The translations under genes were made by a program, and so were the position numbers. The notes under the pieces are model-generated. The model worked only from the letters and a program-made list of their open reading frames with translations. It ran no database searches and was not told the DNA's origin. From NCBI RefSeq assembly GCF_002943425.1, contig NZ_PTRA01000007.1, forward strand, positions 124,001 to 188,000: a DNA stretch of 64,000 nucleotides. Reading direction: 5' to 3'. The DNA comes from Siphonobacter curvatus. GTDB lineage: Bacteria; Bacteroidota; Bacteroidia; Cytophagales; Spirosomataceae. How positions within the stretch are numbered: position 1 is the first letter of the stretch; the number at the start of each line of letters is the position of its first letter. This document shows, one piece after another, positions 1-64,000 of this stretch.

Positions 1-2961
1 ACCACTACCAATGCGGAAGGTCAGTATTCACTCAATATTCCCGACAATACGACAGGTGTCCTGGTCTTTACCTCAGTAGGCTATATGCCCAGCGAGGTAC
101 CGCTGGCCAATCAGAGCGTCATTAATATCACCCTCAAAGCCGGTACAACGGCCCTTTCGGAAGTAGTCGTAACGGCCCTTGGTATTAAGCGGGAAGCAAA
201 GAAACTAGGCTATTCCACCTCAACGGTGAATACCGAACAGATCACGACCAACCGCACGGTTAACCTCGGTAATAGTTTACAGGGAAAAGTAGCGGGCGTA
301 AACGTTACGGCTCCGGCGGGCGGACCGGGCGGTACTTCGAAAATCCGGATTCGGGGCCAGTCTTCGTTTAAGGGCGACAACTCTCCCCTGATCATCGTCA
401 ACGGTGTACCCATCAACAATACCAACTTTTCCAGCCGTCAGGGCGATGGGGATGGTACGACGAACCGAAGCGGCTCGGCTTCCGACGGTGGTGACGGTTT
501 ACAGAGTATTAATCAGGACGATATTCAGAGTATTACGGTACTGAAGGGGTCAACGGCGGCGGCTTTGTACGGTTTTCGGGCGAAGGATGGAGCGATTGTT
601 ATTACGACCAAAACCGGGCAAGTGGGACAGGGCATTGGCGTGGAGGTCAACTCGAACTTCATCGCCGACCAGGCCTTAGATTATACCGATTTCCAGTACG
701 ACTACGGTCAGGGTGAATACGGCAAACGTCCACAAAGCGTAGGCGATGCCCAGAGCTCGGGTGTATTTAGCTTCGGAGAACGGTTTGATGGAAAGCCTAC
801 GTATCAATTTGATGGGGTACAGCGGCCCTACCTGCCTCAACGCCACCGCATCCGGGATTTTTATCGCACGGGTACAAGCTGGAATAATTCCGTAGCCCTC
901 TCCGGAGGAAATGAGAAAGGGGGCTTCCGCCTATCCTTCTCGAATATGGACGCTACGTCGATTATGCCGAATTCGGATTTCCACAAACAAATTTTAAACC
1001 TGGGACTGAATTACAACTTCACACCGAAGCTGTCGGTACAGTTGAATGCCAACTACTCCAACGAGTACAACCACAATCCCCCTCAGATTGGCTTACAGGA
1101 TCTCAACGCCAATACTACCGTTTACACCACGGCTACTTCTGTGGCGATGAAGACGCTCGAAGAAAACCGCTACGACGAAAACGGGTATGAACGGGCTACC
1201 TCACGTTTCACCAATCGGAACAACCCGTACTGGGTAGCGTATGATCGCTTCGAGCACGTTCGCCGGGACCGTATTTTCGGTAACGCTTCGGTGCGCTACC
1301 AACTGACCGACTGGCTCTACGTGCAGGGCCGGATTGGGCAGGATTACTTCACGCGTCCTTACGATTTTAACCGTCCTACGGGTACCCGTTCAGTAGCCGC
1401 AGCGGCGACGGGATTCAATGGCTATTACTACCAGGAAGTGAATACCTTCCGCGAGCGAAACCTGGATTTCCTGATCGGCGGCAGTCACAAGATGGGTAAT
1501 TTTGGCCTTGACGTAACCCTAGGTGGAAACTCGCTCCAGCAAATTTTCACGAGTAACAACGCTTCGGCTACCAACTTCTACATCCGGGATTTGTATACCA
1601 TCATGAACGGACAGAATAAGGAGCCGCAGTACGGTTACTCCAAAAAACGGGTGAATTCGCTGTATGGCGTAGCGGAGCTTTCCTACAAGAACTTTTTATT
1701 CCTGAATGTCACAGCCCGGAATGACTGGTTCTCTACGCTGAATCCGAAATCCAACAGCTACCTGTATCCTTCCGTCAGCGGTAGTTTTGTTCTGAGTGAT
1801 GCCATCAAGGAGCGGCCGACCTGGATGAATTTTGCGAAAATTCGGGCAGCGTACGCGGAAGTCGGCGGTGATACGGATCCCTACCAGAATGCTTTGTTCT
1901 ACAACCTCAACGCGAACCCTTTGCAGGGACAAGCCCTGGGTTATATTACCAGCGATGTCAGCCCGAATCCGGACTTGAAGCCTTTAAAGGTGAAAGAAGC
2001 GGAATTAGGGCTGGAGTTCCGTACCCTGGACAGCCGTATCAATTTGGATGTAGCCTATTACAACAAGAAAACGGTTGATGAAATTCTGAACGTGGATATT
2101 TCAACGGCTTCGGGCTACAACAAATCAAAAGTAAACGTGGGACAACTTCGTAACAAGGGTATTGAAGCTTTACTGACCTTGATTCCGGTTCGGAAAGAAA
2201 AATTCACCTGGGAAACTTCCTTCAACTTTACTTACAACGAAAGTGAAGTACTCGCCTTGGCCGACGGACAGGCCCGTTTAAAAGTAGGTCAGGGTGACTT
2301 TTTTGGTGAAGTTTGGCACGAGGTCGGTATGCCGATGGCTTCGCTTCGCGGCATTGCCTATAAACGCGATAACCAGGGCCGGATCATCACCGCCGGCGGC
2401 AAGCCCGTAGCGGGCCCGATCACGACCTTCGGCAGTGCAATTCCCAAGTATACGGGCGGCTGGATCAACACCTTTACCGTGGCGGGTTTCCGCATCTTTA
2501 CGCAGGTGGATTTCAAGGGAGGCCATAAAATCATCTCTAATTCTAACCTGAACTTCTTGCGTCATGGACTGGCGAAAGAATCGCTGGTCGGTCGTGAAGG
2601 CGGCGTACTCTTCGAAGGCGTAACGGCCGAAGGGGCTCCCAACACGACCCGCGTGGAAGCCGAAGATTTTTACTCCAGCTATCGGAGTACGAACAACGCC
2701 GAGCGTTTTGTCTACAATGCTAGTTTCATTCGCTGGCGTTCGCTCTCGGTGAGTTACGATCTGTCCCGTTTCGTTCGTAAATCATTCGTGAAGAACCTGA
2801 CGGTTTCCGCCCTTTGTAACAACGTACTGCTCATCAAAAAACACCTGCCCAATCTAGATCCGGAAGCGGTGAACGGAGCGTCTGATAACATTCAGGGGAT
2901 TGAAACGCATACACTTCCGACGAGTCGCAGCTACGGTATGAATTTGAACCTGAAATTTTGA
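1..2961 (+). CDS. SusC/RagA-family TonB-dependent outer-membrane transporter, 5' end outside window
   Basis: The reading frame is open from base 1, so the start codon lies upstream of the window; 986 residues are visible. The first residues complete a carboxypeptidase-regulatory-like domain (ending in the typical FTSVGYMP strand). The TonB-box-like region SEVVVTALG follows, then a plug domain with the SusC signatures LQGKVAGV, IRIRGQSS and PLIIVNGVPI, then a long beta-barrel ending in NLNLKF with a C-terminal aromatic. SusC proteins form the outer-membrane barrel that imports glycans or peptides bound by a SusD lid, powered by TonB-ExbBD. The SusD partner begins 5 bases after the stop, so the two form an operon. 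No glycosidase or protease is visible nearby, so the substrate cannot be named. Confidence 0.95.
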   Translation, partial: TTTNAEGQYSLNIPDNTTGVLVFTSVGYMPSEVPLANQSVINITLKAGTTALSEVVVTALGIKREAKKLGYSTSTVNTEQITTNRTVNLGNSLQGKVAGVNVTAPAGGPGGTSKIRIRGQSSFKGDNSPLIIVNGVPINNTNFSSRQGDGDGTTNRSGSASDGGDGLQSINQDDIQSITVLKGSTAAALYGFRAKDGAIVITTKTGQVGQGIGVEVNSNFIADQALDYTDFQYDYGQGEYGKRPQSVGDAQSSGVFSFGERFDGKPTYQFDGVQRPYLPQRHRIRDFYRTGTSWNNSVALSGGNEKGGFRLSFSNMDATSIMPNSDFHKQILNLGLNYNFTPKLSVQLNANYSNEYNHNPPQIGLQDLNANTTVYTTATSVAMKTLEENRYDENGYERATSRFTNRNNPYWVAYDRFEHVRRDRIFGNASVRYQLTDWLYVQGRIGQDYFTRPYDFNRPTGTRSVAAAATGFNGYYYQEVNTFRERNLDFLIGGSHKMGNFGLDVTLGGNSLQQIFTSNNASATNFYIRDLYTIMNGQNKEPQYGYSKKRVNSLYGVAELSYKNFLFLNVTARNDWFSTLNPKSNSYLYPSVSGSFVLSDAIKERPTWMNFAKIRAAYAEVGGDTDPYQNALFYNLNANPLQGQALGYITSDVSPNPDLKPLKVKEAELGLEFRTLDSRINLDVAYYNKKTVDEILNVDISTASGYNKSKVNVGQLRNKGIEALLTLIPVRKEKFTWETSFNFTYNESEVLALADGQARLKVGQGDFFGEVWHEVGMPMASLRGIAYKRDNQGRIITAGGKPVAGPITTFGSAIPKYTGGWINTFTVAGFRIFTQVDFKGGHKIISNSNLNFLRHGLAKESLVGREGGVLFEGVTAEGAPNTTRVEAEDFYSSYRSTNNAERFVYNASFIRWRSLSVSYDLSRFVRKSFVKNLTVSALCNNVLLIKKHLPNLDPEAVNGASDNIQGIETHTLPTSRSYGMNLNLKF

Positions 2962-2966
2962 TTCAC

Positions 2967-4502
2967 ATGAAAAAGATACTGATACTTCTGGCGATGGCTG
3001 CGGGCCTGAGCAGTTGCGATAAAGATTTCGAAAATATCAATACCAATCCGACCCAATCCACGAATATTGATCCAGTGTATTTGTTTTCCAACGCCCAGCT
3101 CAATACGACACTCGCTTCCCAGACGATGTTTTACGAAGCCGCGATTGTCCAACAGGTCAATACACCTTTCGGAGGGGTCAATACGGGAGCGAACCTGAAT
3201 CAGGATTACCGGGACAATACGCGGGTCAACTGGCTGTACCTCTACAGTGGTACCAACAACGGCAACAATGGTCCCATCAAGCTGCTCACGGCGGTACTGG
3301 ATCAAACCAAAGCCGACAGTTCGCGGACGAACCTTTACCACATGTCCCGCATCTGGCGAGCCTACGTGTTTCAGGTTTTGGTAGACACCTACGGCGATGT
3401 TCCCTATTTCGACGCGGGTAAAGCCTATATTTCCGGGAATAAGCTACCGAAGTACGACCCTCAAGCGGAAATTTATGCGGACCTGGTCAAAGAACTCGAA
3501 GGAGCCATTGCCGGACTTAACGCCGCCAAACGCATTGAAACGGGTGATTTATTTTATCAGGGAAACGTAGCGAAATGGAAACGGCTGGGTTATTCGCTTT
3601 TACTGCGAATCGGGATGCGGTACTCGAAAACGGATCCAGCTAAAGCCCAGGCTCTGGCTCAGAAAGCCTATCAGGGTGGTGTACTGCAATCGAACGACGA
3701 CAATGTCAGAATTCAGTATTCCAGCATTTACACCAATCCGCTCGGGAATCTTTGGAACAATACGGAAAAAGCGAATTTGTACGTAGGTGCTCCGTTTGTA
3801 TCGTATTTAAAATCGACGAATGATCCCCGGCTTACCGTGATTGCCGTACGCTACGGCGAACCTTCCAAAAACCCTGAACAAACGACTGTAGATCGCACGT
3901 TTGCTAATCAGATCGGTATGCCCTTCGGTTACGATGATGGCTCCATTGGCAGTGCTCCTAACTTCCCCGGAAAAGTAGCTTCGGGGGGCTGGAATTATTC
4001 CCAGATCAATCGTCGGACGGTCGGGAAGGTAGATGGCCCTACGTACTATGTGACCTACGCCCAAACGCAGTTGCTACTGGCTGAGGCCGCTCAACGGGGC
4101 TGGATTCAAGCTTCGGCGGCTGATCTATACAAAACGGGCGTAGCGGCTCACATGAATCAGATGAAAGATTACGATGCTTCAGCTACGATCCCTCAGACGG
4201 CGATTGATGAATACCTAGCCGCTCAGCCTTATACGGCTGCCCGTGGATTGGAACAGATCAATAGCCAGTACTGGGTTGCTTCCTTTCTAAATGGCCCGGA
4301 AGCATTTGCCAACTGGCGGCGTAGTGGATTTCCGGTATTGACCCCGAATAAATATCCCGGCCGAACCATTGCCGGAGATTTTATCCGTCGCCTTACCTAC
4401 CCGATTCTGGAACAATCCGTTAACGCGGAAAATTACAATGCTGCGGTAAGCCGGCAGGGTCCAGATGACCTGGAAACGCGAGTTTTCTGGGATAAACCCT
4501 AA
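2967..4502 (+). CDS. SusD/RagB-family nutrient-binding outer-membrane lipoprotein
   Basis: Surface lipoprotein that binds nutrient and closes over the upstream SusC barrel. The ATG at 2967 gives a lipoprotein signal peptide with lipobox LSSC near residue 18; a TTG at 2958 is also in frame but would overlap the susC stop and lengthen the signal. The mature N terminus ENINTNPTQS and the length of about 511 residues fit the SusD-like_2 subgroup rather than classical SusD. TPR-like helical repeats dominate the fold in this family. A strong hairpin terminator follows at 4525, so the susC-susD pair is the whole end of this transcription unit. Confidence 0.93.
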   Translation: MKKILILLAMAAGLSSCDKDFENINTNPTQSTNIDPVYLFSNAQLNTTLASQTMFYEAAIVQQVNTPFGGVNTGANLNQDYRDNTRVNWLYLYSGTNNGNNGPIKLLTAVLDQTKADSSRTNLYHMSRIWRAYVFQVLVDTYGDVPYFDAGKAYISGNKLPKYDPQAEIYADLVKELEGAIAGLNAAKRIETGDLFYQGNVAKWKRLGYSLLLRIGMRYSKTDPAKAQALAQKAYQGGVLQSNDDNVRIQYSSIYTNPLGNLWNNTEKANLYVGAPFVSYLKSTNDPRLTVIAVRYGEPSKNPEQTTVDRTFANQIGMPFGYDDGSIGSAPNFPGKVASGGWNYSQINRRTVGKVDGPTYYVTYAQTQLLLAEAAQRGWIQASAADLYKTGVAAHMNQMKDYDASATIPQTAIDEYLAAQPYTAARGLEQINSQYWVASFLNGPEAFANWRRSGFPVLTPNKYPGRTIAGDFIRRLTYPILEQSVNAENYNAAVSRQGPDDLETRVFWDKP

Positions 4503-4524
4503 AAAGTACAAATTTCTACTACTA

Positions 4525-4558
4525 GAGCGTCCGGGAGCCTATTTCCGGACGCTTTTTG
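4525..4558 (+). terminator. Intrinsic terminator of the first susCD operon
   Basis: Eight-bp GC-rich stem (GCGTCCGG at 4527-4534 with CCGGACGC at 4545-4552), 10-base loop, followed directly by TTTTT. It lies 23 bases after the susD stop. Confidence 0.9.
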
Positions 4559-4559
4559 T

Positions 4560-4938
4560 TTCTATGGATATGTACGAAAGAAGCCAATGACTTGAATAGC
4601 CCATGGCTTTAAAACAGAATAATATTTTGAATTATGCCATTATCTATAATCGTTATAGATTACTATTCACGTTCAAAAACGACGAACAAACTTCAAGGTA
4701 TTGTACAATTTATATTTATTAACTATTTGATAATCAAAAAATTATGTACAAAAATTTGTTCATTTGGAAATCGTCAATGTACCTTTGCAGCCGTTCTGAA
4801 GAAGTTCGTTGGACAGGCGATTTAAACCGATCATCCAAATAATATTCCGTTTGACTGCTTTCTTCTTCTTTCAACCATCAATCAACTATACTTTTGAAAC
4901 GTCTTTAAAACAAAGACACATTGATTTAGCACACAGCC
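4560..4938. other. AT-rich 379-bp intergenic region with a promoter near its right end
   Basis: No convincing gene lies here. The stretch is clearly richer in A+T than the flanking genes. It holds an 8-base palindrome (TTGTACAA near 4699), an imperfect inverted repeat TGTACAAA/TTTGTTCA around 4755-4772, and a near-perfect Bacteroidota promoter at 4765-4797. Short open frames at 4634-4825 and 4809-5036 have neither family signatures nor a plausible start context. Confidence 0.6.
4765..4797 (+). promoter_or_regulatory. Predicted promoter for the secreted protein at 4939
   Basis: TTTG at 4765-4768 and TACCTTTG at 4790-4797, separated by 21 bases, match the Bacteroidota primary-sigma consensus TTTG-N(19-23)-TAnnTTTG. 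Transcription would begin near 4804, giving a 5' leader of about 135 bases. The right arm of an inverted repeat overlaps the -33 box and could be an operator (inference). Confidence 0.6.
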
Positions 4939-5352
4939 ATGAAAAACATCATCAAGTCCCTTGCCCTTCTGCTTACCCTGAGTACGTTCGCTGCCCAAGC
5001 CACGGATCTGGAAAAAAATCCCGGTACGGAGAATGAGGCGAACACCTTCCAGACGAATGTCTTCAAGGGTAAAAAAGCGACGCAATTTTATTGCTTTGTT
5101 GATAAACAGGCAGGTCAACGTTTAACGATCACGATTCGTGACCAGAAGAATAACGTTCTCAACGAACAATACATCTCGAAGAATACGACACACGTGGCTC
5201 AGGTTATAGATTTGAGTCAGTTATCCGACGGTGATTATACGCTGACCATTTCAGATGCGAACCGTATGGTTGTACACCCGGTACGTATTACGACGGCTGC
5301 TGCGGTACGTTACGTATATGTATCTGAAGACGCCGCCGCTACAGTGAAATAA
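4939..5352 (+). CDS. Small secreted protein of unknown function (DUF3244-like beta-sandwich)
   Basis: 137 residues. A clear signal peptide covers residues 1-21 (MKNIIKSLALLLTL...AAQA). The mature part is mostly predicted beta strands: repeated alternating patterns such as RLTITIRDQKN and DYTLTISDANRMVV resemble the small Ig-like/DUF3244 or sorting-domain type proteins that Bacteroidota export to the periplasm or surface. Assignment to a named family is tentative. There are no cysteines after the signal apart from one at YCF, and no catalytic motif. It is monocistronic: its own promoter lies upstream and a terminator follows at 5378. Confidence 0.75.
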   Translation: MKNIIKSLALLLTLSTFAAQATDLEKNPGTENEANTFQTNVFKGKKATQFYCFVDKQAGQRLTITIRDQKNNVLNEQYISKNTTHVAQVIDLSQLSDGDYTLTISDANRMVVHPVRITTAAAVRYVYVSEDAAATVK

Positions 5353-5377
5353 GCAGATTCAAAACGATTTCCCCAAG

Positions 5378-5412
5378 AACGGTGACTTTCGAAAGAGGGT
5401 CGCCGTTTTTTT
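5378..5412 (+). terminator. Intrinsic terminator after the small secreted protein
   Basis: Stem AACGGTGAC (5378-5386) with GTCGCCGTT (5399-5407, one G-T pair), followed by a run of T. Confidence 0.85.
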
Positions 5413-5449
5413 ATGGATTCGGGTTTAAGCAAGGGAAAGTAAAGGGCAT

Positions 5450-5476
5450 AAAAAAACCCGGCGGATTCCACCGAGT
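5450..5476 (-). terminator. Second minus-strand terminator downstream of the LysM gene
   Basis: Read on the minus strand: ACTCGGTGG, 3-base loop, CCGCCGGGT, then TTTTTT. Nine pairs including G-T wobbles. It lies about 185 bases beyond the LysM stop and behind the stronger hairpin at 5603, so it may be a back-up terminator. Confidence 0.6.
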
Positions 5477-5602
5477 CTTTCCCGTAAAAGCCATGAAAAC
5501 AATAAATGATGTTCAAACATAAGTTATTTATTCGGGAAATCAAAACCTTCAAAGGTCCTATTTTCAAAATTTTTATAAATGCTTCCCTCTTTTTAGTACG
5601 AA

Positions 5603-5636
5603 AAAATGCGGTTTTGCCTGAACAAAACCGCATTTT
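5603..5636. terminator. Bidirectional terminator downstream of the LysM gene
   Basis: Perfect 14-bp inverted repeat (5603-5616 with 5623-5636) with A-run and T-run flanks, 26 bases past the minus-strand LysM stop. Confidence 0.85.
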
Positions 5637-5661
5637 CAATAAGGAATCAAAGATCGCTTTT

Positions 5662-6342
5662 CTATTTTTTGGGATAAGGAATAATTAATTTTTCCCCTTT
5701 CTCTACGTAGTTCTTCGTCTTCCCATTCGCTTTCATCAAAGCGTCTACCGTCACGCCATATTTCTGGGCTACGACGCGTAAAATATCGCCCTTTCCCACG
5801 GTATGCGTCGCGTAGACGGGAATCTTCAGATTTTTCCCCGCCTGTAATTTTGTCGGATCTACATCAGGGTTCGCCGCCTTAAGCCGACTTTCGGAGAGAC
5901 CATACTTCGTAGCAATGCTGTAGAAGGTCTGTCCACCATTGACTTTATAAGAAATAGCCCCACCCCGGGCGACGACTGCCTCCGTGCTCTTTTCCGCCTT
6001 TTTCTCCTCTTTCTTTTCTTCTTTTTTCTCCGTTTTTGCTACCGGCTTCTTCGTTTCAGTAGCCGTATCCGTCGTACCCGTAGGGCCCATCGTCGGCGTA
6101 GCATCAATGGCTTCCGGTTGTACGGCGGGCGGTGTGGGTACGTCCGAAGCTACGTTTTCGGAACTAGCATCTGTAAAAGCTGCCGTTTCTACTTTCTGCG
6201 GCGTCAGCGTCACGGCGTCTTCATCCATAAAATACGCGTAGCCAATATACAGCAGGGCAACGACTACAATAACGAGCACGCCGAGCGTAATGGTGGGTAG
6301 ACTGGAGCCTTCTTTGGGGTTTCGTTCTTCCATAGCGTTCAT
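5662..6342 (-). CDS. Membrane-anchored protein with two LysM peptidoglycan-binding domains
   Basis: 226 residues. A short cytoplasmic N terminus is followed by one membrane segment (about residues 17-38). A long flexible linker (about 40-127) contains a Lys/Glu block TEKKEEKKEEKKAEKS. Two LysM domains follow: 131-176 (SYKVNGGQTFYSIATKYGLS...) and 179-222 (HTVGKGDILRVVAQKYGVT...). LysM binds the glycan chains of peptidoglycan. No catalytic domain is present, so it probably tethers the inner membrane to the wall or scaffolds cell-wall enzymes (inference). An alternative ATG lies three codons in. It is upstream of nothing in its direction and ends in strong terminators, so it is probably monocistronic. 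Confidence 0.9.
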   Translation of the reverse strand: MNAMEERNPKEGSSLPTITLGVLVIVVVALLYIGYAYFMDEDAVTLTPQKVETAAFTDASSENVASDVPTPPAVQPEAIDATPTMGPTGTTDTATETKKPVAKTEKKEEKKEEKKAEKSTEAVVARGGAISYKVNGGQTFYSIATKYGLSESRLKAANPDVDPTKLQAGKNLKIPVYATHTVGKGDILRVVAQKYGVTVDALMKANGKTKNYVEKGEKLIIPYPKK

Positions 6343-6404
6343 GATAGTGGTGAGGACCGCTAACGGCCTTCCCTTCGAGTGGGCTGAGATTAAATTACGT
6401 CTGT

Positions 6405-6899
6405 TTAAGCTGGAGGCAAACCTTCACGAGCCTGCTGGCTCATTTCAGCCACTTTTGTTTCTAACGAAATTTTATAGTCCTGCAATTTATCGGCGATTTC
6501 TTTATTTGCAACTCCTAAAATCTGGATCGCTAAAATTCCGGCATTTTTTGCTCCATTTAAAGCTACCGTGGCCACGGGTACGCCTCCCGGCATCTGCAGG
6601 ATGGAGAGTACCGAGTCCCAGCCATCGATGGAATTCGACGACTTAACCGGTACCCCAATCACGGGCAACGTGGTAACACTGGCGACCATACCTGGCAAGT
6701 GAGCCGCTCCACCAGCTCCGGCGATGATGACGTCAATACCTCGCTCGCGGGCGGATTGAGCGTACTCAATCATTTTTAAAGGGGTGCGGTGGGCGGATAC
6801 AATATCAATTTCGTACGGTACGCCAAATTCATTACAAACGTCGACAGCTTCCTGCATGACCTTCAGGTCCGAAATGCTGCCCATGATGATTCCAATCAT
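6405..6899 (-). CDS. purE: N5-carboxyaminoimidazole ribonucleotide mutase
   Basis: 164 residues starting at MIGIIMGSISDL. PurE converts N5-CAIR, made by PurK, to CAIR in de novo purine synthesis (EC 5.4.99.18). The class I signatures are visible: the GSxSD phosphate-binding loop near the start, the SAHRTP segment and the GAGGAAHLPGM loop with its conserved histidine. An in-frame TTG-type extension upstream (to 6965) runs through repetitive intergenic sequence and is not supported. It lies 96 bases downstream of purK in the same direction; the gap holds a 14-bp inverted repeat (6922-6989). The C terminus is slightly longer than usual. Confidence 0.96.
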   Translation of the reverse strand: MIGIIMGSISDLKVMQEAVDVCNEFGVPYEIDIVSAHRTPLKMIEYAQSARERGIDVIIAGAGGAAHLPGMVASVTTLPVIGVPVKSSNSIDGWDSVLSILQMPGGVPVATVALNGAKNAGILAIQILGVANKEIADKLQDYKISLETKVAEMSQQAREGLPPA

Positions 6900-6921
6900 T
6901 GTGTTTTGAGTTTTGGGTTTT

Positions 6922-6989
6922 GGGTTTTGAGTTAATCGATTGTATAGCGACTGGTTGCACTGCAACTCAAAACGCTTAACTCAAAACCC
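6922..6989. repeat. Nested inverted repeat and GTTTTGG-type tandem repeats between purK and purE
   Basis: GGGTTTTGAGTTAA (6922-6935) is perfectly inverted at 6976-6989. Inside it sits a smaller perfect palindrome GTTGCA-C-TGCAAC (6954-6966). The left arm is part of a run of heptamer-like units (GTTTTGAG / TTTTGGG) from 6903 to 6930. No T-run follows, so it is not a standard terminator. Confidence 0.75.
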
Positions 6990-6995
6990 GAAACC

Positions 6996-8129
6996 CTATG
7001 CGATAATGCGAACTGCGTTTTTTAGATTTTCTACTTTTCGTTTGAGGCTTTCCAGCTCTTTATCGACGATGGTGACGTGGCCCATTTTCCGGAAAGGCTT
7101 GGTCATGGTCTTGCCGTACAGGAAGGGATGTACACCGGGGGTTTCCAGCAGGGTCTCCATGCCTTCGTAGCGGGCTTCCCCTTCGTAGCCTTCGGCCCCG
7201 AGCAGATTAATCATCGCCGCGTAAGAATGAGCGTGGGTATCGCCCAAGGGGTAATTAAGTACGGCCCGCAGGTGTTGCTCAAACTGGCTGACATCATTGG
7301 CCCGCAAGGTATGGTGACCCGAGTTATGCGGACGAGGGGCTACTTCGTTGATGAGAATTTCACCGTCTTTGGTTAGAAACATTTCTACCGCCAGCAAACC
7401 GACAATCCCGAACGCTTCCGCCGTACGACTGGCTACGAACTGAGCCCGGGCATTGATTTCTTCACTCACCGAAGCCGGAGCAAACAGGTACTCGACCATA
7501 TTGGCTTCGGGATGGAAAACCATTTCTACGGTAGGAAAAGTTTTCACATCACCGCGCTGGTTACGAGCAACAATGACGGCTAGTTCTTTTTCAAAATCAA
7601 CGGCTTTTTCCAGTAACCCCGGAGCATCGAAGGCTTTATCGAAATCGGCCGGGGTGGCGATGCGTTGTACCCCACGACCGTCGTAACCTCCTTTACCCAG
7701 TTTATGAAAAGCGGGCAGGAAATCGGCGTACTGCCGGGCGTCTTCCCGGTTTTCAGTCAGAATGAAATCGGACGTAGGTAAGTGATGATCGCGGAAAAAC
7801 TGCTTCTGTACGCGTTTATCCTGAATAATTTCCACGATTTCCGGTTGCGGAAATACGCGTACCCCTTCGCTTTGTAACTGCTTGAGGGCCTCCAGATTGA
7901 CGGCTTCAATTTCAATCGTCAGCACGTCCAGGTCCTTTCCAAAAGCGTATACGGTATCAAAATCCTGAAACGATCCTAGCACAAATTCCGGTGCGATGCG
8001 GGCACAGGGAGCATCCGGATCCGGATCGAGTACTTTGATGGATAAGTCAAAATCGATAGCTACCTGTAGTAGCATCCGGCCTAATTGGCCACCGCCCAAA
8101 ATGCCGAGCCGAGTATGAGGAGTAAACAT
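6996..8129 (-). CDS. purK: N5-carboxyaminoimidazole ribonucleotide synthase
   Basis: 377 residues. ATP-grasp enzyme that carboxylates AIR with bicarbonate and ATP (EC 6.3.4.18), feeding PurE next door. The N-terminal Rossmann-like loop LGILGGGQLGRM, the DPDPDAPCA segment, the ATP-grasp glycine loop KLGKGGYDGRGVQ and the metal-binding EVAPRPHNSGHHT motif are all present. The start MFTPHTRLG fits the family N terminus. A TATCTTTG -7-like element ends only five bases before the start codon (8134-8141), implying a very short leader. purK-purE is a natural pathway pair. Confidence 0.97.
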   Translation of the reverse strand: MFTPHTRLGILGGGQLGRMLLQVAIDFDLSIKVLDPDPDAPCARIAPEFVLGSFQDFDTVYAFGKDLDVLTIEIEAVNLEALKQLQSEGVRVFPQPEIVEIIQDKRVQKQFFRDHHLPTSDFILTENREDARQYADFLPAFHKLGKGGYDGRGVQRIATPADFDKAFDAPGLLEKAVDFEKELAVIVARNQRGDVKTFPTVEMVFHPEANMVEYLFAPASVSEEINARAQFVASRTAEAFGIVGLLAVEMFLTKDGEILINEVAPRPHNSGHHTLRANDVSQFEQHLRAVLNYPLGDTHAHSYAAMINLLGAEGYEGEARYEGMETLLETPGVHPFLYGKTMTKPFRKMGHVTIVDKELESLKRKVENLKNAVRIIA

Positions 8130-8133
8130 GCCG

Positions 8134-8141
8134 CAAAGATA
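8134..8141 (-). promoter_or_regulatory. Predicted -7 element of the purK promoter
   Basis: TATCTTTG on the minus strand fits TAnnTTTG. No clear TTTG -33 box is seen at the expected distance. The element lies so close to the start codon that the transcript would be nearly leaderless, unless another promoter upstream is used. Confidence 0.4.
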
Positions 8142-8225
8142 CAGGGCTAAAGGAAGTTGCGTAATTTTTAGGCGGAGTTTTGAGTTTAGCGTTGGGAGTT
8201 TGGTGTTAATCTTGTCCCCTGACGA

Positions 8226-8306
8226 ACGTTGCCGGAAGTCTTAAAACCCCCAAAGGGGTTCAACCATGAATAGCCCGGTAGGAAATGTAGGGTAGCTTGG
8301 CAACGT
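8226..8306. repeat. Nested inverted-repeat element in the purK / 8403 intergenic gap
   Basis: Outer arms ACGTTGCC (8226-8233) and GGCAACGT (8299-8306) are perfectly inverted. They enclose a hairpin AACCCC-CAAA-GGGGTT (8245-8260) and a segment containing GAATAGCCCGG. The 273-bp gap around it (8130-8402) contains no gene. The composition resembles short palindromic intergenic elements; membership in a repeat family is inferred only. Confidence 0.5.
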
Positions 8307-8402
8307 CTATAGCGAACATTGAAGTCCTAAAAGAGAAGTCAGCCACAGCATTATGCAGAGGGCATCCGGCCACTTGAAAACATTCCAATCCCTTTCTTAG
8401 TC

Positions 8403-8747
8403 ATGAAACCCTATCGATTCCTGAAACATACCGGCTGGCCGCTTACGCTTTACGTACCCGGCCTGCCCATCAATGGCATCACGCTCTGGCCTTTCATCAT
8501 TGTCACGATGCCACAGCCCTCGGCCTGGCTGATGAATCATGAACGTATTCATATTCGGCAACAGGCGGAGCTACTGGTCTTCCCTTTCTACCTCTGGTAC
8601 GTAACGGAATACTACTGGTATCGCCTGAGCGGCTATTCCGCGAATGCGGCTTACCATGCCATTCGCTTCGAGCGAGAGGCATACCAACACGAACGTTTAC
8701 TGACGTATCTATCCAAACGTCCCTTCTGGGGCTTCTTACGCTTCTAA
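8403..8747 (+). CDS. Small HExxH-containing membrane-associated protein, putative metallopeptidase-like
   Basis: 114 residues, no signal peptide. The sequence NHERIHIRQQ puts H46-E47-x-x-H50 in a helix, and a downstream FEREAYQHE segment supplies glutamates about 40 residues later, the spacing seen in gluzincin-type zinc peptidases. Hydrophobic stretches lie at about 14-37 and 57-73, so it is probably membrane associated. I do not know a characterised member; similar small proteins occur in Bacteroidota as hypothetical proteins. The gene stands alone and ends in a strong bidirectional terminator. Protease activity is inference from the motif only. Confidence 0.75.
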   Translation: MKPYRFLKHTGWPLTLYVPGLPINGITLWPFIIVTMPQPSAWLMNHERIHIRQQAELLVFPFYLWYVTEYYWYRLSGYSANAAYHAIRFEREAYQHERLLTYLSKRPFWGFLRF

Positions 8748-8749
8748 AA

Positions 8750-8783
8750 CCAAAACTGCCAGCGATTGGGCTGGCAGTTTTGG
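8750..8783. terminator. Bidirectional terminator between convergent genes
   Basis: Perfect 14-bp stem CCAAAACTGCCAGC (8750-8763) and GCTGGCAGTTTTGG (8770-8783), six-base loop, between the + gene ending at 8747 and the - gene ending at 8800. Confidence 0.85.
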
Positions 8784-8799
8784 TGAGGTTGATCTTTAC

Positions 8800-9141
8800 T
8801 TAAGCCTCCCCTACGGGGCCGTTGTAATGCCCTGGTAACTGAAAGCCCGACGGGCCCCCTCCTTCGTTAATCGGACCATAATTTTCTTCGTATTTTGCCA
8901 GATTATCCTGCAGGGCATTCATCAGACGCAACGCGTGATCGGGGGTAATGATCACACGGGATTTCACTTTCGCCTTGGGTACATTGGGCATTAACCGCAC
9001 AAAGTCAATCACGAATTCACTCTGCGAATGCGAAATGATGGCCAGGTTAGCATACGTTCCTTCCGCCATCTCTTCGGACAGTTCAATTTCGATTGGGTCG
9101 TTCTGCTCGGCAGTTGGTTGATTGGACATATCAGTAGTCAT
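8800..9141 (-). CDS. DUF3467 family protein
   Basis: 113 residues from the ATG at 9141 (MTTDMSNQ); a second ATG at 9129 is equally possible, and the longer frame to 9198 starts in unrelated upstream sequence. The core IEIELSEEMAEGTYANLAIISHSQSEFV, DFVRLMPNVPKAKVKSRVIITP and HALRLMNAL is typical of this small, strongly conserved Bacteroidota family. It has no signal peptide and is presumably cytoplasmic; its function is unknown. The C-terminal Gly/Pro-rich tail is variable in the family. It is divergent from gcvP with a 260-base gap and shares a terminator with the convergent gene at 8403. Confidence 0.85.
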   Translation of the reverse strand: MTTDMSNQPTAEQNDPIEIELSEEMAEGTYANLAIISHSQSEFVIDFVRLMPNVPKAKVKSRVIITPDHALRLMNALQDNLAKYEENYGPINEGGGPSGFQLPGHYNGPVGEA

Positions 9142-9364
9142 TAAATAAATGCGTTTCGTAAAATTTAAATGAGACCCGGGCGAACTTCTCAGCCACAAAT
9201 CGAATTCTTTTCAGAAGAAAACTAAAGTAGGTAATCGACGGCCGGATTTGCAAAAAGTCAACTCGAAAAGCGTAAAAAGGTCCATACCAGAAGTCGTTTC
9301 CTCGTTTTACCTGATTTTGTAGAAAACCTAGTTCTTTTTTAAAGGATAGGCCCGGCTTTTCCCG

Positions 9365-9372
9365 TATATTTG
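9365..9372 (+). promoter_or_regulatory. Predicted -7 element of the gcvP promoter
   Basis: TATATTTG matches TAnnTTTG 29 bases upstream of the gcvP ATG. The -33 region (CTTTTTT around 9334-9340) is only a weak match to TTTG. Confidence 0.5.
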
Positions 9373-9401
9373 TCCTTTGTTTCCATCAACAATATTGCTC
9401 C

Positions 9402-12287
9402 ATGAAGGTTGCTCTTCGTTACCAGGAACTTTTCGAAAATCGTCATAACAACGCAGATGAGGCCGATCGTCAGGCTATGCTGTCTGAAATTGGCGTAAAA
9501 TCGGTTGAAGAACTCATCAGCCAAACGATTCCCTCTGCCATCCGTCGGGGCCAATCCCTGAATCTTCCCCCGGCTCAAACGGAATTTCAGTTTTTGGACG
9601 AATTCAAGAAATTAGCGAGTCAAAATAAAGTTTACAAGAGCTACATCGGCACGGGCTATTACGATACCTTCACGCCGAATGTTATTCTTCGCAACATTCT
9701 GGAGAACCCCGCCTGGTACACGGCCTATACCCCGTATCAGGCCGAAATTTCCCAGGGCCGCCTGGAAATGCTGCTCAACTTTCAGACGCTGATCATTGAG
9801 TTGACGGGACTGGAAATTGCCAATGCTTCCTTACTCGACGAAGCGACGGCCGCCGCCGAAGCCCTGCACCTGCTGCACGCCCTGAAAAAAGGTGCCAAAG
9901 CAAAGGCTGATACCTTCTTCGTTTCGGATCGTTGCCACCCCCAAACCATCGACCTGCTGCACACGCGGGCGACGCCGATTGGGGTAAAAATTCTGGTAGG
10001 CGATCACCGGACGATTGATTTAACCAACGAAAACATCTTCGGAGCCCTGCTGCAATACCCGGCTACGGACGGAGCGGTATTTGATTACAGCGACTGGATT
10101 GCCTCGGCTCACGAACTGGATATTAAAGTAGTCGTAGCAGCCGACCTGCTGGCGCTGACCCTGCTGACGCCTCCCGGCGAAATGGGAGCCGACGTCGTGG
10201 TTGGTTCAGCTCAGCGGTTTGGCGTTCCCATGGGTTACGGTGGCCCGCACGCGGGCTACTTCGCGACGAAAGACGAATACAAACGCCAGATGCCCGGTCG
10301 TCTGATCGGCGTATCGGTGGATGCCGAAGGAAACCGGGCGCTTCGCATGGCCCTGCAAACCCGCGAGCAGCACATTCGCCGGGAAAAGGCTACGTCTAAT
10401 ATTTGTACGGCTCAGGTATTGCTTTCGGTGATGGCAGCGGCGTATGCCGTGTACCATGGTCCCGAAGGTCTGAAGAAAATTGCCCAGCGTACGCACGCGC
10501 TGACGCAGCTGACGGCTCTGGCTCTGAAAGGACTGGGCTACGAAGTGCTGACGGAAGCGTTCTTCGATACCATTCGGGTGAAAGTGGCCGACGAAAGCGT
10601 AGTAAAAGCCGCCACGGAAGCTGCTGAGATCAACCTTCGTTATTTCGGTGACCATACCGTTGGCATTTCTTTTGACGAAACCAAGACGTACCCGGATGCC
10701 GTTCAACTGATTGGCATTTTCTCTACGCTGGTTAGCAAATCGGTTAACTTGGATGAAGTTGAATCGGCTCTTAGCTGGGAATTCAACGAGGTCCTGACGC
10801 GTCAATCCGCCTTCCTGACCAATCCTGTTTTCAATACGCACCATTCGGAGCACGAAATGTTGCGGTATTTGAAATCGCTGGAAAATAAAGATTTATCGCT
10901 GGTACATTCCATGATCTCTCTGGGATCGTGTACCATGAAACTCAACGCCACCACGGAAATGATTCCCGTAACCTGGCCTGAGTTTGGTAAACTACACCCC
11001 TTTGCTCCGAAAGACCAAGCGGCCGGTTATCAGACCTTATTTAAAAATCTGAATGACTGGTTGTGCGAGATTACGGGTTTTGCGGCTATGTCGCTGCAAC
11101 CCAATTCCGGTGCACAGGGTGAATACGCTGGTTTGATGGTGATCCGGGCGTACCACGAAGCTCGGGGTAACACGCACCGCAATATTGCCTTGATTCCTGC
11201 TTCGGCCCACGGTACAAACCCGGCTTCGGCAGTAATGGCGGGGATGAAGGTAGTCGTAACGAAAACCGACGAAAACGGAAACATCGATCTGGCCGACCTA
11301 AAAGCGAAAGCCGAGCAGTACAGCGAGAACCTGTCCTGTTTGATGGTGACGTATCCTTCCACGCACGGTGTGTTTGAAGAGTCAATCATTGAAATTTGTC
11401 AGCTGATCCACGAACACGGTGGACAGGTGTACATGGATGGTGCAAACATGAACGCTCAGGTAGGTCTGACCTCTCCCGGTACGATCGGAGCAGACGTTTG
11501 CCATTTGAACCTGCACAAAACGTTTTGCATTCCCCACGGTGGTGGTGGTCCTGGTATGGGTCCCATTGGCGTAGCGGCTCACCTGGCTCCGTTCCTGCCC
11601 GGTCACGCGGTGGTATCGGGTGTAGGTGGCGATCAGGCCATTTCTGCCGTATCCGCAGCTCCGTATGGTTCAGCCAGCATTCTGACGATCTCCTATGCAT
11701 ACATCGCCATGATGGGTGGTGAGGGTCTGACGCACGCTACGCAGACGGCCATTCTGAATGCGAACTATATCAAAGCTCGTCTGGAGCCGCACTTCCCCGT
11801 GTTGTACGTAGGTTCACAGGGACGTTGTGCGCACGAAATGATTCTGGACTGCCGTCCGTTCAAGCAGTCGGCGGGTATCGAAGCCGAAGACATTGCCAAA
11901 CGTTTGATGGATTATGGTTTCCACGCTCCCACGCTTTCGTTCCCGGTAGCGGGTACGCTGATGGTAGAGCCGACGGAATCTGAATCGAAAGCGGAACTGG
12001 ATCGTTTCTGCGACGCGATGATTGCCATCCGTAACGAAATTGCTGAAGTAGAAGCGGGCGAAGCGGATAAATCCGTGAACGTCCTGAAAATGGCTCCGCA
12101 TACGCAGTCCGTCGTATTGGTGGATTCCTGGAATCGTCCCTACACGCGGGAGAAAGCCGTCTTCCCACTGCCCTACGTGAAAGCCAGCAAATTCTGGCCA
12201 ACCGTTAGCCGCATCGATTCAGCGTACGGCGACCGTAACCTGATTTGTGCCTGCCCGCCGCTGGAAGAGTACGCCACGGCTGAGTAA
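9402..12287 (+). CDS. gcvP: Glycine dehydrogenase (decarboxylating), P protein of the glycine cleavage system
   Basis: 961 residues, the single-chain form in which both halves (P1 and P2 type) are fused. The enzyme decarboxylates glycine with PLP and passes the aminomethyl group to the lipoyl H protein (EC 1.4.4.2). The PLP lysine is in [19 protein letters not shown] (K706). Other family motifs: [13 protein letters not shown] near the N terminus, [26 protein letters not shown] and [12 protein letters not shown]. Length and both ends match full-length GcvP. The T and H protein genes are not in this window, so gcvP is a separate unit here, closed by a terminator at 12311. Confidence 0.98.
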
Positions 12288-12310
12288 GCGTTTGATAGGA
12301 TAGTTTTTTA

Positions 12311-12345
12311 AACCTCCGGTAGTTGAACTGCCGGAGGTTTTTTGT
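12311..12345 (+). terminator. Intrinsic terminator of gcvP
   Basis: AACCTCCGG (12311-12319) pairs with CCGGAGGTT (12331-12339), extended by AGT/ACT pairs in the loop, then TTTTTTG. It lies 23 bases after the gcvP stop. Confidence 0.9.
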
Positions 12346-12391
12346 TAGTGGATGGATGGGAAGGTCTTTTATCCGGCCTCTAGCAAATAGG

Positions 12392-12450
12392 TCGAGCCTA
12401 GCGTTCGTTCTTGATCACCGATTGGGATCAAGAACGAACACTAGGCTCGA
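12392..12450. repeat. Long 25-bp inverted repeat without T-run
   Basis: Left arm 12392-12416 (TCGAGCCTAG...TTGATC) and right arm 12426-12450 match at 24 of 25 positions around a 9-base spacer. It lies between the gcvP terminator and the convergent susD stop. It has no adjacent T-run in either direction, so it is not a typical terminator. Confidence 0.85.
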
Positions 12451-12481
12451 TTCATTTCTCAGGATCGGACGTTCATCCAAT

Positions 12482-13936
12482 TTACTGATTAATCAACTTA
12501 TTGGTCACTAACTCATTATTCGAAATGGGCCAAATGTAGTTTTCTGAGGTCGGAGCAACGGCCGCCGCACTCACCGTTGGGCCCGTTTTAGCCGGAATGG
12601 TTTGCAGACGACGCAACAAGTCATTCGACCGGAAGCCTTCGCCGAGTAATTCGATCCGTCGTTCGGTCAGGATCGAATTGACGAGTGCTTCTTTGGTAGC
12701 GAACGCCGGAAAGGTATACGAAGCATCCGACCGGGCGTGCACCGCTTTTAAGAGATTCGTCGCGAGCGTCAAATCTCCCGTTTCTGCGGCCGCTTCCGCG
12801 TAGTTGAGTAGTACTTCCGCGTACCGAATCAAGGGCATGTAAATCAGGTACGGGGCATTGCGTCCGAACTTGGAAAGATAGCTCCGGTTGTTCGAAGTCA
12901 CTGTCCGTAAGAACCCTCGGCGCGCGTCCGTACTCGACCACTGCGAAGAACCCAGAATACCCGTAGGGTTTAGATAATACTCGGCATTGCCATTGTAAAT
13001 ATACCCAATGGACGACTGGCCACTGTACATATCCAACGAGCTGAAGGGCATGGAGAGGATCGATTCCGTTGTCGTGAATGTCGTCGTTAACGTAGAGACG
13101 ATGTTGCTTTGCAAGGCGTGCTGAACACCCGTAGTAGCCGAAAATGGAGCCGCGGTTTGGGGAACAATCTTCCGGGCTTCCTCTACCACCTTGGCGTAGT
13201 TACCCATATTCAGATACACCCGCGTTTTCAAGGCAATCGCCGTATTCTTATGGGCCCGGGTCACGCGTAATTCCTCCGTGGCATACGTGGTGGGCAAGCT
13301 AGCTTCCGCTTCGTCCAGATCTTTTAAAATCTGCGTATACACCTGAGCTACGGAACTTCGGGCTAAATCGTTATTAGCCATGGTGGTCTCAGCCTGTAAA
13401 CGCAGGGGTAAACCCGGCGATGCCCCTTGGTCTTTTACGTACGGCTGGGCAAAAATGGACACCAAACTGTAGTAAGATAGGGCTCGCAGAAATTTAGCCT
13501 CTCCCAGATACTGGGTGGCTAGTTCATCCGAAACGATTCCCGGATTTTGCGGCAGGCCACTTATCAATATGTTCGCCTGATTAATGGTGGTATAGGCCGC
13601 CGACCAGAGGGTGTTAATGTCATTGGAACTGGACGTATAGGTATTGCTCCAGCTTTCATAGCCCGTAAAGCTATTGGCGGTAGTATTGATGAAATCTTCC
13701 CCCCGAACATCCAGATAAAACTGAAAACGCCCGCCGTAGTAATTGGCATTTTTCAACGACTTGTAGGTACCGTTTACCAGGCCCAGAATCCGGCTTGGGG
13801 TTGCGAAAGCTTCTTCTGAAATCAGTTGCGTAGGCGGAACTGTATTCAGGTATTGTGATTCGCTGCAGGAAGCTACGGTCAGTAAGAGTCCCCCCGCCAA
13901 CACGCAGGTTACTTTGGATAAAACTTTATTTTTCAT
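12482..13936 (-). CDS. SusD/RagB-family nutrient-binding lipoprotein
   Basis: 484 residues from the ATG at 13936 (MKNKVLSKVTCV). A lipoprotein signal with lipobox TVASC gives a surface lipoprotein. The N-terminal SusD-like segment (YLNTVPPTQLISEEAFATP, ILGLVNGTYKSL) and the C-terminal RagB/SusD segment (ILTERRIELLGEGFRSNDLLRR, IWPISNNELVTN) are both classical. It is the partner of the SusC gene immediately upstream (43-base gap). No catabolic enzyme is adjacent, so the substrate is unknown. The reading frame extends further upstream to 13978 but the signal peptide fixes the start. Confidence 0.95.
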   Translation of the reverse strand: MKNKVLSKVTCVLAGGLLLTVASCSESQYLNTVPPTQLISEEAFATPSRILGLVNGTYKSLKNANYYGGRFQFYLDVRGEDFINTTANSFTGYESWSNTYTSSSNDINTLWSAAYTTINQANILISGLPQNPGIVSDELATQYLGEAKFLRALSYYSLVSIFAQPYVKDQGASPGLPLRLQAETTMANNDLARSSVAQVYTQILKDLDEAEASLPTTYATEELRVTRAHKNTAIALKTRVYLNMGNYAKVVEEARKIVPQTAAPFSATTGVQHALQSNIVSTLTTTFTTTESILSMPFSSLDMYSGQSSIGYIYNGNAEYYLNPTGILGSSQWSSTDARRGFLRTVTSNNRSYLSKFGRNAPYLIYMPLIRYAEVLLNYAEAAAETGDLTLATNLLKAVHARSDASYTFPAFATKEALVNSILTERRIELLGEGFRSNDLLRRLQTIPAKTGPTVSAAAVAPTSENYIWPISNNELVTNKLINQ

Positions 13937-13978
13937 GATTAATGTCGATTTGAATGATCTACCCCGAGCGGTCAGCAC

Positions 13979-16900
13979 TTAAAAAGCCAGATTCACACCA
14001 AGGGTAATCGTGCGGCCATTACCCAATGAATTGTATTCGATACCCGGCGAAGTATTCGTGTTGCCGTTGACCGAGGATTCCGGTTCAACGCCCGTATACT
14101 TCGTCAGCAAAAAGACATTCGATGCCTGAGCGTATACGCGAAGTGAACTAATGCCGGATTGACCAAACAGGGACGAAGGGAGTTTGTAACCTACCATCAC
14201 GTTTTGCAGACGTACAAAATCTCCTTTTTCAACGTAAGCCGAAATGTTAGGAATATTGGCAGCTGCGAAGTTATCGTTGTAGATCAAACGGGGTACATCC
14301 GTAATCTGACCGGGGGTAGTCCAGCGATTGAGGACCTTCTTGGCGTTATTAAACATCCGCTGATCCAGCCAGGTGCCCGTATTTCCGTTCAGAATGTAGT
14401 TTCCACCCGAGTACGTAAAATTCAGATTTACATCAAAGTTTTTATACCGGAACGTATTGTTAAAGCCTCCGTACCATTTGGGCAGGGCATTACCCATGGG
14501 TTTGTAATCGGCCGCCGAAATAGCCGGTGCCCGGGTTCCGTCCAGGTACGTCCAGCTGGTACCTGCTTCGGGTGAGATCGCCGCACTATACTGCACCTGC
14601 TCACCTTTAGCGTTCACGAAAATACGCTGTCCATTGGCCGGGTTGATGCCATCCGTGATAGCTCCGAAAAGCGTCCCGACGGGTAAGCCTACCTGCGTGA
14701 TATTGAAGATGTTGGCGGAGGTAGACGTCGTACTCAAAATACGATCACCTTCGGTGGCCAACGAGGTTACCTTATTGGACAGGTGCGTGAAGTTGAAACT
14801 GACGTTCCAGGAAAAATCCTGCTTCCGGATTACCGTTGAGTTGATGCCTAATTCAATCCCCCGGTTGTAAAGTGAACCTACGTTTGAGAGAATGGCATTA
14901 TCAGGGATTCCTTTGGAGGGTGCCTGAGGAACGCTGAGAATCAAGCCATTTACGTTGTTGTTGAAGTAGGTAACCTCTACCTGTACTTTATTATCCCACA
15001 AGCCCAGGTCTGCTCCGAAGTTGGTTTGTTCTGAAGTTTCCCAACCCAGATTTTGGTTTCCGGCCTGATTATAGGCCCAGGTGGGTACCGTTCCGTAGAG
15101 TGAAGAAGAATACAGGTTCAGTGAAGCGTATGCATTGTTCAGGTTTCCGTTTCCTACCCGACCCCAACTGGCCCGCAGTTTTGCACTGGAAATAACCTTG
15201 CTTACCGCCGAGCCTTTGTAAAACTCTTCTTCGGACAGAGCCCAGCCGCCGGAGATTCCGCCAAAGTTCCCCCATTTCCGACCCGTACCCAAAGCCGAAT
15301 TGCCGTCTCTGCGGAAGTTGAGGGTAAAGAAATAGCGGTCACTGAAATCATAGGTTACCCGCGAAAACACGGACAGGAACGAACGGGAATTTATACTATT
15401 CCCCGAAGGCGTAATATTCCCCCACGTACCTTGATAATCGACAAAATACGGATCGGCGGCCTGCGTCACGTTGACACCCCAGGTATTGGTATTGAATACC
15501 TGAGCATCGTAACCGAGCAAAGCCGTCAAGTGGCTTTTACCAAATCGCGTATCGTAGTTAAGTGTATTGGTGAAATTCCAGTTGTTACGTAACCCCGTCA
15601 CATTGGTAACCGAACCATTCGTCGAAGATCCGCCGCCCGGTTCAGCACTCGTGGAGTTAATGTTTTCGTTTCGCAGACGATCAATCGAATAGTTAGTCGT
15701 AAAATCCAATCCCTTAAACAGGGTTACCGTAGCTCCGATATTGGCCAGGATCCGATCATTCTCCGAGGTATAATTAGCCAGTTTGAACAGAGCCGTCGGG
15801 TTGTAGTACACACTGACTACCTGGTTATTGCCATTTCCAATGGGTCCACCCGCGATGCCTAGATTCAGACTGGGCGTTCCATCTTCATTATAGGCCGGTA
15901 CGTTTGGAGCCAGCGTATAGGCCATCCGAGCAGCGCCTACAATCAACTGGGCATTGCCTTCCAGCGAACCGGAGTTAGGCGATTTATTGAAAGTATTTGA
16001 GTAATTGATGTTTCCTCGCAGCTTCAACCATTTCGTCGCCTGATGATCCAGATTCAACCGAATTCCTTTTCGTTTGAAGTTATTGGTTCGCAGAATACCG
16101 TTCTGATCGGAGTAGTTGGTAGAAAAGAAATAACTCGTATTCTTATTTCCCCCACTTACGTTTATGGCATGGTTGTGCGATACACCATTCTGGAAAATGT
16201 GATCGTACCAGTTCGTGTTGACTAAGGAACCATCGGAGCGGTAGCTTGGAAAGAATAAAGCCGCCGGAGACGTAGACCGTTCGATCGTCTTTTTGTTGTT
16301 GACCGCCTCGTTTTTGATCATCATGTATTCCTCGGCGTTGAGTAATTCGGGCAAACGAACCGGACTGGTTACGCCTACCCAGCCATCGTACCCGACCCGT
16401 ACTCTTCCTTCTTTGCCCCGCTTCGTCGTGACCAGCAACACGCCCGCTGCGGCCCGCGAACCGTAGATAGCCGTAGACGCCGCATCCTTAAGTACATCAA
16501 TGGACTCGATGTCGGAAGGGTTAATATCTCCTAAGGGGTTATTGGGTACGTTGCCGTTGCCTACGCTACCCGTTGTTAAGGGGATTCCATCGACAACAAT
16601 CAAGGGATACGAGCTCAATGAGATGGAGTTGATTCCCCGCACCCGGATCACCGGCGCATTATTTAGAACGCCATTGGCAACCGAAATATTCACCCCGGCA
16701 GCTCGGCCCGCCAGCGCTTGATCAAAGCTTTGAACGGGAATTTCTTTTAGTTTTTCGCTATTGATACTCGCCGCAGAACCTGTAAACTCTTTTTTGGTTT
16801 GCGTACCATAACCCACGACGAGTACTTCCGTAAGTTCCTTAGAGTTGGTAGCCAGCTCAATATCTACCGAAGTTTGCGTGGTAATGGGCTGTTCCGTAGT

Positions 16901-17239
16901 GGTATATCCGATGAACGAAAAGACGACAACGCTTCGCTCATTAGGAATCGTAAGGCGGTATCGGCCCTGTGCATCCGTCGTCGTTCCAATGTTGGTTCCT
17001 TTCACCTGCACCGATACGCCGGGTAAGCCTTCTTTACTGTCTTTATCCGTTACCGTTCCGGTAATAGTCCGGTCTACCGCCGGGTTAAGGGCGTACGCGG
17101 TTGAGTAGTTTGTTTTTTGGGGTAAGGTAGCTTCCGCCAGCGGAGCACTTAAGGTAATAACCAGGGCCGGAAGCATTAATTTCCGTTTAAAATGCCCTTG
17201 CCCAGCCCTCTGAAAAAGAGTAAGGTACTTTTTTTTCAT
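13979..17239 (-). CDS. SusC/RagA-family TonB-linked outer-membrane protein
   Basis: 1086 residues from the ATG at 17239 (MKKKYLTLFQRAG). The signal region is somewhat long and basic and ends near AEA. A carboxypeptidase-regulatory-like domain follows (ITGTVTDKDSKEGLPGVSV...), then the TonB-box-like TEVLVVGYGTQ, a plug with QALAGRAAGVNI, IRVRGINS and PLIVVDGIPL, and a barrel ending in TLGVNLAF. It imports ligand captured by the SusD protein encoded downstream. An in-frame ATG exists 93 bases upstream (17332), but that extension crosses two strong hairpins and is not signal-like, so the shorter start is preferred. Confidence 0.95.
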   Translation of the reverse strand: MKKKYLTLFQRAGQGHFKRKLMLPALVITLSAPLAEATLPQKTNYSTAYALNPAVDRTITGTVTDKDSKEGLPGVSVQVKGTNIGTTTDAQGRYRLTIPNERSVVVFSFIGYTTTEQPITTQTSVDIELATNSKELTEVLVVGYGTQTKKEFTGSAASINSEKLKEIPVQSFDQALAGRAAGVNISVANGVLNNAPVIRVRGINSISLSSYPLIVVDGIPLTTGSVGNGNVPNNPLGDINPSDIESIDVLKDAASTAIYGSRAAAGVLLVTTKRGKEGRVRVGYDGWVGVTSPVRLPELLNAEEYMMIKNEAVNNKKTIERSTSPAALFFPSYRSDGSLVNTNWYDHIFQNGVSHNHAINVSGGNKNTSYFFSTNYSDQNGILRTNNFKRKGIRLNLDHQATKWLKLRGNINYSNTFNKSPNSGSLEGNAQLIVGAARMAYTLAPNVPAYNEDGTPSLNLGIAGGPIGNGNNQVVSVYYNPTALFKLANYTSENDRILANIGATVTLFKGLDFTTNYSIDRLRNENINSTSAEPGGGSSTNGSVTNVTGLRNNWNFTNTLNYDTRFGKSHLTALLGYDAQVFNTNTWGVNVTQAADPYFVDYQGTWGNITPSGNSINSRSFLSVFSRVTYDFSDRYFFTLNFRRDGNSALGTGRKWGNFGGISGGWALSEEEFYKGSAVSKVISSAKLRASWGRVGNGNLNNAYASLNLYSSSLYGTVPTWAYNQAGNQNLGWETSEQTNFGADLGLWDNKVQVEVTYFNNNVNGLILSVPQAPSKGIPDNAILSNVGSLYNRGIELGINSTVIRKQDFSWNVSFNFTHLSNKVTSLATEGDRILSTTSTSANIFNITQVGLPVGTLFGAITDGINPANGQRIFVNAKGEQVQYSAAISPEAGTSWTYLDGTRAPAISAADYKPMGNALPKWYGGFNNTFRYKNFDVNLNFTYSGGNYILNGNTGTWLDQRMFNNAKKVLNRWTTPGQITDVPRLIYNDNFAAANIPNISAYVEKGDFVRLQNVMVGYKLPSSLFGQSGISSLRVYAQASNVFLLTKYTGVEPESSVNGNTNTSPGIEYNSLGNGRTITLGVNLAF

Positions 17240-17288
17240 ACTTTTGAAATTGGTTTGGTGCACACGATGGATTAAACCGCGAATAGAA

Positions 17289-17360
17289 GATTCGTGACAG
17301 GTAATTGGCGTTACCCACGAATCCTTATTCATCGACCGATAGCCCTGGCCGGCTATCGGT
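17289..17360. promoter_or_regulatory. Two tandem hairpins in the susC leader; the outer one is a + strand terminator
   Basis: Hairpin A: GATTCGTG-ACA-GGTAA (17289-17304) pairs with TTACC-CACGAATC (17311-17323), 13 pairs with a 3-base bulge. Hairpin B: ACCGATAGCC (17335-17344) pairs with GGCTATCGGT (17351-17360), followed on the + strand by TTTTTTATTT. In the susC (minus) direction neither has a T-run. In the + direction hairpin B is a textbook terminator although no + strand gene precedes it, which suggests an antisense RNA to the susC 5' end (inference). Confidence 0.6.
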
Positions 17361-17776
17361 TTTTTTATTTACTAGGTAATCAACTAGAACTTGAAAAATA
17401 AGCAGGTATCAATTAAATCCAATTGCTAATAGACTTTACCAAAAGGTGTGAGTCAGATGCTATTTCCAAAAGCGAATTACAAATTAGAATAATATATGCT
17501 TAAAATAAACTATCAAACACATAAAAATTTACAAATACACAAAATTCTATTATTAAACAGATGTAATTATAACTTTTACCAAATATTGTTTTTACAATTT
17601 TTTACCAGTATTTTATAAATATATTTATATTTCGTTATTAATATATAAAATCTATAGAATTACTATAATTATTGCGAATATAAAGACATTGAGGAAAGAA
17701 CACACGTAGGCTTAGCAAAATCGTTCTGAAAAAGTGATGACGATTTTGCTACTGCCCTTCTACCTAGCTGCGAACG
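17361..17776. other. Very AT-rich 416-bp intergenic region upstream of susC
   Basis: No gene. Roughly 17395-17695 is strongly A+T rich compared with neighbouring genes and should contain the susC promoter, but I find no perfect TAnnTTTG on the minus strand. Near its right end an 11-bp perfect inverted repeat AGCAAAATCGT (17714-17724) / ACGATTTTGCT (17740-17750) lies just past the crtB stop and may end that transcript, although no T-run follows on the minus strand. Confidence 0.55.
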
Positions 17777-18616
17777 TTAAATCGTGCGGAAGGAAAGATA
17801 AATTTTAGCCAGCATGAGCAGCTTCTGTACATCGGGTACCCGAATCCTTTCTTCCTGAATACGGGCAATCGGAAGCGCCTTAATCTTAGCAAAAAGGCGT
17901 AGGTAATAACAGTAAGCCAGATACACGCCCATACGGGCCGAACGTGGCAACTGGCGAATACCCGTCAAAGCCGCATCAAAATCGGCCTGAATATCCGCTT
18001 CAATGCTTTTCTTATCTTGGGCAGAGAATCGGCTGAAATCAACGCCGGGGAAATAAACCCGTCCCCGATCGTGAAAATCGGACTTGATATCTCGTAAAAA
18101 ATTCACTTTCTGAAAGGCCGAGCCCAGCCGGCGGGCCGGTTCGCACAACTGATCGTATTGCTGGCAGTCGCCGTCGCAGAAGACTCGAAGGCACATCAAA
18201 CCCACGACCTCGGCCGAACCATAGATGTAGGTTTCGTAGCCCGCTTCGTTGTATTTCGTCTCGTCGAGGTCCATTTCCATGGATCGGAGAAAGGCTTCAA
18301 TCAAGGGTCGTTCGATCCCAAACTGGTTTACTACCTTCTGAAAGGAATGCAGAACGGGATTCAGGCTAATGCCCTCTTCAATGGCTTGATACGTGTCATG
18401 CTTGAAGCGCAGTAGTAATTCCTTTTTGTTAAAATCATGAAAGGTATCCACAATTTCATCCGCGTAACGCACAAACCCATAAATGGCATAGATGGCCCAG
18501 TGGAGTTTGGGATCCAGGGTTTTGATACCTAAGGTAAAGGAAGTACTGTACCGCTGGGTAATCAGGCGACTGCATTCCAGCGTGGTTTGTTCGTATAAAG
18601 CCAGCATATCTTTCAT
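17777..18616 (-). CDS. crtB: Phytoene/squalene synthase family protein, probable phytoene synthase
   Basis: 279 residues from the ATG at 18616. Head-to-head condensation of two geranylgeranyl diphosphates to phytoene. Both aspartate-rich motifs are intact: YADEIVD (D53xxxD57) and FLRDIKSD (D176xxxD180), which bind Mg-diphosphate. YGSAEVVGLMC and GSAFQKVNF are family signatures. It follows crtI by about 48 bases on the same strand, and that pairing supports phytoene synthase over squalene synthase. Expected to be a peripheral membrane protein. A TTG one codon upstream is also open but the ATG is the better start. Confidence 0.93.
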   Translation of the reverse strand: MKDMLALYEQTTLECSRLITQRYSTSFTLGIKTLDPKLHWAIYAIYGFVRYADEIVDTFHDFNKKELLLRFKHDTYQAIEEGISLNPVLHSFQKVVNQFGIERPLIEAFLRSMEMDLDETKYNEAGYETYIYGSAEVVGLMCLRVFCDGDCQQYDQLCEPARRLGSAFQKVNFLRDIKSDFHDRGRVYFPGVDFSRFSAQDKKSIEADIQADFDAALTGIRQLPRSARMGVYLAYCYYLRLFAKIKALPIARIQEERIRVPDVQKLLMLAKIYLSFRTI

Positions 18617-18664
18617 CAACGTAACCCAGGTTTAGTAAAGCAAGGTACTTAAAAAAACGGTCCG

Positions 18665-20143
18665 CTACACTTGCTGTTCCCGGTGGAGTTCATCGGCAAC
18701 TACCAGACCCGAAATCAAGGCTGGCGGCACCCCTGGTCCGGGTACAGTCAGTTGACCGGTATAGTATAGATTGCTGACTTTTTTATTCTTCAGGGTGGGT
18801 TTCAATAAGGCGGTTTGCCGGAGCGTATTGGCTAGCCCATAAGCATTGCCTTTGAAGGCGTGGTAATCCTCTATAAAATCCCGGTGGGCGTAGCTGCGTT
18901 TGTAAACGACGTGCGGGCGAATGGCATGTCCTACGTACTGCTCCAGGCGATCCATGATCAGGTTGTAATACTGTTCGCGTATCGTTTCGGTATCGTCAGA
19001 TAATCCTGGAGCCACTGGAATGAGTAAAAACAGATTTTCGCAACCTTCCGGGGCCACGCTCGGATCCGTTTTGGACGGAGCTGAGGCATAAAACAAAGGC
19101 TTAGAAGGCCACTGCGGCTGTGTATAGATTTCGTGGGCGTGCAGACTGAAATCTTCGTCAAAAAACAAATTATGATGTTGCAGTTTATCCACGCGTCGGT
19201 CGACGCCCAGATAAAATAGAATAGAAGAAGGAGCCATCGTCCGGCTATTCCAGTATGCTTCGGTGTAGTTCCGGAATTGAGGTTCGACCAGGGCATCTTC
19301 CACGTGGTGGTAATCCGCTCCCGCTACCAGCATATCCACCTGATAGGTACCGAGTTTGGTTTGCACCTCCCGCACTTTTCCCCCTTTGATAATGAGTTGT
19401 TCGACTTCTTCGCCCAGATTGATCTGTACGCCTTTTTCTTCCGCCAGACTCACCATCGCTTTCACGATTTCGTGCATCCCACCCATCGGATACCAAGTAC
19501 CCAGGGCAATTTCAGCGTAGTTCATCAGGCTATACAGGGCCGGCGTATTTTGTGGAATAGCCCCCAGAAATAAAATGGGGAACTCCATGAGTTTAAGAAT
19601 TTTCTCCTGCTTGAAGTATTTGCGGATGTGTTGGTGAAAGGATTGAAGAACATCCAGCCGACTGACGTCGGCGAGTAATTTGAGGCTCAAAAACTCCGTA
19701 AGGCTCCGGCTGGGTTTCCAAACGAAATTATTCATCCCTACGTCATATTTATAAGAGGCCTGTTGTAGAAAAGCCCGCAAACGCGGTGCACTACCAGGTT
19801 CTATGCTTTCAAACAGTTGCTCGAGTTCCGTTTGATTAGCGGGCAGATCAATCACGTCTTCGGTATTGAAAATTACCGTATACGAAGGATCCAGCCGTTT
19901 AAGCTCGTAGTAATCCGAGGGTTTCTTTCCAAAACGGGCAAAATATCTTTCGAACACATCCGGCATCCAGTACCAACTGGGCCCCATGTCAAAGACAAAG
20001 CCTTTGGCTTCGAATTGACGGGCTCGACCACCCGGCGTATCATTTTTTTCCAGGATGGTCACGGAATAACCGCGATCAGCCAGAGCCGTAGCGGCCGCCA
20101 GTCCCGAAAATCCAGCTCCTATAACTATTACTCGTTTGCCCAT
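18665..20143 (-). CDS. crtI: Phytoene desaturase (CrtI-type FAD enzyme)
   Basis: 492 residues. The FAD-binding dinucleotide fold is at the N terminus (VIVIGAGFSGLAAATALADRG), followed by EKNDTPGGRARQFEAKGFVFDMGPSWYWMPD and the C-terminal bacterial-type phytoene dehydrogenase signature (LYYTGQLTVPGPGVPPALISGL). It desaturates phytoene stepwise toward lycopene, the red/orange carotenoid precursor typical of pigmented Cytophagales. Its product partner crtB follows directly. A terminator (20212) separates it from the upstream sigma-factor gene, so crtIB probably has its own promoter in 20144-20210. Cyclase or hydroxylase genes are not in this window. Confidence 0.96.
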   Translation of the reverse strand: MGKRVIVIGAGFSGLAAATALADRGYSVTILEKNDTPGGRARQFEAKGFVFDMGPSWYWMPDVFERYFARFGKKPSDYYELKRLDPSYTVIFNTEDVIDLPANQTELEQLFESIEPGSAPRLRAFLQQASYKYDVGMNNFVWKPSRSLTEFLSLKLLADVSRLDVLQSFHQHIRKYFKQEKILKLMEFPILFLGAIPQNTPALYSLMNYAEIALGTWYPMGGMHEIVKAMVSLAEEKGVQINLGEEVEQLIIKGGKVREVQTKLGTYQVDMLVAGADYHHVEDALVEPQFRNYTEAYWNSRTMAPSSILFYLGVDRRVDKLQHHNLFFDEDFSLHAHEIYTQPQWPSKPLFYASAPSKTDPSVAPEGCENLFLLIPVAPGLSDDTETIREQYYNLIMDRLEQYVGHAIRPHVVYKRSYAHRDFIEDYHAFKGNAYGLANTLRQTALLKPTLKNKKVSNLYYTGQLTVPGPGVPPALISGLVVADELHREQQV

Positions 20144-20211
20144 GGGTGCAGGTGAAAAATCAATGCAATAACTCCAAGAACCCGCAAATGTTTGGGGGGA
20201 CTTTATAAGTA

Positions 20212-20238
20212 AAAAGGCCGAAGCTAGCTTCGGCCTTT
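20212..20238. terminator. Bidirectional terminator between the ECF sigma gene and crtI
   Basis: Perfect inverted repeat AAAAGGCCGAAGC (20212-20224) with GCTTCGGCCTTTT across a two-base loop. On the minus strand it ends the sigma-factor transcript 25 bases after its stop. Confidence 0.85.
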
Positions 20239-20262
20239 TGGTTATATGCTGGGTTGATAGGA

Positions 20263-20775
20263 CTAAACGGCGTATTCGTACACGCTGAGGCGATCTTTCA
20301 ACTCTTTACGAGCCAGGTGAATGCGATTTTTTACGGTGCCAATCGGGATCTGTAATTGCTCAGCAATTTCATGATACTTATATCCCTGAAAATACATCAA
20401 AAAAGGTGTCTTATGCGAATCGTCGAGTACCCGAATGGCCGCATTGATATCTTCCATGGCAAAGGTTGAATAAGCTTGATTATCGGTTGAACTCTCCAGG
20501 GAGTTCAGATAGTACAAGTCATCCGAAGTATCGATAAACGTGTTCTTACGTACCATTCGCTGGTAATTCGTAATGAACGTATTTTTCATGATCGTGTACA
20601 GCCACGCTTTGATGTTAGTTCCATCGGCGTACTTATCACGATTCGTAAAGGCTTTGAGTAGCGTATCTTGTAACAGATCGTTGGCTTCTTCAGCATCTTT
20701 CGTCAGCCGTAACGCAAAGGGTCGAAGAGATTTGGACACATGGCCAACGTGATGAGTAAATTCAAGAGCAGTCAT
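20263..20775 (-). CDS. ECF-type RNA polymerase sigma factor
   Basis: 170 residues. Sigma region 2 is at about residues 15-85 (RPFALRLTKDAEEANDLLQDTLLKAF, AWLYTIMKNTFITNYQR) and region 4 at about 110-165, with a helix-turn-helix (GYKYHEIAEQLQIPIGTVKNRIHLARKEL). No anti-sigma gene is adjacent, in contrast to FecI/FecR-type pairs. It lies directly upstream of crtI-crtB on the same strand but is separated from them by a strong terminator, so any control of carotenoid synthesis would be in trans. ECF control of carotenoid genes is known in other bacteria (CarQ in Myxococcus); here it is inferred from position only. Confidence 0.92.
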   Translation of the reverse strand: MTALEFTHHVGHVSKSLRPFALRLTKDAEEANDLLQDTLLKAFTNRDKYADGTNIKAWLYTIMKNTFITNYQRMVRKNTFIDTSDDLYYLNSLESSTDNQAYSTFAMEDINAAIRVLDDSHKTPFLMYFQGYKYHEIAEQLQIPIGTVKNRIHLARKELKDRLSVYEYAV

Positions 20776-21125
20776 GGGCTGATTAGGGCGACGGTGTGTT
20801 TAAGTAAAATATTTGTTTGGTTAAACAATTGCTCAAAACAGAGGGGTACTTAAATTTTTGGGCGGCTGTTAAATCCTCTACTCTAAGCGTTGATAATAAA
20901 GCTTTTAAGGGTTCATTGGGGTAAAAGACCGTCCGAGCTTTAAGACGCTTATGTACACTTAAAAAATTGGGCCACGATAGTTTGCGGAAGGTTTGATAAC
21001 TTAGAATTAAACAAATTCTTTATAACTCTAATGCATTTCTAATAATCCAGTCGGGTACCTGCCTCTCTTTTGCAACATTATTGCAAGAATGATATACCTT
21101 TGTTGCCAGGTTTTATTGATAGCAC
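20776..21125. promoter_or_regulatory. 350-bp divergent promoter region (sigma factor / TonB receptor)
   Basis: No gene. Toward the sigma gene there is an 8-bp inverted pair TTTAAGTA (20799-20806) / TACTTAAA (20847-20854), and between them TTGTTT-GGTT-AAACAA (20813-20828), possible operators for the sigma gene. Toward the receptor the promoter at 21069-21102 is clear. The middle (20870-21050) shows nothing recognisable. Confidence 0.5.
21069..21102 (+). promoter_or_regulatory. Promoter with embedded Fur-family-like palindrome before the TonB receptor
   Basis: TTTG (21069-21072) and TACCTTTG (21095-21102), 22 bases apart, fit the Bacteroidota promoter. The palindrome TTGCAACATTATTGCAA (21070-21086) overlaps the -33 box and the spacer. 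Its 15-base core TGCAACA-T-TATTGCA has the 7-1-7 form typical of Fur/Zur-type operators with one mismatch between arms. Repression by metal-loaded regulator is inferred. Confidence 0.6.
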
Positions 21126-23438
21126 ATGATTCGCTGGTTGATCGGAATAGGATTACTGTTAATGAGTAGTGGGCTACAGGCTCAGAACTGCTCGTGTACG
21201 TTACGGGGGGAAGTGCATGACCGGCAGACCGGACAGCCCGTAGCGGGGGCCGTCATCTGGTTGCCTCAAGCCCAGCGGCAAACGCAAACGAATGCCGCCG
21301 GGCGGTATGAACTGCGTAACCTTTGCCAGGGTCAGTATCGGCTTATTTGCCAAGTACTGGGCTATCAGTCGGACACCCTTTCCATCGAATTACGCCATGA
21401 GGAACTGGAACAGGACTTGCATTTACAAGAGGAAGACGTTCACTTACAGAATGTTACCATAACGGCCCAACGACTGGAAAGCTCCCTGCTCACCCGCTCG
21501 ACCATCGAAGGTTCAGCCCTGGACCAGACCCGCGGGCAGACCCTTTCCGATGCTTTAAAAAACGTAACGGGTGTTACATCCCTGCAAACGGGAAGTAGTA
21601 TTGGCAAGCCTATTATTCATGGCATGCATTCCAACCGGGTACTGATTCTCAACAATGGTATTCGTCAGGAAGGCCAACAATGGGGCAGCGAACACGCTCC
21701 GGAAATTGACCCTTTTGTGGCCAAACGTTTAACGGTTGTGAAAGGGGCGGCAGGCGTTCGGTATGGACCGGAGGCCCTGGCGGGTGTAGTCCTAGTAGAA
21801 CCTGAACCACTGCCACAACAACCTGATTTTCAGGGTGAACTGAACTTGGTTGGTTTCAGTAATGGACGGCAGGGCGTCGGCTCTTTACAGCTACAGGGCG
21901 GCCTGGGCGTAATCCCTGGTCTGGCCTGGCGCCTGCAGGGCACCCTCAAACGGGGGGGCAACCTCCGTACACCCGGTTACTTTCTGGCTAATACGGGTAT
22001 CTCCGAACGTAATTATTCCGTAACCCTGGGTTATCGGCGGGGAAACTGGCAACTGGAAGGCTTTATGAGCCAATTTTCGACGGAACTGGGCATTTTCAGC
22101 GGTTCACACATTGGCAGTGTGAGTGATCTGGAAAACGTACTAAAAAACGGCGAACCCTTTATTAAAAGTGGCTTTAGCTATCAGATCAACCGCCCTTTTC
22201 AGGACGTTTCTCATACGCTACAGAAGCTGAAAATCAGTTACGCTCCGGCTCAACGGGGTCTTTGGAGCCTTACGCTGGCCCGGCAAATCAACCAGCGGGC
22301 CGAGTACGATTTACACCGCCCCCGTAACGATAGTTTAGCGAATCTGAACCGGCCGGAGCTGAACTTCAAGCTGACCAGTTACAACGCCGACTTGGTTTGG
22401 GAGCACCCAGCGATCGCTAAAAAAATCACGGGCTCGGCCGGACTCAGCCTTTCCTATCAGCGAAACCTGGTATACGGTCGCCCACTGATTCCAAATTTCC
22501 GGCAGCTAACGACAGGGTTCTTTTGGTTAGAAAAATACACCCATCAGGACTGGGAATTGGAGGCAGGGGTACGCTATGACTTTCGTTATCAACGGATTAC
22601 TCTTTTTCCTAGTCGAGGCGTACGTACGTACAAGCATTTACAATTTGGGAATGCCTCGGGTAGTCTGGGGGTGCTTCGACGGCTGGGTTCGCATTGGTCC
22701 ATGCGGTTAAACGGTGGCATGGCCTGGCGACCTCCGAATGTCAATGAGCTGTATAGTGCGGGCGTTCACCACGGAGCCGCCGCTTACGAGGAAGGTGAGG
22801 CAAGCCTGAAACCCGAAACCGCCTTTAACCTGGACTACACAACCGAGTACACGGGTAAGCGGCTGCGGGCGGAGGTTTCCGTTTACCGCAATTACATTCA
22901 GAACTTTATTTATCTGAAGCCGCAGTCCGAACCCATTCTGACCATTCGCGGAGCGTTCCCTTATTTCAAGTACACGCAGGTTGATGCGGTTTTCCAGGGA
23001 ATCGATGCCTCCTTTACGTACCTGATAACCAAACAACTAAGCTGGCAAACCAAATACGCCGTGGTACGAGCAAAGGATGTTGAACACGAGGCCCGACTCG
23101 TCCAAATTCCACCCGATCGATTGGAAAACTCCCTGCGGTTACAGCCCGAGAAAGCTGTACTGGGCTTGACGAATGTCTTTGTGGAAGCCGGGCATTCTTA
23201 CGTAGCTAAACAAATCCGGGCTCCTGAAAACGGCGACTTTGCTCCTCCCCCAGCGGCCTACTGGCTTTGGAATGCGGCCATGGGCGGTTCTATTCCCATC
23301 CATCGTCACCCTTTGCAACTGAGCTTGAGCGTCAGTAATGCCTTTAACACCCGCTATCGCGATTACCTCAATCGCTTCCGGTACTACGCTGATGATCAGG
23401 GCCGTAATCTGAGCCTGCGAGCCAAGTGGATTTTTTAA
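21126..23438 (+). CDS. TonB-dependent outer-membrane receptor, possibly for a metal
   Basis: 770 residues: signal peptide (residues 1-19, ending LQAQ), a carboxypeptidase-regulatory-like domain at about 24-95, plug at about 105-220 (SDALKNVTGVTSLQTGSSIGKP..., the motif HGMHSNRVLILNNGIRQEGQQWG) and a 22-strand-type barrel ending in LSLRAKWIF. It is not SusC-like: shorter and with no SusD partner. The plug segment with its histidines and the Fur-family-like operator in its promoter suggest a zinc or other metal receptor of the ZnuD kind, but this is inference. Monocistronic: own promoter, terminator at 23452. Confidence 0.9.
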   Translation: MIRWLIGIGLLLMSSGLQAQNCSCTLRGEVHDRQTGQPVAGAVIWLPQAQRQTQTNAAGRYELRNLCQGQYRLICQVLGYQSDTLSIELRHEELEQDLHLQEEDVHLQNVTITAQRLESSLLTRSTIEGSALDQTRGQTLSDALKNVTGVTSLQTGSSIGKPIIHGMHSNRVLILNNGIRQEGQQWGSEHAPEIDPFVAKRLTVVKGAAGVRYGPEALAGVVLVEPEPLPQQPDFQGELNLVGFSNGRQGVGSLQLQGGLGVIPGLAWRLQGTLKRGGNLRTPGYFLANTGISERNYSVTLGYRRGNWQLEGFMSQFSTELGIFSGSHIGSVSDLENVLKNGEPFIKSGFSYQINRPFQDVSHTLQKLKISYAPAQRGLWSLTLARQINQRAEYDLHRPRNDSLANLNRPELNFKLTSYNADLVWEHPAIAKKITGSAGLSLSYQRNLVYGRPLIPNFRQLTTGFFWLEKYTHQDWELEAGVRYDFRYQRITLFPSRGVRTYKHLQFGNASGSLGVLRRLGSHWSMRLNGGMAWRPPNVNELYSAGVHHGAAAYEEGEASLKPETAFNLDYTTEYTGKRLRAEVSVYRNYIQNFIYLKPQSEPILTIRGAFPYFKYTQVDAVFQGIDASFTYLITKQLSWQTKYAVVRAKDVEHEARLVQIPPDRLENSLRLQPEKAVLGLTNVFVEAGHSYVAKQIRAPENGDFAPPPAAYWLWNAAMGGSIPIHRHPLQLSLSVSNAFNTRYRDYLNRFRYYADDQGRNLSLRAKWIF

Positions 23439-23451
23439 TTCAACTATATAA

Positions 23452-23492
23452 ACAAAAGCCCCTTGGGTCGGTTCGATCAAAGGGGCTTTTGT
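23452..23492. terminator. Bidirectional terminator between the TonB receptor and the Dabb gene
   Basis: ACAAAAGCCCCTT (23452-23464) pairs with AAGGGGCTTTTGT (23480-23492) around a 15-base loop; T/A runs are built into both arms. Confidence 0.85.
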
Positions 23493-23504
23493 ATTATGCT
23501 ATTG

Positions 23505-23921
23505 TTAAGCTTTTTTGGGCGCAGGTCCAATGGAATCGTAAACAATTACCTTTTCCCACAAATGGGAATAATCTTCCACAAATTTAAGGTGAATTGGGTG
23601 CTTTTGGTAAATTTCTTCTTCATCTAGGTTATCAAAGAACAACATCCACGAAACATCGTAGCCTTTTTCAATCACACTACGGTTGGTAGGAGCTGGAACG
23701 CCAATGTGACTCAGGCGGATGGTCGGAACCTTCCGAAGTTTTTCGAGACCTTCCATTAATTTAGTACGGTCAGCTTCGTTTCCTTTATTTTTCAGAAAGA
23801 AGTACACGTGGTGCACGAAGAGTTCTTTCGAGGGTGCCGCGGCCACGGGTAATACCGTTGCGGGGGTTGCCGCCACTACGGCAGAAGTCGTCAGGAATTT
23901 TCTGCGGGATACGTTTTTCAT
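23505..23921 (-). CDS. Exported Dabb (stress-responsive A/B-barrel) domain protein with Tat-type signal
   Basis: 138 residues. The N terminus MKNVSRRKFLTTSAVVAAT carries a twin-arginine motif (SRRKFL) and a signal peptide ending around residue 28. The rest is a Dabb domain: FVHHVYFFLKNKG, LEKLRKVPTI, the central YDVSWMLFFDNLDEEEIYQKHPIHLKFVE and a final strand. Dabb proteins form dimeric alpha+beta barrels; some are small-molecule enzymes (e.g. olivetolic acid cyclase type), most are uncharacterised. Tat export suggests folding or cofactor loading in the cytoplasm. The gene is followed by a shared terminator and is not obviously part of an operon. Confidence 0.9.
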   Translation of the reverse strand: MKNVSRRKFLTTSAVVAATPATVLPVAAAPSKELFVHHVYFFLKNKGNEADRTKLMEGLEKLRKVPTIRLSHIGVPAPTNRSVIEKGYDVSWMLFFDNLDEEEIYQKHPIHLKFVEDYSHLWEKVIVYDSIGPAPKKA

Positions 23922-24004
23922 TGATTGAAATATTCTGAAAGAAAGCGTTCAAAAGTACAGGGTATCCAGGGAAAGAACCGATGAGGTCTTAGCATTTAGT
24001 GATA

Positions 24005-24229
24005 CTAAAACCATTTCCGCACCAGCCAAAGAACCACATTAATGAGTAGGGTCACCAATAGGCAGGTGGTAATGGGTAGGTACATCCGGAAATTTTCCCG
24101 TTCAATCCGAATATCGCCGGGCAATCGACCCAGCCCCTGCAATTTATCGGAAAATAAATAAATCAACAGTCCGGCCCCGAGTAATAACCCACCCAGTCCC
24201 ATCAGCCACTTGCCTAATTGAGGATTCAT
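24005..24229 (-). CDS. DUF2905 small membrane protein
   Basis: 74 residues with two predicted membrane helices (about 7-26 and 50-69) joined by the conserved loop LGRLPGDIRIERENFRMYLPIT, which defines DUF2905. Function is unknown. It starts 13 bases downstream of the panB stop on the same strand, so it is probably co-transcribed with panB. Confidence 0.9.
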   Translation of the reverse strand: MNPQLGKWLMGLGGLLLGAGLLIYLFSDKLQGLGRLPGDIRIERENFRMYLPITTCLLVTLLINVVLWLVRKWF

Positions 24230-24242
24230 AGCTTTCCAGCGT

Positions 24243-25061
24243 TTAGTAGCCTTCTTTCTCGGAGGGAAAGTCTTTCGTTTTTACATCATCCACGTAATGG
24301 GATACCGCTTTTTGGATCACTTCAGAGAGATCAGCGTATCGACGTAGGAAACGTGGCTTAAACTCCTGATTGATTCCTAACATGTCATGCATGACCAGAA
24401 TCTGTCCGTCACAGCCCGCTCCGGCTCCAATCCCGATGCTTGGGATATGAACGGAAGCCGTTACTTCCGCCGCCAGAGCCGCCGGAATTTTCTCGAGTAC
24501 ATAGGCAAAGCAGCCGAGCTCTTCCAGCAACTCTGCATCGTCTTTCAGCTTTTGGGCTTCGGCCTCTTCCTTGGCTCGCACGGCGTAGGTTCCGAACTTG
24601 TAAATCGACTGGGGCGTAAGACCCAAATGGCCCATGACTGGAATACCGGCACTGAGTACGCGTTCAATGGATTCCCGAATTTCGGTTCCCCCTTCCAATT
24701 TCACGGCGTGGGCTCCCGACTCTTTCATAATCCGAATGGCCGAACGCAGGGCTTCCTGCGAATTACCCTGGTAGGAACCAAAAGGTAAGTCGACTACTAC
24801 CAAAGCCCGTTTCACGCCGCGTACCACGGACTGAGCGTGATAGATCATCTGATCCAGCGTAATGGGCAGGGTGGTTTCATGGCCCGCCATCACATTCGAA
24901 GCGGAATCGCCCACCAGAATGACTTCTACGCCAGCCGCATCGATGAGCTTGGCCATCGAGAAATCGTAAGCGGTCAGACAACTAATCTTTTCCCCTTTTG
25001 CTTTTAATTCCTGTAACGTATGCGTCGTCACTCGCTTGATATCGGGATTATGTACGGACAT
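24243..25061 (-). CDS. panB: 3-methyl-2-oxobutanoate hydroxymethyltransferase
   Basis: 272 residues from the ATG at 25061 ([13 protein letters not shown]). PanB transfers a hydroxymethyl group from 5,10-methylene-THF to alpha-ketoisovalerate to make ketopantoate, the first step to pantothenate and CoA (EC 2.1.2.11). Conserved elements: [46 protein letters not shown] and [17 protein letters not shown]. An upstream in-frame extension to 25193 overlaps the msrA terminator and is rejected. DUF2905 follows closely; panC is not in the window. Confidence 0.97.
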
Positions 25062-25150
25062 GGCTCGTTGATTAAGGACCTTAAGTAGGTGCGCAAACAC
25101 CAATGCCTTTCGGTCTATGTCCTGCGAAATTAGGGCTTGTCCGGGCAAAA

Positions 25151-25183
25151 CAAAAAAGTCTCCGCCCGTAGGACGGAGACTTT
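25151..25183 (-). terminator. Intrinsic terminator of msrA
   Basis: Stem AAAGTCTCCG (25155-25164) / CGGAGACTTT (25174-25183); on the minus strand it is followed by a T-run (A-run 25152-25157 on the + strand). It lies 24 bases after the msrA stop. Confidence 0.85.
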
Positions 25184-25206
25184 CGCAGGCCAAGCCTTGT
25201 ATTCAA

Positions 25207-25887
25207 TTAATGCGTTTGTTTGAGTTTATCTTTAAATACTTTCTCAAACTTTTCAACTTTGGGTCGCACCACAAACAAACAATAGGGCTGACGGCCATTT
25301 TGGTTGTAGTAATCCTGGTGGTAGGCTTCGGCTTTGTAGAAGTTGGTAAAGGGGGTAATCTCCGTTACCAGCGGATCGGGATAAATTTTCGCCTTGTCTA
25401 CTTCCGCTTTCCAGTGTTCAGCCTCTTCTTTTTGTTTTTCGTTGTGATAGAAAACCGCCGAACGGTACTGCGGGCCTTCATCGTTGCCCTGACGATTCAG
25501 CGTGGTTGGATCGTGCGTACGCCAGAATACGGCCAGCAGATCAGCGTAGCTGATTTTCTTGGGATCGTAGGTAATCTGCGTTACTTCAGCGTGACCGGTT
25601 TGTCCCGTGCAGACGGCTTTATAGGAAGGATCTTCCACAAAACCACCTGAGTAACCCGATTCCACTTTCACGACGCCTTCCAACCGCTGAAACACTGCCT
25701 CCGTACACCAAAAACAGCCAGATCCTAACGTGGCTACTTCCAGACCCGCAGGTACGTTTACAGTGGTTTTAGGCAGAGGTTTGTCCGTTGTCATAGCTTT
25801 CTTTTGCTCCTGTGCGGGAGACTGGCAAGCCATAAGCGTTGCCACCGACAGAAGACTCCATTTGAGCGTTTGAATGAATGTTTTCAT
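25207..25887 (-). CDS. msrA: Peptide-methionine (S)-S-oxide reductase, exported lipoprotein form
   Basis: 226 residues from the ATG at 25887 (MKTFIQTLKWSLLS). A signal peptide with lipobox LMAC makes this a lipoprotein, so it repairs oxidised methionine in envelope proteins rather than in the cytosol. The MsrA core has the catalytic GCFWCTEAVFQRLEGV, the YDPKKISYADLL strand-helix and the substrate loop (EAYHQDYYNQN, QPYCLFVV) with a possible resolving cysteine. Longer starts are open upstream (ATG 25902, TTG 25905), but the signal peptide places the start here. It ends in a terminator and is independent of panB. Confidence 0.94.
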   Translation of the reverse strand: MKTFIQTLKWSLLSVATLMACQSPAQEQKKAMTTDKPLPKTTVNVPAGLEVATLGSGCFWCTEAVFQRLEGVVKVESGYSGGFVEDPSYKAVCTGQTGHAEVTQITYDPKKISYADLLAVFWRTHDPTTLNRQGNDEGPQYRSAVFYHNEKQKEEAEHWKAEVDKAKIYPDPLVTEITPFTNFYKAEAYHQDYYNQNGRQPYCLFVVRPKVEKFEKVFKDKLKQTH

Positions 25888-26080
25888 GTAGTCTAATAAC
25901 ATCAAGTGTGTAAGGATAGTTTGCTAACCTCCAGGAATATTTCACGCCATTCTTATCTTTTGATTATTCCCTGTCGCTATTCATTGGACCCTCGGGCACA
26001 TCTTTTGTTAATACTGCCCACTACTGTACCAGCCCGCAGGGGCAACACCCTATTTTTTAGACTTCTGTTCCACACTCTTT

Positions 26081-26974
26081 ATGAATGTATCACTCAACTC
26101 CGATGATTTTCGGTTCACAGGCAAGGGTTCTTTCAAAATCAAGGAAGCCGCAACGAAAATTAAAGATCTGTATCAGAACAAAGATGAATACGAAGAGCTG
26201 CTGACGCAGTATCGTCAGGAAATCGACGATTTGCAAAGCCTGATGTATGCTCACAATCGTTACGGACTTTTGTTGATTTTTCAGGCCATGGACGCCGCCG
26301 GTAAAGACGGAACCATCGGCCACGTGATTACCGGCGTCAACCCTTTTGGCGTCAATATTCATAATTTCAAGAAGCCTTCTTCGCTCGAACTCGAACACGA
26401 TTTCATGTGGCGTACGAGCCTGCGACTGCCGCAGCGGGGTACCATTGGTATCTTCAACCGCAGTTATTATGAAGAAGTCCTCGTCACCAAAGTCCATCCC
26501 GATATTATTACGAACACGCAACTGCTGCCCCATGAGCTTACCGAAGACATGGATAAGCTTTTCAAACATCGGTATAAAGACATCAAGGCGTTCGAAAAAT
26601 ACCTGCGGCATAACGGCATTGAGGTCATGAAATTCTTTCTAAACGTTTCGAAGCAAGAACAGGCCAGTCGCCTCATCAGTCGTATCGAAGATGCTTCGAA
26701 GAATTGGAAATTTGAAGAAAGTGACGTCAACGAGCGGGACTACTGGGATGATTATATGCAGGCCTACGAAGAAACCATCAACCAAACGTCGACGAAAAAA
26801 TCGCCCTGGTATATCATCCCGGCGGATGATAAAAAGAATATGCGGTTGATTGTAAGCCAGCTGATTCTGGAAAAGCTTAGTAGCCTCTCCATGCATTATC
26901 CCGAAAGCAGTGAAGAACGTCAAAAAGAGCTGAAGAAGCTGATTGATCGTATCAACGAGCAGACCAAAGCTTAA
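26081..26974 (+). CDS. ppk2: Polyphosphate kinase 2 family protein
   Basis: 297 residues. PPK2 enzymes transfer phosphate between polyphosphate and nucleotides. Walker A is AMDAAGKDGT (GKDG at 74-77), Walker B is FNRSYYE (125-131), and the lid region VTKVHPDII follows; KFFLNVSKQEQ and the ESDVNERDYWDDY segment are typical. Single-domain size and motif context fit the class I/III PPK2 group, of which related Cytophaga proteins phosphorylate AMP or ADP; the exact nucleotide specificity cannot be read here. Its stop overlaps the stop of the convergent glycosyltransferase gene by four bases (TTAA), leaving no room for a terminator. Confidence 0.95.
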   Translation: MNVSLNSDDFRFTGKGSFKIKEAATKIKDLYQNKDEYEELLTQYRQEIDDLQSLMYAHNRYGLLLIFQAMDAAGKDGTIGHVITGVNPFGVNIHNFKKPSSLELEHDFMWRTSLRLPQRGTIGIFNRSYYEEVLVTKVHPDIITNTQLLPHELTEDMDKLFKHRYKDIKAFEKYLRHNGIEVMKFFLNVSKQEQASRLISRIEDASKNWKFEESDVNERDYWDDYMQAYEETINQTSTKKSPWYIIPADDKKNMRLIVSQLILEKLSSLSMHYPESSEERQKELKKLIDRINEQTKA

Positions 26975-28059
26975 CGACTGAGTTCTTCCAGGTGCCGTAC
27001 GATCAGCTCGGAACCGCGTCGATGCCAGTTTTGAAAACGGGTCTGGATGGACTGGTGGGTTGGTAAGTAGCTTAGAAAGCGATCCAGATCCAGAAACGAC
27101 GTAGCTCGTATACCGACGCCGGCTCGTACGGCATCCAAGGCATTCACGGCCTGTTCAAAATGCCCCGGCGTTGGGAATAACATGACGGGCTTACCCAGGT
27201 ACATGGCCTCACAGATCGACTCGAAACCAGACGTACTCACCAGTCCCCGGCAGCGACGCATGGCATCCAGAAAAGCCGTCGCATTCACCTGGTGAAGCGT
27301 TAGATTAGGCAAAGGCTGCTCGATGGCTGCCGATCCCGGGCGATCCCAGAAGGCCTGTACTTGGGTGTCGGGATGCGTACGGCACCAGTCTTCCAGATCC
27401 GAGGCTAAGCGGTAATTGGTTGTGTAGGCCAGCAGGAAAGGTTCTTCAGTCGTTTCCAGTTCCAATACGTTTTGTCGGAGTAAGGGCGGAATGACGTAAA
27501 TATTGGCGGCCACATCATCCGCCATTTCGTAGAAAGACAGGGCTAATTTCCGGCGGCTTCCTACGGCCGACAACCAGGTGATGGTATTGACGATTCGCCG
27601 GTTGAGTACGCCTTCGGCGGGAAGCTCGAAGTGGCGGTGCTGTAATAAATATTGGTGAGCAATGCAGACGACCGGAATCGGCGAGCGGTATTGCCATTGC
27701 CAGACCCCGCACATCATTTCGTAAAAATTTACGATGACCGTGGGCTTTTTTTCCTGGATAAACGCATTGATTTCTGCGGCCTGTCGCCAGAAACGGGTGC
27801 CTTTGCGGGCGTTCGTCAGCAGCGTAGGCCCTACGGCAAGGGCTTTGGTTTTGTCACTGTATAGCAAGGCTGGACTTTCCACCGCTTTAAAATCCGTGGG
27901 CAAGTACTGCCGAAGCAGGGAAGAAATCTCCCGTTCCGGAGCAACGCCTACGATGGCCCCTACTAACTCGTGCCCCTGATTTCGCAGGATTTCGTACAGA
28001 GCAACCGCCTGCGTCTGATGGCCACGGCCTTCGCCCTGAATAAAAAAAAGAATTCGCAT
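26971..28059 (-). CDS. MurG-like glycosyltransferase (GT28/GT-B type)
   Basis: 362 residues. The N terminus MRILFFIQGEGRGHQTQAVAL is the glycine-rich loop of GT-B enzymes, and the C-terminal half carries the nucleotide-sugar site (GLVSTSGFESICEAMYLGKPVMLFPTPGHFEQAVNA), as in MurG and diacylglycerol glucosyltransferases. It lies three bases downstream of the LpxH-like phosphohydrolase on the same strand. That pairing suggests a role in lipid or envelope glycolipid metabolism, but donor and acceptor are unknown. No membrane segment is predicted; it would act on the inner face of the inner membrane. Confidence 0.88.
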   Translation of the reverse strand: MRILFFIQGEGRGHQTQAVALYEILRNQGHELVGAIVGVAPEREISSLLRQYLPTDFKAVESPALLYSDKTKALAVGPTLLTNARKGTRFWRQAAEINAFIQEKKPTVIVNFYEMMCGVWQWQYRSPIPVVCIAHQYLLQHRHFELPAEGVLNRRIVNTITWLSAVGSRRKLALSFYEMADDVAANIYVIPPLLRQNVLELETTEEPFLLAYTTNYRLASDLEDWCRTHPDTQVQAFWDRPGSAAIEQPLPNLTLHQVNATAFLDAMRRCRGLVSTSGFESICEAMYLGKPVMLFPTPGHFEQAVNALDAVRAGVGIRATSFLDLDRFLSYLPTHQSIQTRFQNWHRRGSELIVRHLEELSR

Positions 28060-28062
28060 ACC

Positions 28063-28914
28063 TTACTCTTTCATCGCACTCAAAGATATAAGGCTTTTTA
28101 ATAGGTCTTCTTGCTGATCGTCTTCTTCTTCGGTCGAATTTTCCTCTTCTTTGTTATCCACGGTGGTTGGCGTGTAGTACAACAGATTCCAGACGCCTTC
28201 GTGATCTTCCACTAAAGCGGTTAGGGATTCTACCCAATCGCCCGAGTTCAGGTACTGCACATTTCCGATCATACGAATGGAGGGCTGGTGAATATGCCCG
28301 CAGATGATTCCGGTACAACCTTTGGATTGAGCCAGATCCGCCAGTTTTTCCTCAAAGTCCGAAATGTAGTTGACCGCCGCTTTCACCTTGTGTTTGATTT
28401 CCTGCGAAAGCGAATAATACGGCAACCCTCGCCAGGCTCGCCAGTGATTGTAGAATTTATTGATGCCCAGCAGCAGGTTGTACCCGACGTCGCCCACGTA
28501 AGCCAGCCATTTCAAATGCGTCGTGATGCGGTCGAAAATGTCACCGTGCGTGACGTAGTAATGCTGGTTAAGGTGGGTTTTAAGAATATAGTCGCGGCGG
28601 ATGGAAAAGTATTTGCCCACGCGTAACGGTAAGACGTGGTCCAGAAAATCATCGTGGTTGCCCCGCAGATAAATGACCTTTGTATCGTACTGTTCGATCA
28701 TTTTGAGCACCTGCCGAAAAAAGCCCGTATGTTTTTTCTTCCAGGTATTTCCGTATTTCTTCAATTGCCAGCCATCGATGATGTCACCATTAAGCAACAA
28801 CTTGTCACAGGTGTACTGTTTGAGAAAGGCGGTTACTTCGCGGGCTTTCGACCCTTTTGAACCTAAATGTATATCCGAAAGGACAATCGTGCGAAAATGG
28901 GTGCGTACTTCCAT
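28063..28914 (-). CDS. UDP-2,3-diacylglucosamine diphosphatase-like metallophosphoesterase
   Basis: 283 residues. Complete calcineurin-like metal site: SDIHLG (D14, H16), NGDIIDG (D42), RGNHDD (N84, H85), THGD (H121) and CGHIHQP (H205, H207). The size and the long insert between HGD and GHIH match the LpxH/LpxH2 group, which hydrolyses UDP-diacylglucosamine in lipid A synthesis, although family members with other phospholipid substrates exist. The last 35 residues are an acidic tail (KEEENSTEEEDDQQED) not needed for catalysis. It forms a two-gene operon with the glycosyltransferase. Confidence 0.88.
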   Translation of the reverse strand: MEVRTHFRTIVLSDIHLGSKGSKAREVTAFLKQYTCDKLLLNGDIIDGWQLKKYGNTWKKKHTGFFRQVLKMIEQYDTKVIYLRGNHDDFLDHVLPLRVGKYFSIRRDYILKTHLNQHYYVTHGDIFDRITTHLKWLAYVGDVGYNLLLGINKFYNHWRAWRGLPYYSLSQEIKHKVKAAVNYISDFEEKLADLAQSKGCTGIICGHIHQPSIRMIGNVQYLNSGDWVESLTALVEDHEGVWNLLYYTPTTVDNKEEENSTEEEDDQQEDLLKSLISLSAMKE

Positions 28915-29053
28915 ATCGCAAGATATTTTACAAAAACGACCCCTCTTCCATTAGCGTTTTACGCTTTCAAGAAGAATACAATACGCTGGTTAACAATAAG
29001 TTCACATTATTAAACCTGTAGTTAAAAAGAGCATTTCCTTGGGAGTAACTCAC

Positions 29054-29088
29054 AAAAAAACCGTTGAAACGCTTTCAACGGTTTTTTT
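29054..29088. terminator. Terminator after the beta-barrel gene
   Basis: AAACCGTTGAAA (29058-29069) pairs with TTTCAACGGTTT (29073-29084); A7 and T7 runs flank it on either side. It lies about 20 bases after the minus-strand gene ending at 29107. Confidence 0.85.
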
Positions 29089-29106
29089 GCCGGTAATGCT
29101 AACGAT

Positions 29107-29796
29107 TTACCACCAGCGATAGAATAGTCCGGCCGATGCCGAAACGTTGGTAACATTCGAAAGGTAATCGCTCTTGAAGGGCGAGTAGAAGTAAGCAGCC
29201 TGTACATCGGCTCCAAAGTTCCCGTTTTTCGCAAACAGGAACCGAGCCCCCAGGCCAACCTGTCCACTTAACGCCACTGAATTCTTCCCTTCTTCCAGGT
29301 AGCCAAAATACGTAAGATTCCGCATAGCCGTACCGCCGAGTCCTGCTAACACATACGGTCGTATGGGAGCATTCGAACCCGTGAAGTGATATTTACCGAA
29401 AACGTGTAAGGAAGTAGCACCCAAGGAACGCGTCTGAATGGCCGAAATATCCTGGTCTCCCTCGCTGTAAAGCTGGCGGGGTGAACGCTCTTTAAAGTAG
29501 GAGTAATTAAACTGTAAGCCCAGCGAGAAATTTTTCGGAAAGATGAACTCCCCGGCCACCTGATAGTGGTACTTGGAAGTCGCATTCGTATAATCTTTCA
29601 GACTACCCAGGGGGGAAGCGACACCGTAACGGGCGGTAATCTGATAGTGGGTGTAGCGTTCGAAGGGAGATCCCATCGTCCGGGTTGGTACGCTACGGTA
29701 TTCGTAATCCTGTTTTTTATTATAGTAGTCTGGGTTTTGTTGAGCGTACGCCCCAGAGGCTAGTCCAACCAATGCCAGCAAAAGCAAGCGTCTCAT
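29107..29796 (-). CDS. Outer-membrane beta-barrel protein, porin-family-like
   Basis: 229 residues. Signal peptide at 1-18 (MRRLLLLALVGLASGAYA), then alternating hydrophobic strands (YQITARYGVASPLGSL, FSLGLQFNYSYF, TSLHVFGKYHF, IRPYVLAGLGG, SGQVGLGARFLF, FGADVQAAYFYSPF) and a C-terminal strand ending in FYRWW, an aromatic terminus expected for BAM-assembled barrels. The strand count fits a small 8-stranded barrel of the OmpW/outer-membrane beta-barrel type. Function is unknown. It follows the DUF4136 lipoprotein by 65 bases on the same strand, so they are probably co-transcribed. Confidence 0.85.
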   Translation of the reverse strand: MRRLLLLALVGLASGAYAQQNPDYYNKKQDYEYRSVPTRTMGSPFERYTHYQITARYGVASPLGSLKDYTNATSKYHYQVAGEFIFPKNFSLGLQFNYSYFKERSPRQLYSEGDQDISAIQTRSLGATSLHVFGKYHFTGSNAPIRPYVLAGLGGTAMRNLTYFGYLEEGKNSVALSGQVGLGARFLFAKNGNFGADVQAAYFYSPFKSDYLSNVTNVSASAGLFYRWW

Positions 29797-29861
29797 ACGT
29801 ACAAACGGATTAATGTGAGAATGTTAGAAAAAATCGGCCTGGAACCCTCCGGCAGATTCTG

Positions 29862-30494
29862 TTAATTGGCTTTTAAATACGATGACTGAGCGAAGATGGC
29901 ATCCACCAGACTCGTAATCTGCGATTCTTGGTAGATTCCCTCACCCCGAATCTGAGCATCCCAGATGACATTGGCTTTATTATCCGAACTGATGTTCTTT
30001 AGATCAGCAATCCGTACGTACCAGTAGTTTTCGTTGTACGAATAGTAGTTATAGAACATGGGATAGCCGTAGCCATAACCAATCCCTCCGAAACCACCGT
30101 AACCGCCATAACCCCAATAGGGATCGTACCAGGGGTTATACGTAGGAACGTAGCCCGATTGCGTATACGAAATCCGGGCTGGTGTTACTTCCAGATCCGG
30201 CTTGGCCGTACGGGCCACTCGCGTATAGCCATTAGCGATCAAGTTTTTCGCAATCCGATCAATGTATACCAAATCCTGTACGGCTGCTCCCCGGCCACTC
30301 CGGTCGTTTTCAACGATCAGCACCGAATCAGGAATCGAAAACGTTTTATAGGCTTTGTAATCGACGTTGCTGTGGTTGGTAATGAATACCTTCGAGTCGT
30401 TCGGGTCGAGATCTTTCACTGGATCGCGTTCACAAGCCGTCCAGATCCCCGCACTAAGCACTAAGAGCAAAAGTGATTTTGAGATGCGTTTCAT
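29862..30494 (-). CDS. DUF4136 lipoprotein
   Basis: 210 residues. Lipoprotein signal with lipobox WTAC (C20). The DUF4136 core starts with VDYKAYKTFSIPDSV and continues through RIAKNLIANGYTRV and PDLEVTPARISYT. A low-complexity Gly/Tyr segment (about 118-155, containing GYGGYGGFGGIGYGYGYP) separates it from the C-terminal strand-helix VIWDAQIRGEGIY. The family is widespread in Bacteroidota and Proteobacteria envelopes, role unknown. It heads a probable two-gene unit with the beta-barrel gene downstream. Confidence 0.88.
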   Translation of the reverse strand: MKRISKSLLLLVLSAGIWTACERDPVKDLDPNDSKVFITNHSNVDYKAYKTFSIPDSVLIVENDRSGRGAAVQDLVYIDRIAKNLIANGYTRVARTAKPDLEVTPARISYTQSGYVPTYNPWYDPYWGYGGYGGFGGIGYGYGYPMFYNYYSYNENYWYVRIADLKNISSDNKANVIWDAQIRGEGIYQESQITSLVDAIFAQSSYLKAN

Positions 30495-30612
30495 GTCTTT
30501 AGATACCGTTCAAATACACAATGATATAACGAAAAAATTGGGCCTTAAATTTCTCGGATTATAGGTTAGACCCACTTTTTCTGCTTCAAGTTTAGATGCG
30601 GGTTATTAAAAT

Positions 30613-31152
30613 TTAACCGATGTTAGCCGATGGCTCACGCAGCAGGGTTTCAACCGCCGCAATAGCCTGTTGAAACCGTTGCTCATAGCTCCCTGAAATG
30701 AGTACATAGGGTCGCTGGTAGCGTTCCAGTAATTCCCGAAGCCGATTGAAATGCCATTCCCGCCGATCCGCAAATAAACGAAGGTTATCCTGAACCCAGG
30801 GTACGTCGGGGCTTAATAAAAGGGTGAGTGGGTAGTGGTACTGAGCCGCCCACGCCTGCACAATAGCTGGACATTCACCTAGATAAAGCTCAGCAAAGGT
30901 TTGCGTGACCACCACATCGGTATCACAAAATAACAGGGGATGCGTGGAAGCGAGCATGCCCAACTCTTCGTAATACAATTGTCCGGCCGCAATGTGGCAA
31001 TGATCCATGGCATCACAATCGTTGCCAAAGCGTTCGCAGTACAACCGGCCATATTCCTCAATCCAGTTCGTCTGAAAGTACTCGGCGAGTTGACGGGCCA
31101 ACGTGGTTTTCCCCGTTGAAGGCGGTCCCATCAATACAATCTTTTTACGCAT
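30613..31152 (-). CDS. NadR-like P-loop kinase (AAA_28)
   Basis: 179 residues. P-loop VLMGPPSTGKTTLARQLAE at residues 6-24, followed by EEYGRLY, the FCDTDVVVTQTFAELYLG motif and a late VPWVQDNLRLF / EWHFNRL lid segment. This corresponds to the ribosylnicotinamide-kinase domain of NadR, which phosphorylates nicotinamide riboside to NMN in NAD salvage. The NMN adenylyltransferase and repressor domains of NadR are absent, so it is a stand-alone kinase. No NAD-transport gene (pnuC) is adjacent. Substrate assignment is by family only. Confidence 0.82.
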   Translation of the reverse strand: MRKKIVLMGPPSTGKTTLARQLAEYFQTNWIEEYGRLYCERFGNDCDAMDHCHIAAGQLYYEELGMLASTHPLLFCDTDVVVTQTFAELYLGECPAIVQAWAAQYHYPLTLLLSPDVPWVQDNLRLFADRREWHFNRLRELLERYQRPYVLISGSYEQRFQQAIAAVETLLREPSANIG

Positions 31153-31192
31153 GAATTCATCAGTACTTTGGATGAAAGGCTAAATAAAAGAG

Positions 31193-31238
31193 AAAAAGCC
31201 AAAGTAGAAGAAAAATTTCCTTCTACCCTGGCTTTTTT
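31193..31238. terminator. Hairpin terminator between the GT4 gene and the NadR-like gene
   Basis: AAAAAGCCA (31193-31201) pairs with TGGCTTTTT (31229-31237) and GTAGAAG (31204-31210) with CTTCTAC (31220-31226), with a small internal loop. It ends the minus-strand glycosyltransferase transcript 17 bases after its stop. Confidence 0.75.
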
Positions 31239-31254
31239 CGTTTCCTTTCAAGCC

Positions 31255-32469
31255 CTATTCCACCGCCATGCGTACCGGCTCGGCTACGGCCTGCGACGGG
31301 AAAAGGTCCAGCAGCTCAGCTCCGAGTTTTTGCCGGGAAAATTGCGTTTCGGCTAGGTGCCGGGCCTGCTGGCTGGCCCGACGCAGTCGTTCGGGTTGAT
31401 GAATATACGGTTCCAGTTTTTCGAAAAATTCAGCGGGTTTAAGCGGATCTGCGTAGAATCCACAGCCCTCCTGCTCCATCAAATCGCAGTGCCAACCCCC
31501 TATGTTCATCACAATGAGTTTACCCGCGGCCAGTGCATCGAACAGTTTATTGGGTGAATTGGTCCAAAGGGCCGGTATGTCAAGGTAAGACAAATACGCA
31601 ACATCGGTTACATTGAGTACTTCCAGCAATTGCCCTTTATTGAGATGCCCCAGAAATTGTATATTGGTTAACCCCACCGCTCTCTGTTTCAAACGAGCCA
31701 GCTCCGAACCCGTACCCGCAATCAGGAAAGCTACTTCTCTCCGATTGCTTCCGTACTGGGCAATGTCAATGAGTGCGTCCAGATCCATTGCTTTCCCAAC
31801 GGAGCCAAAATAAGTGACGACCGTTTTTCCCCTTACCTGCCAGCGATCTTCCAGCAACCCCTTTTTTGGGTGGGGCTGGTAAAACTCACAGTCGGCAATG
31901 TTGGGAATAGAATATACTTTGGAAGGCGTGTCGATTCGCTGTTGAATGTTCTGTTGGATGGCCGGTGAAAGGCCAATGACTTTTTCGGCTTGCTCATAGA
32001 ACAAGTGTTCCAGTCCGTAGAGCACTTTTTGCAGTAATTTATTTTTAAAATAGCCCATTTGAATGGGCGTTAGCGGCCATAGATCCCCCACTTCGAAATA
32101 GTACGGAATACCCCGAAACCATTTCATGGCCAATCCAATAAAACCGACGCTTAAAGGCACCGACGCTACGTAACAGGTTTGTACGTTTTTAATGCGTAAG
32201 GCACAAAAAATGGCTTTGAGTACAAATGCCGCGTATACGTATAAACGACGAAGGGTTCCGTACCGCTGCTCGTAATGCAGGGGCAAATAATGTACCGTTA
32301 GTCCTTCGATCTGTTTTCGCTGATACGTCTTTTCATTGTGGGTTGTAATGACCTCTACTTCGAATCCCGCATCGGCCAGTGCCTTCGACAGGTAGTACGA
32401 GCGAATAATGCCGCCTTCTGCCGGAGTTTTGAAAAACTGATAGATGTATATAATTTTCTGGGATACCAT
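31255..32469 (-). CDS. Glycosyltransferase family 4 protein (WbuB-like)
   Basis: 404 residues, GT-B fold. The N terminus has IYQFFKTPAEGGIIRSYYLSKALADAGFEVEVIT, the acceptor-domain pattern of GT4 enzymes such as WbuB. The C-terminal donor site has VTYFGSVGKAMDLDALI, FLIAGTGSELARLK, NVTDVAYLSYLDIPAL and NKLFDALAAGKLIVMNIGGW. It probably adds a sugar to a surface polysaccharide or O-antigen-like chain. No other polysaccharide genes flank it, and the terminator behind it suggests a single-gene unit. Hydrophobic patches near residues 75-115 could contact the membrane. Confidence 0.92.
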   Translation of the reverse strand: MVSQKIIYIYQFFKTPAEGGIIRSYYLSKALADAGFEVEVITTHNEKTYQRKQIEGLTVHYLPLHYEQRYGTLRRLYVYAAFVLKAIFCALRIKNVQTCYVASVPLSVGFIGLAMKWFRGIPYYFEVGDLWPLTPIQMGYFKNKLLQKVLYGLEHLFYEQAEKVIGLSPAIQQNIQQRIDTPSKVYSIPNIADCEFYQPHPKKGLLEDRWQVRGKTVVTYFGSVGKAMDLDALIDIAQYGSNRREVAFLIAGTGSELARLKQRAVGLTNIQFLGHLNKGQLLEVLNVTDVAYLSYLDIPALWTNSPNKLFDALAAGKLIVMNIGGWHCDLMEQEGCGFYADPLKPAEFFEKLEPYIHQPERLRRASQQARHLAETQFSRQKLGAELLDLFPSQAVAEPVRMAVE

Positions 32470-32685
32470 TGGGTAAAAATTAGTGCGTACTACCGCTAAA
32501 TTAACAATTATAAAGAAGTTATCTGCACGACTATAAAAGATATTTCTAAACGGGCGTAACGGGAAGGAACGTTGAATTTTTCCTTCTTACCCCAAGAGCG
32601 GTGGAGCAAAGACTCAACAAAATTAAAATTGATCTCTAAAAAATCCCAAATTGCTGCCTATTAAACCGCTAAAACTTGCGGCATC

Positions 32686-32717
32686 GTTGATTTCTCCCCT
32701 TGCCTTCTCTACCTTTG
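32686..32717 (+). promoter_or_regulatory. Predicted promoter of the DUF721 gene
   Basis: GTTG (32686-32689) and TACCTTTG (32710-32717) with a 20-base spacer; the -7 box is a perfect TAnnTTTG. The ATG follows 18 bases later. Confidence 0.55.
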
Positions 32718-32735
32718 TTTCAAACAACACCAATC

Positions 32736-33050
32736 ATGCCCCTTATTCGAGAGCAGAAGGCTCGCAAGCCCGGCACTACTACTTTGAAAGCAGCTATTGA
32801 TGAAATGCTGCGGGCGTATCAGCTCAAAAATAAGTACAGCGAGACATATCTGGTGGCTTTTTGGGAAAAGCTCGTAGGAAAATCCATTGCCAGCCGTACG
32901 GGTCGACTATACGTAGCCGAAGGTACACTATATGTGCAAATTCTTTCGGCTCCTTTGCGACAGGAACTGGTACTAGCTAAAACCAAGCTTATTGAGCTTC
33001 TTAACCGCGAAATGGGGGAAGAGATTATTCGAGAAGTTATTTTTATTTAA
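32736..33050 (+). CDS. DUF721 (DciA-like) protein
   Basis: 104 residues from the ATG at 32736 (MPLIREQKARKPG); the frame is open 12 codons further upstream but that would cover the promoter -7 box. The conserved pattern LKAAIDEMLRAYQLKNKYSE, FWEKLVGKSIASRTGRLYVAEGTLYVQILSAPLRQEL is the DUF721 fold. In many bacteria DUF721 proteins are DciA helicase operators that load DnaB with DnaA; the KH-like core is retained here. It is short and lacks a C-terminal extension. The role in replication is inferred from family only. Confidence 0.85.
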   Translation: MPLIREQKARKPGTTTLKAAIDEMLRAYQLKNKYSETYLVAFWEKLVGKSIASRTGRLYVAEGTLYVQILSAPLRQELVLAKTKLIELLNREMGEEIIREVIFI

Positions 33051-33062
33051 ACTTGACCTAAC

Positions 33063-33100
33063 AAAAAGGCCGTTTGAATGGAGATTCAAACGGCCTTTTT
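33063..33100. terminator. Bidirectional terminator between DUF721 and the pseudouridine synthase
   Basis: Perfect 16-bp stem (33063-33078 with 33085-33100), six-base loop, A5/T5 ends, between convergent stops at 33050 and 33103. Confidence 0.9.
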
Positions 33101-33102
33101 AC

Positions 33103-34653
33103 TTATACCAGATACTTCAGTCGAATGACTTCCTTCTCGGTTAAATACCGCCACTGGCCGCGGGGTAATTCTTTCTTGTTTAATCCGGCAAAAGAGGTCC
33201 GATCGAGTTTTGTTACGTCGTAACCGAATTTCTCAAAAATCCGGCGTACAATCCGGTTGCGGCCCGAGTGAATGCGAATGCCAATCACCTGAGCGTCGGG
33301 CGTAATGATACTTACTTCATCCGGCTTGATGAGGCCATCTTCGAGTTCAACTCCTTTCCGAATGGCTTCAAAATCCTCCGTTGTAATGGGTTTATCGATT
33401 TCAACTTGGTAGATTTTTTCGATTTGGTGTGAGGGGTGCGTCAGCTTTTCAGCCATTTCACCGTCGTTGGTCAATAACAACAGACCCGTCGTATTGCGGT
33501 CAAGTCGTCCTACGGGATAAATGCGTTGTTCGGCAGCCGTTTTCACCAGTTCCATTACCGTACGGCGATCCATATCGTCTTCTACCGTCGTGATGTAATC
33601 TTTGGGTTTATTCAGCAATACGTACACCATTTTCTCGGGATTAAGAATACGGCGGCCGTAGCGTACCACTTCATTAGGTTTTACCTGATACCCTAGTTCT
33701 TTTACCACTTTCCCATTCACCGAGATTTCTCCGGCTTCAATCAGTACATCCGCATCCCGCCGTGAACATACGCCCGACAGGGCAATGTAGCGGTTGAGTC
33801 GAGTGGTATCGCTGCTCTTTTCATTCCGCTCAATCTTTTTCTTGATTTTATCGGGAGCGTTTTCCTTATACTTGTCGATGTTGTAGTTCGGCGTAGCTTT
33901 TACCGTTTCATTCGCGTTGGAATGACCTCGGCGACCTGATCGACGGGTCGGATCATGATCAGCCCGTTTGCCGTACCGCGACGGTAACTCTTTTTTATCG
34001 GAGCCCGAGCGTTCGGGTCTTTCTCCTTTGGGGAACGTGGGTTTGTCAAAACTACGTTTGGCCGGACGATCCGATCCTTTTTCGAATCGGGATTCTCCTT
34101 CTTTTCGCTCGCCGCGGGGTTTATCGAACGACCGGTCGTTTTCCCGACGGGGCCGAAATTCATCATTGCGGCGTTCCGGTTTGTCGAAACTACGTTCGCC
34201 ACGGGGCTTGTCAAATGAGCGTTCGCCGCGAGGTTTATCGAACGGACGGTCGTTTTCCCGACGAGGCCGTGATTCGTCGTTGCGACGATCCGTAGGGCGT
34301 TCAGATTTATTGAAGTTACGTTCGCCACGGGGCTTGTCGAAAGAACGGTCATTTTCGCGGCGAGGCCGGAATTCGTCATTCCGGCGTTCGGTCGGACGTT
34401 CGGATTTATTGAAGTTACGTTCCCCACGGGGCTTGTCGAAGGAACGGTCATTTTCGCGACGGGGGCGGAATTCATCATTCCGGCGTTCGGGTTTGTCGAA
34501 GCTACGTTCGCCACGGGGCTTGTCAAATGATCGCTCGTTTTCGCGACGGGGCCGGGAATCGTCATGCTGACGTTCGGGGCGATTTCCTGAGAAGGTTTTA
34601 CCTTCAGTACTGTTTTTACGGGGTCTACGTGAAGACTCCTCTTGCTTAGCCAT
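33103..34653 (-). CDS. RluB/RsuA-family pseudouridine synthase with long repetitive basic N-terminal extension
   Basis: 516 residues. Residues 1 to about 265 are low complexity and rich in Arg, Glu, Asp, Lys, Ser and Phe. They contain repeats of about 33 residues built on RRNDEFRPRRENDRSFDKPR and RGERNFNKSERPT (about 57-185). Then come an S4 RNA-binding domain (about 285-332, LNRYIALSGVCSRRDADVLI) and the catalytic domain with GRLDRNTTGLLLLTND (Asp385) and the C-terminal RIHSGRNRIVRRIFEKFGYDV. It should pseudouridylate large-subunit rRNA (RluB type). The extension is probably disordered and may bind RNA. The 99-bp DNA repeats (about 34099-34566) also keep a long antisense frame open. Confidence 0.93.
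   Translation of the reverse strand: MAKQEESSRRPRKNSTEGKTFSGNRPERQHDDSRPRRENERSFDKPRGERSFDKPERRNDEFRPRRENDRSFDKPRGERNFNKSERPTERRNDEFRPRRENDRSFDKPRGERNFNKSERPTDRRNDESRPRRENDRPFDKPRGERSFDKPRGERSFDKPERRNDEFRPRRENDRSFDKPRGERKEGESRFEKGSDRPAKRSFDKPTFPKGERPERSGSDKKELPSRYGKRADHDPTRRSGRRGHSNANETVKATPNYNIDKYKENAPDKIKKKIERNEKSSDTTRLNRYIALSGVCSRRDADVLIEAGEISVNGKVVKELGYQVKPNEVVRYGRRILNPEKMVYVLLNKPKDYITTVEDDMDRRTVMELVKTAAEQRIYPVGRLDRNTTGLLLLTNDGEMAEKLTHPSHQIEKIYQVEIDKPITTEDFEAIRKGVELEDGLIKPDEVSIITPDAQVIGIRIHSGRNRIVRRIFEKFGYDVTKLDRTSFAGLNKKELPRGQWRYLTEKEVIRLKYLV
34099..34566. repeat. In-frame 99-bp tandem-type repeats inside the pseudouridine synthase gene
   Basis: Imperfect repeats encoding about 33-residue units (RRNDEF...ENDRSFDKPRGERNF...) occur three to four times, with shorter FDKPRGERS sub-repeats between. 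The array is a likely site of copy-number variation. Confidence 0.85.
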
Positions 34654-35093
34654 GTTCGTGGTCTTTGGAAAGAAGTTCAGGGGGCTGGAACGGCGGGTGA
34701 TTCAGCGAAAACAGGCAAAACTTTTACCGTATTCCTGCGTTTTTAACACTAAAAAATCACTCGAATACCGGACCGCTAGTCCTAAACTTTTTTGTTGCAA
34801 CATCCCTGCTGTAACCTGCTGATTTCAAATGAATTACTAAAAATCAGTAAATAGGGGCGGCAAAGGTAAAATAAATTTCCCGATTATTAGGTTAATGCTC
34901 TGTACGAATGTACCGAATAGAGGAATAATTCGTTAAACAGCAGAAAAGTTTCCTCCGGTTTGGAAAGCTTTTCCGGATCAGCGAACCCTTGATTTTTCAG
35001 ACGTTGCCTACGCTGACGCCGGTTGAGGGATAGATCCCAAACCACGTTCACCGGATTTTGCCTAACTTGAACCCGCAAACTACCGCATCTACT
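34654..35093. other. 440-bp intergenic region with divergent promoters
   Basis: No supported gene. It holds a minus-strand -7 box (34861-34868), a palindrome TGTTGCAACA (34793-34802) and an inverted pair CTGATTT (34819-34825) / AAATCAG (34841-34847). A 63-codon minus-strand frame at 34887-35078 has only a TTG start and no family signature. The leader of the pseudouridine synthase would be about 200 bases. Confidence 0.55.
34861..34868 (-). promoter_or_regulatory. Predicted -7 element for the pseudouridine synthase gene
   Basis: TACCTTTG on the minus strand, a perfect TAnnTTTG. No clear -33 TTTG is found at the expected spacing. It lies about 208 bases upstream of the start codon. Confidence 0.45.
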
Positions 35094-37091
35094 ATGAAGT
35101 TGATTACTACTTCTCGTCTTTCCATCCTACTGCTATGCCTCTGTCTGATGGCCTGTAATTCGGCCCTGCAGTCGCTGAAGAAAGGAGAAAAATACTATGA
35201 AAACGGTGAATACGAATTAGCGATTAAACAGTTTCAAAAAGCCGTCAGCAAAGATCCTGCCCGGGTCAATATGCTGATTGCCGAAAGTTACCGCCGCTCC
35301 AACCGCCTTTCTCAATCGGCTGAATTTTATCAGAAAGCCCTGGAAGCGGGCAGCAAAGAACCTACGCTCCGTTTGTACTACGGCTACGCCCTCAAGTCGC
35401 AGGGCAATTACGCGGCGGCTGGTGAGCAACTGCGGAATTTTACCCGACTTTCGGTTACGAACCGTTCGCTACTGACGCTGGCCCGCCGGGAACTCGACAA
35501 CCTGACGTTGATTGATTCCCTCAGCCAGATGGTTAGCAATTATAAGCTGACCAACATTTCGAATGTAAATTCAGCTTCGGCGGAGTTTTCGCCCGTTTTG
35601 ATGAAAGATGAACTCGTTTTTACGGCTTCTCGTAAAGACCGGATTTATAAAGCCAACGGCCAGCCCATGCTGGGTTTATACAAGGCCAAGCTGACCTCCC
35701 CTACGGAAACGGCTACGCCCGAACTCTTCAGCCAGACTATTTTCGGTGAAAACATGAACGAAGGCACGCCCGTTTTTTCGGCCGATGGCAAGATGATGGT
35801 TTTTGCTCGGGGTAATACCGGTCGTAGTAAAGGAGCGGGAAACACTTCCGCCGATGTAGATCTGTACATCAGCCGGAATACGGGTACCGGCTGGGGAGAA
35901 CCCGAGCGTCTGGCCTTCAGTGACTCCGCTTCCTGGGATGGCTCACCCGCTTTTTCAGCCGATGGTTCGACGTTATACTTTAGTTCCAACCGGGCCGGTG
36001 GTTCCGGTGGACTGGATTTATGGCGAGTGAATATTGACAAAGCGGGCCGCTTTGGTCGTCCGGCTAATATGGGTCGGGACCTGAATACGCCCGGTAATGA
36101 GCTGTTCCCTTACGTATCTCCCGATGCCAAACTATATTTTGCTTCGGATGGACACGCGGGTTTTGGCGGTCTGGATCTGTTTGAAGCGACGCGTAACGAA
36201 GGTGTCATCCAGGTACGCAACCTCGGCCAACCTTTTAATTCTAAAGCCGATGATTTTGGGATGATCTGGGCCGATTCTACGCGGGGATACTTCGCTTCCA
36301 ATCGGGAAGGTGGCAAGGGTGACGACGACATTTACTACTTCGAAAGCTCGAAAGAACCCGTACAAGTGGCTCAAACGCCTCCGCCTGCGTCCAAAGTGCC
36401 TGGAACGCCCGGCAAAACCGTTCGCTATTTTATTGCGGGAACGGTCATTGATGCTAAAACCCAACAGCCGCTCGATGGTGTAAAAGTCACGGTCGTGGAT
36501 GACAACGAAAGTCCGATTGGGGAAGCCGTAACGAACCCCGATGGGAAATTTGGTGTCTATCCCATTCGGATTGGTCGGGATTACAATATCATCGTAGAAA
36601 AGCCGGACTATTTGAAGAAACAGGAGCTGTTTATCACGGAAGGCAAGCAGATTCCCGCCGAGCAACTGACCAAGCCGGTTACGGATACAACGCTGTACGC
36701 TACCATCGATATGCTGAAGAAAGAAGTGGGTACGGAGTTATCCAAGTCATTCAAAATCGAAACGATTTATTACGATTTTGATAAATTTAACATCCGGGCG
36801 GATGCTTCAACGGAATTAGATAAAGTGGTTCGTATTCTGCAGGATAACCCAGATATTAAACTGGAGTTAGGTTCGCACACGGATGAACGGGGTACCAATT
36901 CGTACAACCAGCGGCTTTCGCAGCAACGGGCTGAATCGGCAGTAAACTATATCCTTTCCCGCGGTATTTCGCAGGATCGGATTACCGCCAAAGGTTACGG
37001 TGAAAGTCAGTTACTGATTCCAAATGCACAAACGGAAGAACAGCACCAGCTAAACCGCCGTACGGAATTTAAAGTCGTAGGTCTGGACTAA
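35094..37091 (+). CDS. PorE-like lipoprotein: TPR, WD40-like propeller, regulatory-like domain, OmpA domain
   Basis: 665 residues from the ATG at 35094. Lipobox CLMAC (C21). Domains in order: TPR repeats (about 24-130, YYENGEYELAIKQFQKAV, SQSAEFYQKALEAG), a beta-propeller of PD40/WD40-like blades (about 140-430, repeated FSADGxxxxFSS / GGLDLW motifs), a carboxypeptidase-regulatory-like domain (about 445-520, AGTVIDAKTQQPLDGVKV) and an OmpA peptidoglycan-binding domain (about 548-665, ELGSHTDERGTNSYNQRLSQQRA). This exact order is known for PorE (PG1058) of Porphyromonas gingivalis, an outer-membrane lipoprotein of the type IX secretion system that binds peptidoglycan. Many paralogues exist in Bacteroidota, so PorE orthology is likely but not proven. 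Confidence 0.88.
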   Translation: MKLITTSRLSILLLCLCLMACNSALQSLKKGEKYYENGEYELAIKQFQKAVSKDPARVNMLIAESYRRSNRLSQSAEFYQKALEAGSKEPTLRLYYGYALKSQGNYAAAGEQLRNFTRLSVTNRSLLTLARRELDNLTLIDSLSQMVSNYKLTNISNVNSASAEFSPVLMKDELVFTASRKDRIYKANGQPMLGLYKAKLTSPTETATPELFSQTIFGENMNEGTPVFSADGKMMVFARGNTGRSKGAGNTSADVDLYISRNTGTGWGEPERLAFSDSASWDGSPAFSADGSTLYFSSNRAGGSGGLDLWRVNIDKAGRFGRPANMGRDLNTPGNELFPYVSPDAKLYFASDGHAGFGGLDLFEATRNEGVIQVRNLGQPFNSKADDFGMIWADSTRGYFASNREGGKGDDDIYYFESSKEPVQVAQTPPPASKVPGTPGKTVRYFIAGTVIDAKTQQPLDGVKVTVVDDNESPIGEAVTNPDGKFGVYPIRIGRDYNIIVEKPDYLKKQELFITEGKQIPAEQLTKPVTDTTLYATIDMLKKEVGTELSKSFKIETIYYDFDKFNIRADASTELDKVVRILQDNPDIKLELGSHTDERGTNSYNQRLSQQRAESAVNYILSRGISQDRITAKGYGESQLLIPNAQTEEQHQLNRRTEFKVVGLD

Positions 37092-37108
37092 GCCCTGCTC
37101 GTTCGCAC

Positions 37109-37152
37109 AAGCCAAAAGCCCCGCAACACACATGTTGCGGGGCTTTTGGCTT
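37109..37152 (+). terminator. Strong terminator after the PorE-like gene
   Basis: Perfect 20-bp stem (37109-37128 with 37133-37152) with a 4-base loop CACA; CTTTTGGCTT forms the distal arm. Unusually long. It separates the gene from the next one on the same strand. Confidence 0.8.
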
Positions 37153-37231
37153 GCATGGATATACCGTTCCCTAACTACCCGATTCGTATTTGAGACAAAA
37201 TACTCAATTTCGTCAGCTACCCACCCAGCCG

Positions 37232-39238
37232 ATGAAATGGTTTATTTTTCTTTGTCTCTTCCCCCTAACCAGTTACGCACAGGAACCCGTACGACCCGAG
37301 TTGGATCCGAATACGCTGATTGAAAATTTATTACCCAACCAATCCGAAAACATAACCGAAGATGTACTAGACAACCTATACCAGCTTTTTCAGCAACCGC
37401 TTGATCTCAATGCAGCGACGTTTGAAGAGCTTTCAGCCCTGTATATCTTAGCCGAACAGCAGCTAACCAGCTTCTTTCAGTACCGCCAACAGGCCGGACC
37501 GCTGGTATCCCTATATGAATTACAGGCTATTCCCGACTTCGACCTTCAAACCATTCAGCGATTACTTCCCTTTGTACGCATACAAAACCAGCAAGTAGAT
37601 GGCTCTGCTGCCCAGTACGTACTGCTTCGCTACGATCGATCACTGGAGCTTCGGCGGGGCTTTACCCCGGATACTAAGGGAAACATCCGTCACCTGGGGC
37701 AGCCATACCGGTTATTCACCCGGTACAAAGGTTACGCTAATCATCAGGTTAGTTTCGGTTTTACCGCCAAACACGACGCGGGTGAACCCTGGACCTGGCA
37801 ACCCGCTACCCATAGTTATGGCGTAGATTATATCTCGTTTCATGGCTTCGTGCAGAACTACGGAAAGATCAAACGCATCTCCATTGGTGATTACCAACTA
37901 CAGTTAGGTCAGGGCTTACTTACGGCTGGTGGTTTTTATCTGGGTAAAGGTTCTGAACCCGTACTCAGCATTCGGCGTAGCCAGCTGGGCATTCGTCCGT
38001 ACACTTCTGCCACCGAGTACGGTTTCTTTCGTGGCGTCGCGACCACTGTGCAACTCGCCCGACAGTGGGAACTAACGGGCTTTTACTCCCGAATTAGGCG
38101 AGACGCCAATCGGATCGATTCGTTTACGGTCAGTAGTTTACAAACTTCGGGTTTACACCGGACCGCGGCCGAAATCAACGACAAAGCCAGTCTGCTTAGT
38201 CAGGATTGGGGTGGCCATCTTCGCTGGCAGGGCAGACAAGCCAGTCTGGGCCTTACGTATCTCCAGACTCGATACGACAAACGGCTGCAACGAGCAGATC
38301 GAGCGTATAATCAATACGAATTTATGGGTCAAACGAATGCGATTTGGGAGTTTAACTATACCTATCTCTGGCGAAATATGAACTTCTTCGGGGAAGTCGG
38401 TCGCTCCAGCTCGGGTGGTGTTGGACTGGTTTCTGGCGTACTGACCAGTTTCAGTAAACGTTGGGACGGCAGTCTGATCTTTCGACGATACGATCGGAAC
38501 TTCCATTCGTTTTACGCAAATGCATTCAGTGAAAACTCGCGGAACATCAATGAAACGGGTTTGTATCTGGGTGGAAAGTATACGCCTAACCGTCGCTGGC
38601 AGGTGGGAGCTTACCTGGATTATTTCCGTTTTCCCTGGCTAAAGTATTTGGTAGATCAGCCTTCCCAGGGCTTTGGCACCTTGATTCGGGGCACGTACCG
38701 CCCCCGCAAAACGGCTCAATGGACCATTCAGGCGTTTTACGAACAAAAGGAAAAGAACCTTCCCGCCCGCTTATCAAAAACTCCTTTGGTTACCACCATT
38801 GCCCGTAGTGGTCTCTGGATGGGTTTTGATCAGGATTTGAATCGAAAGTGGTCCTTGAATTCTCGTATCCTGTACGCCTGTTTTTCGTATCGGGGTTTCG
38901 CACCTTCCCAGGGTTTTGCTTTGGTACAGGATGCCAAGTTTCATTCGGGAAAACTTTCCTTGACTGGCCGTCTGGCCTATTTTCATACCAACGATTACGA
39001 CAGTCGCATCTATGTGTACGAATCCGATGTACTGGCTGCGTTTTCAATTCCGGCCTACGCCGATGTTGGCTGGCGTAGTTATCTATTAGTTCACTATGGA
39101 TTTTCCAAACACTGGGACGGCTGGCTTCGACTCTCGCGTACGCAGTTACTCAATCAACCCACGGTCGGTTCGGGGCTTGATGAAATCCCGCATTCGTACC
39201 GCACGGACGTGAAAGTACAGCTGCGTTACCGCTGGTAA
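37232..39238 (+). CDS. Outer-membrane beta-barrel protein with N-terminal helix-hairpin-helix (ComEA-like) region
   Basis: 668 residues from the ATG at 37232 (MKWFIFLCLFPLTSYAQ, signal peptide). Residues about 50-118 hold helix-hairpin-helix repeats (PLDLNAATFEELSALYIL, QAIPDFDLQTIQRLLPFV) like those of the DNA-uptake protein ComEA. The remaining 540 residues are rich in alternating-strand segments (e.g. GIRPYTSATEYGFFRGVATTVQLARQWELTG is one such region in part) and end in VKVQLRYRW, as expected for an outer-membrane barrel. The family occurs in Bacteroidota and is uncharacterised. DNA binding or uptake is a hypothesis; HhH motifs can also act as protein-binding modules. Confidence 0.82.
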   Translation: MKWFIFLCLFPLTSYAQEPVRPELDPNTLIENLLPNQSENITEDVLDNLYQLFQQPLDLNAATFEELSALYILAEQQLTSFFQYRQQAGPLVSLYELQAIPDFDLQTIQRLLPFVRIQNQQVDGSAAQYVLLRYDRSLELRRGFTPDTKGNIRHLGQPYRLFTRYKGYANHQVSFGFTAKHDAGEPWTWQPATHSYGVDYISFHGFVQNYGKIKRISIGDYQLQLGQGLLTAGGFYLGKGSEPVLSIRRSQLGIRPYTSATEYGFFRGVATTVQLARQWELTGFYSRIRRDANRIDSFTVSSLQTSGLHRTAAEINDKASLLSQDWGGHLRWQGRQASLGLTYLQTRYDKRLQRADRAYNQYEFMGQTNAIWEFNYTYLWRNMNFFGEVGRSSSGGVGLVSGVLTSFSKRWDGSLIFRRYDRNFHSFYANAFSENSRNINETGLYLGGKYTPNRRWQVGAYLDYFRFPWLKYLVDQPSQGFGTLIRGTYRPRKTAQWTIQAFYEQKEKNLPARLSKTPLVTTIARSGLWMGFDQDLNRKWSLNSRILYACFSYRGFAPSQGFALVQDAKFHSGKLSLTGRLAYFHTNDYDSRIYVYESDVLAAFSIPAYADVGWRSYLLVHYGFSKHWDGWLRLSRTQLLNQPTVGSGLDEIPHSYRTDVKVQLRYRW

Positions 39239-39322
39239 CTTTACCATCAGAAGTTTTTTTGATCCAACGATACGACCAGTCCCGAGCAAGTTCTTACTTC
39301 GCGTTCTAACCAATCACAAGCC

Positions 39323-40111
39323 ATGACACTTCCCATTTATCAGGTGGATGCCTTCACGAATACCCTCTTCAAAGGAAATCCCGCTGCAGTGGTTCCCTTA
39401 CAGGAATGGCTGCCCAAAGAAACAATGCTCAAGATTGCTGCGGAGAACAATCTGGCGGAAACAGCTTTTTTCGTTCAAAAAGGCGATGATTACGAATTGA
39501 AATGGTTTACGCCGACGGTAGAAATTGACTTGTGTGGTCATGCGACGGTAGCCTCTGCCTTCGTACTGTACGAATTTTTAGGTTACACGCAGGACGAGAT
39601 TCGCTTTCATTCCAATTCGGGCTTGCTGACGGTTCGTCGGCAGGACTCTCGACTTACATTGAATTTTCCGGCTAACCCACCCCAGGCCACGGAGATTCCC
39701 GAAGGTTTGCTGGAAAGCCTGGGCCTGAGTCGTGCCTTAGAAGTATTACGGGGCCGGACCAATGATTACTTAGTGATTCTGGAAGAACAAGAACAGATTG
39801 CTGGACTCAATCCCGACCATCGTCAGCTACGCACCATCGGAGCCCGGGGCGTCATCGTGAGTTCGGTAGGAACGGACGCAGATTTTGTCAGTCGCTTTTT
39901 TGCCCCCGCTTCAGGCGTAGATGAAGATCCGGTGACGGGTTCAGCCCATACCGTACTCGTGCCGTATTGGGCAGAGAAACTAGGAAAAACCGAATTGTTC
40001 GCCCGTCAGATTTCAGCCCGGGGTGGTGAGCTGTGGCTCCAACTGCTGGGCGACCGGGTCGAAATTTCCGGTGAAGCCGTAGCCTATCTGAAAGGTGAGA
40101 TTATGATTTAA
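39323..40111 (+). CDS. PhzF family isomerase/epimerase-like protein
   Basis: 262 residues. The two-domain PhzF fold (diaminopimelate-epimerase-like) is recognisable: YQVDAFTNTLFKGNPAAVV at the start, the general acid/base glutamate in NLAETAFF (E46), DLCGHATVASAFVL and the C-terminal DEDPVTGSAHTVLVPYWAEKLGK. Phenazine genes are absent, so this is one of the many PhzF relatives with unknown substrate, presumably a cytoplasmic isomerase. It ends in a bidirectional terminator shared with convergent murB. Confidence 0.93.
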   Translation: MTLPIYQVDAFTNTLFKGNPAAVVPLQEWLPKETMLKIAAENNLAETAFFVQKGDDYELKWFTPTVEIDLCGHATVASAFVLYEFLGYTQDEIRFHSNSGLLTVRRQDSRLTLNFPANPPQATEIPEGLLESLGLSRALEVLRGRTNDYLVILEEQEQIAGLNPDHRQLRTIGARGVIVSSVGTDADFVSRFFAPASGVDEDPVTGSAHTVLVPYWAEKLGKTELFARQISARGGELWLQLLGDRVEISGEAVAYLKGEIMI

Positions 40112-40146
40112 AAAAATAGCCTGGTATAAGAACCAGGCTATTTTTT
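40111..40146. terminator. Bidirectional terminator between PhzF and murB
   Basis: AAAAAATAGCCTGGT (40111-40125) pairs with ACCAGGCTATTTTTT (40132-40146), six-base loop. It overlaps the last base of the PhzF stop codon. Confidence 0.88.
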
Positions 40147-40206
40147 TAACCATTTACCGGATGAACTCATCTAGAGCTAAGTAGGCTTTGGGCTAGCCGC
40201 ACTTCC

Positions 40207-41217
40207 TCAGATAAAATTCACCTCCGCTGACAGAGCAATCCCGTATTTCTCTAGCACGGAAGCCTGTATCTTTTCGGCAAGCTTTTTAATCGCTTCGCCC
40301 GTAGCCTGACCGTAATTGACCAGTACCAGAGCCTGCCGGGTGTGTACACCCGCATCCCCTTCGCGATAGCCTTTCCAACCCGCCTGCTCAATGAGCCACC
40401 CCGCGGGTACTTTGATTTGTCCCGGCGTAGTGAGATACCCCGGCAGGTTGGGATACTGAGCTTTTAGCGTTTCGTACTGAGCCACGGGGATTTCGGGATT
40501 CTTAAAGAAACTGCCCGCATTGCCCAGTTCAGCCGGATCGGGCAGCTTGGACCGGCGAATGTGAATGACTGCCTGGCTAATGGCCCGACTCGATAATTCA
40601 GTAACACCCATTTCCTCCAACGTTTTTTGAATATCGCCGTAGCTAATCTGGTAGTGAGGCTTTTTTGAAAGTTTATAAGTGACACTTACGATCACATATT
40701 GTCCTTTGTAGGCGTGCTTGAATACGCTTTCGCGGTAACCAAATCGGCAATCAGCCGCGTTAAAACTGTGGATTTCACCCGTTTCGATGTGCAGGGCTTC
40801 GAGTGCGTGGAAGACGTCCTTGATTTCTACCCCGTACGCGCCAATATTCTGCATGGGCGACGCTCCGACCGAACCCGGAATCAGGGATAAGTTTTCGAGC
40901 CCCGAAAGACCCAGCTCAAGCGAGGCTTCGACCAGCTCCTGCCAAACGACACCGGCTCCGGCTTTGACGAAGGTATATTCCGCATCTTCCGCGACGATGT
41001 CGATGCCTGGAATAACCACTCGAATCACCAAACCCGGGAAATCCTGCGTTAAGAGCACATTACTACCTCCGCCCAGAATGAGCTTGGGCGTATCCCGATG
41101 GCCTTGCAAAACCGCTTGCAAGGTTTTTACCGAGCTTACTTCGGTAAACCAGCGGGTTTTCGCCTCAATACCAAAGGTGGTATAAGGCTTTAGAGAAATA
41201 TCTTGCTGTAGGTGCAT
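40207..41217 (-). CDS. murB: UDP-N-acetylmuramate dehydrogenase (UDP-N-acetylenolpyruvoylglucosamine reductase)
   Basis: 336 residues. FAD enzyme that reduces UDP-GlcNAc-enolpyruvate to UDP-MurNAc with NADPH in peptidoglycan synthesis (EC 1.3.1.98). Seen: FAD-binding region (TFGIEAKTRWF, LILGGGSNVLL), GLENLSLIPGSVGASPMQNIGAYG, the catalytic serine segment NAGSFFKNP, and the C-terminal domain with AGWLIEQAGWKGYREGDAGVH. Length and the three-domain layout fit the E. coli-like type. Single gene, divergent from the SPOR lipoprotein. Confidence 0.97.
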   Translation of the reverse strand: MHLQQDISLKPYTTFGIEAKTRWFTEVSSVKTLQAVLQGHRDTPKLILGGGSNVLLTQDFPGLVIRVVIPGIDIVAEDAEYTFVKAGAGVVWQELVEASLELGLSGLENLSLIPGSVGASPMQNIGAYGVEIKDVFHALEALHIETGEIHSFNAADCRFGYRESVFKHAYKGQYVIVSVTYKLSKKPHYQISYGDIQKTLEEMGVTELSSRAISQAVIHIRRSKLPDPAELGNAGSFFKNPEIPVAQYETLKAQYPNLPGYLTTPGQIKVPAGWLIEQAGWKGYREGDAGVHTRQALVLVNYGQATGEAIKKLAEKIQASVLEKYGIALSAEVNFI

Positions 41218-41360
41218 AAACCGGATTCCTTTTCAAACTTCGGTAAAGTTCTATCAGAAATACGTTTGATTTCCGGGAAATTCCCTGAAAATTTGTTTCC
41301 CCAAACGTAAATCGCAACGAGTCACTGGTTTAGCTTTTCCTGCTAAACCCACGCTTTGAT

Positions 41361-41954
41361 ATGGTTATGAAACCCTCCACATTGCTTATTTTCTTGGTAG
41401 GAATAAGCCTCTTAACGGCCTGTTCTTCCAAAGTTGTTCCGACCCGATCCTCCAATGCATCGAAGCCTTACGACCTGGATCTGGCCGCCTACCGCCCCCG
41501 GTACGAGCCAAGCGAAGTTAAAAAAGCTCCGCTCGAAGAAAAAAAGAAGCCGACGACACCCGTTACCGCTCCCGGTAGTACAAGTACGCAATCGATCAAT
41601 AAAAAGCTGGATTTGACGCTGGATACCCTGGCTCAGCGAAACAAAGGGGTTCGGTATCTGGCGGGTTACCGCATTCAACTTTACACGGGCACCAAGCGTG
41701 CGGATATGGAAGCAGCGAAACTATATATCTATCAAAACTACGGTGAATTAAATACCTATATTGCTTATAACCATCCAACGTATCGCCTACGCGTAGGGGA
41801 CTTTGCTACCCGCCTCGACGCGGAACGTTACTTCCATAAAATTAAGAACGAGTACCCGGGTTCCACCCTGATTTCGGACCGGGTGAGTCTTCGGGATGCC
41901 CTGAAAATCATCGACAATCGGGCAACGGATACGAACGAAACGGATGAGCCGTAA
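41361..41954 (+). CDS. SPOR-domain lipoprotein
   Basis: 197 residues. Lipoprotein signal with lipobox LLTAC (C21), a Lys/Pro/Thr-rich linker (about 45-85) and a C-terminal SPOR domain (about 98-175: YRIQLYTGTKRADMEAAKLYIYQNYG, RLRVGDFATRLDAERYFHKIKNEYPGSTLI). SPOR domains bind denuded glycan strands at division septa, so the protein probably marks or acts at peptidoglycan being remodelled. A second ATG two codons in (41367) may be the true start. Single gene between murB (divergent) and gmd. Confidence 0.9.
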   Translation: MVMKPSTLLIFLVGISLLTACSSKVVPTRSSNASKPYDLDLAAYRPRYEPSEVKKAPLEEKKKPTTPVTAPGSTSTQSINKKLDLTLDTLAQRNKGVRYLAGYRIQLYTGTKRADMEAAKLYIYQNYGELNTYIAYNHPTYRLRVGDFATRLDAERYFHKIKNEYPGSTLISDRVSLRDALKIIDNRATDTNETDEP

Positions 41955-42075
41955 AGGATTTTGTCCATATTGTTTTGTACCTCTACAATTTTATTAGTTT
42001 TTTGTAAACAACAATACTTACCACTAGTTTACTAACCTAGCAGTCCCTCGTATTGTGGATTAGATATACAACCGC

Positions 42076-43188
42076 ATGAAAAAAGCCCTTATCACCGGAA
42101 TCACCGGCCAAGATGGTGCCTATCTGGCAGAATTCTTATTAAAAAAAGGTTACGAAGTGCACGGTGTGAAACGCCGCAGTTCGCTCATTAATACCGAGCG
42201 GATTGATCACTTGTACCAAGATCCCCATGAGCAGGACGTTCGGTTCCATTTGCACTATGGTGATCTGACTGATTCTACCAACGTGATCCGGCTGATTCAG
42301 GAAACCCAACCTGATGAAATTTATAACCTCGGTGCTCAGTCACACGTACGGGTTAGTTTCGACGAACCCGAATACACCGCTCAGGTAGATGGTTTAGGTA
42401 CACTCCGGATCTTGGAGGCGGTACGGATCCTGGGACTGGAAAAAAAGACCAAAATTTACCAGGCTTCTACTTCAGAACTGTACGGATTGGTACAGGCCGT
42501 GCCTCAGTCGGAGACGACCCCGTTCTATCCCCGCTCCCCTTATGCCGTAGCAAAGATGTATGGCTACTGGATTACGGTGAATTACCGCGAAGCTTACGAT
42601 ATGTTTGCCGTGAACGGTATCCTGTTCAACCACGAATCTCCCTTACGCGGTGAAACGTTCGTAACGCGGAAAATTACCCGTGGCGTTTCGCGTATTGCGC
42701 TGGGTGTACTCGACAAGATTTACATGGGTAACCTGGATTCGCTGCGTGACTGGGGCCATGCCAAAGATTACGTAGAGGCCATGTGGTTGATTCTGCAACA
42801 GGAAAAAGCGGAAGATTACGTGATTGCTACGGGTGTAACGACGAAAGTACGGGACTTCATCCGGATGGCGTTCGGAGAAGTAGGCATTGAGCTGGAATTC
42901 AAAGGAGAAGGACTCGAGGAGAAAGGCTACGTAACTGCCTGCAATAATCCGGAATACCAGCTTGAAATTGGCAAAGAAGTCGTAGCGATTGATCCGCGTT
43001 ATTTCCGTCCGACGGAAGTAGACCTGCTACACGGCGATCCAACGAAAGCCAAAACGCAACTGGGCTGGGAGCCGAAATATGACCTCCCCGCACTGGTCAA
43101 TGATATGATGACGGCTGATTTGGACCTGTTCAAAAAAGATCTGCACCTCAACAAAGGTGGCTATCGCACGATGAACTACTTCGAATAA
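42076..43188 (+). CDS. gmd: GDP-mannose 4,6-dehydratase
   Basis: 370 residues. Converts GDP-D-mannose to GDP-4-keto-6-deoxy-mannose, the precursor of GDP-fucose or GDP-rhamnose for surface glycans (EC 4.2.1.47). NADP-binding loop [29 protein letters not shown], the catalytic STSELYG and the YxxxK in [12 protein letters not shown], plus [16 protein letters not shown] and [20 protein letters not shown]. Full length. The following enzyme in GDP-fucose synthesis (fcl) is not in the window. It ends in a hairpin at 43208 and is followed by tdk. Confidence 0.97.
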
Positions 43189-43207
43189 ATTACCAGACTC
43201 CTGGACC

Positions 43208-43245
43208 AAAGCAGCGGCGGTTTCGTCGCTGCTTTGTTATTTTTG
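43208..43245 (+). terminator. Terminator of gmd, overlapping the predicted -7 box of tdk
   Basis: AAAGCAGCG (43208-43216) pairs with CGCTGCTTT (43227-43235), then GTTATTTTTG. The T-rich tail also reads TATTTTTG (43238-43245), a TAnnTTTG match suited to transcribe tdk. Confidence 0.65.
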
Positions 43246-43291
43246 CAGATTCAGGATGCCGGAGGTAGGACCGGCTCAAAATCATTCGCAG

Positions 43292-43894
43292 ATGTTTATT
43301 GAACGTACCAACGGACTTCGTACACCCGACGGCTGCCACATGGGCTGGATTGAGGTGATTTGTGGCTCTATGTTTTCGGGAAAAACGGAAGAATTGATCC
43401 GCCGCGTGAACCGGGCCATTATTGCTCGCCTGAACGTACGCATTTTTAAACCCGCTCTGGATACACGGTATCACGCCGAGCATGTTGTCTCCCACGATGC
43501 TACTTCGATTCAGTCGACCCCCGTGGCTTCGGCCCGGGAAATTCTGGCGTTGGCCGAAGATTGTGAGCTAATCGGCATTGACGAAGCTCAGTTTTTTGAT
43601 GAAGAGATTGTAGCGGTCTGTCATGAACTGGCCAATGCGGGCAAGCGCGTGATCATTGCGGGTTTGGATATGGACTCGGAAGGTCGTCCATTCGGACCTA
43701 TGCCTTCCCTGATGGCCATTGCCGAATACGTAACGAAAGTACACGCCATCTGCGTGGTCTGCGGGGAGTTAGCGAATTATTCCTACCGTAAAGTAGCTAC
43801 GCCCGGACAAATTTTACTCGGTGAAAAAGACAGTTACGAAGCCCGTTGCCGTCGGCATTTTCTCGAAGGAAGAAACGCCGGGGAAGGGCATTAA
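43292..43894 (+). CDS. tdk: Thymidine kinase (type II)
   Basis: 200 residues from the ATG at 43292 (MFIERT); an ATG at 43256 is also in frame but the shorter form has the usual Bacteroidota N terminus. Phosphorylates thymidine to dTMP in pyrimidine salvage (EC 2.7.1.21). P-loop [15 protein letters not shown], the DEAQFFDEE catalytic/Mg segment, [14 protein letters not shown], and zinc-binding cysteines in VCVVCGEL-like and CRRHF segments. It has its own -7 box within the gmd terminator tail and a terminator after it. Confidence 0.96.
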
Positions 43895-43932
43895 CCAACC
43901 GACATCCGTTTCGGGATTTTCTGCTAAAGCAT

Positions 43933-43972
43933 AAAAAAAGCCGCTTTTCTACCTCGAGAAAAGCGACTTTTT
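43933..43972. terminator. Bidirectional terminator between tdk and the ThuA-fusion gene
   Basis: AAAAAGCCGCTTTTCT pairs with the segment AGAAAAGCGACTTTTT (one mismatch) around a short CG-containing loop; A and T runs lie on both ends. Confidence 0.8.
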
Positions 43973-43989
43973 AACGTATTAGGGTTTTG

Positions 43990-46900
43990 TTATTTTTTTG
44001 AATTGCTACTCGCCGTCTCCTTCACTACCCGCATCACCCCATTCATGATTCGCCAGTGACCGGGGAAGGTACACACGAAGGGATAGTCGCCCGGTTCCGC
44101 CGGAGCCACAAACTTCAGGTGAGCACTATCATCCGGATTGACCAGCTTCGTGGCGATAATCACTTGTGGAATCTCCGGTACGTAGCTTTTGTAGACGGCG
44201 TCGGGTCGTGTAATCATGGCGTCAGCGGCCTTTCCGATAACTTCCAGTGATTTCGGTTTACCAATCACCAGGTTGTGTTGCATCTGGTCGGGATTGTCGA
44301 GAATGATCTCTACGGGCTGGCCTGCTTTTACCGTAAACTCTTTCAAACTAAACTGAAGCTTTTCGGTAACCGTCTTAATCTTCACCGTCTGTACATTAGG
44401 ATCGACTTCGTTCTCCGCAGATTTGCGTAAGCCGGTCAGTTCGGCCCAGTTATTGAGCAGTTTCTGATTGTCTTTGGAGAGATCTTTATCCAGACTGGCC
44501 AGTACCTGCTGCGTTGCCGCCGAGGGAGCCAGCTTACGTTTGGGATCCCAGCCGCGTCGCATACCGGCCAGCACCGCTTTGGCATCCGTATCATTCAAGC
44601 CTTTCAGCAAGCCAGCGAAGGACAGCAGTTCTGCTTCGGTAGCCGTAGCCGTGTAGGCACGGGTGGCGTTTTCAAGTACAAAACCCGTCAGATTTTTGAG
44701 CGGCTGGTACTTGACCACGTAACGGAAGGTGTTGTTGTCTTCCCGGTTTTCCGGAATCTTGTTGTCCGGATCCGCCGTTACCGAAATGGTAAAGTTCCCA
44801 GGCACATCTGAGCTCAGACCCATCGGACCTACCCAAGGACCGTTATTGGACTCGGTAATGAACGCTTTCTCTCCGGCTTTCAGACCTTTGACGAACGTAT
44901 AGCTCAGCCAATCCCGGCTCAGGTTTGGACCTTCGGCGTGGATTTTCAGCGTAATCGGTGTACCCGAGGGAACCGCTGCGGAACCCCGGTTTTCTACTTC
45001 CACTGAGAATGAAATCCCTTCCCTTACCGTCGGCATGGGCGTCGAAGGTTTGACCTGCGTTACGACGATATCCGCTTTCGGACCCGTACTGGCAGCAGCT
45101 TTTTCTTCCGCCATGCCATGCTGATGAGCGGAATGATCCATCGCGGCGGAGGTACTGGCAGAAGCCGAAGCTTGTCCCTGTCGGGGAGCTTTTGCTAAAA
45201 ACGTTTTCAGTAATTCGGAATCACGGGCATTGAATACGGTCGTGAATGCATCGGGCATCCAGCGATCAGCTACAAAGTTCGGATTGCCCAAAGCGGCGAC
45301 TACGGCTTTTTCGACTTCAGCCGTCATAGGAGCTTCTGTGAAAGCCAGTAACGTATTCAAGCCTACCAGTGGCTCAGAATCATTCAGCGTATTGGCCTGT
45401 AACAAACTAGCTACCGTAGATGCATTTTTGGGCAATACCTGAACCGCCGTTTTACGAACGGAAGCTGCCGGATGTTTCAAAGCCGCCGTAACGATTTGGA
45501 AAGCCTCCGCATTCGAACCATTCAACGCTCCTAATCCGTGCAGCGTCCACAGCGCGTGAATCGCTCCGGGATTTGAACCAATGGCATCGAGTGACTGGTT
45601 TTTCACCAGCGCATATAACTGCGGCAGAACGTCTGACTTCCCGCGTTCGACCAGTAATCGCTGAGCCGCCTGCCGCCAGAACATGTTGTCACTGGTGAGG
45701 GCCTTGACTAACGCTTCAGGCTGATCCTTGGAAAGGGCGAGTGGCTGATACGCCGGAGCTTTTTTGTATGCAATGCGATAAATGCGTCCGTGCGTATTGT
45801 CCCGAAGGTCTGTCACATACGCATTTCCGCCTCCATTTTCGAAACCTTTCGGCGTCGGATTGTGCTGGATGATGAAGCTGTACCAATCGGCAAACCATAC
45901 GGCTCCGTCCGGACCTACTTCAGCGAATACGGGTGAAAACCACTCATCGGCTCCGGCCACGAGGTTGAAATCGTTTTTATCGTGATAGTCCGTCCCATCT
46001 TTTTCCATCGTGTTCAGGTGGATGATGTGGCCCGTAGGTTCACTAACAAAGGCGACGCGGTTCCAGTAGGATTGCGGGAAACTCCGGGCCGTGTAGAAAT
46101 TATGACCAGCCGCCGCCGTGTATCCGCCGAAGACATCGACCTGACGAATCCGGGTTAGGACTTTCATGTCTTTGTGCGTATCCGTACTGCGACCGCCGCG
46201 GAGGCGAAGCTTGTCCCAACCCAGCATGTACCGGTTGGGAATGGCCATGTACCAACCGTGATCGTTATTGGCCGTGGAGCCAAAAAGATTTCCCGTTTCG
46301 TCAAAGGCCAATCCCCAGGTATTATTGGAGGTAGACGTCAGATACTCCAGCTCCGAGCCATCGGGTTTAAAGCGGAAAAAGCCCTGACCAAACTGGTGCT
46401 TCTTCCCACCCACGGTACCGTTAAAGCCGGAATAGCCAATCGAACCGTAAATCCAGTTGTCGAAGCCGTAGTGCAGGTTACTCGGACCAGCGTGCGTATC
46501 CATGGTACCAAAACCCGTCATCAACACCTTGCGGACATCGGCTTTCCCGTCGCCGTCCGTATCCTTTAAAAACAGCATGTCCGGTGCCTGCGAAACGATA
46601 AAACCTCCATCGTAAGCCACTAGGCTCGTCGGAATACTCAGGTTATCGGCGAACTTAGTAAACTTGTCGGCTTTGCCATCGCCATTGGTATCTTCTAACA
46701 TGAGGATGTAATCCCGGCCGCCCGTGTCTTTGCGTTCGTTGGGGTAATCGAGCGTAACAATGGCGAACATGCGACCTTTCTCATCCCAGCTAAGGGCGAT
46801 GGGGTGCTGTACGTTGGGCTCCGCAGCAAATAAACCCAGCGTAAAATCCGGATTTACCTGCAAATGCTTCATCGATTCTTCGGGCGAAAGCGGATCGGGC

Positions 46901-47742
46901 TTAAGTTGCGGCCCAGGCCGTTTTTCGTAGTTGGGAAGGTTCGCTTCCTGATACACGAAAGGTTTAGGATTCAGCTTCTGCAACTCACCAGCGACCTTAT
47001 CCCCTACGGACCATTTGATCCCTTTTTCCATCAGATCGTGAAAACCCGTTTGCTTCCAGGTAAGCTCGTCGTGGCCGTAAGCCGTGTAGAATACGCGGCC
47101 CTTGCCAAAATTACGAACCCAGGTATAGGGTTCGGTTTTCTGACCGGGTTTGTCTTTGGCCTGCTTGGCGTCGATGATTCGCTCGGTAAGTACGACATTA
47201 TCCGCCGCCAGTTTTTTGTGCAGATAGGTTTCGTCTACCGTCTTGAATTGCTTGGCACCAAAAATGGCCGGATGATCGGGCTTGGCCCACACGGGCTGAA
47301 TGGTATCCCAGCCGTGTTTCCAGAATTGCCCCCCTACCATGTCATTGACGAAGGCACTGGAGTTACGGAAACACCAGGAAGCACAGTGTACGGCGATCAG
47401 CCCTTTGCCACCTTTGACAAAATCGACCAGGGCTTTTTCAGGAGCTGGTGGCAGGCTGTCCCAGTTGGCAAACACCAATAGACCGTCGTATTTGCTGAGG
47501 TTTTCTGGATTTAAATCTTCCAGTCGATCGGTATAACTCAGGTTGATTCCCTTGTTACCCAATCCTTCCATCAGTATAGGAGCCATTTGTATGGGCCGGT
47601 GGTGCCCATTGTCGCCCAGAAACAGAATCTCAATCCTCCGCCCCTCGGTCTTTGGCTGCGAAGCCGAAGAGCCCGGCTGCCGCGTACAATACGTTAGCGA
47701 GAGTAGACTCAGGGCGGCTAGTCCCGCAAGAATTTTTTTCAT
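43990..47742 (-). CDS. Five-domain lipoprotein: ThuA, PVC-type dehydrogenase-like propeller, HEAT, CARDB, azurin-like copper domain
   Basis: 1250 residues. Signal with lipobox LTYC (C19). Domains: ThuA glutamine-amidotransferase-like fold (about 36-245, ending VFYTAYGHDELTW); PVC membrane-bound dehydrogenase-like beta-propeller (about 285-660) carrying two Ca-binding-like loops DTNGDGKADKF and DTDGDGKADVR; HEAT repeats (about 675-850); a His/Ala/Ser linker (about 855-885); CARDB Ig-like domain (about 888-1012); helical segment; C-terminal azurin/plastocyanin domain (about 1118-1240). The copper ligands are intact with azurin spacing: H1156 (MQHNLVIG), C1224, H1229, M1233 (CTFPGHWRIM). Such proteins often end in cytochrome c; here a blue-copper domain takes that place. 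It probably oxidises or processes a sugar in the periplasm and passes electrons to copper (inference). Confidence 0.88.
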   Translation of the reverse strand: MKKILAGLAALSLLSLTYCTRQPGSSASQPKTEGRRIEILFLGDNGHHRPIQMAPILMEGLGNKGINLSYTDRLEDLNPENLSKYDGLLVFANWDSLPPAPEKALVDFVKGGKGLIAVHCASWCFRNSSAFVNDMVGGQFWKHGWDTIQPVWAKPDHPAIFGAKQFKTVDETYLHKKLAADNVVLTERIIDAKQAKDKPGQKTEPYTWVRNFGKGRVFYTAYGHDELTWKQTGFHDLMEKGIKWSVGDKVAGELQKLNPKPFVYQEANLPNYEKRPGPQLKPDPLSPEESMKHLQVNPDFTLGLFAAEPNVQHPIALSWDEKGRMFAIVTLDYPNERKDTGGRDYILMLEDTNGDGKADKFTKFADNLSIPTSLVAYDGGFIVSQAPDMLFLKDTDGDGKADVRKVLMTGFGTMDTHAGPSNLHYGFDNWIYGSIGYSGFNGTVGGKKHQFGQGFFRFKPDGSELEYLTSTSNNTWGLAFDETGNLFGSTANNDHGWYMAIPNRYMLGWDKLRLRGGRSTDTHKDMKVLTRIRQVDVFGGYTAAAGHNFYTARSFPQSYWNRVAFVSEPTGHIIHLNTMEKDGTDYHDKNDFNLVAGADEWFSPVFAEVGPDGAVWFADWYSFIIQHNPTPKGFENGGGNAYVTDLRDNTHGRIYRIAYKKAPAYQPLALSKDQPEALVKALTSDNMFWRQAAQRLLVERGKSDVLPQLYALVKNQSLDAIGSNPGAIHALWTLHGLGALNGSNAEAFQIVTAALKHPAASVRKTAVQVLPKNASTVASLLQANTLNDSEPLVGLNTLLAFTEAPMTAEVEKAVVAALGNPNFVADRWMPDAFTTVFNARDSELLKTFLAKAPRQGQASASASTSAAMDHSAHQHGMAEEKAAASTGPKADIVVTQVKPSTPMPTVREGISFSVEVENRGSAAVPSGTPITLKIHAEGPNLSRDWLSYTFVKGLKAGEKAFITESNNGPWVGPMGLSSDVPGNFTISVTADPDNKIPENREDNNTFRYVVKYQPLKNLTGFVLENATRAYTATATEAELLSFAGLLKGLNDTDAKAVLAGMRRGWDPKRKLAPSAATQQVLASLDKDLSKDNQKLLNNWAELTGLRKSAENEVDPNVQTVKIKTVTEKLQFSLKEFTVKAGQPVEIILDNPDQMQHNLVIGKPKSLEVIGKAADAMITRPDAVYKSYVPEIPQVIIATKLVNPDDSAHLKFVAPAEPGDYPFVCTFPGHWRIMNGVMRVVKETASSNSKK

Positions 47743-47809
47743 TCATAAAAAGGTTTAGCTCTGTATCAACCCTACAGGAACGCTTATTCCTGTAGGGTTC
47801 TTTCTACAC

Positions 47810-48934
47810 TCAGGCATTCTCAAAATCAGGCAGGTACAGGAGTTTTCCGCCCTGTAGAGCTGATTCATGAGCTAGAATTCCCACACTGGTCCACTCGGCC
47901 GACTGTACAGCATTGGGAAAGGGTTCGCGGTCTTCAACCAAAGCCATCAGGAATTCATGCACCAGGTGCGGGTGCGAACCGCCGTGACCACTGCCCTGGG
48001 TAAAGCTCAGGTGCGTGTTTTCGGCGACGTCGTATACGCCTTTGGTGGTAAAATCCTGAATTTCTTCGGGTAAGTAATGAGCGAAATCGGGTACGGTGAC
48101 GCGTTCCGGAATTTCGTGTTCTTCTTTCTTGGCAGTATGGATTACGGCCTCTTCGCCTTCAATCAGCGGCCATTCAAACGATTTTTTCGAACCGTATACC
48201 TCAAAACTTTCGCGGTACTGCCGGGCCGTATCGAAGAGCGAACGGTAGACATACGCCGACAGATCACTGTTTTTGAATTTGATGTGAGCGGATTCAACGG
48301 CAAACGGCGAGTTGTGAATCTGAGCCAGCTCTTGTCGAATGGTACCTGAGCCAAAGCACGAGACATATTCAGGGCTGGATTTGAGCAGACCTGCTACGGG
48401 GCCTACGCAGTGCGTGGCGTAGTGCATGGGTGGCAAGCCAGGCCAGTAATCGGGCCAGCCGTCCATGTCCTGCTGGTGACTGGCTTTGAGAAACTGTACA
48501 TTACCCAGCTCTCCTTTTTCGTACAAGTCCTTCACAAATAGAAACTCACGGCTGTAGACCACCGTTTCCATCATCATGTATTTTTTACCCGTTTGGCGGC
48601 AGGTCTTCACAATTTCCAGACACTCTTCTACTGTCGTGGCCATGGGTACGGTACAGGCCACGTGTTTGCCCGCCCGTAAAGCTTTCAGGCTTTGTTCGGC
48701 GTGGTTAGGAATGGGTGAATTGATGTGAACGGCGTCAACGTTGGGATCTTTCAGCAATTCATCGTAATCGGTATACCGAACGTCAATGCCAAAGGCGTCT
48801 CCTACGGCGTTGAGTTTTTCGGGCGTACGCTGACAAATCGCGTACATATTTGCATGGGGATGACGCTGATAAATGGGGATAAATTCGGCTCCGAAGCCCA
48901 GACCTACAATAGCAATGTTAATGGGTTTTGACAT
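47810..48934 (-). CDS. Gfo/Idh/MocA family NAD(P)-dependent oxidoreductase
   Basis: 374 residues. Rossmann domain at residues 5-125 (IAIVGLGFGAEFIPIYQ, VDAVHINSPIPNHAEQSLKALRAGKHVACTVPMATT; the usual EKP motif is replaced by TVP) and a C-terminal alpha/beta dimerisation domain. Family members oxidise or reduce sugars and cyclitols. The replacement of the lysine-containing EKP by TVP removes the residue normally contributing to catalysis, so the mechanism may differ. It is followed upstream by the TIM-barrel isomerase (34-base gap) and precedes the ThuA fusion gene; all three are on one strand and look like one operon. Confidence 0.93.
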   Translation of the reverse strand: MSKPINIAIVGLGFGAEFIPIYQRHPHANMYAICQRTPEKLNAVGDAFGIDVRYTDYDELLKDPNVDAVHINSPIPNHAEQSLKALRAGKHVACTVPMATTVEECLEIVKTCRQTGKKYMMMETVVYSREFLFVKDLYEKGELGNVQFLKASHQQDMDGWPDYWPGLPPMHYATHCVGPVAGLLKSSPEYVSCFGSGTIRQELAQIHNSPFAVESAHIKFKNSDLSAYVYRSLFDTARQYRESFEVYGSKKSFEWPLIEGEEAVIHTAKKEEHEIPERVTVPDFAHYLPEEIQDFTTKGVYDVAENTHLSFTQGSGHGGSHPHLVHEFLMALVEDREPFPNAVQSAEWTSVGILAHESALQGGKLLYLPDFENA

Positions 48935-48968
48935 GCGTACTAGTGATTAGAGGATATACAATGAGACC

Positions 48969-49838
48969 TTAGGCCGTATGGCCGTTGCTTACGAACGAAG
49001 AGACGGGCTGCTTTTCCCAGTTGCTTTGAATGAACCCCAGCCCATCCCGCATGAGTTGCTCTTCCGAATCGAACATTTTTCGCCAGATATTGGCTACACT
49101 TAATTTGGTACTGAACGCTTCGATACTCAGCCAACCCTGGTAGTTGATGTCACGAAGACCCTGAAATACGGAATCCCAGGCTACGTTTCCTTTACCGGGT
49201 GTCGATCGATCATTTTCCGAAAGTTGTACGAAGGTGATGCGGTCGCCGAGTTGCCGGATGGTGTCGCCGATGTTTTTCTCCTCTATGTTGGCATGAAACG
49301 TATCGAACATGATTTGGCAGTTGGGATGGTTGACGTCATCGACAAAACGAGCCAGTTCTTCCCCGCAACTCGTCAGATACATTTCAAAACGGTTGAGGTA
49401 TTCCAAACCCAGTCGAATGCCTTGTTGCTGAGCGTACTCCGCCAGAATCTGTATGCTTTCTACGCCCCATTTCCACTCATCGGCTGTAGCGGGCTGACCC
49501 GTAAAGACCCCCAAGGCCGAATGATACGGGCCCATGAGGTGCGTGGCTCCTAGCGCTACGGCACAATCCACACTGCGGTGCAGGTGTTCCAGCGTAGCTT
49601 TTCGCATGGCCGCGTCTGAACTGATCAGATTATGGTCCGGTCCGCAAATCACGTCGGCCTGCCGCTTGAGTCCCAGCTCATCCAGGCGATCCGCCCAGCT
49701 GCGGTAAAATTGGGGATTGGTTGAAGAGATCGGCACTTCTACGCCACCAAAACCAATGTTTCTGATTTCTTCCAGCGTTGGAAAAAACGATTCGTCCAGA
49801 GTAGGCCCCCACAGGAGCAGATTCATGCTGTAGATCAT
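48969..49838 (-). CDS. Sugar phosphate isomerase/epimerase family TIM-barrel protein
   Basis: 289 residues, xylose-isomerase-like TIM barrel (AP endonuclease family 2 fold). Conserved metal-site segments: GLEYLNRFEMYLTS (Glu), IMFDTFHANIEEKNI (Asp/His), ITFVQLSENDRSTPGKGNVAWDSVF (His replaced by Gln/Glu region) and GWLSIEAFSTKL (Glu). Members include tagatose/psicose 3-epimerases, IolE/IolI and enzymes of 3-keto-sugar metabolism. First gene of a three-gene minus-strand set with the MocA oxidoreductase and the ThuA fusion, and divergent from the AraC regulator, which fits an inducible sugar pathway. Substrate unknown. Confidence 0.92.
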   Translation of the reverse strand: MIYSMNLLLWGPTLDESFFPTLEEIRNIGFGGVEVPISSTNPQFYRSWADRLDELGLKRQADVICGPDHNLISSDAAMRKATLEHLHRSVDCAVALGATHLMGPYHSALGVFTGQPATADEWKWGVESIQILAEYAQQQGIRLGLEYLNRFEMYLTSCGEELARFVDDVNHPNCQIMFDTFHANIEEKNIGDTIRQLGDRITFVQLSENDRSTPGKGNVAWDSVFQGLRDINYQGWLSIEAFSTKLSVANIWRKMFDSEEQLMRDGLGFIQSNWEKQPVSSFVSNGHTA

Positions 49839-49880
49839 GATACAATTTTATGTCGGGAAAATGATAAAAACTCCGTCATC

Positions 49881-49923
49881 TTTGACCAACATCTACTGTA
49901 TTTTGACCTATTTTGTATTTTTG
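49881..49923. promoter_or_regulatory. Intergenic regulatory region: TTTGACC direct repeats and a -7 box
   Basis: Two identical TTTGACC heptamers at 49881-49887 and 49902-49908 lie exactly 21 bases apart, the spacing of tandem half-sites of AraC-family activators. TATTTTTG (49916-49923) fits a -7 box for the AraC-type gene at 49959. The region lies between the divergent araC-type gene and the sugar operon. Confidence 0.5.
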
Positions 49924-49958
49924 ATTATTTATTCTGCAAAATAAGATTAGATACACCT

Positions 49959-50822
49959 ATGAAGTCTGCTCTTCGGAAAACCATTGAGAACCCCGTTGCT
50001 TCGTTTACGATGCAGGAATTGGTCTCGCCCTACTTTGATCCGAACTGGCATTTCCATCCCCACTACCAATTATTTACGGTGGAAGAAGGAACGGGTACGC
50101 GATTCATTGGTGACAATATTCAGCCCTTCGAACCGGGCGATACGGTCTTTTTAGGACCTAACATTCCGCACCTCTGGCGAAGCGACCCGCCGTATTTTCA
50201 AACGCATTCGCAGCTACAAACCAAAGGAATTGTCGTGTACTTTACGGAAGATTTTCTGGGTACTGATTTTTTCCAGCGACCGGAGATGCACATACTCCAG
50301 AGCTTTTTTCAGCACGCGGTTCGCGGCGTAGAAATCAAAGGCCGCTTGCGGGAGCAGATTCGGGAAAGCATGAAGCAACTGCTCAAGGCAACGGGTTTCC
50401 AGGCCATTCTACACCTATTGACGCTATTGGATGAATTGGCTCACAGTGAGGAATGTCAGGCCATTGCCAGTCTGGGCTACGTCAATACGCACAAAGTTTC
50501 GGAAACCGAACGCATGCAGAAAGTACACGATTATGTACTGGACCATTTTCAGCAGGAGATTCGCCTGGACGAGATGGCTTCGCTGGCGGGTATGAGTGCT
50601 TCGGCTTTCTGCCGGTATTTTAAAACCCGTACGAATCGTACGTTCTCCGAGTTTGTCAGTGAAGTACGGATTGGCTACGCCTGCAAACTACTCATGGAAG
50701 GGAAGCTGACGATCACGCAAATCTGTTACGAAAGCGGTTTCAATACCATTTCCAATTTCAACCGCCAGTTTAAAGAATTGACGGGTCTTACCCCCGCTCA
50801 GTACCAGAAAGCTTACCGATAA
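49959..50822 (+). CDS. AraC family transcriptional regulator
   Basis: 287 residues. N-terminal cupin sensor (about 20-110: DPNWHFHPHYQLFTVEEGTGTRFIGD, PGDTVFLGPNIPHLWR, with the histidines expected to ring the ligand pocket) and a C-terminal double helix-turn-helix (about 190-285: IRLDEMASLAGMSASAFCRYFKTRT, ITQICYESGFNTISNFNRQFKELTG). Divergently transcribed from the TIM-barrel/MocA/ThuA operon across 120 bases, so it is the likely local regulator responding to a sugar-type ligand (inference). It ends near the hemA terminator. Confidence 0.94.
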   Translation: MKSALRKTIENPVASFTMQELVSPYFDPNWHFHPHYQLFTVEEGTGTRFIGDNIQPFEPGDTVFLGPNIPHLWRSDPPYFQTHSQLQTKGIVVYFTEDFLGTDFFQRPEMHILQSFFQHAVRGVEIKGRLREQIRESMKQLLKATGFQAILHLLTLLDELAHSEECQAIASLGYVNTHKVSETERMQKVHDYVLDHFQQEIRLDEMASLAGMSASAFCRYFKTRTNRTFSEFVSEVRIGYACKLLMEGKLTITQICYESGFNTISNFNRQFKELTGLTPAQYQKAYR

Positions 50823-50827
50823 GGCAT

Positions 50828-50852
50828 AAAAAAAGAGCGGAGAAATCTCCGC
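50828..50852 (-). terminator. Terminator of hemA
   Basis: GCGGAGA (50837-50843) pairs with TCTCCGC (50846-50852); on the minus strand a T-run follows (A-run 50828-50834 on the + strand). It also overlaps the end of the convergent AraC gene's transcript. Confidence 0.8.
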
Positions 50853-50902
50853 CCTTCCGTTTTTCGCTCGTTGATATGACACTTTTGAAAGCGAGTGTAC
50901 GC

Positions 50903-52171
50903 TTATTTAGGTTCAGCCTGCCGCTCTAAATCGAACAGTTCCGAAAGCACATCGGCCAACTGATCGGCGTCGCCGCGACGACAAGCGTTTTTCAGATTGA
51001 CAGCCGGTGAACGTAAAATACGGTTGACGATGTTAGACGTCAATTTATCGAATTTCTCGGCTTCCTGGGGCGTCAGGTGTTTGAGCTGACGGGCCAGTTC
51101 TTCCTTGCGAATCTGATCCAGGGCCTGTTTGAATTTTTGAATCGTGGGGGATACCACCATCTCTTTCGACCAATCCTGAAAACCAGCCATGGCTTCGTCC
51201 AGAATGCGGTGTACCTGTGGTACAGACTCCAGGCGGCGTTGCAGAGCAGCGTTCGCTTTGGCTTGAATGTCGTCGATGGCGTATACCAGTGCTCCGGGTA
51301 CTTCTTCCGCCTGCGGAGCTACGCTACGCGGCACGGAAAGATCGATGAAGTACTTGAAGGTTAGAATATTGAGTTGCTCGACAAACGCTTTGGTAAACAA
51401 CGGAGTTGCTACGCGTAGGGAAGAAACAATCACATCCGCCTGGGCTACTTCCGCTTCCAAATTCTCCCAATCCGCTACCCGAAAATCGGTACCTTCCGCC
51501 AAGCTCACTGACTTCGCATACGTACGATTGAGTAACGTAATCTGAGCAAAACCCTTGTCGGCCAAGTTCTTCACCACGTCCGTACCAATCTCACCCAGAC
51601 CTACGACGAGAACTTTGGGTAAGGTATGATTCTGCGTTAAGTCAGCGATCAATTCCACCGTTGCGTACGAAACCGAAGCGGCTCCGTCGCGGAAACTGGT
51701 CTCCTGAGATACGCGTTTACTGGCGAAGAAAATCGTGTGCATCAACCGGTGCAGGAAGGGACTCGCTACATCGGCGTCCACCGCCCACTGGTACGAATGT
51801 TTTACCTGATTAGGAATCTGGAGATCGCCAACCACCTGCGAATGCAAACCAGTAGCCACTTCGAATAAATGCCGAATGGCCTGCGTCTGATCGCTTAGAT
51901 TGACGAAGTATTCGGGTAGGTCAGCGGGTTTTTCCAGACCTTTTTCAATAGCCAGTAACTTAATAATCGACTCGGCATAGTCTGCCTCAGCCGTGTAATA
52001 TATTTCCGTACGATTGCACGTTGATACTGCCAAAATATCCTGAAAACCGAAGAGTTCTTTCAATTTCAAGGAAAACGTTTTGGCTTCGCTCTCATCCAAT
52101 GCCACCAACTCCCGGACTGCCAAGGGAGCGGTTTTGTACGATAAACTGATTGCTCGAAACGTATTAGCCAT
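50903..52171 (-). CDS. hemA: Glutamyl-tRNA reductase
   Basis: 422 residues. Reduces Glu-tRNA(Glu) to glutamate-1-semialdehyde, the first committed step of C5-pathway tetrapyrrole synthesis (EC 1.2.1.70). Catalytic cysteine in AVSTCNRTEIYY (C52), the LHSQVVGDLQIPNQVK segment, the NADPH-binding LVVGLGEIGTDVVKNLADKG, the LNRTYAKS loop and the C-terminal helical dimerisation domain. Single gene; its promoter faces away from the histidine kinase at 52423. Confidence 0.97.
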   Translation of the reverse strand: MANTFRAISLSYKTAPLAVRELVALDESEAKTFSLKLKELFGFQDILAVSTCNRTEIYYTAEADYAESIIKLLAIEKGLEKPADLPEYFVNLSDQTQAIRHLFEVATGLHSQVVGDLQIPNQVKHSYQWAVDADVASPFLHRLMHTIFFASKRVSQETSFRDGAASVSYATVELIADLTQNHTLPKVLVVGLGEIGTDVVKNLADKGFAQITLLNRTYAKSVSLAEGTDFRVADWENLEAEVAQADVIVSSLRVATPLFTKAFVEQLNILTFKYFIDLSVPRSVAPQAEEVPGALVYAIDDIQAKANAALQRRLESVPQVHRILDEAMAGFQDWSKEMVVSPTIQKFKQALDQIRKEELARQLKHLTPQEAEKFDKLTSNIVNRILRSPAVNLKNACRRGDADQLADVLSELFDLERQAEPK

Positions 52172-52191
52172 CTGCTTTCACTAAAATCACA

Positions 52192-52199
52192 CAAAAATA
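52192..52199 (-). promoter_or_regulatory. Predicted -7 element of hemA
   Basis: TATTTTTG on the minus strand, 20 bases before the hemA start codon; no clear -33 box. Confidence 0.4.
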
Positions 52200-52422
52200 C
52201 GTCAGGATAACTTACACTAGGTCGTAATAAATCCCATTCTTTTTTATTTAGAATGGATCAAAATTACTTATTGAATTTTCCAATTTAGTCATAGAAAAAC
52301 CTGATGAAAATCATTGAAATAGTCGAGATTTGTCCGCTGATCTCCACGGATTTAGCTCGTTTTCAATTTTTGCTTACTCTCTGTATACCGACGTCCATGG
52401 GTTCGACGTTGGCACTTATGAA

Positions 52423-53658
52423 ATGAAGAATAGTACGGCTCCTGCCCCCCCCAAATTACGTTCCGAAAATCGGCTGGGAAGTCTGCCCGCCCGGATGCTT
52501 TCCGGCGATTTATATCAGCAGAAAAATCAGGTTAAAATTGGTATTTTATTAATACTGATGGCCTTCTCGGGTGCCTGGTTTTACTATACAAATACCCTTA
52601 TTGTCCGCCTGGAATCCCACGAAGAAGAAGAAGTACGTCTGTACGCGGAAAGCTTAGAGTACGCCCTGACGAGTCCGGTTGAAACGGACGTTAATTTCTT
52701 TTTCGATAAGGTCGTGAAGATCAATACCGAGATTCCGGTCATTTATGAGTATCAGGGTCAATATCAATCCATTAACTTAAAATTACCGGAGAATACCCAA
52801 GAAATTCCGGCCTTTCTCAAGCAAAAATCGCAGGAATTTCAAACGACGCATCCCCCCATCGAAATTGATGGCGGCTTTGGCAAAGGATACATTTACTTTA
52901 GCCATTCTTTCCTCTTTACCCAGCTTCAGTATTATCCAGTTATCATGCTACTGGGCTTACTGGTCTTTGGCTATCTAGCTTATTTAGCCTTTAGTGCGTC
53001 TCGGCGATCGGAGCAAAACCGGGTTTGGGTAGGTCTAGCCAAAGAAACCGCTCACCAATTAGGTACGCCGCTTTCGGGTTTGAAAGGCTGGGTGGAATAC
53101 TTCAAAACGGACCCGGATCGCTACGAAACCGAATTTGTACTGGAGGTGGAAAAGGATGTAGAACGACTGGAAACCATTACTGCCCGTTTCTCCAATATTG
53201 GTTCCGTACCAACGCTACATCCCGAACCCTTGGCTCAGCATGTCGAGCAGTTTGTGGATTATTTGAAACGGCGGGTTTCCTCCAAGATCAAATGGAACGT
53301 CAACAATGAAATCCCCGCGGGTAAGATGATCCCCGTCAACCGAAATCTGTTTGAATGGGTCGTTGAAAACCTGTGCAAAAATGCCGTTGATGCCATGGAA
53401 GGCGTAGGCGAACTACGGATTCACCTCTGGGAAAAAGCGGGACAAACGTATATCGACATCAGCGATACGGGAAAAGGCATTCCAAAATCGCAATGGAAGC
53501 AGGTGTTTAATCCTGGTTTTAGTACCAAGAAACGCGGCTGGGGTTTGGGCCTAACGCTCGCTAAACGGATCATTGAGAATTACCACCGGGGACGTTTATA
53601 TGTGAAAGCATCGGAGCCCGGCAAAGGCACTACCTTTCGTATTTCACTCCCCTCCTGA
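52423..53658 (+). CDS. Membrane sensor histidine kinase
   Basis: 411 residues from the ATG at 52423; the frame is open to a TTG at 52330 but that part is not conserved-looking. Membrane helix 1 at about 38-56, a periplasmic domain of about 110 residues, helix 2 at about 172-190, then the kinase core: H-box AKETAHQLGTPLSGLKGW (H211), N-box NLCKNAVDAM, G1 DTGKGIP, F-box FNPGFSTKKRG and G2 GWGLGLTLAKRI. The H-box lacks the usual SHELRTP form but is common in Bacteroidota kinases. No response regulator is adjacent, so it is an orphan. Signal unknown. Confidence 0.92.
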   Translation: MKNSTAPAPPKLRSENRLGSLPARMLSGDLYQQKNQVKIGILLILMAFSGAWFYYTNTLIVRLESHEEEEVRLYAESLEYALTSPVETDVNFFFDKVVKINTEIPVIYEYQGQYQSINLKLPENTQEIPAFLKQKSQEFQTTHPPIEIDGGFGKGYIYFSHSFLFTQLQYYPVIMLLGLLVFGYLAYLAFSASRRSEQNRVWVGLAKETAHQLGTPLSGLKGWVEYFKTDPDRYETEFVLEVEKDVERLETITARFSNIGSVPTLHPEPLAQHVEQFVDYLKRRVSSKIKWNVNNEIPAGKMIPVNRNLFEWVVENLCKNAVDAMEGVGELRIHLWEKAGQTYIDISDTGKGIPKSQWKQVFNPGFSTKKRGWGLGLTLAKRIIENYHRGRLYVKASEPGKGTTFRISLPS

Positions 53659-53665
53659 AACTAGT

Positions 53666-53709
53666 GTACCTAAAAAAGAGCCGGTCGAAACCGGCTCTTT
53701 TTTAGGTAC
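53666..53709. terminator. Bidirectional terminator between the kinase and the lipoprotein
   Basis: Perfect 20-bp inverted repeat (53666-53685 with 53690-53709), loop CGAA, with A6 and T6 runs inside the stem. Confidence 0.9.
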
Positions 53710-53724
53710 GATCATCGCTAGTTT

Positions 53725-54255
53725 TTACTGAGCCCGCACCACTACGGAAGGTGTTTCCACTTCATTGCTGACGTTCATGCCCCGGTCCCGAATGCGAATC
53801 ATGAATTTAAGCGTGTCATTCCGCGTCACCGCTCCGTAAGGTACCATGATGGCCCGTTGCAGTGTTCCTTCAATGGGACCTACTTTGTTATCGGTACGGA
53901 GCCGCGGGAAATTTCCAGAGTTAGAAACCCCGAAGGAGGCACTTACGTCCTGAAATTGTCCTCTGATCCGACGAAACGTACGTACTTCGTAATTAAATCC
54001 GTTATTAAATTGAATGGAATCCTGGGGATAGGTACCCGGTGAAAGGCCCAAGTCTCCGTCTCCATCCTGAAACTTCACGCCAATCACCAGTGAATCCTGG
54101 GCATTTCCCAGACGATCTCGAATGTTGGCGTACTTGGTAAGCGTCGTCGAACCGTCCAGTAGCATGGGTACATTCGAAAAATCCGGCTCAGCCGTACAGC
54201 TGGCCAGGGCCAATACCGCTATCGTTATGGAAAAGATAAATAATAATCGTTTCAT
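53725..54255 (-). CDS. Lipoprotein of unknown function
   Basis: 176 residues. Signal peptide with lipobox LASC (C20). A conserved-looking acidic loop FQDGDGDLG follows at about 64-72, resembling a calcium-binding turn that recurs in Bacteroidota lipoproteins, then beta-strand-rich sequence (FNYEVRTFRRIRGQF, LKFMIRIRDRGMNVSNEV) suggestive of an Ig-like or beta-sandwich fold. The role cannot be assigned. Single gene with a shared terminator at its 3' end. Confidence 0.82.
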   Translation of the reverse strand: MKRLLFIFSITIAVLALASCTAEPDFSNVPMLLDGSTTLTKYANIRDRLGNAQDSLVIGVKFQDGDGDLGLSPGTYPQDSIQFNNGFNYEVRTFRRIRGQFQDVSASFGVSNSGNFPRLRTDNKVGPIEGTLQRAIMVPYGAVTRNDTLKFMIRIRDRGMNVSNEVETPSVVVRAQ

Positions 54256-54443
54256 AGGAACCTAAATCATTTCGTCTCTGTCATAAACGACGAGACGGGC
54301 GGAAAGTTACGTAAGCCCTTTGGTAAATTAAAATTGCGCTGCATTTTGCCCTTTAGAAAGGAATTGCCCAATCGGATTGCCCGGCACTTGACTTCGATTT
54401 CAGCCCTCGTCTTTTACCTACGTACTGCTTTTTAGTAATCATC

Positions 54444-55463
54444 ATGTCCATTCAGCAGGAGCTTAAAGACCGCGTATTAGCGTTGGAAGAAACCTCTTTT
54501 CCAGCCCTGGCCTTGGAAGTTTTTCAGTTTCAGGCGGCTCAAAATCCGGTGTATCAGGAATATTTACGGCATTTACGGATTTCCCCTACGCAAGTGAAGA
54601 CGGTAGCACAAATCCCGTACTTGCCCCTTGAGTTTTTTAAAACCCATCCCGTACTCTCTACCCCCGTTTCCAGCCCCCTTATTTTTGCCAGTAGCGGTAC
54701 TACCGGACAGGTAACGAGTCAGCATTACGTAGCGGATCCGGCTTTTTATGACCAGATTAGTGAACAGATTTTTGAACGCTTTTACGGTCCCTTGCAAGAT
54801 TTTCACATCTTGGCTTTGTTGCCCTCCTACCTCGAACGGAGTAATTCTTCGCTGGTCCACATGGTCCGGCATTTTGTAGAGAAGAATCAGTCGGACTATT
54901 CGGGTTTTTACCTGCATAATACGGATGAGCTGCTCGAACGCCTTCGGGCCCTTCAACCGGACCGGCAGCGTAAAGTGCTTTTAATCGGGGTCACGTTTGC
55001 CCTGCTTGATCTGGCGGAAACGGCCGATTTATCGTTTCTGGAAGACATGCCTCAACTGATAATCATGGAAACGGGCGGTATGAAAGGCCGGCGGCAGGAA
55101 TTGCTTCGGGAAGAAGTCCATCAACTACTTACGAAAGCCTTTCACGTACCCGTCATTCATTCCGAATATGGCATGACGGAATTGCTATCCCAAGGATACT
55201 CTTTTGGCGAAGGTTTGTTTCATCTACCGCCGAGTTTGCAGATTAGTCTCCGGGATGTCAATGATCCGTTTACGTATTATTCCCGCAATGAACCTTCGCG
55301 GCGTTCGGGCGGACTCAATGTAATTGACCTGGCCAATATTGATTCGTGCAGTTTTTTAGAGACGAAAGATTTAGGCAGTTATGGGCCCGAGGCCAATAGT
55401 TTTCGGGTACTGGGTCGCTTCGATAACTCTGATATTCGAGGTTGTAATTTGATGGTACTTTAG
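54444..55463 (+). CDS. LuxE/PaaK-like acyl-protein synthetase family protein
   Basis: 339 residues. Adenylate-forming fold: phosphate-binding loop ASSGTTGQV (residues 82-90), HILALLPSYLERSNSS, VIHSEYGMTELLSQGYS (the acyl-AMP motif) and a short C-terminal part with KDLGSYG...FRVLGRFDNSDIRGCN. LuxE activates fatty acids as acyl-AMP and transfers them to a cysteine on a protein. The luxCDAB genes are absent, so this is an orphan member; an acyl transferase role in lipid or pigment (e.g. aryl polyene/flexirubin type) synthesis is possible but not shown. DUF4230 follows 12 bases later. Confidence 0.85.
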   Translation: MSIQQELKDRVLALEETSFPALALEVFQFQAAQNPVYQEYLRHLRISPTQVKTVAQIPYLPLEFFKTHPVLSTPVSSPLIFASSGTTGQVTSQHYVADPAFYDQISEQIFERFYGPLQDFHILALLPSYLERSNSSLVHMVRHFVEKNQSDYSGFYLHNTDELLERLRALQPDRQRKVLLIGVTFALLDLAETADLSFLEDMPQLIIMETGGMKGRRQELLREEVHQLLTKAFHVPVIHSEYGMTELLSQGYSFGEGLFHLPPSLQISLRDVNDPFTYYSRNEPSRRSGGLNVIDLANIDSCSFLETKDLGSYGPEANSFRVLGRFDNSDIRGCNLMVL

Positions 55464-55475
55464 CAGGATAAGTCT

Positions 55476-56084
55476 ATGCGTTTTTTGATTCGTATTCTCT
55501 TTGTAGTGCTGCTTCTGGCGGCGGCTATTTACGGCTGGGAACAACTTAAATCACGAAAGTTCTTTTTGCAAAGACCGGAGCCCGAGGTGGTTTCCAATCA
55601 TAATATTGTACTACGCGAAATTACCTCGCTGGGCAAACTAGAGCTGGTTAAATACAATTTTCGCGATGTCGTCGATCAGCAGATCACCCGTCAGTTTTTA
55701 CCCGATGCGAAAGCACTACTCATTATTCAGGGCGAAGCCGTCGGTTGTCTGGATTTGACGAAGATGACGGTTACCGATTTGGGAGAAACGGGGGATACGC
55801 TAATTGTACGTTTACCCGATCCAGAAATCTGCCTGGCCCGGGTCGATCATTCGAAATCGAAAGTATACAATACGGAATTCGCTTTCAGTGATGAGGCACT
55901 TTTGATTGAGCAGGCGTTCAAAAAAGCGGAGGAACAGGTACAAACCTCGGCTATCCAACAGGGTATTTTGGAACAAACGAAGCTAAACGCTACTAAAATT
56001 CTTCGTCCGATGCTGGAAAAAGTCTCCGGCAAAAAAGTACTGCTTCGATACCGAATGAAAGGACAGATTGACGACCCCCGTTAA
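55476..56084 (+). CDS. DUF4230 protein
   Basis: 202 residues. One N-terminal membrane helix (about 5-22), then the DUF4230 domain (about 40-195): LREITSLGKLELVKYNFRDVV, ALLIIQGEAVGCLDLTKMT, VRLPDPEICLARVDHSKSKVYNTE, and a helical end with the repeated AEEQVQTSAIQQGILEQTK. Function unknown; related domains occur in membrane-anchored proteins of many phyla. Close spacing makes it part of an operon with the LuxE-like gene (upstream, 12 bases) and the SDR gene (downstream, 33 bases). Confidence 0.88.
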   Translation: MRFLIRILFVVLLLAAAIYGWEQLKSRKFFLQRPEPEVVSNHNIVLREITSLGKLELVKYNFRDVVDQQITRQFLPDAKALLIIQGEAVGCLDLTKMTVTDLGETGDTLIVRLPDPEICLARVDHSKSKVYNTEFAFSDEALLIEQAFKKAEEQVQTSAIQQGILEQTKLNATKILRPMLEKVSGKKVLLRYRMKGQIDDPR

Positions 56085-56117
56085 AGCCATTGTATACTTT
56101 TTTGAGCCCTCTCTTTC

Positions 56118-56888
56118 ATGACTAACGCATCAATCATGAAGGAAAAAGTAGCAATTATAACGGGTGGAGCTCAGGGCATTGGCCGGGTACTAGCTCAAGA
56201 TTTATTACAGAATGGTTACGCAGTAGCTATTTGGGATTTTGACGAAGAAGCACTCACCGAAACCGAACAGGCTTTAACAAACCTAGGCCCCCTACTGACG
56301 GTACGCTGTCAGGTAGGGAAAATAGCCGAAGTAGAAGCGGCCTTTGCGACCACCCTTGCCAAGTACGGCCATCTGGACGTCCTTATCAATAATGCGGCGG
56401 TATTTGAAGCCAAGCCCCTGGAAGAATGGACGTTCGAAGACTGGGATCAAGGTTTGGGTATTAACTTATCAGGTCCTTTTTATGCTAGCAAGCTGGCGGC
56501 CCCTCACCTGAAAAAGACCAAGGGATCCATCATCCATATGTGTTCGACGCGAGCGTTTCAGTCGGAGCCGGGGACTTTTGCCTACTCCGCGTCCAAAGGC
56601 GGCATTTTTGCCCTAACTCATTCTTTAGCCATCAGCTTAGGTCCTGATGTACGGGTGAACTGCATCTCTCCGGGCTGGATTGATGTCTCTTCGTTGAAGA
56701 AATCATCTGCCCGTCAGCCTGAAAAATTGAGTAAAGCCGATCATGAGCAGCATCCGGCGGGCCGCGTAGGGCAAGCCGAGGATATCGCTCGCATGGTTCT
56801 CTTTTTACTCAACCCCGACAACTCTTTTATCACGGGTCAGAATTTCTTCGTGGACGGCGGTATGACCAAGAAAATGATTTACGTATAA
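56118..56888 (+). CDS. SDR family oxidoreductase
   Basis: 256 residues. Classical short-chain dehydrogenase: NAD(P) loop TGGAQGIG (15-22), NNAA motif (about 91-94), catalytic S143, Y156 and K160 (YSASKGG), and GRVGQAEDIARMVLFLL...ITGQNFFVDGG at the end. Substrate unknown; the last residues KKMIYV are typical of glucose dehydrogenase-like and 3-oxoacyl reductase-like members. A second start at 56136 (MKEKVAII) is also plausible. It is the last gene of the LuxE-like/DUF4230/SDR unit, closed by a strong terminator. Confidence 0.94.
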   Translation: MTNASIMKEKVAIITGGAQGIGRVLAQDLLQNGYAVAIWDFDEEALTETEQALTNLGPLLTVRCQVGKIAEVEAAFATTLAKYGHLDVLINNAAVFEAKPLEEWTFEDWDQGLGINLSGPFYASKLAAPHLKKTKGSIIHMCSTRAFQSEPGTFAYSASKGGIFALTHSLAISLGPDVRVNCISPGWIDVSSLKKSSARQPEKLSKADHEQHPAGRVGQAEDIARMVLFLLNPDNSFITGQNFFVDGGMTKKMIYV

Positions 56889-56892
56889 ATCC

Positions 56893-56932
56893 AATAAAAA
56901 ACCCGCTGACTAAAGTCAGCGGGTTTTTTATT
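56893..56932. terminator. Bidirectional terminator between the SDR gene and recA
   Basis: AAAAAACCCGCTGACT pairs with AGTCAGCGGGTTTTTT (two-base loop AA); it lies between the convergent stops at 56888 and 56938. Confidence 0.9.
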
Positions 56933-56937
56933 ACGTA

Positions 56938-58008
56938 TTACTCTTCTTTGCCATCATCTACTACGTTCGGCTCCAGCGTATCGACGAGTGCTTCGTCATC
57001 CCCTTTCACCTTCTCCTTGATTTTGGCTTCCAGCTCGTCAAGCAGTTCCGGATTGTCTTTCAACAACTCCTTCACGGCATCCCGACCTTGACCCAGACGG
57101 TTGGTACCGTAGCTGAACCAAGAACCGGATTTCTTAACGATTTCCAGTTCAACGGCTAAGTCAAGGACCTCGCCTACTTTGGAAATACCTTCGCCGTACA
57201 TGATGTCAAACTCGATGACTTTGAATGGAGGAGCCAGTTTGTTTTTCACCACTTTCACGCGGGTACGGTTACCCGTAATACTATCGGCTCCTTCTTTGAT
57301 TTGTCCGGCCCGGCGAATATCCAAACGAACCGAAGCATAGAATTTCAAAGCGTTACCACCGGTAGTCGTTTCGGGGTTACCGAACATCACACCGATTTTT
57401 TCCCGCAGCTGGTTAATGAAGATACAGCAGCAGGACGTTTTATTAATAATACCCGTCATCTTACGCAAGGCCTGCGACATCAAACGGGCTTGCAGACCTA
57501 CTTTGGAATCACCCATGTCGCCTTCAATTTCGGCTTTGGGTACCAGAGCAGCTACGGAGTCAATCACAATAATATCAATGGCACCTGAAGAAATCAGATG
57601 CTCGGCAATTTCCAAAGCCTGCTCCCCGTTGTCGGGTTGAGCAATCAACAAATTGCCCGTGTCAATACCTAATTTTTCCGCATAGCTACGATCAAAGGCG
57701 TGTTCAGCATCAATGAAAGCGGCTAAACCCCCTTTCTTTTGGGCCTCCGCAATGCAATGCATCGCGATGGTCGTCTTACCGGACGATTCAGGTCCGTAGA
57801 TTTCTACGACCCGTCCCCGGGGCACGCCACCAATGCCTAAGGCCAGATCAAGACCCAGTGATCCCGTTGAAATGACGGGAATATCGAGCACTTTAGCGTC
57901 TGAAAGACGCATGACCGTACCTTTACCGTAGGTTTTGTCTAATTTTTCAATGGTCGTTTGCAGAGCTTTCAATTTCTGTCCTGCATCAGTACCGGTTGCT
58001 TGTGCCAT
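56938..58008 (-). CDS. recA: Recombinase A
   Basis: 356 residues. RecA forms filaments on ssDNA for homologous recombination and induces LexA self-cleavage. Walker [10 protein letters not shown] (72-80), Walker [13 protein letters not shown], loop L1 [22 protein letters not shown], loop L2 [22 protein letters not shown]. The C terminus is acidic ([20 protein letters not shown]) as usual. Single gene. A possible -7 box with one mismatch (GATATTTG) lies about 60 bases upstream of the start; no clear SOS box was found. Confidence 0.98.
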
Positions 58009-58239
58009 GTATCAAAAAACGAGCTATTGGGTGAAGAATATGATCTAAAATTACTGCTTTTCGGGCAAATATCCTAACCATTGACTAAAAATTGTTGTAT
58101 TTTTTTAATCAATCCGCAAAAGATACGCTGCCACGTCCTGAATACAGAAACATAGTTACTTTGAAAACACGATTGGATGAATATCCGTTTATAAAAAAAG
58201 AAATATTATTGATTTTCCGGTTTCCCCTAGAATTTTTCC

Positions 58240-59265
58240 ATGAAACGTATCCTGAAGCGAGTCTTTCTGAGTTTGAGCGTATTACTGCTTGTATTGATCA
58301 TCTGGCAGTGGGATTGGGTGAGCTATGGCTACGGCCAACTCAGTGGAGGAGCTCGGGTCATTCTCCAGGCTAAGCCCGTCGAAGAAGTACTGACGGATCC
58401 AGCAGTCCCCGATTCAGTAAAAGCCAAACTTCGCTTTGTTGAAGAAATCCGGCAGTTTGCCATCGACTCGCTTGGCCTCAATGCTACGCCCAATTACCAA
58501 ACCTATTTCGATCAACAGAATAAACCCATCTGTTACGTACTTACGGTCGCGGAACCGTATCGGATTAAAGCCGTTGAGTTTTCGTTTCCACTCATCGGTT
58601 CGTTTACGTATAAGGGTTTCTTCGATTTGGAAAAAGCCAAACAGGAAGCCCAGCTCTGGAAGGATTATGATACCGAAATTAGTCCCGTCTCCGCCTACAG
58701 TACGCTGGGTTACTTTCATGATCCCATTCTTTCGGGGATGCTGCAATTGTCAGAAGGGCGATTGGCGAGCCTAATTATGCACGAAATGACTCATTCTACC
58801 TTATTCATCAAGAATCAGCATGAATTCAATGAAAACCTGGCCAACTTTATTGGCGATTACGGAGCCGTACGGTTTTTGGCACAGCGTTTTGGAACCGATT
58901 CACCGCAGTATCGCAGTTATCAGGAAGGAAAAGTGTTTCGTGAACGGTATATCCAGCATTTTAATCATGGAAAAGAGTTACTGGATCGTCTATACGAAAG
59001 CTTTACGGACCATCTGCCCAAGGCTCGGAAGGATCAGCTCAAACGAAGGCTGATCGGGCAAATCCTACAGCAGTCGGATTCCCTGTACCAGGATTTGTCT
59101 CACGTGAAAAAGCGAAGCTGGCCCACGGATGTAAACAATGCTTTTTTCGTCGGTTTTTCAACGTATAATTCCCGGAGAAATGAATTCGAAGTTGACTTCC
59201 GGGAAAAATTTAATAGTGACTTTAAGCGTTATTTACAGCATTTAAAAGCAAAATACGGCCGCTAA
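58240..59265 (+). CDS. Putative zinc aminopeptidase (Aminopep family, PF10023-like)
   Basis: 341 residues. N-terminal membrane anchor (about 8-26). The zinc motif HEMTHST (H181, E182, H185) is followed by NENLANFIGDYG with E198 as the third ligand, the gluzincin arrangement. The sequence around it (ILSGMLQLSEGRLASLIMHEMTHST) matches the putative aminopeptidase family found in Bacteroidota and Proteobacteria. It probably faces the periplasm and cleaves small peptides. The DUF3108 gene follows 94 bases later on the same strand. Activity is not shown. Confidence 0.85.
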   Translation: MKRILKRVFLSLSVLLLVLIIWQWDWVSYGYGQLSGGARVILQAKPVEEVLTDPAVPDSVKAKLRFVEEIRQFAIDSLGLNATPNYQTYFDQQNKPICYVLTVAEPYRIKAVEFSFPLIGSFTYKGFFDLEKAKQEAQLWKDYDTEISPVSAYSTLGYFHDPILSGMLQLSEGRLASLIMHEMTHSTLFIKNQHEFNENLANFIGDYGAVRFLAQRFGTDSPQYRSYQEGKVFRERYIQHFNHGKELLDRLYESFTDHLPKARKDQLKRRLIGQILQQSDSLYQDLSHVKKRSWPTDVNNAFFVGFSTYNSRRNEFEVDFREKFNSDFKRYLQHLKAKYGR

Positions 59266-59359
59266 GCAAGAACATCGCCGTGCCACTTTGAAACCCTACT
59301 GAAAAGATTTAAAGTTGCAGCATAGAAACCTGGCGACTTGATCCTATCCCCACTATTGC

Positions 59360-60172
59360 ATGAAGAGGTTCCGTAGTTATACATTTTTTACGTTGGTAGG
59401 TAGTTGTCTGGTAGGGTGTTTACTGGCGTTCACACAACCGGAGCCTAAAGTAGACTCGGTTATCAATCAGGGCGAACATCTGGAATATCGGGTGCATTAC
59501 GGGTTTATCAATGCCGCCGAGGCCATCGTGGATGTGAGTGATAAATTTCACCGGGTGAAAGGAAAAGCCTGTTACCGGGTAACGGCCATCGGACGAACGA
59601 CGGGGGCTTTTGATCTGGTTACTAAAATCCGTGATAGCTGGACCTCGTACATGGATCCACAAACCATGTTGCCGATTGACTTTGCCATGAAACAACAGGA
59701 GGGTCGCTACTACAAGGAGCAACGCGTTTCTTTTGATCAGGAAGGCGATAAACTTACTTCCGTTTCCAAAGGCAAAAACTCAGCCGAAGTCGTTAAAGAT
59801 TTTAAGGTACCCGGAGACGTGTACGACGTAGTGAGTGCCTATTTCTACGTACGGGGTCTGGATTTCAACAAAATGAAAACGGGACAACTCACGGCCGTTA
59901 AGATGTTTTATGACAATGAGTTTATCGATCTACGGATTCGGTACGCCGGCAAAGAAGTCATCAAGACCAAATACGGTAAGCTCAACACGCACCGGATCAT
60001 CCCTCAAATGCCCAACAACCAGTTATTCGATGGCAAAGAAGCTATTCGCATCTGGGTGTCGGATGATGCCAATAAAGTGCCCGTTAAAGTAGAATTTGAC
60101 TTAGTAGTTGGATCGGTAGCCATGGATTTGAAAGATTACCGGGGGATGAAAGAAACCTTTAACTGGCAGTAA
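59360..60172 (+). CDS. DUF3108 exported protein
   Basis: 270 residues. Signal peptide of about 28 residues (FFTLVGSCLVGCLLAFTQ). DUF3108 core: INQGEHLEYRVHYGFINAAEAIVDVSD, DSWTSYMDPQTMLPIDFAMKQQEGRYYKEQRVSFDQ, VYDVVSAYFYVRGLDFNKM, IWVSDDANKVPVKVEFDLVVGSVAMDL. These proteins form a large beta-rich fold in the periplasm and are common in Gram-negative bacteria; the function is unknown. The cysteines in the signal region (SCLVGC) could allow lipidation, but the spacing to LL-A is not a clear lipobox. Faces the FemAB-like gene convergently with a gap of only 6 bases. Confidence 0.88.
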   Translation: MKRFRSYTFFTLVGSCLVGCLLAFTQPEPKVDSVINQGEHLEYRVHYGFINAAEAIVDVSDKFHRVKGKACYRVTAIGRTTGAFDLVTKIRDSWTSYMDPQTMLPIDFAMKQQEGRYYKEQRVSFDQEGDKLTSVSKGKNSAEVVKDFKVPGDVYDVVSAYFYVRGLDFNKMKTGQLTAVKMFYDNEFIDLRIRYAGKEVIKTKYGKLNTHRIIPQMPNNQLFDGKEAIRIWVSDDANKVPVKVEFDLVVGSVAMDLKDYRGMKETFNWQ

Positions 60173-60178
60173 AAAGCC

Positions 60179-61141
60179 CTACCGCAACAAGCGATTTTTC
60201 AGTTTCCATAGCCATTGAATGATTTTCGGTAGCCGATTGCTTCGCAGTTCATAGTAGGCGACTACGTGACTCCCGAAACTGGCGTAGAACTCGGCAATGC
60301 TGGGTACATTGGCACTTTCAAAATCAAACCACGCCTGCCTTCCGGCCTGCTGCCGAATAAACTGATCAATTAAAAACGTTCGAGCATTGGCTTTCCTACC
60401 TTCCGGCGTAGCCGCATTAAACAGGTACAGGGTTCGTTGCTGAAAGGTTACAAACCAGGCTCCCGCCTCTACCCGACTGTCTTTTTCGGCATACCATAAG
60501 TCCGAATAGCCCCGTTTTTCACACGCTTCAAACAACGTTTTTAGCAAGGCATAAGCTCCTGGGTGAACCCCACCTTCAATTTGATGCGCGTGATGCTGCC
60601 TGAAAAATTCCGCTAATGGGGTGATATCGCTTCCTTCCCGGCAGGTCCAATCCGCCTGATACGCCCGCTTGACATTCATTTTGCGATCCCGATTGTAACC
60701 CTGGTAAAGGATTTCATACGGAGCATCCAGCGATAGTAGATGCGTATGCAGCTGACGAAGGTTTAACGCTGGAAAGCTACTCAGTATTGAAGCTTCGGGA
60801 AAGTTGAGTTGATAAGTGGCAATGAGCGCATAGTTAGCCAGCAGGGCCTTTATAAAATCCTTTTGAATGGCTACGGGAAGTGATTCAGCCGAATACAAAG
60901 CCAGAAACTGACAAAACAGGGGCTGATGCACCATGCGTATCCCATAGCGTCGCTGGACGGGTACGGGTAAAACGGCTCGGTACAGTTGGGAGGATTGTTC
61001 CTGCCAAACCAGGCATTCCCAGTCGGGTGAGACCTGATCCAGCCACCAGGAAAGTCCGTAGATGGTGCCCCATTCGGATTGCTCCACGCAGGCATCATAC
61101 GCCTGTACATCGACCTGGGAACGGCGAAGATGATGAATCAT
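60179..61141 (-). CDS. FemAB/GNAT-type acyltransferase-like protein
   Basis: 320 residues. The fold pattern of the GNAT superfamily is visible in the C-terminal half (LAEFFRQHHAHQIEGGVHPGAYALLKTLFEACEKRG, SRVEAGAWFVTFQQRTLYLFNAATPEGRKANARTFLIDQFIRQ), as in FemAB/LPG-type proteins that add amino acids to peptidoglycan precursors or acylate lipids. The N-terminal half is a second, more divergent GNAT-like lobe. No membrane segment. The gene lies 35 bases downstream of dnaA with no obvious terminator between, so it may be co-transcribed. Substrate unknown. Confidence 0.8.
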   Translation of the reverse strand: MIHHLRRSQVDVQAYDACVEQSEWGTIYGLSWWLDQVSPDWECLVWQEQSSQLYRAVLPVPVQRRYGIRMVHQPLFCQFLALYSAESLPVAIQKDFIKALLANYALIATYQLNFPEASILSSFPALNLRQLHTHLLSLDAPYEILYQGYNRDRKMNVKRAYQADWTCREGSDITPLAEFFRQHHAHQIEGGVHPGAYALLKTLFEACEKRGYSDLWYAEKDSRVEAGAWFVTFQQRTLYLFNAATPEGRKANARTFLIDQFIRQQAGRQAWFDFESANVPSIAEFYASFGSHVVAYYELRSNRLPKIIQWLWKLKNRLLR

Positions 61142-61176
61142 TCAGTGCAGGTTGAAAGCCACAAAGAAAAGCAGTC

Positions 61177-62616
61177 TTAACTTTTCTTGCCGAAATTTTT
61201 CTGTAATTCCTGCAGTTGTGCCTTTACCTCCGCATTGTGCTCCTTGAGTTCGGAGATGGTCTGAATGGCGTGAATGACCGTCGAGTGATCGCGGCCACCG
61301 AAATGGTATCCGATGGATTTGAGGGATAGATCGGTATAATCTTTGGCAAAATACATGGCGACCTGCCGGGGAAAGACAATCTCTTTCTTGCGGCTCTTGC
61401 CTTTCATATCCTGCAAACTGATCCGGTAATGCTGGGAAATCGTCTCCATGATGGTTTCGATGGTGACTTCCCGTTCGGAATCCTGAACAATGTTGCGGAG
61501 TACCTGCCGGGCCAGATTCATGTCAATCTCCCGCCGCAGCAATGTGGCCTGAGCGATGAGCGACACGACGACTCCTTCCAGTTCCCGTACGTTGGTATCA
61601 ATCGAGTGAGCCAAATATTCGATCACTTCGTAATCAATATCAACGCCGTCACCATGCAACTTCTTCATGATGATAGCAATCCGGGATTCGAGGTCCGGCA
61701 TTTGCAAATCTGCCGACAGCCCCCACTTGAACCGCGACAACAGACGATCCTGTAAGCCCTGCAAATCTTTCGGCGGGCGGTCAGAAGTCATGATAATCTG
61801 CTTGCCCGTCTGGTGCAGGTGATTGAAAATATGGAAGAACGTTTCCTGCGTACGTTCCTTTCCCGCCAGGAACTGAACGTCGTCGAGAATCAACACGTCC
61901 ACCTGGAGGTAGAAATTAGTAAAGTTCTGAATCGAGTTATTTCGCACGGCCATCACGAATTGATTCATGAATTTCTCCGTGGAAACAAATAACACAAATT
62001 TCCCCGAATTGGAAGCCTTGATCTGATTACCAATGGCTTGGGCGAGGTGCGTTTTCCCCAAACCCACGCCGCCGTAAATCATCAGCGGGTTAAAAGACGT
62101 AACACCGGGCTTACTGGCTACGGCCTGTCCTGCCGAACGAGCCAGTCGATTAAAATCACCCTCGACGTAATTTTCGAAGGTATAAATCGGATTGAGATAA
62201 GAAGTAAGCTCCAGACCATCCAGATCCGGTAACTCGAAAGGATTGCGAAGCTGTTCGGGTTCCGAGGCCTTCTTAGCCGGAGGAGCCGAATTTTGCGGAG
62301 CAGGCCGCTGGTTGGGTACGGTATAACCCATGGGTGGCTTCTTGTCGTCACCCCGGTCTACAATCACCGAATATTCCAGCATTCCCTGACGACCAATGGC
62401 ATGGTCAATCGCCCGTCGGAGTACGTGAACGTAGTTTTCTTCCAGCCATTCGTAGAAAAATTCGCTAGGTACCTGAATCGTCAGCGTGCTTCCAACCAGA
62501 CGTGCGGGCACGATCGGCTCGAACCAAGTTTTGAAACTTTGTTCAGGCACGTACTCACGTATGATCCGTAAACACTCTTGCCAAACGGATTTGGCATCAC
62601 GCACGACAGTCTGCAA
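61177..62616 (-). CDS. dnaA: Chromosomal replication initiator DnaA
   Basis: 479 residues. Domain I at about 1-85 (WQECLRIIREYVPEQSFKTWFEPI), a proline-rich linker (about 88-125), AAA+ domain with P-loop GGVGLGKTH (182-190) and LDDVQFLAGKERTQETFF, and domain IV DNA-binding helix-turn-helix with GGRDHSTVIHA. No ATG exists between the in-frame stop at 62638-62640 and the conserved start, so translation must use TTG (62616) or GTG (62604). A six-codon frame (ATG at 62641, stop 62624-62626) lies just before it. No clear DnaA-box cluster was found in the upstream gap, so oriC is probably elsewhere. Confidence 0.97.
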   Translation of the reverse strand: MQTVVRDAKSVWQECLRIIREYVPEQSFKTWFEPIVPARLVGSTLTIQVPSEFFYEWLEENYVHVLRRAIDHAIGRQGMLEYSVIVDRGDDKKPPMGYTVPNQRPAPQNSAPPAKKASEPEQLRNPFELPDLDGLELTSYLNPIYTFENYVEGDFNRLARSAGQAVASKPGVTSFNPLMIYGGVGLGKTHLAQAIGNQIKASNSGKFVLFVSTEKFMNQFVMAVRNNSIQNFTNFYLQVDVLILDDVQFLAGKERTQETFFHIFNHLHQTGKQIIMTSDRPPKDLQGLQDRLLSRFKWGLSADLQMPDLESRIAIIMKKLHGDGVDIDYEVIEYLAHSIDTNVRELEGVVVSLIAQATLLRREIDMNLARQVLRNIVQDSEREVTIETIMETISQHYRISLQDMKGKSRKKEIVFPRQVAMYFAKDYTDLSLKSIGYHFGGRDHSTVIHAIQTISELKEHNAEVKAQLQELQKNFGKKS

Positions 62617-62650
62617 GGCTATTTCAGGCTGGATTTTTCATAAGGGGAGG

Positions 62651-62658
62651 CAAAGATA
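62651..62658 (-). promoter_or_regulatory. Predicted -7 element of dnaA
   Basis: TATCTTTG on the minus strand fits TAnnTTTG, about 35 bases before the TTG start; no clear -33 box. Confidence 0.4.
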
Positions 62659-62810
62659 AAAAAACCGATTCTGCCTCGGCTAGTCTTCGGACAATTTCCT
62701 TTAAAAAATTTTGAGCATACTCTTTTTGGGAAAGCCGTTTCACAAATTAGAAAATTTCGGGTAGACGAACGAATATTTTTATTGATTCGCTGGATTTACA
62801 ACCTAACCCT

Positions 62811-63722
62811 ATGAAAAAGCACCCAAGTGAACTTTTTGCCGAACTTCCCGCACGTCAACGTTCCTTTCAACCCGTACCCGATTTTTTACAGCCTGCCTTA
62901 ACCGAAACCCTACTGGGCTGGCAAATGTTGCCAGATACAGATCCCTGGGCGGCAGGAATGCCCTCGCAGGTGCTCTTGGTCGACCCGATTCTATCCCATG
63001 AGAAGCGATTGGAATGGCATGCTCCTGCTCCTCCCCCAAGCGACCTGGAATCCTTCGACGCTCTAGAATTAGTATTAGAACAGCCCTGGGAAGAACCCCT
63101 GGAGACGTACCTACGTCCCTTGGATGCCCAACGCCTCGCGCTGTATTTTTCAGGGAATGTCGATTTTCTGGCCTTAGGTGATACGCTGTCCGCATGCTTT
63201 CCTTACCCGATACAGGGTGGTTTCGCCAGCAAACTTCAACCTGAATTTCCAGGTTTCGAGTTAGGGTTACTACGCAAAACCGACGCATGGCCCGAATTCC
63301 GGCCTTTTCGTTTAACGGTAACCGCGGATGGTCTAGCCGGTTTGAGTCATGCCTTTCTGAGCGTGCATCGCTGGTTACAAGCTTTTCTCGATACCGATTA
63401 CTCGACGCATCAGCTTCTTTCAAACGTCCAATTTTCTTTTGAACGGAGTACCGATACCTTGCTGGACTGTATTCGCATCCGGGCCTTTCGCTTACTGCTG
63501 GCCCAGTGGCAGCAGGCCTTCAGCCCAGCAGTTCCAACGCCCTTATTTATTCATTTACATCCAGGTGATTACCCTGACTGGTTACTAGCTCAAGTCAATG
63601 CGTATACGGTCGGTACAAAAGCAGCTATCCCTACAGAAAACTATTCAGAAGCTTTTTTACAGGCCCTTACTTGGTTCGTCGCTCAAAAAGTATGGGCAAA
63701 CGTGATGATTTCCATGGAATGA
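62811..63722 (+). CDS. Short methylmalonyl-CoA-mutase-like protein (divergent small-subunit type)
   Basis: 303 residues. The C-terminal half matches the barrel part of methylmalonyl-CoA mutase small subunits: a strand plus VQFSFERSTDTLLDCIRIRAFRLLLAQWQQAF, where usual members have IRFRFAVGSNFFMEIAKFRALRLLWA, and a final segment TKAAIPTENYSEAFLQALTWFVAQ resembling the cofactor-domain helix. The N-terminal half is shortened and proline rich (HAPAPPPSDLES). The length is about half of a full small subunit, so it is either a degenerate mutase or a barrel-only relative. No large subunit is adjacent in the window. Monocistronic in appearance. Confidence 0.55.
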   Translation: MKKHPSELFAELPARQRSFQPVPDFLQPALTETLLGWQMLPDTDPWAAGMPSQVLLVDPILSHEKRLEWHAPAPPPSDLESFDALELVLEQPWEEPLETYLRPLDAQRLALYFSGNVDFLALGDTLSACFPYPIQGGFASKLQPEFPGFELGLLRKTDAWPEFRPFRLTVTADGLAGLSHAFLSVHRWLQAFLDTDYSTHQLLSNVQFSFERSTDTLLDCIRIRAFRLLLAQWQQAFSPAVPTPLFIHLHPGDYPDWLLAQVNAYTVGTKAAIPTENYSEAFLQALTWFVAQKVWANVMISME

Positions 63723-63790
63723 TACCGATTTTTATAGGTGTCTTACGTCCGTCGGCAACGACTCTGTTTTAACCTCTTACTTGAAATCGC

Positions 63791-64000
63791 ATGCTTCGCT
63801 CCCTTTTTGTACTTACGTTGTCCGCCCTTTTTTGTACGAATTGTGTATCCGTTCGGTCCAATACGAAAGCGGGTAGCGTACCCGCTTTTCAGCGATTGTT
63901 AGTCGTCCTAGAGGATACGCCTCGGGAAACGAGCAATGCCCAACGATTTTTGAAAGAATGCCCTGCCAACTACACCCTTTGTACGGCCTCCTACCAACCC
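63791..64000 (+). CDS. Lipoprotein, 3' end outside window
   Basis: 70 codons visible from the ATG at 63791 (MLRSLFVLTLSALFCTNC...). A lipoprotein signal with lipobox CTNC is followed by SVRSNTKAGSVPAFQRLLVVLEDTPRETSNAQRF. No known domain is recognisable in the visible part. It lies 68 bases downstream of the mutase-like gene on the same strand and may be co-transcribed. Confidence 0.75.
   Translation, partial: MLRSLFVLTLSALFCTNCVSVRSNTKAGSVPAFQRLLVVLEDTPRETSNAQRFLKECPANYTLCTASYQP

Follow-up and report, generated by a model that had tools for sequence, protein, structure and literature searches.

A putative periplasmic sugar dehydrogenase with a fused copper domain in a gene cluster of Siphonobacter and other Bacteroidota

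Organization and conservation of the locus

The locus lies within a 64,000-nucleotide stretch of Siphonobacter curvatus DNA (the window). The first gene of its operon (48969..49838, minus strand) encodes a 289-aa ketose 3-epimerase-like TIM barrel with Gln205 at a His position and is followed on the same strand by the gene of a 374-aa, GH109-like Gfo/Idh/MocA-family protein, which carries C-T-V-P instead of EKP (47810..48934). The last gene (43990..47742, minus strand) encodes an exported 1250-aa ThuA-DUF7133-HEAT-like-CARDB-azurin protein. Between these two genes a hairpin is located (47768..47799, minus strand), the structure of which is stable across Siphonobacter loci while its sequence is not the same. 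An AraC-type regulator of 287 aa with a cupin-type sensor domain, recognized by Pfam and linkage, is encoded divergently (49959..50822, plus strand), as an initial annotation of this DNA had stated. The same annotation had placed the Gfo/Idh and TIM barrel genes on the strand of the large gene, which is correct, and after it, which is not: since the minus-strand order is TIM barrel, Gfo/Idh protein, 1250-aa protein, the last of these ends the operon and the others precede it.

Among 39 relatives, 22 carry the genes of both the 1250-aa protein and the Gfo/Idh protein and 17 carry neither (raw counts, kinship ignored). The two genes are not tightly linked in two of the 22 genomes, the linkage being loose in G019 and absent in G022, where they lie apart. 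The cluster was found again in distant Bacteroidota with a shuffled gene order, the Gfo/Idh gene lying near the large gene in 15 of 20 such regions; the supposed linkage of the four genes across Cytophagales holds and extends well beyond them. Neither a TIM barrel match nor a close Gfo/Idh gene was found in the six Verrucomicrobial regions examined. That the domains are merely annotated together and the operon is a chance neighbourhood is very improbable: the order does differ among families and the two exceptional genomes would fit, but the both-or-neither distribution, even with kinship ignored, and the persistence of the linkage despite the shuffling argue against it.

Domain structure of the 1250-aa protein

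Pfam and NCBIfam agree with the initial reading of one protein that combines ThuA, propeller, HEAT-like, CARDB and azurin domains, HEAT_2 being matched below the cut-off. All parts are encoded on the minus strand. The ThuA domain (residues 43-244, 47011..47616) is well above the Pfam cut-off (PF06283, E 6.9e-33; 115.1 versus 33.4 bits) and has a single weak match in the PDB (4e5v, 8.7e-6). It is followed by the DUF7133/TIGR02604 propeller (residues 286-660, 45763..46887), which was identified by Pfam (E 2.2e-120; 403 bits versus a cut-off of 27) and by NCBIfam as TIGR02604, ‘PVC-type heme-binding CxxCH protein’ (241.9 versus 122.2 bits), and which resembles PQQ sugar dehydrogenases according to Foldseek and hhalign. 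HEAT-like helical repeats occupy approximately residues 675-850 (45193..45720), as suggested by the HEAT_2 match (23.4 bits versus a curated cut-off of 27.7) and by helices in the structure model, which is poor at full length (mean pLDDT 53.1). A CARDB domain (residues 890-1006, 44725..45075; Pfam, E 2.7e-7) and an azurin/auracyanin-type cupredoxin (residues 1119-1239, 44026..44388; Pfam Copper-bind, E 8.1e-9) complete the protein. Despite the TIGR02604 match, no CxxCH motif was found in the 1250-aa sequence, which has the azurin domain instead.

The protein begins with a signal-like N-terminus (47683..47742), judged by eye and from orthologue N-termini, in which Cys20 forms part of a non-canonical lipobox, L-T-Y-C, the Tyr preceding the Cys being unusual. 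Many orthologues likewise have a signal-like N-terminus with a comparable Cys, while the Saprospiraceae-type orthologues L041-L044 and L046, plus for example L066, L073, L075 and L080, lack such a Cys (all judged by eye). Because of these orthologues, only one part of the original description as a lipoprotein can be generalized: export looks conserved, lipid attachment does not.

The copper domain

The predicted copper ligands H1156, C1224, H1229 and M1233 (two His, Cys and Met, with the spacing C-x4-H-x3-M) had been described as intact. They are invariant in all 10 full-length rows and in all 55 azurin domains of the fetched loci, window included, that were collected by phmmer at E values up to 1e-6. 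Among solved structures the domain matches 6kol (E 4.5e-13) and auracyanin A (2aan, E 2.2e-11). The azurin equivalog TIGR02695 was not reached (36.4 versus 105.1 bits), and the domain is therefore azurin-like rather than azurin proper.

Exchange of electron carriers and N-terminal modules

Among 63 fetched DUF7133 relatives without ThuA, three of which are contig-end fragments, 52 have a CxxCH motif close to the C-terminus. At one stage ThuA appeared never to occur together with cytochrome c (none of 52 ThuA rows, of 115 rows in total, had CxxCH), a view that was overturned by long Verrucomicrobial ThuA frames. Six Verrucomicrobial ThuA-DUF7133-HEAT proteins of 1104-1145 aa end in a CxxCH cytochrome c, not in azurin, and share 41-44% identity with the 1250-aa protein over 812-850 aligned positions of ThuA, DUF7133 and HEAT. 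These relatives with a common core bear out the suggestion that a blue-copper domain stands in the place of cytochrome c.

A quick DUF7133 tree placed 38 rows in one group (support 100), namely 37 rows with ThuA and the DUF7133 ORF of L160, where ThuA and DUF7133 are two separate neighbouring ORFs. The group splits into four cytochrome c rows (support 94) and 34 Bacteroidota rows with azurin or split azurin (support 92). In L153, L155 and L161 a separate azurin ORF adjoins the azurin-less ThuA-DUF7133 ORF, and for L156 the azurin ORF sits 1.2 kb farther away. Outside this group, the GDSL-DUF7133-azurin proteins L084 and L123 cluster with GDSL-type DUF7133-cytochrome c rows. The tree as sampled suggests two or more exchanges between C-terminal cytochrome c and azurin, and a third lineage (L103/L104, about 960 aa) lacks CxxCH and carries its azurin N-terminally. 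The sequences document that one core can carry either cytochrome c or azurin, and they also document the domain order, the linkage and the invariant ligands. Such an exchange of heme and copper on a single core provides good sequence-based support for a redox enzyme that feeds a tethered carrier.

Cupredoxins elsewhere serve in copper binding, storage, delivery or extracellular electron exchange. A comparable role of the azurin domain, unrelated to the propeller, would be in line with the presence of further azurin-type frames in the Siphonobacter genome (166 and 688 aa). We nevertheless regard it as quite improbable, as azurin occupies the cytochrome c position of a shared core and remains beside this core even when split off.

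The N-terminal slot of DUF7133 proteins is also variable and holds ThuA, a 3-keto-disaccharide hydrolase domain (in Verrucomicrobia), GDSL or DUF6807; the L084 gene has a ThuA gene on one side and the gene of a 3-keto-disaccharide hydrolase on the other. LacABC is a dehydrogenase of another type. In the lactose 3-dehydrogenase system of LacABC and DUF1080, as far as described in excerpts of PMC9007349, periplasmic oxidation yields a 3-keto sugar and hydrolysis by DUF1080 is proposed; Verrucomicrobial DUF7133 proteins bear a DUF1080 domain at the N-terminus, where the protein studied here has ThuA. Tentatively, and at somewhat less than even odds, DUF7133 may be a modular platform for periplasmic glycoside dehydrogenases with exchangeable modules at both ends, an electron carrier and an N-terminal product processor, ThuA being a periplasmic enzyme that processes 3-keto-glycosides.

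Similarity of the propeller to sugar dehydrogenases

A resemblance of the modeled DUF7133 propeller to PQQ sugar dehydrogenases is supported by fold and profile comparisons. PQQ-type sugar dehydrogenases occupied the top Foldseek ranks (2ism, E 1.8e-9; sGDH 1cq1, 6.2e-9; 3das, 6.2e-8; AA12 6i1t, 1.5e-7), followed at a short distance by other six-bladed propellers; the underlying domain model has a moderate pLDDT of 69.6, and the fold matches are at TM values of about 0.5. Using hhalign, a DUF7133 profile (70 rows including duplicates, of which 53 were used) was aligned to a profile of 15 GSDH-type rows with a probability of 98.0 and an E value of 2.8e-13 for that single comparison. A direct sequence link to solved structures was abandoned, as a profile search of PDB sequences with DUF7133 gave no match up to E 1 and only fold and profile-profile comparison worked; Pfam GSDH gave no match either at E values up to 0.1.

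The likeness to sGDH, Asd, AA12 and GSDH comprises the six-bladed propeller, distant profile homology and a loop His, while identity is only about 10-14%. In 95 of 97 rows a His falls into a window of 17 columns that surrounds the loop aligned beside the GSDH His; hhalign places the loop His one column off the latter. Where GSDH has the Arg of its ‘RN’ pair, an Asn stands here; in GSDH the catalytic His and the Arg-Asn pair contact PQQ. PqqE did not exceed the cut-off in any of the 39 genomes or in any of 14 control genomes, so that a positive control is lacking and PQQ synthesis was dropped as support. If the protein is a dehydrogenase, PQQ would have to be scavenged or another cofactor used.

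Lac161_ORF7, which consists of TIGR02604, HEAT_2 and cytochrome c and comes from a Chthoniobacter-like clone, was the only tested DUF7133/TIGR02604 member that we found in the open-access literature (PMC5342196, excerpts). The purified protein is reported to free glucose from lactose with a Km of 1.8 mM and a kcat of 13.2 per s (the tabulated kcat/Km is 10 times the value calculated from these numbers). The Verrucomicrobial L048 and L049 have DUF7133 and a C-terminal CxxCH but no N-terminal domain; for L048 Pfam adds a sub-cut-off HEAT_2 match. The DUF7133 propeller could accordingly be a glycoside hydrolase or lyase, with azurin or cytochrome c serving, for example, redox control or docking. 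We consider this unlikely: the activity was assayed with a glucose oxidase kit (PMC5342196), which leaves room for an oxidation-elimination route, the replacement of one redox carrier by another at the C-terminus fits electron transfer better, and the fold is nearest to dehydrogenases in Foldseek.

The Gfo/Idh protein and the TIM barrel

The Gfo/Idh protein has an NAD-binding Rossmann domain (PF01408, 1.3e-25), and the change from EKP to TVP had been read correctly. The catalytic Lys of EKP is absent from all 42 aligned rows, each of which has T-(V/I)-P and E123. The best PDB match over the whole sequence is the GH109 glycosidase 2ixa (1.6e-20), with V at the Lys position and E123 aligned to E149 of 2ixa; a second, weak stretch in the C-terminal half has an E value of 0.13 alone. 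E149 and Y179 matter in GH109, and the position of Y179 is taken by His153 here. In the TIM barrel, E146, D179 and E240 are conserved in 39 of 39 rows. Ketose 3-epimerases bind their metal through Glu, Asp, His and Glu, and Gln205 stands at the position of the His. Because of the missing His and Lys, neither ‘ketose 3-epimerase’ for the TIM barrel nor ‘dehydrogenase’ for the Gfo/Idh protein was adopted as a label.

Supposing that sugar oxidation itself is real, the Gfo/Idh protein could act not as a keto-sugar reductase but as a GH109-like, NAD-dependent glycosidase or lyase, whose product the TIM barrel would isomerize. The match to 2ixa with its shared Glu and absent Lys, and the invariance of the motif and of E123, point in this direction. 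This possibility is doubtful, though to be taken more seriously than a hydrolytic propeller, as His153 replaces Y179, other Gfo/Idh structures score nearly alike (5a02, 8.9e-20; glucose-fructose oxidoreductase, 2.7e-18), and the nearest NCBIfam models are dehydrogenases (inositol, levoglucosan, UDP-GlcNAc and glycoside), although all far below their cut-offs. It concerns the downstream step only and is compatible with the scheme preferred below. Unlike GH109, the Gfo/Idh protein has no signal peptide by eye; the same holds for the TIM barrel, and the pair would be cytosolic.

A possible pathway and known systems

Our preferred explanation, to which we assign a probability of about one half, is a periplasmic sugar dehydrogenase with a fused copper electron exit and a product-processing domain. 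Tethered to the membrane in the periplasm, with electron carrier and product-processing domain built in, the protein would oxidize a sugar or glycoside hydroxyl at its six-bladed DUF7133 propeller. From the propeller, electrons would reach the type-1 copper of the fused azurin domain and then a respiratory acceptor, while ThuA, in the slot that holds the 3-keto-disaccharide hydrolase in other members, would act on the keto product. After import, the product might be taken over by the cytosolic TIM barrel, acting as an isomerase, epimerase or eliminase, together with the GH109-like Gfo/Idh protein, and the AraC gene would provide the regulation. In this scheme we infer the redox activity, cofactor, substrate, C3 position and order of steps. 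Two observations do not sit easily with a simple pathway, namely the GH109-like Gfo/Idh protein without catalytic Lys and the report of a DUF7133-cytochrome c protein as a beta-galactosidase (PMC5342196).

TIGR02604/DUF7133 CxxCH proteins share the propeller, the helical repeat and the C-terminal electron-carrier slot with the 1250-aa protein, which differs in having azurin for cytochrome c, an added CARDB domain and ThuA in the N-terminal slot. Some three-domain copper nitrite reductases have a cupredoxin as tethered redox partner. In others the partner of the enzyme is a C-terminal cytochrome c (PMC13324648, in part); enzyme and substrate are different there, whereas here carriers are exchanged on a sugar-dehydrogenase-like propeller. 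The A. tumefaciens GlycDH-OGE-HYD-Gfo operon (PMC10628242) and the levoglucosan pathway (PMC7676230), described in the sections available as routes of oxidation, elimination, hydration and reduction, likewise combine a dehydrogenase with TIM-barrel isomerase-like protein(s) and a Gfo oxidoreductase. Their dehydrogenases, judging from the names, are not DUF7133 proteins, the A. tumefaciens operon has two isomerase-like proteins versus one here, and the Siphonobacter Gfo protein lacks the EKP Lys.

A description of a ThuA-PVC-azurin fusion was not found in the open-access literature searched, which does not imply its absence from print, and a search of this literature for azurin with PQQ sugar dehydrogenases in Bacteroidetes gave only unrelated titles. 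Pfam lists DUF7133 as a domain of unknown function, and to our knowledge the role of ThuA is unsettled; if the modular platform is real, functions would be gained for both at once. Copper standing where relatives in another phylum carry heme helps to guess the role of two widespread families. It also makes ‘heme-binding CxxCH protein’ the wrong database name for the azurin branch. DUF7133/TIGR02604 proteins are abundant in the genomes examined, one relative reaching 26 matches.

Probable copper and heme carriers on DUF7133 proteins

Open reading frame calls, Pfam and NCBIfam confirmed the four genes, on contig 7 of a 6.39-Mb genome, and the domains that the initial annotation had listed: a 1250-residue lipoprotein (43990-47742, minus strand) with ThuA, DUF7133/TIGR02604 propeller, HEAT-like, CARDB and azurin domains, a Gfo/Idh protein (47810-48934, minus), a TIM-barrel protein (48969-49838, minus) and a divergent AraC regulator (49959-50822, plus). 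Its gene order was wrong, as the minus strand reads TIM barrel, Gfo/Idh, lipoprotein. The closest named record found for the lipoprotein is that of Siphonobacter sp. BAB-5405 (99% identity over the protein). From residue 1119 onward, the azurin domain of the window lipoprotein matches the cupredoxin structures 6kol (4.5e-13) and auracyanin A (2aan, 2.2e-11), shares C-x4-H-x3-M with the latter, and scores far under the NCBIfam azurin equivalog cut-off.

The C-terminal electron-carrier position was compared in 115 DUF7133 proteins, a non-random sample drawn from similarity searches and 40 chosen paralogues and distinct by exact sequence, so that close relatives are counted apart. An N-terminal ThuA domain occurs in 52, and the cytochrome c heme motif CxxCH is absent anywhere in all 52. 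Forty-seven of them end in azurin and five in nothing; among the latter, L009 is the interrupted gene, whose azurin lies in the following frame, azurin is the next ORF in L139, L141 and L161, and it lies 1.2 kb further on in L142. The azurin end gives a weaker match (phmmer 6e-11 to 9e-10) in eight loci (L134, L136-L138, L150, L152, L158, L159), where L150 and L152 repeat L134 and L137; Pfam made no call of it in L150, the one scanned. CxxCH ends were found in 52 of the 63 non-ThuA proteins, with N-termini carrying no sought domain (32), 3-keto-disaccharide hydrolase (12), DUF6807 (5) or GDSL (3). The other 11 comprise two GDSL proteins with an azurin end, two with N-terminal azurin, four with nothing and three contig-end fragments (one with azurin, two without C-terminus).

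The pairing of ThuA with azurin was tested in 17 Verrucomicrobial genomes, using 20 regions around long ThuA frames among the matches listed. Six proteins (L213-L218; 1104-1145 aa), also among the matches listed, combine ThuA and DUF7133 with CxxCH 75-76 residues from the end, ruling out that ThuA never occurs with cytochrome c. They share 41-44% identity with the window lipoprotein over 812-850 aligned positions, ending before the carrier domain. The earlier claim of a copper domain where relatives carry cytochrome c is supported by both comparisons.

A tree of 97 DUF7133 domains, quickly built and with near-copies removed so that four of L213-L218 remain, united 38 rows (support 100): 37 ThuA proteins plus the DUF7133 partner of the split pair L160. 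Within this group, the four Verrucomicrobial cytochrome c rows (94) separate from the 34 rows of Bacteroidota (92). Elsewhere, a GDSL-azurin pair (94) adjoins rows with GDSL and cytochrome c. L103/L104, the pair with azurin at the N-terminus, which is labelled 'non' because the label covers C-terminal azurin only, adjoins DUF6807-cytochrome c rows. From these groupings we infer that azurin and cytochrome c have been swapped at the DUF7133 C-terminus at least twice, with azurin at the other end in a third lineage; the midpoint root of the tree serves display and gives these swaps no direction. Three further ThuA-cytochrome c rows (L219, L225, L226) fall outside the main ThuA group, so the fusion of ThuA to DUF7133 probably arose repeatedly. 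The proposal that copper would serve as the electron exit is well supported by these comparisons.

Several other architectures were observed. L103 and L104 are DUF7133 proteins of ~960 aa with a short N-terminal azurin domain and without CxxCH, and five Bacteroidota (L105-L109) have DUF6807 fused N-terminally to DUF7133-HEAT-cytochrome c (Pfam on L105, phmmer for the rest). A 688-aa open frame elsewhere in the window's genome (L002, G000:C1:3546305-3546652) also ends in azurin, its front propeller-like by eye; azurin-bearing frames of about 660-725 aa occur in many relatives.

Propeller domain

The PDB structures that best matched the DUF7133 model (pLDDT 69.6, pTM 0.77) were sugar dehydrogenases of the PQQ type, followed closely by other six-bladed propellers, and profile comparison with proteins of the GSDH family (PQQ sugar dehydrogenases) of related genomes gave a probability of 98. 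The GSDH loop H-Y-G-G-R aligns to D-T-H417-A-G of the lipoprotein, shifted by one column, and a His lies somewhere in a 17-column window at this loop in 95 of 97 DUF7133 rows; the GSDH Arg-Asn pair is Asn-Asn. PqqE had no match over the cut-off in 39 genomes, in a search without positive control. The window's genome holds 15 GSDH matches, 10 DUF7133 matches and 18 of the 3-keto-disaccharide hydrolase family (17 over the family cut-off).

Counting against a dehydrogenase, purified Lac161_ORF7 (TIGR02604-HEAT-cytochrome c) is reported to free glucose from lactose (PMC5342196), and this was the sole experimental activity for TIGR02604 found in the literature searched. That activity may be either true hydrolysis or glycoside cleavage able to follow oxidation. 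Overall, the lipoprotein is a conserved, exported and probably redox-active Bacteroidota enzyme, in which the tethered carrier would be copper rather than heme.

Gene linkage and the presumed cytosolic pair

Among 39 relatives, the lipoprotein had matches in 23 and was full-length or nearly so in 22; the match in G011 is limited to the propeller, and G001 has the gene split over two frames. With E up to 1e-60, the Gfo/Idh protein was found in those 22 genomes and none of the other 17. In 22 loci (the window, L034-L038, treated as five other Siphonobacter species because identities match, and L066-L081), the lipoprotein gene is linked to Gfo/Idh in 20, to a TIM barrel in 19 and to the divergent AraC in 17. 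The L081 TIM barrel has only 32% identity; L075 has Gfo/Idh pieces at contig ends, one ~5 kb away; the L078 Gfo/Idh gene is elsewhere in the genome; L073 is without TIM barrel and AraC, and L080 and L081 are without AraC. All four genes, some truncated by a contig end, are present in Saprospiraceae-type MAG loci (L041-L044, L046) and a Cytophagales MAG locus (L039). In other genera of the family, Gfo/Idh identity to the window's is 80-86% (74% in G028) and lipoprotein identity 52-61%.

Of 395 evenly sampled Bacteroidota genomes, 26 had a lipoprotein match at E up to 1e-150. Twenty regions from 20 of these carry Gfo/Idh near the lipoprotein gene in 15 and the TIM barrel in 13 (14 with L127, the same place as L143); four (L150, L152, L156, L160) have neither, and L162 is unscored, its gene lying outside the ORFs chosen. 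The order lipoprotein, TIM barrel, Gfo/Idh occurs in 12 of the 15, so the gene set is kept in an arrangement other than that of the window. Neither a TIM-barrel match nor a close Gfo/Idh neighbour was found in the six wider Verrucomicrobial regions, of which L234 has one distant Gfo/Idh; in two, a distant AraC gene adjoins the DUF7133 gene.

T-(V/I)-P and E123 are invariant across all 42 aligned Gfo/Idh rows. The best solved sequence relative of the Gfo/Idh protein, GH109 2ixa, with ordinary Gfo/Idh enzymes close behind, likewise carries V in place of the Lys, and its Glu149 stands opposite E123. The His of D-tagatose 3-epimerase corresponds to Gln205 in all 39 TIM-barrel rows, which retain E146, D179 and E240. 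Operons that combine a dehydrogenase with isomerase-like proteins and a Gfo oxidoreductase are described as performing glycoside oxidation, elimination, hydration and reduction (PMC10628242, PMC7676230). The window cluster resembles these in kind; each of its two presumed cytosolic proteins has an unusual active site.

A 3-keto-disaccharide hydrolase domain fills the N-terminal position of DUF7133 in Verrucomicrobial L051 and L055, and L084 has ThuA, GDSL-DUF7133-azurin and 3-keto-disaccharide hydrolase genes in a row. Behind SusC- and SusD-type genes, L082 (9859-16656) and L083 (9971-16484) hold another, diverged cluster with ThuA-DUF7133-azurin, a separate small ORF that Pfam, run on L083, identifies as ThuA, Gfo/Idh (46-47%) and TIM barrel (30-31%). 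Such contexts point to sugar chemistry and, more weakly, may indicate 3-keto-sugar chemistry. The proposed pathway, with sugar oxidation in the periplasm and the cytosolic pair processing the keto product, is plausible but unproven.

In one Siphonobacter strain (G001; L038, L085), the lipoprotein gene is split into ORFs of 1069 and 179 aa and the AraC gene into 159 and 129 aa, perhaps through sequencing error. L071 (8865-10289) has, in one genome, a thioredoxin/SCO1-like ORF that separates the Gfo/Idh gene from the lipoprotein gene; copper loading is among the functions that SCO1-like proteins can have. When folded, L041, L044 and L074 lacked a strong stem between the Gfo/Idh and lipoprotein genes. 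Such a stem lies there in all six Siphonobacter loci folded (-24 to -31 kcal/mol), namely the window (intergenic 47743-47809, hairpin 47768-47799) and L034-L038, despite differing sequences, and also in L070 and L072; it is possibly an mRNA processing or stability element.
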